Below are positions 1 through 36,683 of a stretch of 36,683 nt of DNA, one piece after another. This DNA is from Pseudomonadota bacterium (GTDB lineage Bacteria > Pseudomonadota > Alphaproteobacteria > Acetobacterales > Acetobacteraceae), in contig JAJZFB010000076.1 of the NCBI GenBank assembly GCA_021805545.1, positions 1-36,683 on the forward strand, written 5' to 3'. The first letter of the stretch is position 1, and every line of letters begins with the position of its first letter. A model generated the notes under the pieces. The model saw only the letters and a program-made list of their open reading frames with translations, did no database searches and was not told the DNA's origin. The position numbers and the translations under genes are program-made.

Positions 1-127
1 ATCCGGCGTATCAGGCGGCAGATGCAGAGGCGCGCGCGCCATTACGTAAAACCGCGTGGTGTTGTGCGCGAAATCCTCGACATTGTGGCGCAATATGGTC
101 AGGCCATACAGCTCGGCGGCCAGGGCG
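1..127. repeat. Exact 127-bp direct copy of a pheA segment (left copy)
   Basis: Bases 1-127 are identical to 2922-3048, which lie inside pheA. The match begins at the first base of the window and ends at position 127; the next base differs (c here, g at 3049). No reading frame uses this copy, so it is a fragment rather than a second gene. The length equals a k-mer size common in de Bruijn assemblers and the copy sits at a sequence end, so an assembly overlap is the simplest explanation. A real partial duplication is the alternative. Confidence 0.95.
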
Positions 128-177
128 CCTTCCCAGAATTTAAGCCTCCGGAAACCTTGTGGGCTTAGGGTTTGCCC

Positions 178-534
178 ATGATAATAACGCGTTGGATGGC
201 CCGTTTTGCTGCCTATGGGCCTGCTGCCGGTTTGGCGGTGGGGTCATTACTGGCGTGCCTGTGGGTACAGGCGCGGCCAATACCCGGAAGTGCTGAGCTG
301 GCGCTGGTGTTTCCGCCCTGGTGGGGCGCGCGGCAGGCGTTTCTGGCGGCTTCACCGGCGGGGGAAGTGGTCCGGTTCGGGTTATTGCCGAGCATCGTGA
401 TTATCGCGGTTTTGCCGGGCGGTGCGGCGCCGGGGGCCACGGGGGCCTGGGCGGTGCTCGACCCGCGTGCGCTGGGCGGGTGCCGGCCTGTTCCCACCTC
501 TTTCGTATCCTCCAAGGAGCTGCCCGATGAATGA
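178..534 (+). CDS. Small membrane protein of unknown function preceding the chemoreceptor
   Basis: A 118-residue protein starting at ATG 178, with AGGG about 9 bases upstream; a TTG at 172 is a possible alternative start. The N-terminus has a hydrophobic helix at about residues 11-30, followed by a VFPPWW motif near 47-52. A second hydrophobic stretch (LLPSIVIIAVLPG) lies near 70-82 and a LDPRALGGC motif near 95-103. The last 8 bases overlap the receptor start, so the two genes are probably translationally coupled. I recall similar short PPWW proteins in other alphaproteobacteria but know no function. The product is probably exported or anchored in the inner membrane. Confidence 0.6.
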   Translation: MIITRWMARFAAYGPAAGLAVGSLLACLWVQARPIPGSAELALVFPPWWGARQAFLAASPAGEVVRFGLLPSIVIIAVLPGGAAPGATGAWAVLDPRALGGCRPVPTSFVSSKELPDE

Positions 535-2137
535 CAACCAGCTTGAAGATATGCGTGCCGCCGTCGCCCGGCTGATGATGGTGTTTTTGTGGGTGAATGC
601 GGCGCTGGCCGGCATTGTTGGCGGGCTGGCCGGCACGGGCTGGGTGCTGCCGCTGGTGCTGGGCGGGCTGCTGGCCGGGGCCGGGCATGCCGCCTGGATG
701 CTGGCGCCGCGCGCGAAATCCACGCGCCTGACCATGGCTGTGTGTTTTATCGCGCTTATTTCGGTCATGGTGGCGGCGGCGCGCGGCAGCAGGCTGCAAA
801 TTGATTTGCATATGTGTTATTTCGCGGCACTCGCCATCGTCGCGGCTTATTGCGACCGCGATGTTATTTTGCTGAGCGCCGGCGTGGTGGTGCTGGATCA
901 TCTCACGCTGAATTTTCTTGCACCAGCCTTTGTGTTTCCCGAGGGTGCCGATATGGCGCGGGTGCTGATGCATGCGGTTGTGGTGGTGGTTGAAACAGCC
1001 GCCTTGGTGTGGATGGCAAGTGCCTTGGTTAAATTATTCGACTATTCAGCAGTGCAGTTGGCGCACGCCCAAAAAGCCTCGCACGAGGCGGAGGAGGCGG
1101 CACAGAACACGTTGCGGCTGCGCAATGCGCACGAGGCCGAGCAGGCTGAGGCCGCGCGGCAAAAGGCCGAGGCGGCCCAGCAGATGGAGGCGATGGCCAC
1201 AAAATTGGCGGCGGCACTGGAACGTTTATCGCAAGGCGTGCTCAACCAGACTTTGGAAACCGCCTTTCCCGCCGCGTTTGAAGCACTGCGCCGGGATTTT
1301 AACAGCACCGTGGCGCAATTGCGCGACATGATCAGCACGCTCACCACCAACGCCGCCTCGGTGAATCACGGTGCTGCCGAAATTTCTGGCGCAGCAGCCG
1401 ATCTTTCCGCCCGCACACAGCATCAGGCGGCGGCTTTGGCTGAGGCTTCCACGGCGCTGAGCCAGGTAACCGAGGCGCTGCGCCAGACCGTGACAGATGT
1501 AACCCGCGCCGGCAGCACGGTGGCGGCGGCACGGCAAGTGACGGAAACCTCCGGCACGGTGGTGCATGAGGCGGTGAGCGCGATGGATGGGATCAACAAT
1601 TCCTCGCAGCAGATTTCGCAAATCATCGGCGTGATCAACGATATTGCCTTCCAGACCAATTTGCTGGCGCTGAATGCCGGGGTGGAGGCCGCGCGCGCGG
1701 GTGATGCCGGGCGCGGGTTTGCGGTGGTGGCCACGGAAGTACGCGCTTTGGCACAGCGTACGGCGGATGCGGCAAAGGAGATTAAAACGCTCATTTCGGC
1801 TTCGGAAGCGCAGGTGAAGGCGGGGGTGGACTGCGTCGGCCGCACTGGTGCCGTGCTGACGGAACTTGCCGGGCAAGTCTGCGAGATTGACGAGCTGGTG
1901 CAGGGCATCAACCGCACGGCGCGCCAGCAATCGGACGCGTTGACCCAGGTGAGCCACGCCGTGGGCGAGGTGGAACATGTGACGATGAAAAACGCCGCCA
2001 TGGTGGAGGAAACAAGTGCCGCGGCCGGGCAGTTGCTGGAGGAATCGCAGCGCATGACGGCCCTGGCCGGGCGCTTTACGCTGGATGGCGCCCCGCCCGC
2101 CGCGCGCAGCGGTTTCAGGGCGCTGGCGCTGACATGA
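527..2137 (+). CDS. Methyl-accepting chemotaxis protein with a multi-helix membrane N-terminus
   Basis: The 536-residue start is set by AAGGAG at 514-519, seven bases before ATG 527; the frame stays open upstream to 422 but has no such site. Residues 15-170 form about six hydrophobic helices with only short loops, so there is no periplasmic ligand domain of the usual type. Residues 178-230 are an Ala/Glu-rich coiled coil. The signalling hairpin tip, with the DIAFQTNLLALNAGVEAARAG core, lies at about 366-402. It should relay a signal through CheA/CheW to the flagellar motor. No C-terminal CheR-tethering pentapeptide is visible. A membrane-embedded sensor suggests it reads membrane or redox state, but this is inference. 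The gene overlaps the SCO1 gene by 4 bases. Confidence 0.93.
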   Translation: MNDNQLEDMRAAVARLMMVFLWVNAALAGIVGGLAGTGWVLPLVLGGLLAGAGHAAWMLAPRAKSTRLTMAVCFIALISVMVAAARGSRLQIDLHMCYFAALAIVAAYCDRDVILLSAGVVVLDHLTLNFLAPAFVFPEGADMARVLMHAVVVVVETAALVWMASALVKLFDYSAVQLAHAQKASHEAEEAAQNTLRLRNAHEAEQAEAARQKAEAAQQMEAMATKLAAALERLSQGVLNQTLETAFPAAFEALRRDFNSTVAQLRDMISTLTTNAASVNHGAAEISGAAADLSARTQHQAAALAEASTALSQVTEALRQTVTDVTRAGSTVAAARQVTETSGTVVHEAVSAMDGINNSSQQISQIIGVINDIAFQTNLLALNAGVEAARAGDAGRGFAVVATEVRALAQRTADAAKEIKTLISASEAQVKAGVDCVGRTGAVLTELAGQVCEIDELVQGINRTARQQSDALTQVSHAVGEVEHVTMKNAAMVEETSAAAGQLLEESQRMTALAGRFTLDGAPPAARSGFRALALT

Positions 2138-2685
2138 TTTTTCTCCCGCGCCGGGCCTTGCTGCTTGGGGGACTCTCCTGGCCTGTACTGGCGCGTGCCG
2201 ATGGGGTTGGCTTTGCGCTGCAGGATGGGAAGGGGAAAACCATTACCCTCGCGCAGTTTCGCGGGCGCTATGTGGTGGTTTTCTTCGGCTATACGCGCTG
2301 CCCGGACGTGTGCCCGGCGACTTTGCATAATCTGGCCGTGGCGCTGCAGAAAATCGACCCTGGCGGGCAGCGTTTTGCCGCCTTGTTCATCAGCCTGGAT
2401 GCCGTGCATGACAGCCCGGCGATGGTGGCACGCTACGCCGCCCTGTTTTCACCACGCATCGAAGGTCTTGGCGGTAGCGCGGCGCAAATCCGCCAGGCTG
2501 CCGCCGCCTTTAACGTCTATGCGGCATGGCCGCAGGGGCCTAACGGGCCGCTGGTGCACAGCGCGCTCATCTATCTGGTGGGCCCGTCTGGCCAGTTGGT
2601 GGATGTCCTGCCGGACGGGCTTAACGCGCCCGCCCTCACTCAGGCTTTGGCACGCTGGGCCAGCCGGTACGGGTCCGCCGGGTAA
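2134..2685 (+). CDS. SCO1/SenC family copper chaperone, thioredoxin fold
   Basis: The 183-residue protein carries the SCO copper motif CPDVCP, with Cys56 and Cys60 in an FFGYTRCPDVCP context, and the distal histidine at 142 (LVHSALIYLV). These three residues bind copper in SCO1 proteins, which help build the CuA centre of cytochrome c oxidase. The N-terminus (RRALLLGGLSWPVLARA) is a short Sec- or Tat-like signal or anchor, placing it outside the inner membrane. The start ATG overlaps the receptor stop (ATGA). The 3' end overlaps the convergent pheA gene by 46 bases. No oxidase genes are nearby, so the partner is not shown. Confidence 0.92.
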   Translation: MIFLPRRALLLGGLSWPVLARADGVGFALQDGKGKTITLAQFRGRYVVVFFGYTRCPDVCPATLHNLAVALQKIDPGGQRFAALFISLDAVHDSPAMVARYAALFSPRIEGLGGSAAQIRQAAAAFNVYAAWPQGPNGPLVHSALIYLVGPSGQLVDVLPDGLNAPALTQALARWASRYGSAG

Positions 2686-3485
2686 GTACCGAGGATTTTT
2701 ATTTCCGTTGAGAAAAATGCCAGTTCCTCGAAGGCGTGCTTGAGCGCGGGCTGGTCCGGGTGGCCGTCCACTTCTGCTAAAAACTGCGTGGCGGTGAAGC
2801 TGCCATTGACCATGTAGCTTTCCAGCTTCGTCATGTTTACGCCGTTTGTGGCGAAGCCGCCCAGCGCCTTGTAAAGCGCGGCGGGCACGTTGCGCACGTT
2901 GAACACAAACGTCGTCATCAAATCCGGCGTATCAGGCGGCAGATGCAGAGGCGCGCGCGCCATTACGTAAAACCGCGTGGTGTTGTGCGCGAAATCCTCG
3001 ACATTGTGGCGCAATATGGTCAGGCCATACAGCTCGGCGGCCAGGGCGGAGGCAATGGCGGCATCCTCGGGGTTGTTGAGCTTGGCGGCGATTTCGGCGG
3101 CACCTGCCGTATCGTACTCCACCACCGGCACGGCACCCAGCCCGGCGATGAGCTTGCGCACCTGGCCCAGCGCCACGGTATGCGAATGGATGCGCTTGAT
3201 GCCGCCAATAACCGCCCCCTTGGGCGCCATCAGGCAATGCTCGATGCGCGAGAATTTCTCGCCGATGATGGACAGGCCCGATTCCGGCAGCAGCGCGTGC
3301 ATGTCCGCCACGCGGCCGGAGCTGGAATTTTCCGGCGGCAGCATGGCGAGGTCCGCCTTGCCGTCATGCACGGCCTCCATCGCGGCCTCGAAGGTCTCGC
3401 ACGGCAGGGTTAGCGCGCCGGGGTAGGCCTTGCGGCAGGCAAGGTCGGAATAGGCGCCAAGCTGGCCCTGGAAGGCGATCATCAT
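2640..3485 (-). CDS. pheA: Prephenate dehydratase
   Basis: This 281-residue cytosolic enzyme converts prephenate to phenylpyruvate in phenylalanine synthesis. Its catalytic domain shows the PENSSSGRV motif at 51-59 and the TTRF motif at 169-172, whose threonine is the known catalytic residue. A C-terminal ACT domain begins near 192 (VRNVPAALYKALGGFATNG, then LESY), which normally gives allosteric control by phenylalanine. There is no chorismate mutase part, as is usual in alphaproteobacteria. The start is ATG 3485-3483, overlapping the kdsB stop by 4 bases, so the two are co-translated. The frame stays open much further upstream but only as a shadow of kdsB. Bases 2922-3048 recur at the window start. 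Confidence 0.96.
   Translation of the reverse strand: MMIAFQGQLGAYSDLACRKAYPGALTLPCETFEAAMEAVHDGKADLAMLPPENSSSGRVADMHALLPESGLSIIGEKFSRIEHCLMAPKGAVIGGIKRIHSHTVALGQVRKLIAGLGAVPVVEYDTAGAAEIAAKLNNPEDAAIASALAAELYGLTILRHNVEDFAHNTTRFYVMARAPLHLPPDTPDLMTTFVFNVRNVPAALYKALGGFATNGVNMTKLESYMVNGSFTATQFLAEVDGHPDQPALKHAFEELAFFSTEIKILGTYPADPYRLAQRAKA
2922..3048. repeat. Exact 127-bp direct copy (right copy, inside pheA)
   Basis: This is the in-place copy of the 127-bp sequence found at 1-127. It lies wholly within the intact pheA gene and encodes part of the dehydratase domain, so this copy is the original and the left one is the extra. Confidence 0.95.
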
Positions 3486-4216
3486 TTGGCGGCTCCGAGA
3501 ATCTGGCGGGCATGTTCGAGGTCGGCTGGCGTGTCCACGCCGAAGGGCGCGGCATCCACCCGCACGGCGCCGATGCGCATGCCGGCTTCCAGGGCGCGCA
3601 ACTGCTCCAGCTTCTCGCGCTGCTCCAGCGCCGAGGGCGGCAAGGCCACGAAGCGGCCCAGGGCCTCGCGCCGGTAGGCGTAAATGCCGATATGGTGCCA
3701 GAGCGGACCCTCGCCATAGGGCACGGCGGCACGCGAAAAATACAGTGCCGGGGCAACGGATTCGCCCTCGGCAAAGGCGCACACGCATTTCACCACCGAG
3801 GGGCTGGCGGCTTCCGCCGTGCTGGTAATGGGGGCAACCAGCGTGCCGATGTCGTAACCCTGCTCCAGCGGGCGCAGCACCTGGGCGAGGCAGGCGGGGT
3901 CGATGGACGGCAAATCGCCCTGCAGGTTGATGATGGCGTCGTGCCGCCCGGCCGGGTCCAGCTCGTTCAGCGCGGCATGGATACGGTCTGACCCCGAGGG
4001 CAAAGCCGGGTCGGTAAGCACGGCGATACCACCATGTTTTTCAACCGCTTGCGCCACTTCTGCCTCGCAGCATGCCACGGAAACCGGGCCGAGCTGCGCC
4101 TCTTGCCCGCGCTTGAGCACATGGGCGATCATCGGCAGGCCGGCGATATTGGCCAGCACCTTGCCGGGCAGGCGGGTGGACCCAAGGCGGGCGGGAATGA
4201 TAATAATCGGCGTCAC
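3482..4216 (-). CDS. kdsB: 3-deoxy-manno-octulosonate cytidylyltransferase (CMP-KDO synthetase)
   Basis: The 244-residue cytosolic enzyme activates KDO with CTP for lipopolysaccharide inner-core synthesis. It shows the nucleotide-binding IIPARLGSTRLPGK signature at 6-19, SGSDRI at 74-79 and NLQGDLPSI at 97-105, and the length is normal for the family. The start is a GTG at 4216-4214, directly before TPIIIIPARLG. No ATG lies near, and the long upstream open frame runs antisense through the cytochrome gene. It is the first gene of a kdsB-pheA pair with a 4-base overlap. Upstream is a short divergent spacer shared with the cytochrome gene. Confidence 0.96.
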   Translation of the reverse strand: MTPIIIIPARLGSTRLPGKVLANIAGLPMIAHVLKRGQEAQLGPVSVACCEAEVAQAVEKHGGIAVLTDPALPSGSDRIHAALNELDPAGRHDAIINLQGDLPSIDPACLAQVLRPLEQGYDIGTLVAPITSTAEAASPSVVKCVCAFAEGESVAPALYFSRAAVPYGEGPLWHHIGIYAYRREALGRFVALPPSALEQREKLEQLRALEAGMRIGAVRVDAAPFGVDTPADLEHARQILGAAK

Positions 4217-4238
4217 GGCGTGTTTGTCTCTGTAATGC

Positions 4239-4266
4239 TTGTCGCCCCTGCCTAAATCGCTATAGG
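4239..4266 (+). promoter_or_regulatory. Possible promoter of the cytochrome c gene
   Basis: In the 91-base divergent spacer, TTGTCG (4239-4244) and TATAGG (4261-4266) are 16 bases apart, about 40 bases before the cytochrome start. The match to a sigma-70 consensus is moderate. I see no equally good pair facing kdsB. Confidence 0.35.
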
Positions 4267-4307
4267 GTCGAAGGCAATCTAGGCCAGCAAGAGCTTCGGG
4301 GAGAAAA

Positions 4308-5297
4308 ATGAGCCAATCTGACAAGGACAGCCTGCTCGTCAACAAAATTGCCGCCGGTGTGCTCACCGCGGGGCTGGTTTTGTGGGGCGCCAACCGTCTG
4401 GCGGATATTTTTGTCTCCAGTGAGGCGCCGAAGGAGCCAGCCATTGCGCTGGCCGCTTTGCCCAATGCCGCCCCCATGGCCGTGGTGGCCAGCGGGCCGG
4501 AGAGCATTATACCGCTGCTAGTGGGGGCCGATGTGGCCAAGGGCCAGGCCTTTGTGGCGCAGCAATGTGCCGCCTGCCATACCGTAAACAGCGGTGGCGC
4601 CAATGGCGTGGGGCCAAATTTGTACGGGGTGGTGGGGGCAAAAATGTTCTCCGCCCCGGGCTTCAGCTTTTCCAGCGCCGCCAAGGCCAAGGCCGGCGGC
4701 ACCTGGACCTACGATAATTTGAACCAATGGCTGGCCGCGCCAGATAAGTTTGTGCCGGGCACCGCCATGTCTTACGCCGGTATTCATAATACCCAAACCC
4801 GGGCGGATGTGGTGGCGTATTTGCGCACGCTGTCCGCCAGCCCCGTGCCGCTGCCCACGCCCGCGCAGGTAAAAGCGGCGCAGCAGGCCGCCACCCCGGC
4901 ACCTGCGGCCAGCGCGGCTCCGGCAGCTCCGGCCAAGCCCAGCATCGATACGCTGTTTGCCACGGCCAGCGAGGCCAAGGGGCAGGCCGTGTTCGCGCAG
5001 CAATGCGCCGCCTGCCACACCATTACCAAAGGCGGGGCGGATGGCGTGGGGCCGAATCTGTACGGCATTGTGGGGCGCAAGGCGTTTTCGGCGCCGGGCT
5101 ATGATTATTCCAGCGCGGTAAAGGCCAAGGCCGGCCAGCCCTGGACGGCGGATAGCTTAAGCGCATGGCTGCAAGACCCCGCCGCCTATGCGCCCGGCAC
5201 CCGCATGGGCTATGCTGGCCTGCATAACGACCAGACGAGGGCCGATGTGATTCTGTACCTGAACAAGAATTCCGATAGCCCCGCCAAGCTGCCCTGA
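4308..5297 (+). CDS. Membrane-anchored di-haem c-type cytochrome with two fused class I domains
   Basis: The 329-residue protein has an N-terminal anchor at about 12-33 (KIAAGVLTAGLVLWGANRLA). Two cytochrome c domains follow, joined by an Ala/Pro-rich linker near 180-210. Haem sites are CAACH at 87-91 and again at 233-237; likely distal methionines are M154 and M300, each in a GTxM context. The two domains share QQCAACHT, GVGPNLYG, SAPG and AGxHNxQTRADV, so they arose by internal duplication of a short soluble cytochrome. It should shuttle electrons on the periplasmic side, for example between the bc1 complex and an oxidase. The next gene starts 1 base inside its stop codon. Confidence 0.93.
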   Translation: MSQSDKDSLLVNKIAAGVLTAGLVLWGANRLADIFVSSEAPKEPAIALAALPNAAPMAVVASGPESIIPLLVGADVAKGQAFVAQQCAACHTVNSGGANGVGPNLYGVVGAKMFSAPGFSFSSAAKAKAGGTWTYDNLNQWLAAPDKFVPGTAMSYAGIHNTQTRADVVAYLRTLSASPVPLPTPAQVKAAQQAATPAPAASAAPAAPAKPSIDTLFATASEAKGQAVFAQQCAACHTITKGGADGVGPNLYGIVGRKAFSAPGYDYSSAVKAKAGQPWTADSLSAWLQDPAAYAPGTRMGYAGLHNDQTRADVILYLNKNSDSPAKLP

Positions 5298-6070
5298 TGC
5301 AGGCTTGGGTAGCTGGGGCACAGGCGGCGCTGGAAGCCAGCGGCGCCGCGATACGGCCCTATTTCCGCGCCGGGCTGCGGGCGGACGATAAATCGGACGA
5401 AAGCCCGGTAACGGCGGCGGACCGCAAGGCGGAGGAGGTTTTGCGGCACATGCTGCTGCAAGCCTTCCCCGATTGCGGGATTATCGGCGAGGAATTTCCG
5501 CCGCACCGGGCGGACCAGAAATATGTGTGGGTGATAGACCCGATAGACGGCACACGCGCCTTTATTACCGGCCGCACCAGCTTTTGCACCCTGCTGGGGC
5601 TGCTGGAAGATGGCGTGCCGGTGCTGGGCTTTATAGACCAGCCCATTACCGGCGAGCGCTGGTGGGGCGGGCGCGGCGTGGCAGCCTCGTTCCGCGGCCC
5701 GTTTGGCGGGCGCGTGGGCACCAGGCAGAATGTGCGGCTGGGGGACGCCGAATTTTCCGCTACCTCGCCCGAGATGTTTACGCCCGAACAGATGGCGAGG
5801 CTGGACCGGCTGAAGGCCGCGGCCAAGCGCGTGTACTGGGGCGGCGATGCCTATACCTACGGCCTGCTGGCGCTGGGGCAGGTGGATGTGGTGGCGGAAT
5901 GCGACCTGAAACCCTGGGACTGGGCAGCGCTGGGGCCAGTGGTGGAGGCGGCTGGCGGGGTTGTTACGGATTGGGCGGGTAAGCCCCTGAAACTGGGCGT
6001 GAGTGAGGGGGATGTTGTGGCGGCCGCGAATGCGGGGGTGCATAAGGAGGCGCTGGGGGCGCTGGGGTAG
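5297..6070 (+). CDS. hisN: Inositol monophosphatase-family phosphatase, probably histidinol-phosphatase HisN
   Basis: The 257-residue protein carries the Mg-dependent phosphatase set: GEE at 64-66, DPIDGT at 81-86 and WDWAAL at 207-212. The DLKPWDWAALGPVVEAAGG context is typical of the HisN branch, which removes phosphate from histidinol phosphate in histidine synthesis. Inositol-1-phosphatase or CysQ-like activity is the alternative. The start ATG overlaps the cytochrome stop (TGATG), which couples the two although their roles look unrelated. The spacer from 6071 to the next gene has no recognised element. Confidence 0.85.
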   Translation: MQAWVAGAQAALEASGAAIRPYFRAGLRADDKSDESPVTAADRKAEEVLRHMLLQAFPDCGIIGEEFPPHRADQKYVWVIDPIDGTRAFITGRTSFCTLLGLLEDGVPVLGFIDQPITGERWWGGRGVAASFRGPFGGRVGTRQNVRLGDAEFSATSPEMFTPEQMARLDRLKAAAKRVYWGGDAYTYGLLALGQVDVVAECDLKPWDWAALGPVVEAAGGVVTDWAGKPLKLGVSEGDVVAAANAGVHKEALGALG

Positions 6071-6275
6071 AGGGCGGGGCGTCAGTGTAACCCATCACTT
6101 TTGGCATCGCGTTACTGGCTGATGGGGTGCTCTATGCTTTACCCATCCGCTGGCTGTGGCGACACGGAGCTAAATGAGATCGACTCTGGACAAAAACAGC
6201 TCCTCGGATCATTCTGCTTTAGGTTCATATGCGCTCGATATAAGGAGTGTATTACTTTTAGGGGAGAAGTACTCC

Positions 6276-7880
6276 ATGCGGCGCCATAGTTTTGGTTCTG
6301 CCCTTAGAGTCATTGCACGAGAAGCTGCTCGTGCCGAGCGAGCTCATATTGCCGAAGCGAAGCGACAGGTGGCCGCACGTGAACGGCAAAGGCGTAATGC
6401 TGAACGTCAAGCTAAGGCTGATGTGCGGGAAGCAGCTAAACTATACTTAGAGGAGCGGCTTCAAGAGGCAGAAGATCTAAGCAATGAGGTTCTTGCCACC
6501 GAGAGAGAAATTTTAAATTTGCTCGCCGACGCTTTGCGGAATCAGGACTTCTTTGACCCCTTAAATGAGCTGCAAACATTTTCTCCACGGACATTCGACG
6601 ATGCCGAGTGGCGCTCCTTACAACCAAAATTTAGCTCCTATCTTCCGCAAAAGCCATCATTTTTTCAGGGGTTAATGCCTGGTTCAAAGGCCAGATATGA
6701 AACAGCTTGTGTAGCCGCAAAAATGAAATTTGACGCCGCGACACTTGAACACGAAAAAATAATCTCCCTACGGGATGCAGCGTTTGAAGCATTTCAGCAA
6801 TCTGAGCGCGCACGGCAACAAGAAGTTTCTATTTTCAATCAAAAAGTTCATATCAGAAATGAAAATCTCCAAAAAGGGCAACACACTGCGGTTGTTGAAA
6901 GTTACACAAAACTACTGAGTAAAACGTTTGTTCACGAAGTTGACGCAACTTCGGCAGAAGTGGGGTACGCGTCAGAATCTCGTCATATGGTGGTTGACAT
7001 AGAGTTACCAGAACTCGAAATGATCCCCAACGAAAGCTCTTTCAAATATGTTAGAAGTGGAGACAAAATAGAAGCAGTTAGACGCTCTATTGCAAAGCGA
7101 CGGGCACTTTATAGCCATTTGCTCAGCCAGATAATTTTGAAATGTATCGACTCGATTTTTCGAGGAGGAGTTAAAAGCATAGTTGACTGCCTCACCGTGA
7201 ATGGCATGCTTGAAACCATAAACCCAGCCACTGGTGCCCAGGTAAGGTTATGCCTTATATCTGTGAGAGTTACAGAGGATTTATTCAAGAATTTAAATCT
7301 TGCCTTGGTTAACCCTGAGGAATGCTTGAAGGCTTTGAAGGCGTCGGTCTCTCGTGCGCCCTCGGAATTGGTTCCAGTGAAGCCGATTATAGAACTAGAC
7401 ATGGTCGATCCAAGATTTGTCGAAACGACAGACGTATTGTCGACGCTTGATCAGCGGCTAAATCTTATGGAGTTGTCTCCAACAGAATTCGAGGCTCTGA
7501 TTACAAATCTGTTCGCCGAGATAGGACTTGATACGAGACAAACTCGTCCGTCACGAGATGGTGGGGTTGATTGCGTAGCATTTGATCCAAGGCCAATCTT
7601 TGGCGGGAAGGTGGTTATACAAGCGAAGCGATATAAGAATACGGTCGGCGTTAGCGCTGTCCGGGATTTATTTGGGACCGTTCAAAACGAAGGGGCCTCA
7701 AAGGGCATTCTCGTAACGACTAGTGGATACGGTAAGGCCGCTTACGAGTTTGCCAACGGCAAACCACTGGAATTACTCGATGGGGGAAATTTGCTACACT
7801 TACTTGTCGAACATGCTAAAATTGAAGCTCGAATCGAGGTTCCAGACGGATGGAAAGACTTGCCCGTTCACGGTGAATAA
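6276..7880 (+). CDS. Mrr-like restriction endonuclease with coiled-coil N-terminus
   Basis: The 534-residue protein starts at ATG 6276, about 9 bases after AGGGGAG; an in-frame ATG at 6174 with a tightly spaced GGAG is a possible longer start. Residues 1-70 are an Arg/Ala/Glu-rich coiled coil (AREAARAERAHIAEAKRQ). A second helical stretch lies near 150-220. The C-terminal domain, about 398-515, is of the Mrr_cat PD-(D/E)xK type, with LSPTEFEALITNLF, RDGGVD (Asp432), VVIQAKRYK (Gln449, Lys451) and GILVTTSGYG. This family cuts foreign or modified DNA. No methyltransferase or other restriction subunit is adjacent, which fits a stand-alone type IV-like role; that is inference. The gene is visibly AT-richer than both neighbours and lies beside a decayed rph, so it looks acquired. 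Confidence 0.82.
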   Translation: MRRHSFGSALRVIAREAARAERAHIAEAKRQVAARERQRRNAERQAKADVREAAKLYLEERLQEAEDLSNEVLATEREILNLLADALRNQDFFDPLNELQTFSPRTFDDAEWRSLQPKFSSYLPQKPSFFQGLMPGSKARYETACVAAKMKFDAATLEHEKIISLRDAAFEAFQQSERARQQEVSIFNQKVHIRNENLQKGQHTAVVESYTKLLSKTFVHEVDATSAEVGYASESRHMVVDIELPELEMIPNESSFKYVRSGDKIEAVRRSIAKRRALYSHLLSQIILKCIDSIFRGGVKSIVDCLTVNGMLETINPATGAQVRLCLISVRVTEDLFKNLNLALVNPEECLKALKASVSRAPSELVPVKPIIELDMVDPRFVETTDVLSTLDQRLNLMELSPTEFEALITNLFAEIGLDTRQTRPSRDGGVDCVAFDPRPIFGGKVVIQAKRYKNTVGVSAVRDLFGTVQNEGASKGILVTTSGYGKAAYEFANGKPLELLDGGNLLHLLVEHAKIEARIEVPDGWKDLPVHGE

Positions 7881-7964
7881 GGTGGCATGGTGGGGAGCGC
7901 CATGTAATGAAAGGGGCACATCCGCACTATGATGTTTTTAGAATAATTTAGATGGACTCCTCCC

Positions 7965-8175
7965 CTACCCCAACGCCTTCTTCTGCGCCGCAGACAGCTC
8001 CGCCATCCCCTGCCGGGCCTGAATTTCCACAATGCCACCACCGGCAGTCAGGATGAAATTCGCATCCGCGCCGGCGGCGGAGTCCTCGTTATGCGCCAAA
8101 TCCAGCACCGGCTGGGCCCTGTAAATACCGCAGGAGACAACCGCACCTGGCCGATGAACGGAATGGCGGAAATCA
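7965..8175 (-). pseudogene. rph: Remnant of rph (RNase PH), 3' end only
   Basis: Read on the minus strand this stretch encodes [12 protein letters not shown], then after a frame change [20 protein letters not shown], then [21 protein letters not shown], then [17 protein letters not shown] and a stop. These match the C-terminal part of RNase PH, a phosphorolytic exonuclease that trims tRNA 3' ends. Three lesions are visible. About 20 codons are missing after GGGIVEIQ, where family members have a GTAEG-type segment. A base appears lost after GQV, which shifts the frame. Everything upstream of KLISA is replaced by a repeat. The fragment cannot make a working enzyme. A functional rph may exist elsewhere. 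Confidence 0.8.
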
Positions 8176-8223
8176 GCTTATGCCTGGCGCGTGGCCGCCC
8201 CGCCAGCCCCACGCGCGATACCA
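8176..8223 (-). repeat. 48-bp repeat, inverted copy of 20734-20781
   Basis: The reverse complement of 8176-8223 is identical over all 48 bases to 20734-20781. It abuts the rph remnant on one side and runs into a perfect palindrome on the other, sharing ATACCA with it. The distant copy also lies beside a palindrome with the same ATACCAACGG arm, but on its other side. It may be part of a dispersed element or a common ancestral sequence. No gene product is recognised. Confidence 0.85.
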
Positions 8224-8264
8224 ACGGCTATAAAGGATGAGTCATCCTTTATAGCCGTTGGTAT
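8218..8264. repeat. Perfect 47-bp palindrome, 23-bp arms
   Basis: Arms 8218-8240 and 8242-8264 are perfect reverse complements around a single central base. The outer ten bases, ATACCAACGG, match the arms of the palindrome at 20785-20817. The inner part (CTATAAAGGATGA) is different from the other copies. There is no T-run, so it is a poor intrinsic terminator. It belongs to the local palindrome family and marks the junction between the rph remnant and ntrX. Bases 8265-8318 hold nothing recognisable. Confidence 0.9.
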
Positions 8265-8318
8265 TACCGCCGCCCAGTTTGCCCAAGGCAACCCGGCGCG
8301 ATTTGTTGTTTGGCGCGA

Positions 8319-9713
8319 TCAGGCGCCCACCTTGTCCTCGGCCCCAATGCCAAGCTGCTTCAGCTTGCGGTGCAGCGCGCTGCGCTCCATGCCCACGAAA
8401 TTGGCGGTGCGCGAGATGTTGCCGCCAAAGCGCAAAAGCTGGGCCTGGAGATATTGTGTTTCAAACACATCGCGCGCCTCGCGCAGGGGCAGCGCCATCA
8501 AATCCGCTTGCGGGTCTATCGAAAGCGCACGGGGGGCGTGGACGGCAAGCTCGGTAGGCAGATGCCCGGCATGGAACATCTCTTCCACCTCGCTGCTGCG
8601 CATAATCATCAGCCAATCCATAACATTGCGGAGCTGGCGCACATTGCCAGGCCAGTCATGCGCCTGCAGGGCGGCAATCGCATCAGAGGCCAGCTTGCGC
8701 GCCGGCAGGCCAGAAATTTCCGCCGCGTGCTTCAAGAATATCTCGGCCAGCACGGGAATATCCTCGCGCCGCTCCTTAAGCGGCGGCACGCGCAGCGGCA
8801 CCACGGCCAGGCGGTAATATAAATCCTCGCGGAACGCGCCTTCCGCGATGGCGGCGGTCAAATCCTTCGCCGTGGTGGCCAGCACGCGAATATCCACCTT
8901 CACCCGCGTTGTGCCGCCCACGCGTTCAAAGCTCTGCTCCTGCAGCACGCGGGCAATGCGCCCCTGCGTCTCCATCGGCAACTCAGAAACCTCGTCCAGC
9001 AGCAGCGTGCCGCCATGGGCGCGCTCCAGCACGCCAATGCGCCGCGGCGTGCCCGGGCCTTCCGCGCCCGGCTCCACGCCAAACAGTTCGGCCTCGAATT
9101 TCTCCGGCGCCAGAATGGCGCAGTTCATGGCCACGAACGGTCCATCCGCCCGGCGCGAGCGGGCATGGATCATGCGCGCCACGGTTTCCTTGCCAGCCCC
9201 TGGCGGGCCAGAGATGAGCACGCGCGAGCCGGTGGGGGCAACTTTGTCGATAGCGCCACGCAGCGAGGAAATGCCGTTGCCCTCGCCCACCAGCTTCATC
9301 TCATTGCCCGCGCGCAGGCGCAGCTCTTCGTTTTCGGCCTGCAGCCGGGCATTTTCCAAGGCGCGCTTCACCACCAGCAGCAGCCGGTCGGAATTAAAGG
9401 GCTTCTCGATAAAATCATACGCGCCGCGCTGAATGGCGGCCACGGCGGTCTCGATGGTGCCATGGCCCGAGATCATCACCACCGGCACGCAGGGTTTCTC
9501 CTGGTGCAGCGCCTCCAGAATGCCAATGCCATCCAGCTTGGAGCCTTGCAGCCAGACATCGAGGATGACGAGGCTGGGGCGGCGCGCGCGGTAGGCGGCC
9601 AGCGCCTCGTCCGAGGTTCCGGCGCTGCGGGCCTCGTAGCCTTCATCCTTCAAAATCGCTTCAACAAGCAGCCGGATATCCGGCTCGTCATCGACGATCA
9701 AAATCTCGGTCAT
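8319..9713 (-). CDS. ntrX: NtrX, response regulator of the NtrY/NtrX pair
   Basis: The 464-residue regulator has a receiver domain with phospho-acceptor Asp52, then an AAA+ domain with Walker A GPPGAGKE at 169-176 and Walker B TLLLDE at 236-241. The C-terminal Fis-type helix-turn-helix ends in FVGMERSALHRKL. In place of the GAFTGA loop that contacts sigma-54 there is GVEPGAEGPGTPRR, which is normal for NtrX and suggests it does not open sigma-54 promoters. The start is ATG 9713-9711, overlapping the ntrY stop by 4 bases; the frame open above it is a shadow. It is the last gene of the dus-ntrBCYX locus. Confidence 0.95.
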   Translation of the reverse strand: MTEILIVDDEPDIRLLVEAILKDEGYEARSAGTSDEALAAYRARRPSLVILDVWLQGSKLDGIGILEALHQEKPCVPVVMISGHGTIETAVAAIQRGAYDFIEKPFNSDRLLLVVKRALENARLQAENEELRLRAGNEMKLVGEGNGISSLRGAIDKVAPTGSRVLISGPPGAGKETVARMIHARSRRADGPFVAMNCAILAPEKFEAELFGVEPGAEGPGTPRRIGVLERAHGGTLLLDEVSELPMETQGRIARVLQEQSFERVGGTTRVKVDIRVLATTAKDLTAAIAEGAFREDLYYRLAVVPLRVPPLKERREDIPVLAEIFLKHAAEISGLPARKLASDAIAALQAHDWPGNVRQLRNVMDWLMIMRSSEVEEMFHAGHLPTELAVHAPRALSIDPQADLMALPLREARDVFETQYLQAQLLRFGGNISRTANFVGMERSALHRKLKQLGIGAEDKVGA

Positions 9714-11923
9714 GCTAGCGGTAACTCCTTCAATTCCCGCGCGGCGGCCGGTTGCAACGGCAGGTACAGCGAAACCTCCGCGCCAACGCCGCCCGCGGCG
9801 GTCTTCAGCTCCAGCCACCCGCCATGGTCCTCCATGATCTTGGCGACAATGGCAAGGCCAAGCCCTGTGCCTTTCGGCTTATGGGTCACGTACGGCTCTA
9901 TCAACCGGCCCCGGTCGGCCTCGGGCAGGCCAATCCCGTCATCGGTAACCGCAAGGCAGGCCATGCCGTCTTTAAGCCCCAGCCGCAGCATAACGTGCGA
10001 TGCGCCCTCGCGCATGCGCACCGCATCGGCGGCGTTTTGGAGCAAATTGGTCAAGGCCTGGCCAATCAGGCGGCGGTCGCACACGGCGGTCAGCGGATCG
10101 CCAATCACCACCTCCCATTTGATGGAAGGATGCGCCACGCGCTGCAGCACCATGGCCTCGCGCGCCACCACTTCCAGCGCCTCGGGCCGCATTTGCGGCG
10201 CGGGCATGCGGGCAAAGGTGGAAAATTCGTCCACCATGCGGCCAATATCGCCCACATGGCGCACAATGGTCTCGGCGCATTGGGTAAAGCTCTCGGGGTC
10301 CGAGGTGATCTCTTTCGCAAAACGCCGCTTCAGCCGCTCGGCGGAGAGCTGGATGGGGGTGAGCGGGTTCTTGATTTCATGCGCGATGCGCCGCGCCACA
10401 TCGGCCCAGGCGGCCTTGCGCTGGGCGGCCAGCAGCTCGGTCACATCATCGAAGGTCACAATAAACCCGTCCGCCATGCCCAACTTCATTTCCGCCCCAA
10501 TCCGCACCAGCAGCATACGCTTGGCCATGGCCCGCCCATGCTCAATCTGCGCCACGGCCGGCCGTTCGGGGCTGGCCATCACAGCCTCGATCAATGGCGC
10601 GAATTCAGGCGCTATCTCGGCCAGATTCCGGCCAATCTGCGGCACAAGGCCGAGCCGGAGCAAGTCAGACGCGGCGCGGTTGGACAGCTCGATGCGTCCT
10701 TTGGCGTCCAGCCCGATCACACCGGCTGAAACGCCCGCCAGCACCGTCTCGGTAAACCGGCGGCGCTCCTCAAGCTGGTTGTTCACATCCAGCAGCTCGC
10801 CATGCTGCGCGGCAAGCTGCGCCGTCATGCGGTTAAAGGCGCGTGACAACCCGGCCATCTCGTCGCCCGTGGCTTTTTCCGGCACGCGCACGGAAAGATC
10901 GCCCGCCCGCACCTTTTCCGCCGCGCGGATGAGATGGCCGATGGGCTTGGCGATCTGGTTGGCGATGACAAGGCCGAAGCCGACAAGCGCCGAGAGCACC
11001 AGCAGAGACAGCACGGCGATGATGAGCGCGAAAGAGACCTCCAGCCCGGCGCGGTTTTTGGAAAGCCGCTGATACTCCGCCACCGCCTGCTGGGTTTTAT
11101 GCACATGGTCGAGAATGGCCGGGTCGATCGGCTTTTCCACCATCAGCATCAGCGGCGGTGTCATATCCAGCTTTATAACCGCCTGCTCCACCGTGCTGCC
11201 GCGCGGGGTTTCCACCGGCACCTGCCCCGCCTGGGCCAGGGCGATGGCCCGGCTATCCGGCACGCTGGCCGCCAGCCCGGCAAACAAGCCGGCCGAGGCG
11301 ATGATCTCGCCGGTCTGCGGCTGGAAGATCACCGCCTGGGTCAGCCCGCGCACCGAGGCCTGGGTGACCAGGTAGGAGGCGAACTCATTGGGGTCACCAA
11401 AAAACATCGTGCCGTTCTGCGACAAATCATTGGCCATCGCCAGCGCGTCGAGCCGGATGTCGTTGGTGTGCTCCTGCAAATAACCCTGGGCAACCTGGCT
11501 GCTTTCATCCAGCGCGGTTTGCACGCGCGCGTTGAACCAGGCCTGGATGCCGAAATTGAAGAACACGATGGCAAACACTGCCACTAATATGGCCGGCACC
11601 GCCGCCACGCCGCCAAACAGGGCCACCAGCCGCACATGCAGCCGCGCCCCCGCCGCGCCGCGCCTATGCTCCAGCAGCACGCGCGTCACGCGCCCGGCCA
11701 GCACCACCATAAGCCATAACAGCGCGGCAAAATCGGCCATAATCATGGCCACCCCCATGCCGGAATGCATGGAGAGCTTCACCCGCCCCGCCAGCACCGC
11801 GAATGAGGCGATGCCGAGCAGCAGGGCCATGGAGGCCACCAGCAAGGTGGCCACGCGGCCCAGCAGCAAATCCACCACATAGGCCATGCCTTGGCGGGGT
11901 GCGGTATCGTCAGTATCAGCCAT
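9710..11923 (-). CDS. ntrY: NtrY, membrane sensor histidine kinase
   Basis: The 737-residue inner-membrane kinase has about four N-terminal membrane helices (near 20-45, 58-80, 98-125 and, after a periplasmic region of about 150 residues, near 290-312). A HAMP segment follows (ANQIAKPIGHLIRAAEKVRAG), then a PAS domain and the kinase core with phospho-acceptor His515 in RRIAHEIKNPLTPIQL. The ATP-binding domain shows NLLQNAADAV, TDDGIGLP and GTGLGLAIV. It should phosphorylate NtrX in response to nitrogen or redox state. The start ATG 11923 has AAGGAGA about 11 bases upstream, in the 45-base gap after ntrC. Confidence 0.96.
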   Translation of the reverse strand: MADTDDTAPRQGMAYVVDLLLGRVATLLVASMALLLGIASFAVLAGRVKLSMHSGMGVAMIMADFAALLWLMVVLAGRVTRVLLEHRRGAAGARLHVRLVALFGGVAAVPAILVAVFAIVFFNFGIQAWFNARVQTALDESSQVAQGYLQEHTNDIRLDALAMANDLSQNGTMFFGDPNEFASYLVTQASVRGLTQAVIFQPQTGEIIASAGLFAGLAASVPDSRAIALAQAGQVPVETPRGSTVEQAVIKLDMTPPLMLMVEKPIDPAILDHVHKTQQAVAEYQRLSKNRAGLEVSFALIIAVLSLLVLSALVGFGLVIANQIAKPIGHLIRAAEKVRAGDLSVRVPEKATGDEMAGLSRAFNRMTAQLAAQHGELLDVNNQLEERRRFTETVLAGVSAGVIGLDAKGRIELSNRAASDLLRLGLVPQIGRNLAEIAPEFAPLIEAVMASPERPAVAQIEHGRAMAKRMLLVRIGAEMKLGMADGFIVTFDDVTELLAAQRKAAWADVARRIAHEIKNPLTPIQLSAERLKRRFAKEITSDPESFTQCAETIVRHVGDIGRMVDEFSTFARMPAPQMRPEALEVVAREAMVLQRVAHPSIKWEVVIGDPLTAVCDRRLIGQALTNLLQNAADAVRMREGASHVMLRLGLKDGMACLAVTDDGIGLPEADRGRLIEPYVTHKPKGTGLGLAIVAKIMEDHGGWLELKTAAGGVGAEVSLYLPLQPAAARELKELPLA

Positions 11924-11968
11924 GAGGGAGACTCTCCTTGAGCAGCCCCGCCAAAGCCCGTGGCACGG

Positions 11969-13429
11969 CTAGCCCACCCGGCGCTGCACGCCGATTCCGT
12001 GCTCGCGGATTTTCTTGCGCAGCGTGTTGCGGTTAAGCCCCAGCAATGCCGCGGCGCGTATCTGGTTGCCGCGTGTTTCAGCCAGGGTCATGCGAATCAG
12101 CGGGCGCTCCAGCTCGGCCAGGGCACGCTCATACAGCACGCCCTCTTCGCCGGATTCGCGTATGGCCGCCAGTAACCGGGCGATATGCCGCTCCACCACG
12201 GTGGCCATGCTGTCCGGTTCATCGCTCAGCGTGGCGTGTACGGCCGGTTCCTCGGCCACGGCAAAATCGGCCAGCTCCTGGGCCAGTATGGATTCAGTGA
12301 TGATGGGCTGCGGCACCAGGGCAGCCAGGCGGCGGATGAGGTTTTCCAGCTCGCGCACATTGCCCGGCCAGCGATAGGCCGAAAGCATGGCCATGGCCGC
12401 CTGGTCGATGGTTTTGGCCGGCAGCCCCTCGGCCTGCGCCTTGTTGAGGAAATGCTGCGCCAGCACGGGAATATCATCCGGGCGCTCGCGTAACGGGGGC
12501 AGCCGGATGGGCACCACATTCAGGCGGTAGAAGAGGTCTTCGCGGAACTGCCCGGAGCGGATGAGGGCGCGCAGATCGCGGTGGGTGGCGGCCACGATGC
12601 GCGCATTGGCGCGGATGGGCTGGCGCCCGCCCACGGTGGTGTATTCGCCTTCCTGCAGCACGCGCAGCAGGCGGGTTTGCGCCTCGGGCGGCATGTCGCC
12701 GATTTCATCCAGGAACAGCGTGCCCCCGGCGGCTTGCTCAAACCGCCCCACATGGCGGTTTGTGGCGCCGGTAAAAGCGCCGCGCTCATGGCCGAACAGC
12801 TCGGATTCAATCAGCTCGCGCGGGATGGCGGCCATGTTGATGGCCACGAACGGCCCGGCGCGGCGCCGCCCGTAATCGTGCAGGGCGCGCGCCACAAGCT
12901 CCTTGCCCGCGCCGGACTCACCGTTAATCATCACGGTAAGGTCTGTGGTGGTGAGCCGGGCGATAACGCGGTAGATTTCCTGCATGGCCGGCGAGCGGCC
13001 AATCAACGGCAGCGCGTCATCATGCCCTGGCTCGGCGGCCTTGGGCGCCTGGCCCAGCGCGATGGGCTGCTTCAGCGCGCGGTCCACCACCGCCAGCAAA
13101 TCGCCCAAATCGAACGGTTTGGGCAGATACTCGAACGCCCCGCGCTGCGTGGCCTGCACCGCGGTGGTGAGGGTGGATTGCGCGCTCATCACAATTACCG
13201 GCAGCTCCGGGCGGATACGGCGGATGCGCGGGATGAGATCCAGCCCGTTCTCATCCGGCATTATAACATCGGTAATGGCCACATCACCCTCGCCATCTTC
13301 CACCCAGCGCCACAGCGTGGCGGCCGAGGACGTGGCGCGTACCTGGTACCCAGCGCGCCCCAGCGCCTGGGTGAGCACGGTACGGATGGAGCGGTCATCA
13401 TCGGCGATGAGGATGGTGGGCAGTGTCAT
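11969..13429 (-). CDS. ntrC: NtrC, sigma-54-dependent nitrogen regulator
   Basis: The 486-residue activator has a receiver domain with Asp54 ([12 protein letters not shown]) and conserved Lys104. The AAA+ domain has Walker [10 protein letters not shown] at 169-177 and an intact GAFTGA loop at 217-222, followed by a Fis-type helix-turn-helix ([15 protein letters not shown]). It should turn on nitrogen-assimilation genes with RpoN when phosphorylated by NtrB. The C-terminus [10 protein letters not shown] is typical. It lies 16 bases after ntrB and 45 bases before ntrY. Confidence 0.97.
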
Positions 13430-13445
13430 GGGTTATTCATTGCCT

Positions 13446-14594
13446 TTAAGTGCTGCGCTCATCCGGGTCTTCGTAAACCGGCAGATGAATACGGAATTCG
13501 GTCCGCCCAGGGCGGGACTCGACATCGATGAGGCCGCCATGATCGGCGGTGATTTTGGCCACCAGCGCCAGCCCCAGGCCAGAACCCGCCGCCTTGGTGG
13601 AGATGAATGGCTCGAACAGATGGCGGCGTATGTCTTCCGGTATGCCCGGCCCGTTATCGCGCACCGAGACAAAAAGCGGCAAATTGGGCCGCGTGCCGCG
13701 CCCCGTGGCGGCGGAAAGCCGCACACCGTGCTGGAAGCCGGTGGTGATGTGAATTTCTCCATCCAGCCGCTCGGCCCCGGCAACCGCCTCGGCGGCGTTC
13801 TTAACCAGGTTGAGCAGCAGCTGAATGAGCTGGTCGCGATTGCCCAGCACATGCGGCAGCGAGGGGTCGTAGCTCTCGACGAACTTGATGCGGCTGGCAA
13901 AGCCGCTGCCCGCCAGGCGCCGCACATGCTCCAGCACGCGGTGAATATTCACCGATTGCCGCTCCAGCTTCTTCTCGCCGAAGGTTTCCATGCGCTCCAC
14001 CATGGCGCGGATGCGGTCGGCCTCGTCGCGGATGAGCACGGCCAGCTCACGGTCCTCGGCCGGGGCGCTCATTTCCAATAGCTGCGCCGCGCCGCGTATG
14101 CCGGAGAGCGGGTTTTTCACCTCATGCGCCAATATGGCCGCCATGCCGGTTATCGAGCGCGCGGCATTGCGGGCGGAAATTTGCTGGTCCAGCGCGCGGG
14201 CGGCGGATTCATCCTGCAGGGTCAGCGCCACACAGCCTGGCTGCTCCAGCACCGGGGCAGCCTGCACCGAACAGCCGCGCCGCGTCATGCGCGGGCCTTC
14301 CAGGCTGAGATCATGCTCCGAAATGGTGACCCCCGCGCGGCGGGCGCGCTCCAGCATCAGGAAGATGGGATGGTCCAGCGGCAGCAGCTCGGCGAGGTTG
14401 GTGTTGAGCAGCATGGCCTTGGACGCGCCAAAAAACTCCTCCGCCGCGTAATTCACGGCCAGAAACATATCCTGCTCATCCAGCACCGCCACGGCCAAGG
14501 GCAGCGCGCCCAAAATCTGCGCGGGGTCCAGCACCTGCTTGGCGCTGGCGTTGCGCCTGAGCAAGCCGAAGGTTTTTTTGATGCTCCCGCTCAT
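13446..14594 (-). CDS. ntrB: NtrB, nitrogen-regulation sensor kinase/phosphatase
   Basis: The 382-residue cytosolic kinase has an N-terminal PAS domain at about 25-130 and phospho-acceptor His157 in AAILAHEVKNPLSGIRG. The ATP-binding domain shows LLLNLVKNAAEA, RDNGPGIP and GSGLGLALV. It should add phosphate to or remove it from NtrC under PII control. I place the start at ATG 14594 because GAGG lies about 8 bases upstream; a start at 14681 would run 47 bases into dus. There is no membrane segment. Confidence 0.95.
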   Translation of the reverse strand: MSGSIKKTFGLLRRNASAKQVLDPAQILGALPLAVAVLDEQDMFLAVNYAAEEFFGASKAMLLNTNLAELLPLDHPIFLMLERARRAGVTISEHDLSLEGPRMTRRGCSVQAAPVLEQPGCVALTLQDESAARALDQQISARNAARSITGMAAILAHEVKNPLSGIRGAAQLLEMSAPAEDRELAVLIRDEADRIRAMVERMETFGEKKLERQSVNIHRVLEHVRRLAGSGFASRIKFVESYDPSLPHVLGNRDQLIQLLLNLVKNAAEAVAGAERLDGEIHITTGFQHGVRLSAATGRGTRPNLPLFVSVRDNGPGIPEDIRRHLFEPFISTKAAGSGLGLALVAKITADHGGLIDVESRPGRTEFRIHLPVYEDPDERST

Positions 14595-14634
14595 CTGGTG
14601 GACCTCATTGCGCGCCAGGCTTGTGCGAGGACCA

Positions 14635-15690
14635 TCATGCGGCCAGCGCCAGCTCGTCCTGGCGGACAAAGCCTTGCTCAATCAACGGGTCGTAGAACCG
14701 ATGCACCAGCGCCTCCACCTCGCGCCCGTCATCCATGCGGTTCATGGCGGCGCGGAAGGCGGCGGAGCCGCGCAGCCCCTGGCTGTACCAGGCCACATGC
14801 TTGCGCCCCAGCCGCACCCCGGCACCCTCGCCAAAATACGAGCGCACGGCGCGGTAATGGTTGAGCAGAATCTCCTTCTGCGCGGCAAGGCCAGGGGCGG
14901 GAATGGTCTGCCCCGTGGTGAGGTAATGGATGACCTGCCGCAAAAACCACGGGCGGCCATAAGAGCCGCGCCCGATCATCACCCCATCGGCGCCCGAGCG
15001 GCGCAGCGCCTCTTCAGCCTTTTGCTCGGTGGTTATGTCGCCATTGACGATAACGGGCAGTTTGGTCACGGCCTTTACATTGGCGATGAAATCCCAATCG
15101 GCCACGCCCTCGTAAAATTGCTGGCGCGTGCGGCCATGCACGGTAAGCATCTGGATGCCGGATTGCTCCGCAATGCGGGCCAGGCTGGGCGCGTTCAGGC
15201 TGTTATGGTCCCAGCCCATGCGCATTTTCAGCGTCACCGGCACCTCCACGGCGCGGGCGGTGGCCTCTAATATGCGCCCGGCCAGTGCCTCATCGCGCAT
15301 CAGCGAGGAGCCGGCGAGCTGACCGATCGCCACTTTTTTCACCGGGCAGCCGAAATTAATGTCGATGAGGTCCGCCCCCAGCCCCACGGCGATTTTCGCC
15401 GCCTCGGCCATGGCCTGCGGGTCGCAGCCCGCGAGCTGCACCGAGGACGGGCCGCCGCCCGAAACAACCTCCGCCATGCACAGGGTTTTGCGGTTTTCCC
15501 GTACCATGGCCCAGGAGGCGATCATCTCCGAGACCACAAGCCCGGCGCCCTGCTCTTTCACCAGCGCGCGGAAGGGCCGGTCCGTCACGCCAGACAGCGG
15601 GGCAAGAATGACCGGCTGCGCCAGCGTAACCTGGTGCCTGCCGCGGCCCAGCGTGATAGGTTTGATTCTCGGGGAAAAGTCGCTGCTCAT
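14635..15690 (-). CDS. dusB: tRNA-dihydrouridine synthase (NifR3 family)
   Basis: This 351-residue flavoenzyme reduces specific uridines in the tRNA D-loop. It shows LAPLSGVTDRPFR at 30-42, INFGCPVKKV with the conserved cysteine at 115, VNGDI, and the FMN-phosphate contact GRGSYGRPW. In alphaproteobacteria a nifR3/dus gene usually heads the ntrBC operon, as here; ntrB follows after 40 bases. The start ATG 15690 lies just after the divergent spacer shared with ispF. I saw no clear sigma-70 pair for the operon in that 103-base spacer. Confidence 0.95.
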   Translation of the reverse strand: MSSDFSPRIKPITLGRGRHQVTLAQPVILAPLSGVTDRPFRALVKEQGAGLVVSEMIASWAMVRENRKTLCMAEVVSGGGPSSVQLAGCDPQAMAEAAKIAVGLGADLIDINFGCPVKKVAIGQLAGSSLMRDEALAGRILEATARAVEVPVTLKMRMGWDHNSLNAPSLARIAEQSGIQMLTVHGRTRQQFYEGVADWDFIANVKAVTKLPVIVNGDITTEQKAEEALRRSGADGVMIGRGSYGRPWFLRQVIHYLTTGQTIPAPGLAAQKEILLNHYRAVRSYFGEGAGVRLGRKHVAWYSQGLRGSAAFRAAMNRMDDGREVEALVHRFYDPLIEQGFVRQDELALAA

Positions 15691-15793
15691 GATTTGGGCA
15701 AATTACTGCCCCGGCCTGCCGCGCGCAATGTCCTGAATGCACAAAGGTTGACGCTTCCATGCCAAACCGTACATCTGCGGTGAGAGGTGAGTG

Positions 15794-16291
15794 ATGATGA
15801 TTCCCCGGATTGGGACCGGTTTTGACGTACACGCCCTGGCAGAAGGGCGCAAAATGATCATTTGCGGGGTGGAAATCCCGTATGAGAAAGGCCTGGCGGG
15901 CCATTCGGATGCCGATGTGGGCATCCATGCGCTATGCGACGCCATTTACGGCGCGCTGGCGGAGGGCGATATTGGCCGCCATTTTCCGCCCAGCGAGACG
16001 ACCTGGAAAGACGCGGACAGCGCCCGGTTTTTGCGCCATGCGGCGGACCGCATAAAGGCGCGCGGCGGGCGGCTGGCCAATGCCGACATCACCATTATCT
16101 GCGAGCGGCCCAAGATAAAGCCCCATGCGGCGGCCATGCAGGCACGGCTGGCGGCGCTGCTGGGCGTGGCGGAGGGACGCATTTCGGTAAAAGCCACCAC
16201 CACCGAGCAGCTTGGCTTTACCGGGCGCGGCGAAGGTATTGCCGCCCAGGCAGCGGTGATGGTGCTGGTGCCGGATGATGAGAAATTTTAA
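15794..16291 (+). CDS. ispF: 2-C-methyl-D-erythritol 2,4-cyclodiphosphate synthase
   Basis: The 165-residue enzyme closes the cyclodiphosphate ring in the non-mevalonate isoprenoid pathway. Zn ligands Asp11, His13 and His45 are all visible in GTGFDVHAL and [19 protein letters not shown], and the [15 protein letters not shown] tail motif is present. It is a stand-alone IspF; the IspD partner fused to it in many alphaproteobacteria is absent. The start is uncertain among GTG 15791, ATG 15794 and ATG 15797; GAGAGG at 15782-15787 fits 15794 best. Confidence 0.96.
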
Positions 16292-16421
16292 CAAAGTTTC
16301 AAGAAAGCTGCAGTATCACGCCTTGTACGCCTATATGTGTGTAGAAAATTACATCACGGCCCGCAAAATTTCATCGCTGCACTGCGAAATCACGACTGCC
16401 CCGCCGGGATTTCTTCCCGTA

Positions 16422-16427
16422 TATAAT
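16422..16427 (+). promoter_or_regulatory. -10 box (TATAAT) of the candidate small RNA
   Basis: A perfect TATAAT lies 7 bases before the first predicted stem of the small RNA. No convincing -35 sits at the right distance (CCCCGC region), so the promoter may need an activator. The 130 bases between ispF and this box contain no reading frame. Confidence 0.5.
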
Positions 16428-16433
16428 CGGCCC

Positions 16434-16512
16434 ATAGGTTGAGTTTACTCGCCTATTTTCTTGGACGTTTCCTCCCTAAACTTGGCGGCGCATTATTGCG
16501 CCGCCTTTTTTT
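16434..16512 (+). ncRNA. Candidate small RNA with an exposed CCTCCC (anti-Shine-Dalgarno) loop
   Basis: Three hairpins stand in a row behind a perfect -10 box. The first is ATAGG-ttgagtttactcg-CCTAT at 16434-16456, with GAG/CTC pairing inside it. The second is GTTT-cctccct-AAAC at 16467-16481, which shows CCTCCC in its 7-base loop. The third is a strong GC hairpin followed by seven Ts (16484-16512). Alphaproteobacterial small RNAs that display CCUCC-type loops bind ribosome-binding sites of many mRNAs; this architecture is the same in principle. No ORF fits the stretch. Expression and exact ends are unknown. Confidence 0.65.
16484..16512 (+). terminator. Rho-independent terminator of the small RNA
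   Basis: A perfect 8-bp stem (GGCGGCGC/GCGCCGCC) with the 6-base loop attatt is followed by seven Ts. This is the clearest intrinsic terminator in the window. Confidence 0.9.
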
Positions 16513-16575
16513 CGCCTGGATTTGGGACCCTTAAGACACCGGCTGAGTAGGGTTTTGTTCATGTGCCCCGGAAGC

Positions 16576-16753
16576 GGAACCTGCCTGCAAACGCGCCCTG
16601 GTGAGTCGCATGGCGGGGATTTTCGAGCACCGGAGCGGAGCGTATTTACACCAACGGCCATTGAGCATGCCCGTTGGTGTAAAGTACATGAGCACCGGCG
16701 CGCAGAAAATCGCCGCCATGCGGCCACCGGAGTAGAGTTTGCGGGCAGGTTCC
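16576..16753. repeat. 178-bp long-hairpin repeat with a CCAACGG core
   Basis: The two halves are imperfect reverse complements over about 82 bases each. The outer ends GGAACCTGCC (16576-16585) and GGCAGGTTCC (16744-16753) are perfect. The centre is a perfect 13-bp stem, TTTACACCAACGG (16645-16657) with CCGTTGGTGTAAA (16671-16683), around a 13-base loop containing GCATGC. It lies between the small RNA and the end of ssrA. The structure resembles a miniature inverted-repeat element or a large REP-type palindrome. Short open frames across it are by-products of the symmetry. Confidence 0.8.
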
Positions 16754-16754
16754 A

Positions 16755-17075
16755 GTGGGGGGCTTCTGTTGCCCGGTGCCCCCCGAACCGCGCTTAGCTG
16801 TTTTTAGGCAGCGACAGCGAATGCAACGTTGTTATCGTTCGCATTTAAGATATAGCCCGATAACGGCGGTACAATGCCGGGCAAAAGATGGGTCTTTACC
16901 ACACGTGTCGAGTCTGTTTCGCCCCCATAACCCTGAAGCGCCCCGATGACGAAGCAGCCTTGGCTGCGTAGTCTGAATCGGGCCGCTCAAATCATGGTGG
17001 AGGCGCCGGGTACTGCCCCCGGGTCCACAATGTTTATTCCACGCACCGTTTATCACCATAGCCGGCAAGCCGGCA
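16755..17075 (-). ncRNA. ssrA: Transfer-messenger RNA, circularly permuted two-piece type
   Basis: On the minus strand the acceptor piece comes first and ends in CGCCTCCACCA at 16995. An intervening segment of about 68 bases follows. The coding piece begins GGGGGCG at 16926; its first seven bases pair with the acceptor CGCCTCC (one G-U). The tag frame at 16842-16804 reads ANDNNVAFAVAA then stop, with the typical hydrophobic AVAA degradation end. A GGGGGG/CCCCCC hairpin at 16757-16784 closes the coding piece. The tmRNA rescues stalled ribosomes with SmpB. This permuted form is the rule in alphaproteobacteria. The outer ends are approximate. Confidence 0.92.
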
Positions 17076-17120
17076 GGCCCTATATAGGCGCGACTCGCGG
17101 ATTATGAAAGAGTGCCCGGC

Positions 17121-18023
17121 ATGACCCTGACCCCAGAACAGCGCGCCGAGATCGACGCCGCCCGCAATGCCACCCACGCCACGCTGCGCCCCACCGTAGC
17201 GGCGCTGGAGGAATATCTGTTCAAGCCCGTGCCGGTGCTGGACCACGGCTTTGTGCGGGTGGTGGATTATATGGGCGATGACAGTGCCGTGGTGCAGGCG
17301 GCCCGTGTTTCCTACGGGCGGGGCACGCGCAAGGCGCTGGAGGATGAGGGGCTGATCCGCTACCTCATGCGCCATTATCACTCCACGCCGTTTGAGATGT
17401 GCGAGATAAAATTCCACGTCAAACTGCCCATTTTCGTGGCGCGGCAATGGATCAGGCACCGCACGGCGAATGTGAACGAGTATTCCGCCCGCTATTCCAT
17501 TCTGGACAAGGATTTCTACCTGCCCGCCCCGGAGCAGCTTGCCGTGCAGTCCGCGGATAACAAGCAGGGCCGCGGCGCGGTGCTGGATGCCGCCACCGCC
17601 GCGCACGTGCTGCGCCTGCTGCGCGCGGATGCCGACCAGACCTACGCGCATTACGAGGAAATGCTGGGCGAGGATATTGGCCTGGCCCGTGAGCTGGCGC
17701 GGATGAATTTAACGCTGAACACCTACACGCAATGGTACTGGAAGACGGACCTGCACAATCTCTTCCACTTCCTGCGCCTGCGGGCCGATGCCCATGCGCA
17801 ATACGAAATCCGCGTGTACGCCGAAGCGATGCTGGACATGGTACAGGCCTGGGTGCCGCTCTCGTACAAGGCGTTCTGCGATTACCGGCTGGGCGCTGTG
17901 ACGTTTTCGGCCAAAATGGTGGAAATATTGCGGCGGATGCTGGCCGGCGAGGCCGTGGCCCAGGCCGGGTCGGGGCTGAGCAAGCGGGAATGGGCGGAAT
18001 TTATGGCGGCGCTAGGGCGGTAA
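17121..18023 (+). CDS. thyX: Flavin-dependent thymidylate synthase
   Basis: The 300-residue enzyme makes dTMP from dUMP using FAD, NADPH and methylene-folate. The ThyX motif [15 protein letters not shown] is at 112-126. [20 protein letters not shown] upstream and the C-terminal [18 protein letters not shown] region also fit the family. A GTG at 17112 would add three residues; ATG 17121 follows GAAAGAG by about 9 bases and is preferred. It stands alone, divergent from ssrA. Confidence 0.96.
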
Positions 18024-18054
18024 GCCGCCCGCGCGGGGCATGATCCGCTTTGTC

Positions 18055-18084
18055 TTGACTTCGCGGCTGGACCATTCGCATAGT
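18055..18084 (+). promoter_or_regulatory. Possible promoter of the amino-acid ABC operon
   Basis: TTGACT (18055-18060) and CATAGT (18079-18084) are 18 bases apart, about 118 bases before the binding-protein start. The -35 is strong and the -10 moderate. Confidence 0.45.
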
Positions 18085-18122
18085 GTTTCAGGGCAGGTAA
18101 TCAGCGCTTGGTTGCAAACACT

Positions 18123-18151
18123 CCAGAATATCCAGAGAATATCCAGAATAC
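18123..18151 (+). repeat. Three tandem CCAGAATAT-type repeats in the ABC operon leader
   Basis: CCAGAATAT (18123-18131), CCAGAGAATAT (18132-18142) and CCAGAATAC (18143-18151) lie head to tail between the likely promoter and the start codon. Iterated 9-11 base units of this kind can be regulator sites or a leader RNA element. No known binding consensus is recognised. Confidence 0.6.
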
Positions 18152-18201
18152 CGCGCAATTTCCTGCTTTTCAGGCCTAATTCGTCAAGAGGGGAGCCAAT
18201 C

Positions 18202-19011
18202 TTGAACAGAAAATCCTTTATCATGCTGCTCACGCCGCTGCTTTTTGGTTTGGTTCCCGCCGCGGTCCCGCACGCCGCCCGCGCGGCGGGCAGCACCAGC
18301 ATCGTTGTTGGGGCGGATACCACCTTTCCGCCATTCGAGACCGAGGTGGATGGTAAAGTCACCGGGTTTGATATCGACATGATCAAGGCCATCGCCAAAG
18401 CCGAAGGCCTGACGGTAACAATCAAAACCCTGCCCTTCGACGGCATCATTCCAAGCCTGCAAACAGGCGCGCTGGATGCCGCCGTGGCCGGCATCACAAT
18501 CAAATCCAGCCGGTTGCAGAATGTCGATTTCAGCGATGCCTATTATAAATCCGGCCTGTCCATCCTTGTCAAAAAAGGCTCGGACATCAAGGATTTCGCC
18601 GATTTGAAAGGGCATGTCGTCGCGACCAAGACAGCCACCTCATCGGCCGATTATCTGCAACAGCACGGCTTCGACATGAACCATGTCAAGCAGTTCCAGG
18701 ACATCGACTCCGCCTATGAAGCGCTGGAAACCGGCGGCGCGGACGCGGTGCTTTTCGACAATCCGGTCAACGTCAATTTCAAGACATTGCACCCTAATGT
18801 GAAAACCGTGGGGCCGTTGCTTACCGGCGAGTATTACGGGATCGCGATCAGCAAAAAACGCCCTGGCCTGGTGGCAAAAATCAACGCCGGCCTCGCCGCG
18901 ATCAAGAAAAATGGCGTTTATCACCAGCTGTTCGTGAAGTATTTTGGTGGAGATACCAGCGGCGCGGTGAATGGCGTCCTCAAGCCCGCCACTGTTGCGG
19001 TTTCCGACTGA
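18202..19011 (+). CDS. Polar amino-acid ABC transporter, periplasmic binding protein
   Basis: The 269-residue protein belongs to solute-binding family 3 (GlnH/HisJ-like). The start is a TTG at 18202, six bases after GAGGGGAG; an ATG at 18223 is the alternative. A signal peptide covers about residues 1-29 (MNRKSFIMLLTPLLFGL, ending HAARAA). The mature part shows GADTTFPPFE, GFDIDMIKAIA, PFDGIIPSLQTGALDAAVAG and the lobe-2 DSAYEALETGGADAVLFDNP. It should deliver a polar amino acid, perhaps glutamine, to the permease. The substrate cannot be told from sequence alone. Confidence 0.92.
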   Translation: MNRKSFIMLLTPLLFGLVPAAVPHAARAAGSTSIVVGADTTFPPFETEVDGKVTGFDIDMIKAIAKAEGLTVTIKTLPFDGIIPSLQTGALDAAVAGITIKSSRLQNVDFSDAYYKSGLSILVKKGSDIKDFADLKGHVVATKTATSSADYLQQHGFDMNHVKQFQDIDSAYEALETGGADAVLFDNPVNVNFKTLHPNVKTVGPLLTGEYYGIAISKKRPGLVAKINAGLAAIKKNGVYHQLFVKYFGGDTSGAVNGVLKPATVAVSD

Positions 19012-19077
19012 CCTCCGCCCCGGGGCCAATGCTGGCGGCCAAGCCGCCACAGCCACGCATGGTGCATGAGGCGCGAT

Positions 19078-19111
19078 TGCGTGAGGCGCGATGGAGCCCG
19101 CGCCTCACGCA
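19078..19111 (+). promoter_or_regulatory. 13-bp stem-loop between binding-protein and permease genes
   Basis: TGCGTGAGGCGCG (19078-19090) pairs perfectly with CGCGCCTCACGCA (19099-19111) around an 8-base loop. No T-run follows, so it is not a standard terminator. Its place after a binding-protein gene suits a 3' mRNA stabiliser that lets this subunit be made in excess, as in other ABC operons. The rest of the 244-base gap (19012-19255) has no gene I can support. Confidence 0.7.
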
Positions 19112-19255
19112 CATCATCGCGGCGGCCGGGCGCGCGGGCGCCCTGGCTTCAAACGTCTCGGCGCGCGCGTCATCCGGGCGGTTTTGCGCCCACCCGGCCA
19201 CGTTTGGCCGAGTCACGTATTTTCCATGGAATTCAAGCATAAGGTATGCTGCTTT

Positions 19256-19924
19256 ATGAATGTCGTCTGGGATAATCTTCCCGTCATTCTGGGAGGGCTG
19301 GCGCTAACCATCCAGTACTCAATCATCGCGATTATCCTGATGGTCGTCATCGGGCTGGTCGCGGCGCTCATGCGCCTGTCGAAACTGGCCCCCTTGCGGT
19401 GGATCGCCTCCGCCTATGTTGAGATGTTCCGGTCCACGCCGCTGCTGGTGCAGCTTTTCTTCATCGTTCTGGGCCTGCCGGCGATTCTGCCGCTCAACCA
19501 ATGGGTCGGGCAGCTCACCTACCCCATTGTAGCGGCGGCGCTCACGCTCAGCCTGAATGAAGGCGCTTACGTTACCGAAATTATCCGCGCGGGCATTCTG
19601 GGCGTGGACAAGGGGCAGAAGGAAGCGGCGCTGAGCGTCGGCATGACCGATTTTCAGACGATGCGCTACATCGTGCTGCCGCAAGCGTTCAAGCGGATGA
19701 TTCCGCCGCTGGTGAACCAGGCGGCGCAAACCATTAAGGACACATCACTTCTGGCCCCTGTTGGCGTGGCCGAGCTGGTTTACAAAGGCGAGATCGTGAT
19801 CGCCGCGACATTCGCCTCCTTCACAATCTGGACCTTGATCGCGGCCTTGTATTTCATCATCATCTTCTCCGTATCTAAATGCTCCGCCTATCTTGAGAGG
19901 AGGCTGCAAGTTGATAAGCGTTAA
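19256..19924 (+). CDS. Polar amino-acid ABC transporter, permease
   Basis: The 222-residue inner-membrane protein has about five hydrophobic helices (for example near 10-38, 60-80, 86-104, 150-165, 185-208). The ATPase-contact EAA loop is [19 protein letters not shown] then EAALSVGM. It belongs to the HisM/GlnP family. I start it at ATG 19256, ten bases after AAGG. An ATG at 19226 has no ribosome site and the longer open frame above it is low-quality coding sequence. The ATPase gene starts 14 bases inside its 3' end. Confidence 0.93.
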
Positions 19925-20633
19925 GAACCTGCACAAATCCTTCGGCCACCACGAGATTCTGAAAGGCATCAGCAATCATGTGGAAGAGCAGGAGGTTGTT
20001 GTCGTCATCGGCCCGTCGGGCAGCGGCAAGAGCACGTTCCTGCGCTGCCTTAACGGGCTGGAGAGCCTGACCAGCGGCGAGATTGAAATTGCCGGGATGA
20101 ACCTGACCGGCCCGAAAACCGATATTCATAAATTACGCCAGCATGTCGGCATGGTGTTTCAGCAATTCAACCTGTTCAGGCATCTGACCATTTTGGAAAA
20201 CATCACCATCGGGCCGCGCAAGGTTAAAAAGCAGAGCACGGCGGAAGCAAACGCGATTGCGCGCGAGCTGCTGGCTAAAGTGGGGCTGCCCGGTAAAGAA
20301 CAGCGCTACCCGGACGAGCTTTCAGGCGGGCAGCAGCAGCGTGTTGCCATTGCCCGTGCCCTTGCGATGAAGCCGGATGTGATGCTGTTCGACGAGCCAA
20401 CCTCGGCGCTCGACCCCGAAATGGTGGGCGAGGTTCTTCAGGTGATGAAAAACCTTGCCATAGAGGGCATGACCATGGTTGTGGTGACCCATGAGATGGG
20501 GTTCGCGCGTGAAGTCGGCCACCGCGTGCTCTTCATGGATGAAGGCTATATCGTGGAAGAAGGCAAACCGTCCGATCTCTTCTCGAACCCGCAAATGGAG
20601 CGGACCAAGAGTTTTCTGGCGAAGGTTCTGTAG
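19911..20633 (+). CDS. Polar amino-acid ABC transporter, ATP-binding subunit
   Basis: The 240-residue ATPase has Walker [10 protein letters not shown] at 34-42, Q-loop QQF near 84-86, signature LSGGQQQR at 137-144, Walker [13 protein letters not shown] near 157-168 and switch histidine in VVVTHEMGF. It is of the GlnQ/HisP type. The start is a TTG at 19911 that sits 7 bases after a perfect AGGAGG inside the permease gene, which overrides the upstream in-frame TTG at 19893. It powers the transporter encoded by the two previous genes. Confidence 0.96.
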
Positions 20634-20733
20634 GGCCTTACGGGCGGCCCGCCGCGGAGATGGAAATGAACCAAACCATGCCGGGGAGCGAGCGGGCTGC
20701 CTTGTCCTCGGCCACGCCCATGCTCGGCAAGGC

Positions 20734-20781
20734 TGGTATCGCGCGTGGGGCTGGCGGGGCGGCCACGCGCCAGGCATAAGC
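20734..20781 (+). repeat. 48-bp repeat, inverted copy of 8176-8223
   Basis: It is identical to the reverse complement of 8176-8223. It lies in the 244-base gap between the ABC ATPase gene and prpF, and four bases further on comes a CCAACGG palindrome. The remainder of the gap (20634-20733 and 20818-20877) shows no gene I can support. A 69-codon minus-strand frame spans it, but I do not recognise the product. Confidence 0.85.
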
Positions 20782-20784
20782 CTC

Positions 20785-20817
20785 ATACCAACGGGCATGC
20801 TCAATGACCGTTGGTAT
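20785..20817. repeat. CCAACGG palindrome with GCATGC loop
   Basis: ATACCAACGG (20785-20794) pairs perfectly with CCGTTGGTAT (20808-20817) around the 13-base loop gcatgctcaatga. The loop matches the reverse complement of the loop in the 16.6-kb copy except for its last base. The stem differs at one base pair (A-T here, G-C there after strand reversal), with both sides changed together. Confidence 0.85.
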
Positions 20818-20877
20818 AAGCCAGCCGGGGAATGGTTTTCCAAACACGCAACCAGCAAGCTGGCCGGTAGGAACCTG

Positions 20878-22059
20878 TTACCCGGCAAAGGGCACATGCA
20901 CCCAGCCGCTCATCAGCACGCGGGCGCTGCGGCTCATAACGGCTTTGCTCACCGCCCATTCGCCATTCACCAGCGCGGCCTTGGAGCCAACGCGCAGCGT
21001 GCCGGAGGGATGGCCAAAGCACACCGCCTCGCGCGCGCCCCCGCCAGCGGCCAGGTTCACCAGCGTGCCGGTAATGGCGGCGGCGGTGGCAATGGCAACC
21101 GAGGCCGTGCCCATCATGGCATGGTGCAGCTTGCCCATGGACATGGCGCGCACCAGCAAATCCACATCGCCCACGCCAATCTTCTTGCCGCTGGAGGCGG
21201 TGTAGTCCTTCGGCTTGGCCACCCAGGCGATTTTCGGCGTGTGCTGGCGCCCGGCGGCTTCCTCCGGCTTGGCGATCAGCCCCATTTTCACCGCGCCATA
21301 GGCGCGGATGGTCTCCAGTTTTTTCAGCGCCGCGGCATCGCTATTCACATTCTCCTGCAGCTCGGTGCCGGTGTACCCTAGCGCCCCGGCTTCCAGAAAA
21401 ATGGTGGGAATGCCGGAATTGATCATGGTCGCCTTGAAGGTGCCGATGCCGGGCACGTCCAGGTCATCCACCAGGTTGCCGGTGGGAAACAGCGCGCCGC
21501 CATCGCCTTCCTCGGCCGGGTCCATGAATTCCACCACAATCTCGGCGGCGGGGAAGGTCACGCCGTCCAGCTCGAAATCGCCGGTCTCCTGCACCTCGCC
21601 ATTGCTCATGGGCACATGGGCGATGATGGTTTTGCCGATATTGGCCTGCCAGATGCGGATGATGGCCACGCCATCCTTGGGCACGCGCGCGGCATCGGCC
21701 AGCCCGTTACGGATGGCAAACGGCCCCACCGCGGCGGAAAGATTGCCGCAATTACCGCTCCAATCCACAAACGCTGTGTCAATGGCAACCTGGCCGAACA
21801 GGTAATCCACATCATGGTCCGGCTTGGTGCTGCGGCTGATAATCACCGTCTTGCTGGTGCTGGAGGTTGCCGCACCCATGCCGTCAATCTGCTTGCCATA
21901 CGGGTCGGGGCTGCCGATCACGCGCATCAGCAGCGCATCGCGCGCCGGGCCGGGCACGCGCGCGGCCTCTGGCAGATCGGTGAGAGAGAAGAAAACGCCT
22001 TTGCTGGTGCCGCCGCGCATATAAGTGGCGGGAATTTTGATTTGGGGAGCGTGAGCCAT
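20878..22059 (-). CDS. prpF: 2-methylaconitate isomerase PrpF
   Basis: This 393-residue enzyme of the DapF-like fold isomerises the AcnD product so that a normal aconitase can hydrate it. Family features are PATYMRGGTSKGVFF at 11-25, IGSPDPYGKQIDGMG, DWSGNCGNLSAAVGPFA and the late GxREAVCFGHPSG region. The start ATG 22059 has AGGA about 8 bases upstream. It is downstream of acnD but behind a strong terminator-like hairpin, so its level may be set separately. Confidence 0.95.
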   Translation of the reverse strand: MAHAPQIKIPATYMRGGTSKGVFFSLTDLPEAARVPGPARDALLMRVIGSPDPYGKQIDGMGAATSSTSKTVIISRSTKPDHDVDYLFGQVAIDTAFVDWSGNCGNLSAAVGPFAIRNGLADAARVPKDGVAIIRIWQANIGKTIIAHVPMSNGEVQETGDFELDGVTFPAAEIVVEFMDPAEEGDGGALFPTGNLVDDLDVPGIGTFKATMINSGIPTIFLEAGALGYTGTELQENVNSDAAALKKLETIRAYGAVKMGLIAKPEEAAGRQHTPKIAWVAKPKDYTASSGKKIGVGDVDLLVRAMSMGKLHHAMMGTASVAIATAAAITGTLVNLAAGGGAREAVCFGHPSGTLRVGSKAALVNGEWAVSKAVMSRSARVLMSGWVHVPFAG

Positions 22060-22085
22060 GACGAAATCCTGTTTTTATGTCTTGT

Positions 22086-22151
22086 AAAAAGCGAAGGCGC
22101 CCGCTCTTGATTTGAGCGCGCATCTATAGATGCGCTAGGCGGCGCCTTCGC
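22086..22151 (-). terminator. Branched terminator-like structure between acnD and prpF
   Basis: An 11-bp perfect outer stem (22091-22101 with 22141-22151) encloses two further hairpins: CGCTC-ttgattt-GAGCG at 22102-22118 and CGCATC-tata-GATGCG at 22119-22134. On the minus strand the outer stem is followed at once by five Ts (22090-22086). The RNA would be a three-way junction ending in a U-tract, just after acnD and before prpF. It can work as a partial terminator; the branched form is unusual. Confidence 0.75.
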
Positions 22152-22159
22152 AATGAACC

Positions 22160-24763
22160 TTACGAGGCCTGAGAAACCGCGCTGGCTTCCAGGAAGTCCT
22201 GGGCGAAGCGCTGCAGCACGCCGCCGGCATCGTAGATGGACACTTCCTCCGCCGTATCCAGGCGGCAGGTCACGGGCACTTCCACCGTGCTGCCATCGCG
22301 GCGGTGAACCACCAGGGTGAGATCGGCACGCGGCTTGCGCGCGCCAATCACGTCGTAAGTCTCCGTGCCATCCAGCCCCAGCGTCAGGCGGTTGGTGCCG
22401 GGCTTGAACTCCAGCGGCAGCACACCCATGCCGATGAGGTTGGTGCGGTGGATGCGCTCGAAGCCCTCGGCCACAATGGCCTCCACACCCGCCAGGCGCA
22501 CGCCCTTGGCCGCCCAGTCGCGCGAGGAACCCTGGCCGTAATCGGCACCCGCCACAATAATCAGCGGCTGCTTGCGGTTCATGTAGGTCTCAATCGCCTC
22601 CCACATGCGCATCACCTTGCCTTCCGGCTCCACGCGGGCCAGCGAGCCTTTCTTCACGCTGCCATCCTGGTTGCGGCACATTTCGTTCAGCAGCGTGGGG
22701 TTGGCGAAGGTGGCGCGCTGCGCGGTGAGGTGGTCGCCGCGATGCGTGGCGTAGGAGTTATAATCCTCCTCCGGCAAGCCCATTTTGTGCAAATACTCGC
22801 CCGCCGCGCTGTCACCCATAATGGCGTTGGAAGGCGAAAGATGGTCGGTGGTGATGTTGTCGCCCAGCACGGCCAGGGGGCGCATGCCCTTCAGCGTGCG
22901 TTCACCGGCCAGCGCGCCCTCCCAGTAAGGCGGGCGGCGTATATAGGTGCTCTGCGGGCGCCAATCGTAAAGCGGGCTAACCTGCTTGCGCGCGCCGCGC
23001 TTGCCGAACATCGGCTCGTACACGTTGCGGAACTGCTCCGGCTTCACCGAGCTGCCCACCACCGCGTCGATTTCCTCGTCCGACGGCCAAAGATCCTTCA
23101 GGCGGATTTCCTTGCCACTTGCATCCACGCCCAGCACATCACGCTCGATATCGAAACGGATAGTGCCGGCGATGGCATAGGCCACCACCAGCGGCGGCGA
23201 GGCCAGGAAGGCCTGCTTGGCATAGGGGTGGATACGGCCATCGAAATTGCGGTTACCGGAGAGCACGGCGGTTGCGTACAAATCGCGGTCGATGATCTCC
23301 TGCTGGATCTTCGGGTCCAGCGCACCGGACATGCCGTTACAGGTGGTGCAGGCAAACGCCACAATGCCGAAGCCGAGTTTTTCCAGCTCGGCGGTCAGCC
23401 CCGCCTCGTCCAGATACAGCGCCACGGCCTTGGAGCCAGGCGCCAGCGAGGATTTAACCCACGGCTTACGCACCAGCCCGGCGCGGTTGGCGTTACGCGC
23501 CAGCAGCCCGGCGGCAATAACGTTACGCGGGTTGGAGGTATTGGTGCAGCTGGTAATGGCGGCGATAATCACGGCGCCATCGGGCATCTGGCCCGGCGTC
23601 TCGGTCCAGGGCGCGGCAATGCCGCTGCTGGCCAGGTCGCTCACCGGCAGGCGGCGATGCGGGTTGGAGGGGCCAGCCAGCGTGCGCACCACGCTGGAGA
23701 GGTCGAATGTCAGCACACGCTCATATTCCACCTTGCTCAAGCTGTCAGACCACAGCCCGGCAGTGCGGGCGTAGTTCTCCACCAGCTTCACCTGCGCATC
23801 CTCGCGGCCTGTCAGGCGCAGATACGCGATGGTCTGCTGGTCGATGGAGAACATCGCCGCCGTGGCGCCATATTCCGGCGCCATGTTGGAGATGGTGGCG
23901 CGGTCGCCCAGCGTCAGGCTGGACGCGCCTTCGCCGTAAAACTCCAGGTAAGCGCCAACAACTTTCTGCTTGCGCAGGAACTCGGTCAGGCTCAGCACGA
24001 TGTCGGTTGCCGTAATGCCGGGCTGGCGCTTGCCGGTCAGCTCCACGCCGATAATATCCGGCAGGCGCATCCACGAGGCGCGGCCGAGCATCACGTTCTC
24101 GGCTTCCAGCCCGCCCACGCCGATGGCGATAACGCCCAGCGCATCCACATGCGGGGTATGGCTGTCCGTGCCCACCAGCGTATCGGGGAAGGCCACGCCG
24201 TCCTTGGTGAAGATCACGGGCGACATGCGCTCCAGGTTGATCTGGTGCATGATGCCGTTACCGGCGGGCACCACGTCCATATTGTCGAACGCGTCCTTGG
24301 TCCAGTCGATAAAGTGGAAGCGGTCCTCGTTGCGGCGGTCCTCGATGGCGCGGTTGAGCGCAAACGCATCCTTCTCGAACCCGCCATGCTCCACGGCCAG
24401 CGAGTGATCGACGATGAGCTGCACCGGCACCACCGGATTCACCTTGGCCGGGTCGCCGCCTTTACCGGCAATGGCGTCGCGCAGGCCAGCAAGGTCCACC
24501 AGCGCGGTCTGCCCCAGAATATCGTGGCACACCACGCGCGCAGGGTACCAGGGGAAGTCGATGTCGCGCTTACGCTCGATGAGCTGCTTCAGCGCATCGG
24601 TCAGCAAAGCGGGTTCGCAGCGGCGCACCAGGTTTTCCGCCAGCACGCGCGAGGTATAGGGCAGCGTATCATAGGCGCCGGGCTTGATCGCCTCCACGGC
24701 CTCGCTTGCGTCGAAATAATCCAGGCCGGTGCCGGGAAGCTGCTTGCGGTATTTTGTGTTCAT
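22160..24763 (-). CDS. acnD: Fe/S-dependent 2-methylisocitrate dehydratase AcnD
   Basis: The 867-residue aconitase-superfamily enzyme dehydrates 2-methylcitrate in propionate breakdown. The N-terminus MNTKYRKQLPGTGLDYFD and PGAYDTLPYTSRVLAENL are characteristic of AcnD rather than AcnA. The cluster cysteines appear in SCTNTSNPRNV near residue 405 and ACTTCNGMSG near 470. The swivel domain holds GADYGQGSSRDWAAKG. The start ATG overlaps the gntR stop by 4 bases and follows AGGA. With PrpF it replaces the cluster-free PrpD route. The PrpB and PrpC partners are not in the window. Confidence 0.96.
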   Translation of the reverse strand: MNTKYRKQLPGTGLDYFDASEAVEAIKPGAYDTLPYTSRVLAENLVRRCEPALLTDALKQLIERKRDIDFPWYPARVVCHDILGQTALVDLAGLRDAIAGKGGDPAKVNPVVPVQLIVDHSLAVEHGGFEKDAFALNRAIEDRRNEDRFHFIDWTKDAFDNMDVVPAGNGIMHQINLERMSPVIFTKDGVAFPDTLVGTDSHTPHVDALGVIAIGVGGLEAENVMLGRASWMRLPDIIGVELTGKRQPGITATDIVLSLTEFLRKQKVVGAYLEFYGEGASSLTLGDRATISNMAPEYGATAAMFSIDQQTIAYLRLTGREDAQVKLVENYARTAGLWSDSLSKVEYERVLTFDLSSVVRTLAGPSNPHRRLPVSDLASSGIAAPWTETPGQMPDGAVIIAAITSCTNTSNPRNVIAAGLLARNANRAGLVRKPWVKSSLAPGSKAVALYLDEAGLTAELEKLGFGIVAFACTTCNGMSGALDPKIQQEIIDRDLYATAVLSGNRNFDGRIHPYAKQAFLASPPLVVAYAIAGTIRFDIERDVLGVDASGKEIRLKDLWPSDEEIDAVVGSSVKPEQFRNVYEPMFGKRGARKQVSPLYDWRPQSTYIRRPPYWEGALAGERTLKGMRPLAVLGDNITTDHLSPSNAIMGDSAAGEYLHKMGLPEEDYNSYATHRGDHLTAQRATFANPTLLNEMCRNQDGSVKKGSLARVEPEGKVMRMWEAIETYMNRKQPLIIVAGADYGQGSSRDWAAKGVRLAGVEAIVAEGFERIHRTNLIGMGVLPLEFKPGTNRLTLGLDGTETYDVIGARKPRADLTLVVHRRDGSTVEVPVTCRLDTAEEVSIYDAGGVLQRFAQDFLEASAVSQAS

Positions 24764-25458
24764 GTGCGCTTTTCCTGTGGAATTTGCCGTTCGATGTTAA
24801 GGCGGGAGGTCCGTATGTGGCGGCGCATCAGCATTTCCGCCAGTTCACCATCGCCCTCGGCAATGGCGTCCAGAATACGGTGATGTTCGGCAAAAGCCTG
24901 GGCGGGCCGGTTGGGCAATGCCGAATGCTGGATACGGTACATGCGGGCGAGCTGGTACAGCTCATCGCAGAGCAGGCGGATGAGCATCTTGCTCCCGCTG
25001 CCCTGAACGATACGGTAATGAAAATCGAAATCGCCTTCCTGCAGGTAATAGCCGCGCCCGGCCTGAAAGGCCTCGTCGCGCTCATGCGCGCGCAGCACGC
25101 CGCGCAGCGCCTCCACCTGCTCCGGCGCCATACGCTCCGCCGCCAGGCGGCAGGCCAGGCCTTCGAGCGATTCACGAATTTCGTAAAGCTCCGCCAGCTC
25201 CTGGCGGCTGAGTGAAACAACGCGCGCGCCGACATGCGGCACGCGCACCAGCAGCTTCTGCCCTTCCAGCCGGTTCAGCGCCTCGCGCAGCGGGCCGCGG
25301 CTAATGCCATAGGCGCGCGCCAGCTCAGGCTCGGAAATTTTGCTGCCCGGCGCGATCTCACCCTTCACGATGGCCGCCTGGAGCTGCCGCAGCACCTGGA
25401 AGGTGAGGGTCTCACCTTCCAGGGCGCCGTTGGCCTGTAATGGCTGGGTCTTTTGCAT
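24760..25458 (-). CDS. GntR-family (FadR subfamily) regulator, probably of the acnD-prpF operon
   Basis: The 232-residue protein has an N-terminal winged helix with the GntR signature ISEPELARAYGISRGPLREALNRLE at about 42-66 (shown in part by its key residues). An all-helical FCD ligand domain follows, with the metal-site residues D..H (DFDFHYRI) and a later EHHRILDAI. It overlaps acnD by 4 bases, so it is co-transcribed and likely senses methylcitrate or a related acid to control this operon and itself. The ligand is inference from context. Confidence 0.92.
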   Translation of the reverse strand: MQKTQPLQANGALEGETLTFQVLRQLQAAIVKGEIAPGSKISEPELARAYGISRGPLREALNRLEGQKLLVRVPHVGARVVSLSRQELAELYEIRESLEGLACRLAAERMAPEQVEALRGVLRAHERDEAFQAGRGYYLQEGDFDFHYRIVQGSGSKMLIRLLCDELYQLARMYRIQHSALPNRPAQAFAEHHRILDAIAEGDGELAEMLMRRHIRTSRLNIERQIPQEKRT

Positions 25459-25460
25459 AA

Positions 25461-25529
25461 TGTCGACAGATGCCGTATAAATTCTGGATAAACTGGCAAT
25501 TTGCTAGGCCAAATTCGCCCAACTGTCAA
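25461..25529 (-). promoter_or_regulatory. Promoter and possible operator of the gntR-acnD-prpF operon
   Basis: On the minus strand a perfect TTGACA (25529-25524) is 17 bases from a weak TAGCAA (25506-25501). A palindromic TGTCGACA (25468-25461) sits three bases before the gntR start codon and could be an autoregulatory site. The remaining spacer to 25606 shows nothing else. Confidence 0.4.
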
Positions 25530-25606
25530 CAATACGGCCTTGCGGCAACGCGCTGCGCCATTTTGGGGCCATACCACGGCGCCGCGTAAACATTCTCATT
25601 AATTCA

Positions 25607-25620
25607 CGTCAATCATGACG
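25607..25620. promoter_or_regulatory. Inverted repeat upstream of the phasin-like gene
   Basis: CGTCA (25607-25611) and TGACG (25616-25620) form a perfect inverted repeat with a 4-base spacer about 65 bases before the gene start. The symmetry suits a dimeric regulator, but the owner is unknown. Confidence 0.35.
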
Positions 25621-25685
25621 GAGATCAATGCGCCCGTTGCCGCATTCGTGGCACATATTTTCTTGCATCGTAAAGGAGTGAGGCC

Positions 25686-26105
25686 ATGTCCACCCCACCA
25701 AAACACACCGCGAAAACAAGCCCGGCGCATGCCGGCGCCGCGGATGGCACCGCCGCGGATGGCGCCAGGGCCGCGGAGGCTTTCCCTCTCCACGCGTTAT
25801 CGGCACAGCTTCGCGCGGCGGAGCTTATCGCCGAGGTGAACGGCACCTTGCTGCAGACGGCACGCGACATATGGGCCAGCCAGGGCGAGTGGTTCCGCCA
25901 GGAAATGGCGCAGGCCACGCACACGCCCAAAAAACCGCCCGCGGCCGATGGCCCCGCCGCCATGGCCGCCACGCTGGTAAGCTGGCAGGAGCATGGCGGG
26001 CGGCTGGCCGCGCATATGCGGCAAATGGCCGACAGGGTGCAGGAATGCCAGAGGCAGATATTGTCTCTTCAGCAAAAGGCCATGGCGGACGCCCTGCGGC
26101 AATAG
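25686..26105 (+). CDS. Phasin-like small helical protein
   Basis: The 139-residue protein starts at ATG 25686 after AAAGGAG. Residues 1-32 are a low-complexity Ala/Thr/Gly-rich lead. The rest is amphipathic helix with many Gln, Ala and Leu (ELIAEVNGTLLQTARDIWAS, then MADRVQECQRQILSLQQKAM). Length, composition and helix pattern resemble phasins, which coat polyhydroxyalkanoate granules, but no decisive motif is present. Another coiled-coil protein is possible. The gap to rpmE (26106-26251) holds only GC-rich simple sequence and the short tandem repeat noted separately. Confidence 0.5.
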   Translation: MSTPPKHTAKTSPAHAGAADGTAADGARAAEAFPLHALSAQLRAAELIAEVNGTLLQTARDIWASQGEWFRQEMAQATHTPKKPPAADGPAAMAATLVSWQEHGGRLAAHMRQMADRVQECQRQILSLQQKAMADALRQ

Positions 26106-26237
26106 GCATGGCGGCACGGAAGGTTGGCCCGCCCATGCTGTCTGCTTGCCGGCTGCCTGCCGCCTGCCTGCGGGCGGGCGTGAATTTTGGTTTTGCGCGG
26201 GCCGCCAGCCAGCCCTGCGCGCGCGTATTACTACGTA

Positions 26238-26265
26238 TTACTTCTTGCGGGTTACTTCTTGCGGG
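26238..26265. repeat. 14-bp tandem duplication at the rpmE stop codon
   Basis: TTACTTCTTGCGGG occurs twice in a row at 26238-26251 and 26252-26265. The second copy contains the last codons and stop of rpmE; the first lies just beyond the stop. It looks like a slippage event that copied the gene end without changing the protein. Confidence 0.9.
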
Positions 26266-26479
26266 CACCGATGCTGGCGAATTTCTTGTTGAACTTGGCA
26301 ACCTGACCGCCCGTGTCCACAATGCGCTGCACGCCGGTCCAGGCGGGGTGAGATTTCGGGTCAATATCCAGGCGCAGCGTATCGCCCGGCTTGCCCATGC
26401 AGGAGCGGGTCTTGAATTCCGTACCATCGGTCATGATGATGTTGATCTCATGATAGTCCGGATGAATATTGTCTTTCAC
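26252..26479 (-). CDS. rpmE: 50S ribosomal protein L31
   Basis: The 75-residue protein bridges the ribosomal subunits. [20 protein letters not shown] and the PKSHPAWTG motif near 41-49 identify it. Only one cysteine (Cys27) is present, so this is the zinc-free form usual in alphaproteobacteria. The start is a GTG at 26479, with GGAG about 8 bases upstream. It is followed on the same strand by nothing close. Confidence 0.96.
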
Positions 26480-26539
26480 AGTACAGGCTCCATGCGTTCA
26501 GGGCCGCCGATCCCGACCGGCAGCAAAGGAGGCCCGGCT

Positions 26540-27439
26540 TTACGCTGGCGCCGCCTGCAATGCAAGGGCAGCGCTGGCAAAAGCCGCGGCTTCGTCAAGT
26601 GCTTTTCGTGCTTCTGGCAACAGCGCCTGGCTGACCTGCCATACATGGGGCATGTCCGGCCACCGGCTCAACTCCACCCGCACCCCCGCCGCGCGGGCGC
26701 GTTCAGCCAAGCGGGTGGAATCATCCAGCAATATTTCCATCTCGCTCACCTGTATAAGCAAGGGCGGCAGCCCGGCTAAATCGCCATAAAGCGGCGAGGC
26801 CAGCGGGTGTTTGGGGTCCGCGCCCGCAAGGTAGAGCGCGGCACCCTCGGTAATGCGCGGGGCATAGAGCATGCTCTCGCTCTGCGCGTTGGTTTGCAGC
26901 GAGGCCCCGGTGCAGGCCAGGTCCGTCCAGGGCGAGAATAATATGGCGCAGCACGGCATGGGCAGTTTGTGCTGCCTGGCCGCCAGCAAGGTGGCCAGGG
27001 TCAGCCCGCCCCCGGCGGAATCTCCGGCAATCACCAGTTTTTCCGGGGGCGCGCGGGCCAGCATGGCGCGGTAGGCGGCCAGCGCATCCTCCACGGCGGC
27101 GGGAAAAGGGTGTTCCGGCGCCAGCCTGTATTCCGGCGCGAATACATCAAAACCGCGTATGGCAAAGGCGCCGGTTATCGGCCGGTGGGTGCGCGGCGAG
27201 CAGGTGAAATAGCCGCCCCCGTGCAAGTAAAGCATCCCAGCCATGGTTTCCGCCTCGCCCTTTACCCATTCTCCTTCAACGCCATTCATCCTGCCCGGCG
27301 CAAAACTGGCGCCCGGCACGCGCGGCGGCGGTTTACCCAGAATGCCGCGCAAATCGGTGGCCGAGGCCGCCCCCGCCAGGCGGCGCTTCACGAACAGGCG
27401 CAGAAACGCGTGCACAAAGTAAGACTGCCAGCTCGGCAT
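26540..27439 (-). CDS. Alpha/beta hydrolase, hormone-sensitive-lipase family esterase
   Basis: The 299-residue enzyme shows the oxyanion motif HGGGYF near 73-78 and the nucleophile elbow GDSAGGG near 138-144 with catalytic Ser. The acid probably lies in the SEMEILLDDS segment and the histidine is in DMPHVWQ. These are the marks of family IV bacterial esterases, which act on short acyl esters or, in some cases, hydroxyalkanoate oligomers. The start ATG 27439 follows GGAGGG closely. It lies upstream of rpmE on the same strand, 60 bases apart. The true substrate is unknown. Confidence 0.9.
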   Translation of the reverse strand: MPSWQSYFVHAFLRLFVKRRLAGAASATDLRGILGKPPPRVPGASFAPGRMNGVEGEWVKGEAETMAGMLYLHGGGYFTCSPRTHRPITGAFAIRGFDVFAPEYRLAPEHPFPAAVEDALAAYRAMLARAPPEKLVIAGDSAGGGLTLATLLAARQHKLPMPCCAILFSPWTDLACTGASLQTNAQSESMLYAPRITEGAALYLAGADPKHPLASPLYGDLAGLPPLLIQVSEMEILLDDSTRLAERARAAGVRVELSRWPDMPHVWQVSQALLPEARKALDEAAAFASAALALQAAPA

Positions 27440-27486
27440 TGGTCCCTCCGCCGCAATAGGGTAGGGCTGAGTTTAGACATGAGGCC

Positions 27487-27494
27487 TTATTTTG
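27487..27494. repeat. Target-site duplication, left copy (TTATTTTG)
   Basis: These eight bases directly border the left inverted end of the 27.5-kb element and are repeated exactly at 28118-28125, directly after the right end. Confidence 0.85.
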
Positions 27495-28117
27495 GGCACT
27501 TATATACTTGACTAAGTATATGAAAATTAATGGGAATCTATCTTTCCGATTTGGTAGGTAAAACTCACATTCGACTTATTGAAAGTTTGTCTCTGGATTT
27601 GCGAAACCTCGCTGATCGAAATCAGAACGTGACTTGGTGTGATCCAACTGATCTTTGGATACCAAGGCGGATTGGGTGAATTTATATCAGGTGCAGTCGG
27701 AGTGTATGCAAATACTATGTGGCTGAAAATGCTGCCCGCCGGTCGATAATGGATGAGTATAGTTCCAGGATCACCTGTCAAAAGGCTGCAATAACGTGCG
27801 TCCATTGCAATTTTGTCGTTGGAAGGTCCGTTGAGGATAACGTGGGGTCCGAGAAATTCACAGAGACCATAATTGGCACGCAAGTGTTGAAAACCGGCAA
27901 CTGAAGCAGCACTCACAATCACGACCAGGATAGCAGAAATCAGTAACCAGCGGGGCAATTTACCTACCTAAGCTCAGAATACGATTTACATCGCTATCGA
28001 GAAATCTGTCTGGCAACGGTAGCAGTCAGACACCGTTTCAGCAACGATGGGAAACGTGAAGTTCCCTATGTTATTGAAAAAGTTATAGAGCTTTACTTAG
28101 TCAAGTATATAGTTGCC
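27495..28117. mobile_element. 623-bp non-autonomous transposable element with a passenger gene
   Basis: The ends are inverted repeats of 23 bases, 27495-27517 and 28095-28117, that start GGCA and share the perfect 17-base TATATACTTGACTAAGT; two bases differ near the tip. The element is bordered on both sides by TTATTTTG, a perfect 8-bp target duplication. The inside is clearly AT-richer than the flanks. No transposase is encoded, so it must be moved in trans. Several IS families make 8-bp duplications with GG ends, including IS1595 and ISL3; AT-rich targets and passenger genes fit IS1595 best, but the assignment is open. It carries a single gene, 27527-27958. It landed between the esterase promoter region and lrgA. 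Confidence 0.85.
27527..27958 (-). CDS. Unknown membrane-anchored or secreted protein, passenger of the transposable element
   Basis: The 143-residue protein starts at a TTG (27958) preceded by TAGGTAGG. Residues 4-22 form one hydrophobic helix (LLISAILVVIVSAASVAGF) that is a signal or anchor. The rest would be outside the cell membrane and is rich in Ser, Ile, Pro and aromatic residues, with cysteines at 33 and 58. I recognise no domain. The gene fills most of the element and its stop lies 10 bases inside the left inverted end, so it moves with the element. Base composition is unlike the host. Confidence 0.6.
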   Translation of the reverse strand: MPRWLLISAILVVIVSAASVAGFQHLRANYGLCEFLGPHVILNGPSNDKIAMDARYCSLLTGDPGTILIHYRPAGSIFSHIVFAYTPTAPDINSPNPPWYPKISWITPSHVLISISEVSQIQRQTFNKSNVSFTYQIGKIDSH

Positions 28118-28125
28118 TTATTTTG
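28118..28125. repeat. Target-site duplication, right copy (TTATTTTG)
   Basis: Exact partner of 27487-27494, directly after the right inverted end of the element. Confidence 0.85.
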
Positions 28126-28152
28126 TGGGGGCAAGAGTTAAGGAGGCGGCAA

Positions 28153-28506
28153 ATGATCCGTGCATTGGCGATTTTGCTTCTGTGCCAGCTAGCCGGAACC
28201 GTGTTGCAGGAAGCATTTGGCTTGCCCATGCCTGGGCCGGTGATTGGCTTCGTCCTGTTGCTGGCGGCTTTTTTTGTAACCAAGGGGCCGGACACGGCGC
28301 TGCACGATACGGCACAAGGCCTGCTCAAGCATCTCGGCCTGCTATTTGTGCCTGCTGGCGTGGGGGTGGTGGGCATGCTCGGCCTGCTCCGGCAAAATGC
28401 GCTGGCGCTGCTCATTGCCATCCCTGTTTCCACGGTGCTTGGCCTGCTGGTCACGGGCACCATCATGCAATGGTTCATGCGCCGGGCGGGCGCGCCCAAT
28501 GCATAG
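28153..28506 (+). CDS. lrgA: CidA/LrgA family holin-like membrane protein
   Basis: The 117-residue protein has four membrane helices and the family motif LPMPGPVIGFVLLL near 24-37. The start ATG 28153 is fixed by AGGAGG at 28141-28146. CidA/LrgA proteins work with a CidB/LrgB partner in murein hydrolase control or, in later work, in transport of small acids such as pyruvate or glycolate. It overlaps lrgB by 8 bases. The transposable element ends only 35 bases upstream, so the original promoter may have been displaced. Confidence 0.92.
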   Translation: MIRALAILLLCQLAGTVLQEAFGLPMPGPVIGFVLLLAAFFVTKGPDTALHDTAQGLLKHLGLLFVPAGVGVVGMLGLLRQNALALLIAIPVSTVLGLLVTGTIMQWFMRRAGAPNA

Positions 28507-29227
28507 CCCCCTGAAGCTGTTTCAAATCTGGGTTTATCTGCAAACCCAGCCGCTGCTCTGGCTGGCTGTCACATTATGCGTGTGGGAGCTGGCACGGGCC
28601 GTGGACAGGCTCGCGGGCCACCGCGCGCTCAGTAATCCCACGGTCATGTCCATCTTATTCATCGCCGCCTTGCTGCTCATAACCCATACCAGCTACCGCA
28701 ATTACTTTACGGGTGGCGCGTATATCCAGTTCCTGCTTGGCCCCGCCACGGTGGCGCTTGCCGTGCCCATGTATGCCAACTGGCCGGTCATCAGGCGTAA
28801 TTTCGCCGCCATCCTTGTCTCGCTCACCACCGGATCCATGGTGGCCGCGGGGTCGGCCATGCTTATTCTGCGGGTGCTGCGCGCGCCGCGCATCGTCACC
28901 ATTTCGCTTGGGCCCAAATCGGTCACCACCCCCATCGCCATGGGCATTTCGCAGCAGCTTGGCGGCAACCCCTCGCTTACCGCCGTATTTGTCATGATCA
29001 CGGCGATGTTCGGCATTCTGGTCTATCCGGCCGTGTTCCGGCTGGGCCGGGTGACGGATTGGCGCGCGCGCGGCCTGGCCGCGGGCGTGGCCATGCACGG
29101 GCTGGGCACCGCTAAAATGCTCACGCTGGACGATACGGCCGGCGCCTTCGCCGGGCTGGCCATCGGGCTTAACGGCCTCGTCACCTCGCTTTTCCTGCCG
29201 GTGATGATCGTCATTTTCGGGATATAA
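28499..29227 (+). CDS. lrgB: CidB/LrgB family membrane protein
   Basis: The 242-residue inner-membrane protein has about six to seven helices. Family marks are QFLLGPATVALAVPMY, SLGPKSVTTPIAMGIS and the late GVAMHGLGTAKML. It starts at ATG 28499 inside the lrgA end, so the two are co-translated and act as one unit. Its stop codon directly abuts the stop of the convergent wecA-like gene. Confidence 0.94.
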   Translation: MHSPLKLFQIWVYLQTQPLLWLAVTLCVWELARAVDRLAGHRALSNPTVMSILFIAALLLITHTSYRNYFTGGAYIQFLLGPATVALAVPMYANWPVIRRNFAAILVSLTTGSMVAAGSAMLILRVLRAPRIVTISLGPKSVTTPIAMGISQQLGGNPSLTAVFVMITAMFGILVYPAVFRLGRVTDWRARGLAAGVAMHGLGTAKMLTLDDTAGAFAGLAIGLNGLVTSLFLPVMIVIFGI

Positions 29228-30298
29228 CTACCACCGGCCAATATTTGCCGCCCGCGCGCGGCGGACCACGTAATCCGTCCAGGCCAGTTGCACGGCCAGC
29301 GGCGTCAGGCCAATGGCGATGCGCTCCCATTGCGTGGTGTGCAGGAAGGCGGCGGCGGTAAACCCGCCAATGAGCACGAACCCCCAATGGATGGCCGCCA
29401 CCCAGCGCGCATCCATGCCCGCCCGGCGCGCCACCTGGTATAAATGCCCGTTATGGGCGCGGGCGATATTCTCCCGCGCCCAGGCCCGGCGGATAAGGGT
29501 GAAGGTGACATCGTACAGCACGCCGGAAAGCAGGAAGGGCACGAGCAGGAAAGAAAGCGGCACGCCGCCGAACCGCGTGGCCGCCACGCCGAACAAGGCC
29601 AGCATGAAGCCGCAGAACTGGCTGCCGACATCGCCCATGAAAATTTTACCCTTGGGATAATTAAAGGGCAGAAACCCCAGCACCCCACCCGCCAGCAGCA
29701 AAGAGGCCGTATAGACGAAAAACCCGCCGTGAAACCCGGCGATGAAAGCCAGAAACAGGCAGGCAATGAACGTAACCCCCGCGGCCAGACCGTTCAACCC
29801 GTCGATGAAATTCATCGCGTTGGTTACATAGAGCAGAAAAAACACGGTGAGCGGCACCCCGGCCCAGCCAAGGGGCACCACGCCCAGCACCGGCAGCGCC
29901 AGGCTGTGCACCGTAAGCCCGGAGGCCACCGCCACCAGGGCCGCAAAAAGCTGAGTGGCGAGCTTGATGATGAAGGACAAGTCGAGAATATCATCAAGCA
30001 GCGAGACCCCCGCCATCAGCACCGCGGCGGCGATGACCCCGACAAAATACCCTTCCGCCAGGCGCGAGACATGGCCGTAACGGTACAGCAGCAGCACCCC
30101 CAGGATAAAGGCGCACACAATCCCTACCCCGCCCGATTTCGGCGTGGTCTGGGTATGTGCCTTACGCGCATCTGGCCGGTCCGGCACGCCAATGGAAATC
30201 ATGATCCGGACGATGATGCCCGAAAAAATGGCCAGCCCGGCCATCAGGGCCAGGTGGCGGGGCAGGGCGAGCGGCGCGAGGGTGGAAAGAATGGTCAT
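29228..30298 (-). CDS. WecA/MraY-type undecaprenyl-phosphate sugar-1-phosphate transferase
   Basis: The 356-residue polytopic inner-membrane enzyme transfers a sugar-1-phosphate (GlcNAc or similar) from its UDP form to undecaprenyl phosphate, the first step of O-antigen or other surface glycans. It shows SLLDDILDLS near 100-108, NAMNFIDGLNGLAAG near 161-175, IFMGDVGSQFCG near 221-232 and the HNGHLYQ His motif near 288. It is the WecA rather than the MraY branch by these motifs. The start ATG 30298 has no good ribosome site. It is divergent from ugd, matching a shared envelope role. A GC-rich hairpin lies in the spacer at about 30350-30381. Confidence 0.9.
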   Translation of the reverse strand: MTILSTLAPLALPRHLALMAGLAIFSGIIVRIMISIGVPDRPDARKAHTQTTPKSGGVGIVCAFILGVLLLYRYGHVSRLAEGYFVGVIAAAVLMAGVSLLDDILDLSFIIKLATQLFAALVAVASGLTVHSLALPVLGVVPLGWAGVPLTVFFLLYVTNAMNFIDGLNGLAAGVTFIACLFLAFIAGFHGGFFVYTASLLLAGGVLGFLPFNYPKGKIFMGDVGSQFCGFMLALFGVAATRFGGVPLSFLLVPFLLSGVLYDVTFTLIRRAWARENIARAHNGHLYQVARRAGMDARWVAAIHWGFVLIGGFTAAAFLHTTQWERIAIGLTPLAVQLAWTDYVVRRARAANIGRW

Positions 30299-30433
30299 GC
30301 GCGCCGGACCATGGCCGAAACCAGCGCAAAATTGAAGAGTGTGTAATCCGGGCGGCAGGCACTACAAAGGGGCTTGCCGCCGCCCCCGCGCCACGCCAGA
30401 AGCGGCAAGGCGGACCATGCGGGAGAGCGGCAC

Positions 30434-31747
30434 GTGAAAATTGCGATCATTGGCGGTGGTTATGTCGGGCTTGTGTCCGGCGCGTGCTTTGCCGAGTTCG
30501 GGGTGTCGGTCGCCGTGGTGGAGGCCGACGCGGCCAAGCGCAAAATGCTGCTGGAGGGGGAAATCCCCATCTACGAGCCAGGGCTGGACAAGCTGGTGGC
30601 CGGCAATATGCAGGCGGGCCGTCTCACCTTCCCGGCCACGCTGGAAAGCGGGTTGAAGGATGCCGAGGCCATTTTCATCGCCGTGGGCACGCCCGCGCGG
30701 CGGGGAGATGGCCATGCCGACCTTACCTACGTATTCGCCGCCGTGGAGCAGGTGCTGAAAATACTGGACCACCCGGCCGTGATTGTCACCAAATCGACCG
30801 TGCCGGTGGGCACCGGGCGCAAAATTCTTGAAATGGCCCGCCGCCTGCGCCCTGGCCTTGCGGTGGATGTGGCCGCCAACCCGGAATTTCTGCGCGAGGG
30901 CAGCGCCATTGGCGATTTCATGCGCCCGGACCGGGTGGTGGTGGGGGCTGATAGCGAGCATGCGCGCGAGGTGCTGCAGCGCCTGTACCGCCCGCTTTAC
31001 CTTATCGAAACGCCCATCGTGTTTACCGGGCTGGAGACGGCGGAGCTGATTAAATACGCCGCCAATGGATTCCTGGCGATGAAGATCACCTTCATCAACG
31101 AAATGGCGGATTTGTGCGAGAAATTGGGCGCGGATGTGAACGACGTGGCGCGCGGCATCGGGCTGGATGGCCGCATTGGCCGCAAATTCCTCCATGCCGG
31201 CCCGGGCTTTGGCGGCTCCTGCTTCCCCAAGGATACGCTGGCCCTGATGCGCATCGCCGAGGAAGCGGGCGCGCCCTCGCGGCTCATCCAGTCGGTTGTG
31301 GCGGTGAATGACGCGCGCAAGGAGGCGCTGGCCGGGCGCGTGGCGGCGGCCTGCGGCGGCGCGCTGGGCGGTAAAACCATCGCCGTGCTCGGCCTCGCCT
31401 TCAAGCCGGAGACGGATGACATGCGCGAGGCGCCCTCGCTGCCGCTCATCCAGGGCCTGGTCTCGCGCGGTGCCAATGTACAAGCCTACGACCCCGAGGC
31501 CATGAACGCCGCGCGGCCCTTGCTGCCGGCCAGCGTGCGGCTGATGCCGGACGCCGCGGGGGCCTTGACCGGCGCGGATGTGCTTGTACTCATCACGGAA
31601 TGGAACGAATTCCGCGCTTTGGCACCGTCCCGGCTGAAGGCTTTGATGCACGGCAGGGTTATTATTGACCTGCGCAACGTGTTCGACCCCGCCGCCCTGC
31701 GCGCGGCGGGTTTCACCTATTCCGGTATTGGCCGTGCCGCCGCCTGA
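30434..31747 (+). CDS. ugd: UDP-glucose 6-dehydrogenase
   Basis: The 437-residue enzyme oxidises UDP-glucose to UDP-glucuronate, a precursor of acidic polysaccharides. It has the NAD site IAIIGGGYVGLVSGA at 4-18, STVPVGTG, NPEFLREGSA, ELIKYAANGFLAMKI and the catalytic cysteine in GPGFGGSCFPKDT. The C-terminal domain shows GLAFKPETDDMREAPS. The start is a GTG at 30434 with GGGAG upstream; the open frame above it from 30374 lacks a ribosome site. It heads the rightward glycan cluster. Confidence 0.96.
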   Translation: MKIAIIGGGYVGLVSGACFAEFGVSVAVVEADAAKRKMLLEGEIPIYEPGLDKLVAGNMQAGRLTFPATLESGLKDAEAIFIAVGTPARRGDGHADLTYVFAAVEQVLKILDHPAVIVTKSTVPVGTGRKILEMARRLRPGLAVDVAANPEFLREGSAIGDFMRPDRVVVGADSEHAREVLQRLYRPLYLIETPIVFTGLETAELIKYAANGFLAMKITFINEMADLCEKLGADVNDVARGIGLDGRIGRKFLHAGPGFGGSCFPKDTLALMRIAEEAGAPSRLIQSVVAVNDARKEALAGRVAAACGGALGGKTIAVLGLAFKPETDDMREAPSLPLIQGLVSRGANVQAYDPEAMNAARPLLPASVRLMPDAAGALTGADVLVLITEWNEFRALAPSRLKALMHGRVIIDLRNVFDPAALRAAGFTYSGIGRAAA

Positions 31748-31782
31748 CCGTTCCAGCCACTCAAACGCGAGGACAAAGCCCG

Positions 31783-33483
31783 TTGAAACCCCCGCATAAG
31801 CACTACCCGGATTATGCCAACCCCGAGCTGCTGGATAAAATCCCCCTCAATGCCAAAACCATCCTGGATGTAGGCTGCGCGCAAGGCGCGCTTGGCGCCG
31901 CCTATTTGCGCCGCAACCCAAATTGCCGCGTGCTGGGCATGGATATTGACGAAGAGGCGGTGGCGCAGGCGCGCGGGCGCCTGACGGAAGCCGTGGCGGG
32001 CGATGTGGAGCAAACCCCCATGCCATTCGCGGTGCCGGAGGGGATAGACTGCATCGTTTATGGCGATGTGCTGGAGCATCTGGTGGACCCCTGGGCGCTG
32101 CTGGCCGAGCATGTTAAATATCTCTCGCCGCAGGGCACCATGCTGGTCTGCATGCCCAATTTCGAGCATTGGAGCTTCGTCGCGAGGCTGCTGGCGGGGA
32201 CGTTCGATTACGAGGACCAGGGGCTGTTCGACCGCACGCATCTGCGCTGGTTCACCCCGCGCAACATGGGGGCTGCCCTTAGCGCCGCCGGGCTGGTGCT
32301 GACCGATGTCGCGCCCCGCCCCACGAACACGGAAAATGCCGGAAAATTCGTGCAAGCCCTGGCGCCCAGCCTGCAGGCCTTCGGCATCGACCCGCAGGAA
32401 TATTTCAACCGCGCCAGCCCGGTGCAGTTTATTTGGCGCGCGCGCAAGGCCACGCCTGGCAATATCGACATTTCCGGCACCATGCTCACGCCCCAGGGCG
32501 GGGTTTCGGATGTACGGGTTATCGAACCCATCCGCGCCGTGGGGACGGACAGCAGCGCGCTGGTAAAAGTTGGGGGCGAGGAGCTTATGTCTCCCATTTC
32601 CACCGAACTGCCCCGCATCGCCGTGCTGCACCGCCCGGCGCTCACCGGCGCTCCCGGGTGCGCCCGTATCCGCCGCCTGCTGGATATGGGCTATGTCATC
32701 GTCACGGAATTCGACGACCATCCGAGCTTCCTCGAACGGCGCGGCTATGATTTATCGGAGATGCTCACCTTCCGCGGCGTGCATGCGGTGCAAACCAGCA
32801 CCTTGCCCCTGGCCGAGGTGCTGGTGGAGCAGAACCCGGAAGTGGCCGTGTTCCCCAACGGCGTTTTCGAGCTGCCCGCACCCGATAATTTCGCCAACCC
32901 CGAGCAGATGACCTTCCTCTTCGCGGCGCTGAACCGGCAGAATGACTGGGCGCCCTGTATGGGCGTACTTAACGAGGTCGCCAATGCGGTGGGCGAGCGG
33001 CTGCGCTTCCGCGTGATGTTCGATGAGGGATTTTATAACGCGCTGGAAACACCGCATAAGAGCTTCGAGCCGCTGACCGATTACGCCACCTATAAAAAGG
33101 CGCTCTGCCAGTCGGAAATCAGCTTCATGCCGTTGCAGGACAATGCCTTCAACCGCGCCAAATCGGACCTTAAATTCATCGAGGCCGGGGCCGCGCGCGT
33201 GGCCGCCCTGGCCAGCCCCGTTGTGTATGGCAGCGTGATCGAGGACGGCAAGAACGGGCTTTTGTTCAGCACCCCGGCGGAGCTGCGCGCCAGCCTGCTG
33301 CGTATGCTGGCCTACCCCGAGGCCACCAGGCGCATGGCCGATGCGGCGCGGGGTTATGTGGCGTCCCGGCGCATGCTGGCCTACCAGGTGGATGCGCGGC
33401 TTAACTGGTACCGCGGCCTGTGGGCGCGGCGTGATGAGCTGAACGAGGCGCTGCGCGCGCGCGCGCCAGAGCTGTTCACATGA
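31783..33483 (+). CDS. Fusion of a SAM-dependent methyltransferase and a glycosyltransferase-like domain
   Basis: The 566-residue cytosolic protein has two parts. Residues about 1-225 are a class I methyltransferase with motif I ILDVGCAQG at 27-35, MDIDEEAV, then YGDVLEHLVDPW and a LFDRTHLRWFT segment seen in sugar or lipid methyltransferases. Residues about 265-560 look like a GT-B glycosyltransferase, with ALNRQNDWAPCMGVL, FNRAKSDLKFIEAGAARVAA and GSVIEDGKNGLLF. The start is a TTG at 31783 with GAGG upstream. It should build or methylate a surface glycan. Acceptor and sugar are unknown. It overlaps the next gene by 4 bases. Confidence 0.8.
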   Translation: MKPPHKHYPDYANPELLDKIPLNAKTILDVGCAQGALGAAYLRRNPNCRVLGMDIDEEAVAQARGRLTEAVAGDVEQTPMPFAVPEGIDCIVYGDVLEHLVDPWALLAEHVKYLSPQGTMLVCMPNFEHWSFVARLLAGTFDYEDQGLFDRTHLRWFTPRNMGAALSAAGLVLTDVAPRPTNTENAGKFVQALAPSLQAFGIDPQEYFNRASPVQFIWRARKATPGNIDISGTMLTPQGGVSDVRVIEPIRAVGTDSSALVKVGGEELMSPISTELPRIAVLHRPALTGAPGCARIRRLLDMGYVIVTEFDDHPSFLERRGYDLSEMLTFRGVHAVQTSTLPLAEVLVEQNPEVAVFPNGVFELPAPDNFANPEQMTFLFAALNRQNDWAPCMGVLNEVANAVGERLRFRVMFDEGFYNALETPHKSFEPLTDYATYKKALCQSEISFMPLQDNAFNRAKSDLKFIEAGAARVAALASPVVYGSVIEDGKNGLLFSTPAELRASLLRMLAYPEATRRMADAARGYVASRRMLAYQVDARLNWYRGLWARRDELNEALRARAPELFT

Positions 33484-35474
33484 CCGTGCCGGACGGCAAA
33501 ATCGCTGTAACGGAGCATATCTGGGTTGAATGGCTGCAGCACCGCCGCGTGCCGGCCCTGTGCCCCAATTGCGGCCAGCAGGTAGAAGCCGGGCAGATTC
33601 TCGGCATCGACTACCGCCCGCCCGTTGAGCATAAGGACGAACACCGCTTCATCATGCAGGTCTGCCCGGCCTGCTCTGTCCGCTTCGTCGATAACATGAA
33701 GATGATGGAGTATCACTCCGATGAGCAGGTGGAGCGCGGCGAGGATGCGTTCCATGTGCAGCTTGGCGCCGGGCTATGGCCCATTGCCGGGCAGATTGCC
33801 CGGCTGGACAAGCCGGAAGGTGCCCGCGTGCTGGAAATTGGCGGCGCCTACGGGTTCGGGCTCGATTTCGCCATATGCGCGCGCGGCTGGACCGGCGAGG
33901 GCTACGATCCCTCGCCCTTCGCCGCCGTGGGCACGCGCGAGCTGGGCCTGACGCTGCACCAGGAATATTTCACCGTGCGCCATTTACAGCGCGGCCCGTG
34001 GGATGTGGCCATTGCCACGGAATTGCTGGAGCATGTGTCCTACCCGGCGGCATTCCTGCTGCTCATGCGCCGGGCGCTGGGCGATACGGGGGTGCTGATG
34101 CTCTCCACCCCCAATGCCGCGTGCATCACGCCCGGCCTGCCGGCCTCCTCCCTGCTGCCGCTGCTCTCGCCCGGTTCGCATACCGTGCTGCAAACGGAAA
34201 AGAGCCTGGAAATTGCCCTGAACAACGCGGGCTTTGCACATACGCATATCATTGCCGACGGGTTGTCGCTCATCGCCTATGCTTCGTCCGCCCCCATCGC
34301 GCTGATCGAGGACGATGCCACGCGGCGCGCCATGTACCGCAACTACCTGGTGGCGCGCGCGGAAACCGCCGGGCTGACCACCGATTTGCGCCTGGGCTTT
34401 GCCGGGCGCGGTATTTTCGAGGCGGTAAATGACGGCGGCTGGGCCGCCGCCGATGCCGCCTGGGCTGCCCTGCTGCCCGCGGCGCAGGCGCGCTTTGGGC
34501 TGGATTTGGACAATATGGCGGATTTGCCCGCGGGCGCGGACACAGCCAGCCTGGCCGGGCTGAGCCGGATGATGCCGCTGGGGCTGGGCATGATTTTGTT
34601 TGGCCGCGCCATGCGGCTGCTGGAGGCCGGGCAGAGCCGCCAGCAGGTGGAACCGCTTTTGCGCCTGGCGCTGCACTCCATCGAGGTGCTGCAGCGCGCC
34701 CTGGCCGAACATTCGCTGCAGGATGCGCTTTCCGCCAGCCTGGCCGGGCTGCTGCGTACCGAGCTGCTGATTTGCGATGCCGCCGCCGGGCGGGCGGAGG
34801 TGGTGGCGGGGCTGCAAAAGCTGGGCGATGAGGAGACAAGCTGGCGCGGCTTCATCGAGCTGGTGAATGCCGGGCAGATTGCCGTTGCCGCCGCGTTGAA
34901 AGCGGTGCTGCCAGAACAGCCCGGCCCGCATCTGCCCGCCGGGCTGCGCCGCAACGCCCTGCTGTGCCAGGCCAATTTCCACCTGGCCCCAGGGGGGGAT
35001 GTGCTGCAGGCCCTGGCCTGCGCCGGGGCGCTGCGCGCCATGGGCGCCGAGGCGGGCGCGCTGGACATTATTCTTTTCACCCGGCTGGTGAATACCGGCC
35101 ATTACGGGCCGGCGCACACGCTGCTGCCATTTGTTGAGCCGTACCTGCTCAAGCTGCGCGCGCCCTTCGCGCCCGGGGAGCGCGACGCGCTGTTTTCGGC
35201 GGGCATATTATTCATGCAGCAGGCAGAGGATTTACGCCGCGCCGCCACCAGCTTCGCCCGGCTGCGCGACGGGCTGCTGAAAGCCGCCCCGCCCGGCACG
35301 GTGCCAGACCCGCTGTTCTGGCCCGCCTTGCGCGGCGAAATCGTGGTGCTGCACCAGCTCAACCGTGGCGGGGAGGCTACGGCCCTGCTGCGCGATTTCA
35401 TCGATGCCTATCCCGGCGCGCCCGATGATCTGCGCGCGCAGTTAACCATTACTGATACGGATAAGGCAAAATGA
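33480..35474 (+). CDS. Zn-ribbon class I methyltransferase with a C-terminal helical-repeat region
   Basis: The 664-residue protein starts with a putative zinc knuckle, Cys28/Cys31 and Cys62/Cys65 (CPNCG, CPAC). A class I methyltransferase follows with motif I VLEIGGAYGFGLDF at 117-126 and ELLEHVSYPAAFL. The C-terminal half, about 290-660, is Ala/Leu-rich helix in repeating pairs, like TPR or similar scaffolds (LLRLALHSIEVLQRAL, AATSFARLRDGLLKA). The layout of Zn-ribbon plus methyltransferase recalls sugar C-methyltransferases, but their specific motifs are not clear. It is sandwiched by 4-base overlaps with both neighbours, so it acts in the same glycan pathway. Confidence 0.75.
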   Translation: MTVPDGKIAVTEHIWVEWLQHRRVPALCPNCGQQVEAGQILGIDYRPPVEHKDEHRFIMQVCPACSVRFVDNMKMMEYHSDEQVERGEDAFHVQLGAGLWPIAGQIARLDKPEGARVLEIGGAYGFGLDFAICARGWTGEGYDPSPFAAVGTRELGLTLHQEYFTVRHLQRGPWDVAIATELLEHVSYPAAFLLLMRRALGDTGVLMLSTPNAACITPGLPASSLLPLLSPGSHTVLQTEKSLEIALNNAGFAHTHIIADGLSLIAYASSAPIALIEDDATRRAMYRNYLVARAETAGLTTDLRLGFAGRGIFEAVNDGGWAAADAAWAALLPAAQARFGLDLDNMADLPAGADTASLAGLSRMMPLGLGMILFGRAMRLLEAGQSRQQVEPLLRLALHSIEVLQRALAEHSLQDALSASLAGLLRTELLICDAAAGRAEVVAGLQKLGDEETSWRGFIELVNAGQIAVAAALKAVLPEQPGPHLPAGLRRNALLCQANFHLAPGGDVLQALACAGALRAMGAEAGALDIILFTRLVNTGHYGPAHTLLPFVEPYLLKLRAPFAPGERDALFSAGILFMQQAEDLRRAATSFARLRDGLLKAAPPGTVPDPLFWPALRGEIVVLHQLNRGGEATALLRDFIDAYPGAPDDLRAQLTITDTDKAK

Positions 35475-36520
35475 TCCGGCGTTTCCTGCGCGGCCTTAAT
35501 AGCCTGCTGCGCCTTGCAAAATGGTGGTTTCTGGTGCCCGTGGGCCGCCTTGTTGGGCAAATCCGCTCCACCCGGCAAATTACCCATGTATGGCCGCGGG
35601 GAGAAATCGCGCTCGGGCCAAAACTGGCTTTGTTCATGCATTTCGACCGGCGCGGCCTGGTGCGTGCCCAGTTGCTGCACTACATGCGCGAGCTGCGCGA
35701 TAATGGGCGCGATGTGGTGTTCGTCAGCAATTCCCGCAAGCTGAAGCCCGAGACGCTGGCGGCGCTGCAAGAGGTTTGCGCCGCCGTGATCGTGCGTAAA
35801 AATATTGGCTATGATTTTGGCGCCTGGCGCGATGCGATGGATTATTTCAACCTGCCCCGCGCGGAGACGGAGGAGATTATCTGCGCCAATGACAGCGTAT
35901 TTGGCCCGCTTCTGCCGCTGGGCGATGTGCTGCGCCGCCTGGATTACGCCAAGGCCGATGTGTGGGGCCTGACGGAAAGCTGGCAGCTCCGTTATCATCT
36001 GCAATCCTACTTCCTGGCCTTCGGCCCCAAGGCGCTGCGTTCGGAAGCGTTCCGCAAATTCTGGAAATCGGTGCGCCCGGTGCCGGTGAAATCTTACATC
36101 ATCAAGGCGTATGAGATTGGGGTGACCGGGGCGATGATGAAAGGCGGGCTGCGCTGCGCCGCCTTGTGGCCCTACGAGGCGCTGGTGAGGCTGGCCAGCC
36201 GCGCCGAGCTGGAGAAGCTGATAGAGGCGGAGGAAAGCGAGCTTGGCAAGCTGGACCCGGTGCAGGTGGCGCGCAAGCGCCAGGTGCTGCGCATACGCGA
36301 TGGCAAGGTGAAGCGCGTGGCGTTGAACCCCACGGCGGATTTATGGCGGCAACTTCTCATCTCGGGCTTTCCCTTCATCAAGCGCGAATTGCTGCGCGAA
36401 AACCCGGCCAGTGTTGAGGATGTGGGCGATTGGGAAGAGGTGGTGCGCGAGGAGCTGGGCGCCGACCCAGACCAGATTCTGACCGATCTGCGCGGCATGC
36501 TGAAAGGATCGGCACCCTGA
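35471..36520 (+). CDS. RgpF-like rhamnan/polysaccharide synthesis protein
   Basis: The 349-residue protein shows the RgpF family pattern: LALFMHFDRRGLVRAQLLHY near 53-72, then FVSNSRKL, VRKNIGYDFGAWRDAM near 108-123, ICANDSVFGPL near 137-147 and a SYFLAFG segment. RgpF-type proteins take part in rhamnose-containing polysaccharide assembly, probably as glycosyltransferases. The N-terminal 25 residues are basic and hydrophobic and may touch the membrane. It overlaps the methyltransferase gene before it and probably the acyltransferase gene after it. Confidence 0.85.
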   Translation: MIRRFLRGLNSLLRLAKWWFLVPVGRLVGQIRSTRQITHVWPRGEIALGPKLALFMHFDRRGLVRAQLLHYMRELRDNGRDVVFVSNSRKLKPETLAALQEVCAAVIVRKNIGYDFGAWRDAMDYFNLPRAETEEIICANDSVFGPLLPLGDVLRRLDYAKADVWGLTESWQLRYHLQSYFLAFGPKALRSEAFRKFWKSVRPVPVKSYIIKAYEIGVTGAMMKGGLRCAALWPYEALVRLASRAELEKLIEAEESELGKLDPVQVARKRQVLRIRDGKVKRVALNPTADLWRQLLISGFPFIKRELLRENPASVEDVGDWEEVVREELGADPDQILTDLRGMLKGSAP

Positions 36521-36683
36521 TAAGGATTATATTACGCCTGGTGCTGGTGGCGGCCTGGACACTGGCCGCCATGCCGGTGCAGGCCGTTCTGCTCACCCGC
36601 CGCGGGCGCGGCAAGGAGCGGTTTGCGCGGGTTTATTGGCGCGGCGTGGCACGGGCGCTGGGGCTTAAATTGCGGGTTACCGG
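36517..36683 (+). CDS. plsC: 1-acyl-glycerol-3-phosphate acyltransferase (PlsC-like), cut by the window end
   Basis: Only about 55 N-terminal codons are present: RIILRLVLVAAWTLAAMPVQ, then AVLLTRRGRGKERFARVYWR and GVARALGLKLRV. This is the membrane-anchored lead of lysophospholipid acyltransferases; the catalytic HxxxxD lies beyond the edge. No ATG opens the frame. CTG 36517, overlapping the previous stop and preceded by AAAGGA, or GTG 36541 are the candidates. It may acylate a glycan or serve phospholipid synthesis. Confidence 0.7.
   Translation, partial: MIRIILRLVLVAAWTLAAMPVQAVLLTRRGRGKERFARVYWRGVARALGLKLRVT

Follow-up and report, generated by a model that had tools for sequence, protein, structure and literature searches.

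A probable mobile insertion cassette with IS1595-type ends in an Acetobacteraceae genome, and related transposase-less cassettes elsewhere

A 623-bp element lying between two genes of an Acetobacteraceae genome is, very probably, a mobile insertion cassette (MIC): a non-autonomous unit made of two IS1595-type ends around one ORF and presumably mobilised in trans. It occupies positions 27495-28117 of the window, by which we mean the whole 36,683-nucleotide stretch of DNA that was analysed. According to the excerpted text of PMC3913671, MICs have inverted ends, no transposase nearby and usually a target duplication, and MIC231A1 is moved in trans by the IS231A transposase; an excerpt of PMC3129680 also treats MICs. 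Counting the window's, we collected 22 transposase-less cassettes, many of which share one target octamer.

Results

Structure of the element and its insertion site

The element shows the features of a MIC, namely bracketing inverted repeats, a target duplication and no transposase gene, together with two traits of the IS1595 type, an 8-bp duplication and ends starting with GG (Table 1). The perfect 8-bp repeat on both flanks, the AT-rich interior (G+C of 0.43 versus 0.64 in the flanks) and the single ORF without any transposase among the element's ORFs had all been described in the initial annotation, and we recovered each of them. The two ends are identical at 22 of 24 positions, with mismatches at positions 5-6 and a perfect 18-bp core; the two differences counted initially stand, and the end length of 23 bp and core of 17 bases given with them become 24 and 18. 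Such a structure (two such arms no more than 3 kb apart, with an 8-bp duplication) is expected about 1.5e-8 times by chance in the window, a figure that assumes equal base frequencies and that AT-rich sequence pushes up somewhat. Searching the element's own genome (G000) for the end pattern with up to three mismatches returned two occurrences, both of them the element's own ends, and none for the reversed control. The cassette is present in one copy there, and no further copy was found in the other 99 genomes searched, where three gave end-length matches and G085 a 28-base inner match. An inner 13-nt inverted repeat (27550-27562 and 27959-27971, 92% complementary) brackets most of the ORF; we considered it as a sign of a nested element and set it aside as probable chance.

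Table 1. Features of the element (positions in the window)
Feature	Position	Strand	Remarks
Left 8-bp target duplication, TTATTTTG	27487-27494		perfect
Left 24-bp terminal inverted repeat, GGCACTTATATACTTGACTAAGTA	27495-27518	+	
143-aa ORF, putative passenger	27527-27958	-	TTG start; no Pfam or NCBIfam match
Right 24-bp terminal inverted repeat, minus strand reading GGCAACTATATACTTGACTAAGTA	28094-28117	-	
Right 8-bp target duplication, TTATTTTG	28118-28125		perfect

The upstream neighbour (26540-27439, minus strand) is presumably alpha/beta-hydrolase-like and the downstream one (plus strand) presumably CidA/LrgA-like, both named by the look of the protein; taking the ATG of the latter at 28153, 27 bases separate it from the right octamer. 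Much farther upstream, a 568-aa ORF (6174-7880) has a C-terminal part that we take, by eye, to resemble an Mrr-type restriction endonuclease domain. The two flanking genes are 713 bp apart with the insert, and would be 82 bp apart after removal of the cassette and one octamer. The CidA-like gene is present in 26 of the 38 genomes of the genus (26 loci counted, three secondary matches dropped). One of these loci is the window's, and 12 relatives keep the gene pair 70-194 bp apart, without an insert; the outcome that the initial annotation had named as refuting, the element fixed at one place in all relatives, did not arise. In three others (G023, G006 and G004) the pair is 940-971 bp apart, with no end-like sequence in the gaps of about 950 bp, and the remaining 10 loci have no adjoining hydrolase. 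The spacer is too diverged for the empty site to be demonstrated at the level of the octamer itself.

The ORF of the element

The ORF covers 69% of the element and is preceded, four bases upstream of its TTG, by a Shine-Dalgarno-like AGGTAGG. A longest ORF of this length was reached in one of 300 dinucleotide shuffles of the element. Beyond length there is little coding signal: G+C is nearly flat across codon positions (0.48/0.44/0.45), and positions 1 and 2 differ by 0.07-0.26 in eight sister passengers. No relative emerged from Pfam or NCBIfam, nor from plasmids, phages, viral contigs or genome contigs. The family search returned one weak match, in G309 (E 0.008, 30% identity), which contains an internal stop and which we take as chance. 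Fold prediction without an alignment (mean pLDDT 44.5) draws an N-terminal helix and strands, at a confidence too low to use; the product may be a small membrane-anchored protein. That the ORF is a working cargo gene is plausible.

We also considered that the ends might supply a promoter, given that they hold a -35-like hexamer (TTGACT/TTGGCT). In 18 cassettes and two complete elements, a -10 sought 16-18 bp inward scored on average 2.4 of 6 at the end upstream of the ORF and 2.55 at the other. This candidate was rejected, the ORF-upstream end scoring no better than the opposite one; the two complete elements score 4 and 5 of 6 on the transposase side. A scan of 27440-28200 found one promoter-like site, on the plus strand (shuffle mean 1.4), and one terminator-like site at 28049-28066 (shuffle mean 0.6).

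Complete elements with matching ends

The initial annotation had proposed looking for a full-length copy with a transposase, and the genus yielded two such elements outside the window's own genome. They lie in G010:C33 (2445 bp) and G026:C31 (1926 bp), where matching ends enclose a transposase and further ORFs. Both transposases match PF12762 (E of 4.6e-37 and 5.9e-37, respectively) and also PF12760, G026 falling just below the cut-off for the latter; the G010 enzyme, the only one scanned, reaches 175.6 bits with NF033547 (cut-off 75). Between IS1595 and ISL3, the families named initially, these matches point to IS1595. The target duplication is perfect in G026 and is 8 bp long in G010 only if one end starts a base earlier. 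The ends of the window element differ from those of the G026 element at two of 24 positions on one side and five on the other, the former being the closest complete-element end to the cassette's that we saw, albeit in another species.

Additional ORFs are the rule in this group: 18 of the 19 transposase-bearing pairs analysed, other phyla included, have at least one further ORF of at least 60 aa (ORFs called mechanically; a viral pair that occurs in two contigs entered the count once). Short, charged ORFs near 60 aa in length recur in the complete elements L047 and L049, where they lie beside the transposase, and in L097, L112, L130, L145 and L158, and are perhaps an accessory gene; the only pairs with detected sequence similarity are G010-G026 and G010-L158.

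The type of end mostly goes with the enzyme. A search of the genus for IS1595 transposases matched 22 of 38 genomes, and four of the five transposases at least 52% identical to that of G026 have ends of the CTAAG/CTCAG type, against none of the ten with visible ends that are at most 41% identical; no ends were found for the remaining matches in that class. This pairing has an exception in the fifth close match, G014:C19 (over an 89-residue stretch), which lies between sequences like the ends of G000:C87 and not of the CTAAG type.

The element's own genome gave three IS1595 transposase matches, none of them on the window's contig, and holds three complete IS1595 elements (C26, C87 and C75), each with perfect 8-bp duplications. 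Compared with the cassette's, their ends show 5-10 differences in 24 positions, 3-5 of them in the inner six; the enzymes share 36-41% identity with that of G026. No complete element with matching ends was found in this genome, whose assembly is 97.75% complete. The earlier suggestion of an autonomous element elsewhere in the genome is thus borne out as to the existence of related IS1595 elements with such ends and not as to their location. The element with matching ends may have been lost, or may lie in the missing part of the assembly; alternatively, either the cassette is an immigrant or one of the genome's own enzymes tolerates the differences in the ends.

Two of these resident elements have passengers of their own. 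G000:C26 (L198:4548-8196) carries an N6-methylase/TaqI_C-like protein of 625 aa next to a 254-aa protein that has no Pfam match, the two possibly forming a restriction-modification pair, and G000:C75 (L200:5785-8647) carries an HTH/Peptidase_M78 protein and a DUF4411 protein, perhaps a toxin-antitoxin pair.

A set of transposase-less cassettes

The ends occur in related genomes, as had been anticipated. Allowing three mismatches, the end pattern was present in 11 of the 38 genomes of the genus, own included (hence 10 of the 37 others), with none for the reversed control. A looser pattern with up to two mismatches was found in nine of 397 family genomes (six of 102 genera), the control giving two matches. 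With one genome per species, the exact 22-base end pattern retrieved 61 stretches, in records from several phyla.

Besides the window's, the cassettes come from G013 (six, one of them through its twin L126), G015 (four) and G034 (two), with single ones in G001, G033, G029, G005, G253, G156, G051, an Akkermansiaceae MAG (L147) and Acidisphaera sp. S103 (L156). We left out a 44-bp hairpin (L100), a 563-bp pair enclosing a partial transposase (L109) and partnerless single ends. The hairpin, at L100:5272-5315 of a viral contig, consists of two abutting ends with a perfect 8-bp duplication (AAGAGGAA) and is the smallest derivative seen. Of 37 single ends in other contigs used as queries, one gave a partner with duplication, under strict criteria and with many ends near the edge of the available stretch.

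The 8-bp duplication is perfect in 17 of the 22 cassettes, has one mismatch in three (G034:C14, G005 and L156), two in one (G001) and four in one (G029). The middle cassette of G015 was scored as perfect, since its right tip, although worn, stops right at the octamer; with the tip set one base off, there are three mismatches. The duplicated octamers vary between elements (TTATTTTG, TTACTTAT, TAAACTAA and others). In 15 of the 20 cassettes tested, the longest ORF was reached by at most six of 300 dinucleotide shuffles; in the other five (G013:C3, G015:C35a, G156, L147 and L156), 13 to 81 of 300 shuffles reached it. None of the 17 cassette ORFs scanned attained a Pfam cut-off.

A recurring target octamer and a row of cassettes

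Eleven sites, with 13 of the 22 cassettes, have AAAACTTT, read on either strand, as their octamer; at G034:C14 one of the two flanking copies reads AGAACTTT. Eight of the 11 sites have a perfect stem of at least six pairs no more than 50 bases away, always to the same side of the octamer; the sites without it are G015:C35, G015:C38 (imperfect hairpin by eye) and G034:C16. The octamer of the window element, TTATTTTG, differs from AAAACTTT.

A dispersed motif, made of a T/A hairpin and CCAAAAACTTTTG (L210-L239), was seen in five of the eight genomes searched, at 5-15 copies each. Unoccupied CCAAAAACTTTTG copies number 14 in G013, 15 in G015, five in G034, 10 in G253 and seven in G156, with 0-1 in the control, and there are none in G033, G026 or the window's own genome, G000. 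A stem within 45 bases on that side accompanies 24 of the 30 CCAAAAACTTTTG copies examined versus 13 of 174 nearby control stretches.

G015:C35 (L040:9032-10823) contains a row of three cassettes, all facing the same way; AAAACTTT flanks the row on both sides and separates each cassette from the next. Searching 385 genomes of the class for this junction pattern gave no other row; the sample did not include G013 and G015, so that this says little about the genus.

Movement and selection in a sister cassette

The gene of the G001 cassette recurs in five of 397 family genomes. Its copies in G034 (76% amino acid identity) and G253 (45%) are in 499-bp cassettes with IS1595-type ends at AAAACTTT, the G034 copy having worn ends and one mismatch in its duplication; the remaining three copies have no such ends within 1.5 kb. 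The flanks of the G001, G034 and G253 cassettes match one another neither as DNA (E 1e-3) nor as protein (E 1e-5, 1.4 kb a side): this sister cassette sits at three unrelated places. The G001 and G034 cassettes are 75.6% identical over nearly their whole length, and their passengers differ with a dN of 0.16 and a dS of 0.79, which indicates purifying selection on the sister passenger; dS is saturated in both comparisons with G253.

The G013:C3 cassette suggests where such units come from. Each of the two passengers of the complete G026 element has a relative in it (46.7% identity over 105 aa and 67% over 58 aa), with order and orientation unchanged, and there is no transposase. The simplest reading is that of a complete element minus its transposase half, the reverse direction being also possible.

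Discussion

Our results argue strongly that the window element is a mobile insertion cassette. Its mobilisation in trans, the enzyme responsible, and the expression and usefulness of its ORF are what we infer from these comparisons. An IS1595-family DDE transposase would bind both cassette ends in trans, the enzyme of G026 being the best candidate on account of its nearer end, and the cassette would be joined to a staggered 8-bp cut in AT-rich DNA, giving the 8-bp duplication. Cassettes could arise from complete passenger-bearing IS1595 elements by loss of the transposase half, as G013:C3 suggests. Conceivably, the cassette depends instead on a resident enzyme, one of the three IS1595 transposases of its genome, even though the ends of their elements differ, since all three elements are complete with perfect duplications and the best end of C26, with five differences in 24 positions, is no farther off than the second end of G026. 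We consider this improbable: the resident ends diverge at 5-10 of the 24 positions and at 3-5 of the inner six, the resident enzymes are distant from the G026 type, and within the genus the enzyme mostly predicts the type of end.

The nature of the ORF leaves more room for a different reading, in which the ends and the duplication are real and the element is a MITE-like deletion remnant whose 143-aa ORF is decayed or due to chance, with no working gene. The ORF does have a TTG start, flat codon-position G+C and no convincing relative, in five of the 20 cassettes tested the longest ORF is matched by 13 to 81 of 300 shuffles, and gene-less derivatives do exist, as the end-to-end hairpin of L100 attests. 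We nevertheless hold such a remnant to be somewhat unlikely, in view of the length of the ORF, rarely reached by shuffling in this element or in 15 of the 20 cassettes, of the share of the element that it fills, of the Shine-Dalgarno-like sequence upstream and of the purifying selection on a sister passenger. A tyrosine recombinase system resembling loxP or integron cassettes, in which the arms would be binding arms, the 8-bp spacer the crossover and circles would be exchanged, could account for the exact AAAACTTT between neighbours in the row of G015:C35 and for an octamer common to 13 of the 22 cassettes. It is very hard to reconcile with the rest of the data, and we give it hardly any credence: the same kind of ends encloses IS1595 DDE transposases in complete elements, octamers vary by element as target duplications do, and unoccupied AAAACTTT motifs, inspected by eye, have no such arms.

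As a mobile insertion cassette, the window copy alone belongs to a kind already known. With the MICs described in the excerpts we cite (MIC231 of IS231, mic-qnrD and mic-qnrS2) the cassettes share inverted ends, a putative passenger replacing the transposase and a target duplication. They differ from them in having IS1595-type ends with an 8-bp duplication, mostly unrelated small genes without a Pfam family, more than half of their number on one target octamer, and three in a row in one genome. Passenger-bearing IS copies have been termed transporter IS, in a passage of PMC3129680 that cites Siguier et al. 2009. In the excerpted text of PMC12561309, ISApl4, an IS1595 element, has mostly A/T-rich 8-bp duplications and ends starting with GGGG. 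Transporter IS of the IS1595 family, as these excerpts present them, are like our complete relatives in their IS1595 transposase, their passengers and their mostly AT-rich 8-bp duplications; unlike them and the autonomous members of the family, the window element lacks a DDE_Tnp_IS1595 transposase.

Two other classes of small elements invite comparison. MITEs are short and non-autonomous, with inverted ends and a target duplication, all of which the cassettes share. They part from MITEs in that 15 of the 20 tested have an ORF of a length that shuffles seldom reach, and in that they are single or few-copy in the genomes seen rather than present in many identical copies. Integron gene cassettes are small one-gene units that can line up in one orientation. 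The likeness is one of outline, small units with a single gene of unknown function and a one-orientation row in G015:C35, whereas the cassettes described here share their ends with DDE-type elements and have variable target duplications.

This likeness leads us to a tentative proposal, which we would not yet back over its contrary: that Acidocella and its relatives may hold an integron-like gene-cassette economy run on a DDE transposase, in which IS1595-type ends would package single small genes, insert them at a preferred target, AAAACTTT, beside a dispersed terminator-like hairpin, and build rows without an integrase. As each insertion duplicates the octamer, the target would renew itself and cassettes could pile up. 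In the literature searched, whose scope left out most subscription papers, we met no IS1595-type MICs described as sharing a target octamer or as standing in rows, and the cassette set is apparently a new form of the known kind.

Mostly 300-900 bp long, with one gene and no transposase, such cassettes can easily pass for small hypothetical genes of the usual sort. Should the ends prove to mark a wider population, they would serve as a simple sequence tag with which to find mobile genes whose function is unknown, and would open to test the exchange of gene cassettes through a transposase in place of an integrase. The octamer that recurs next to a hairpin offers, in addition, a target rule for an IS1595-type enzyme.
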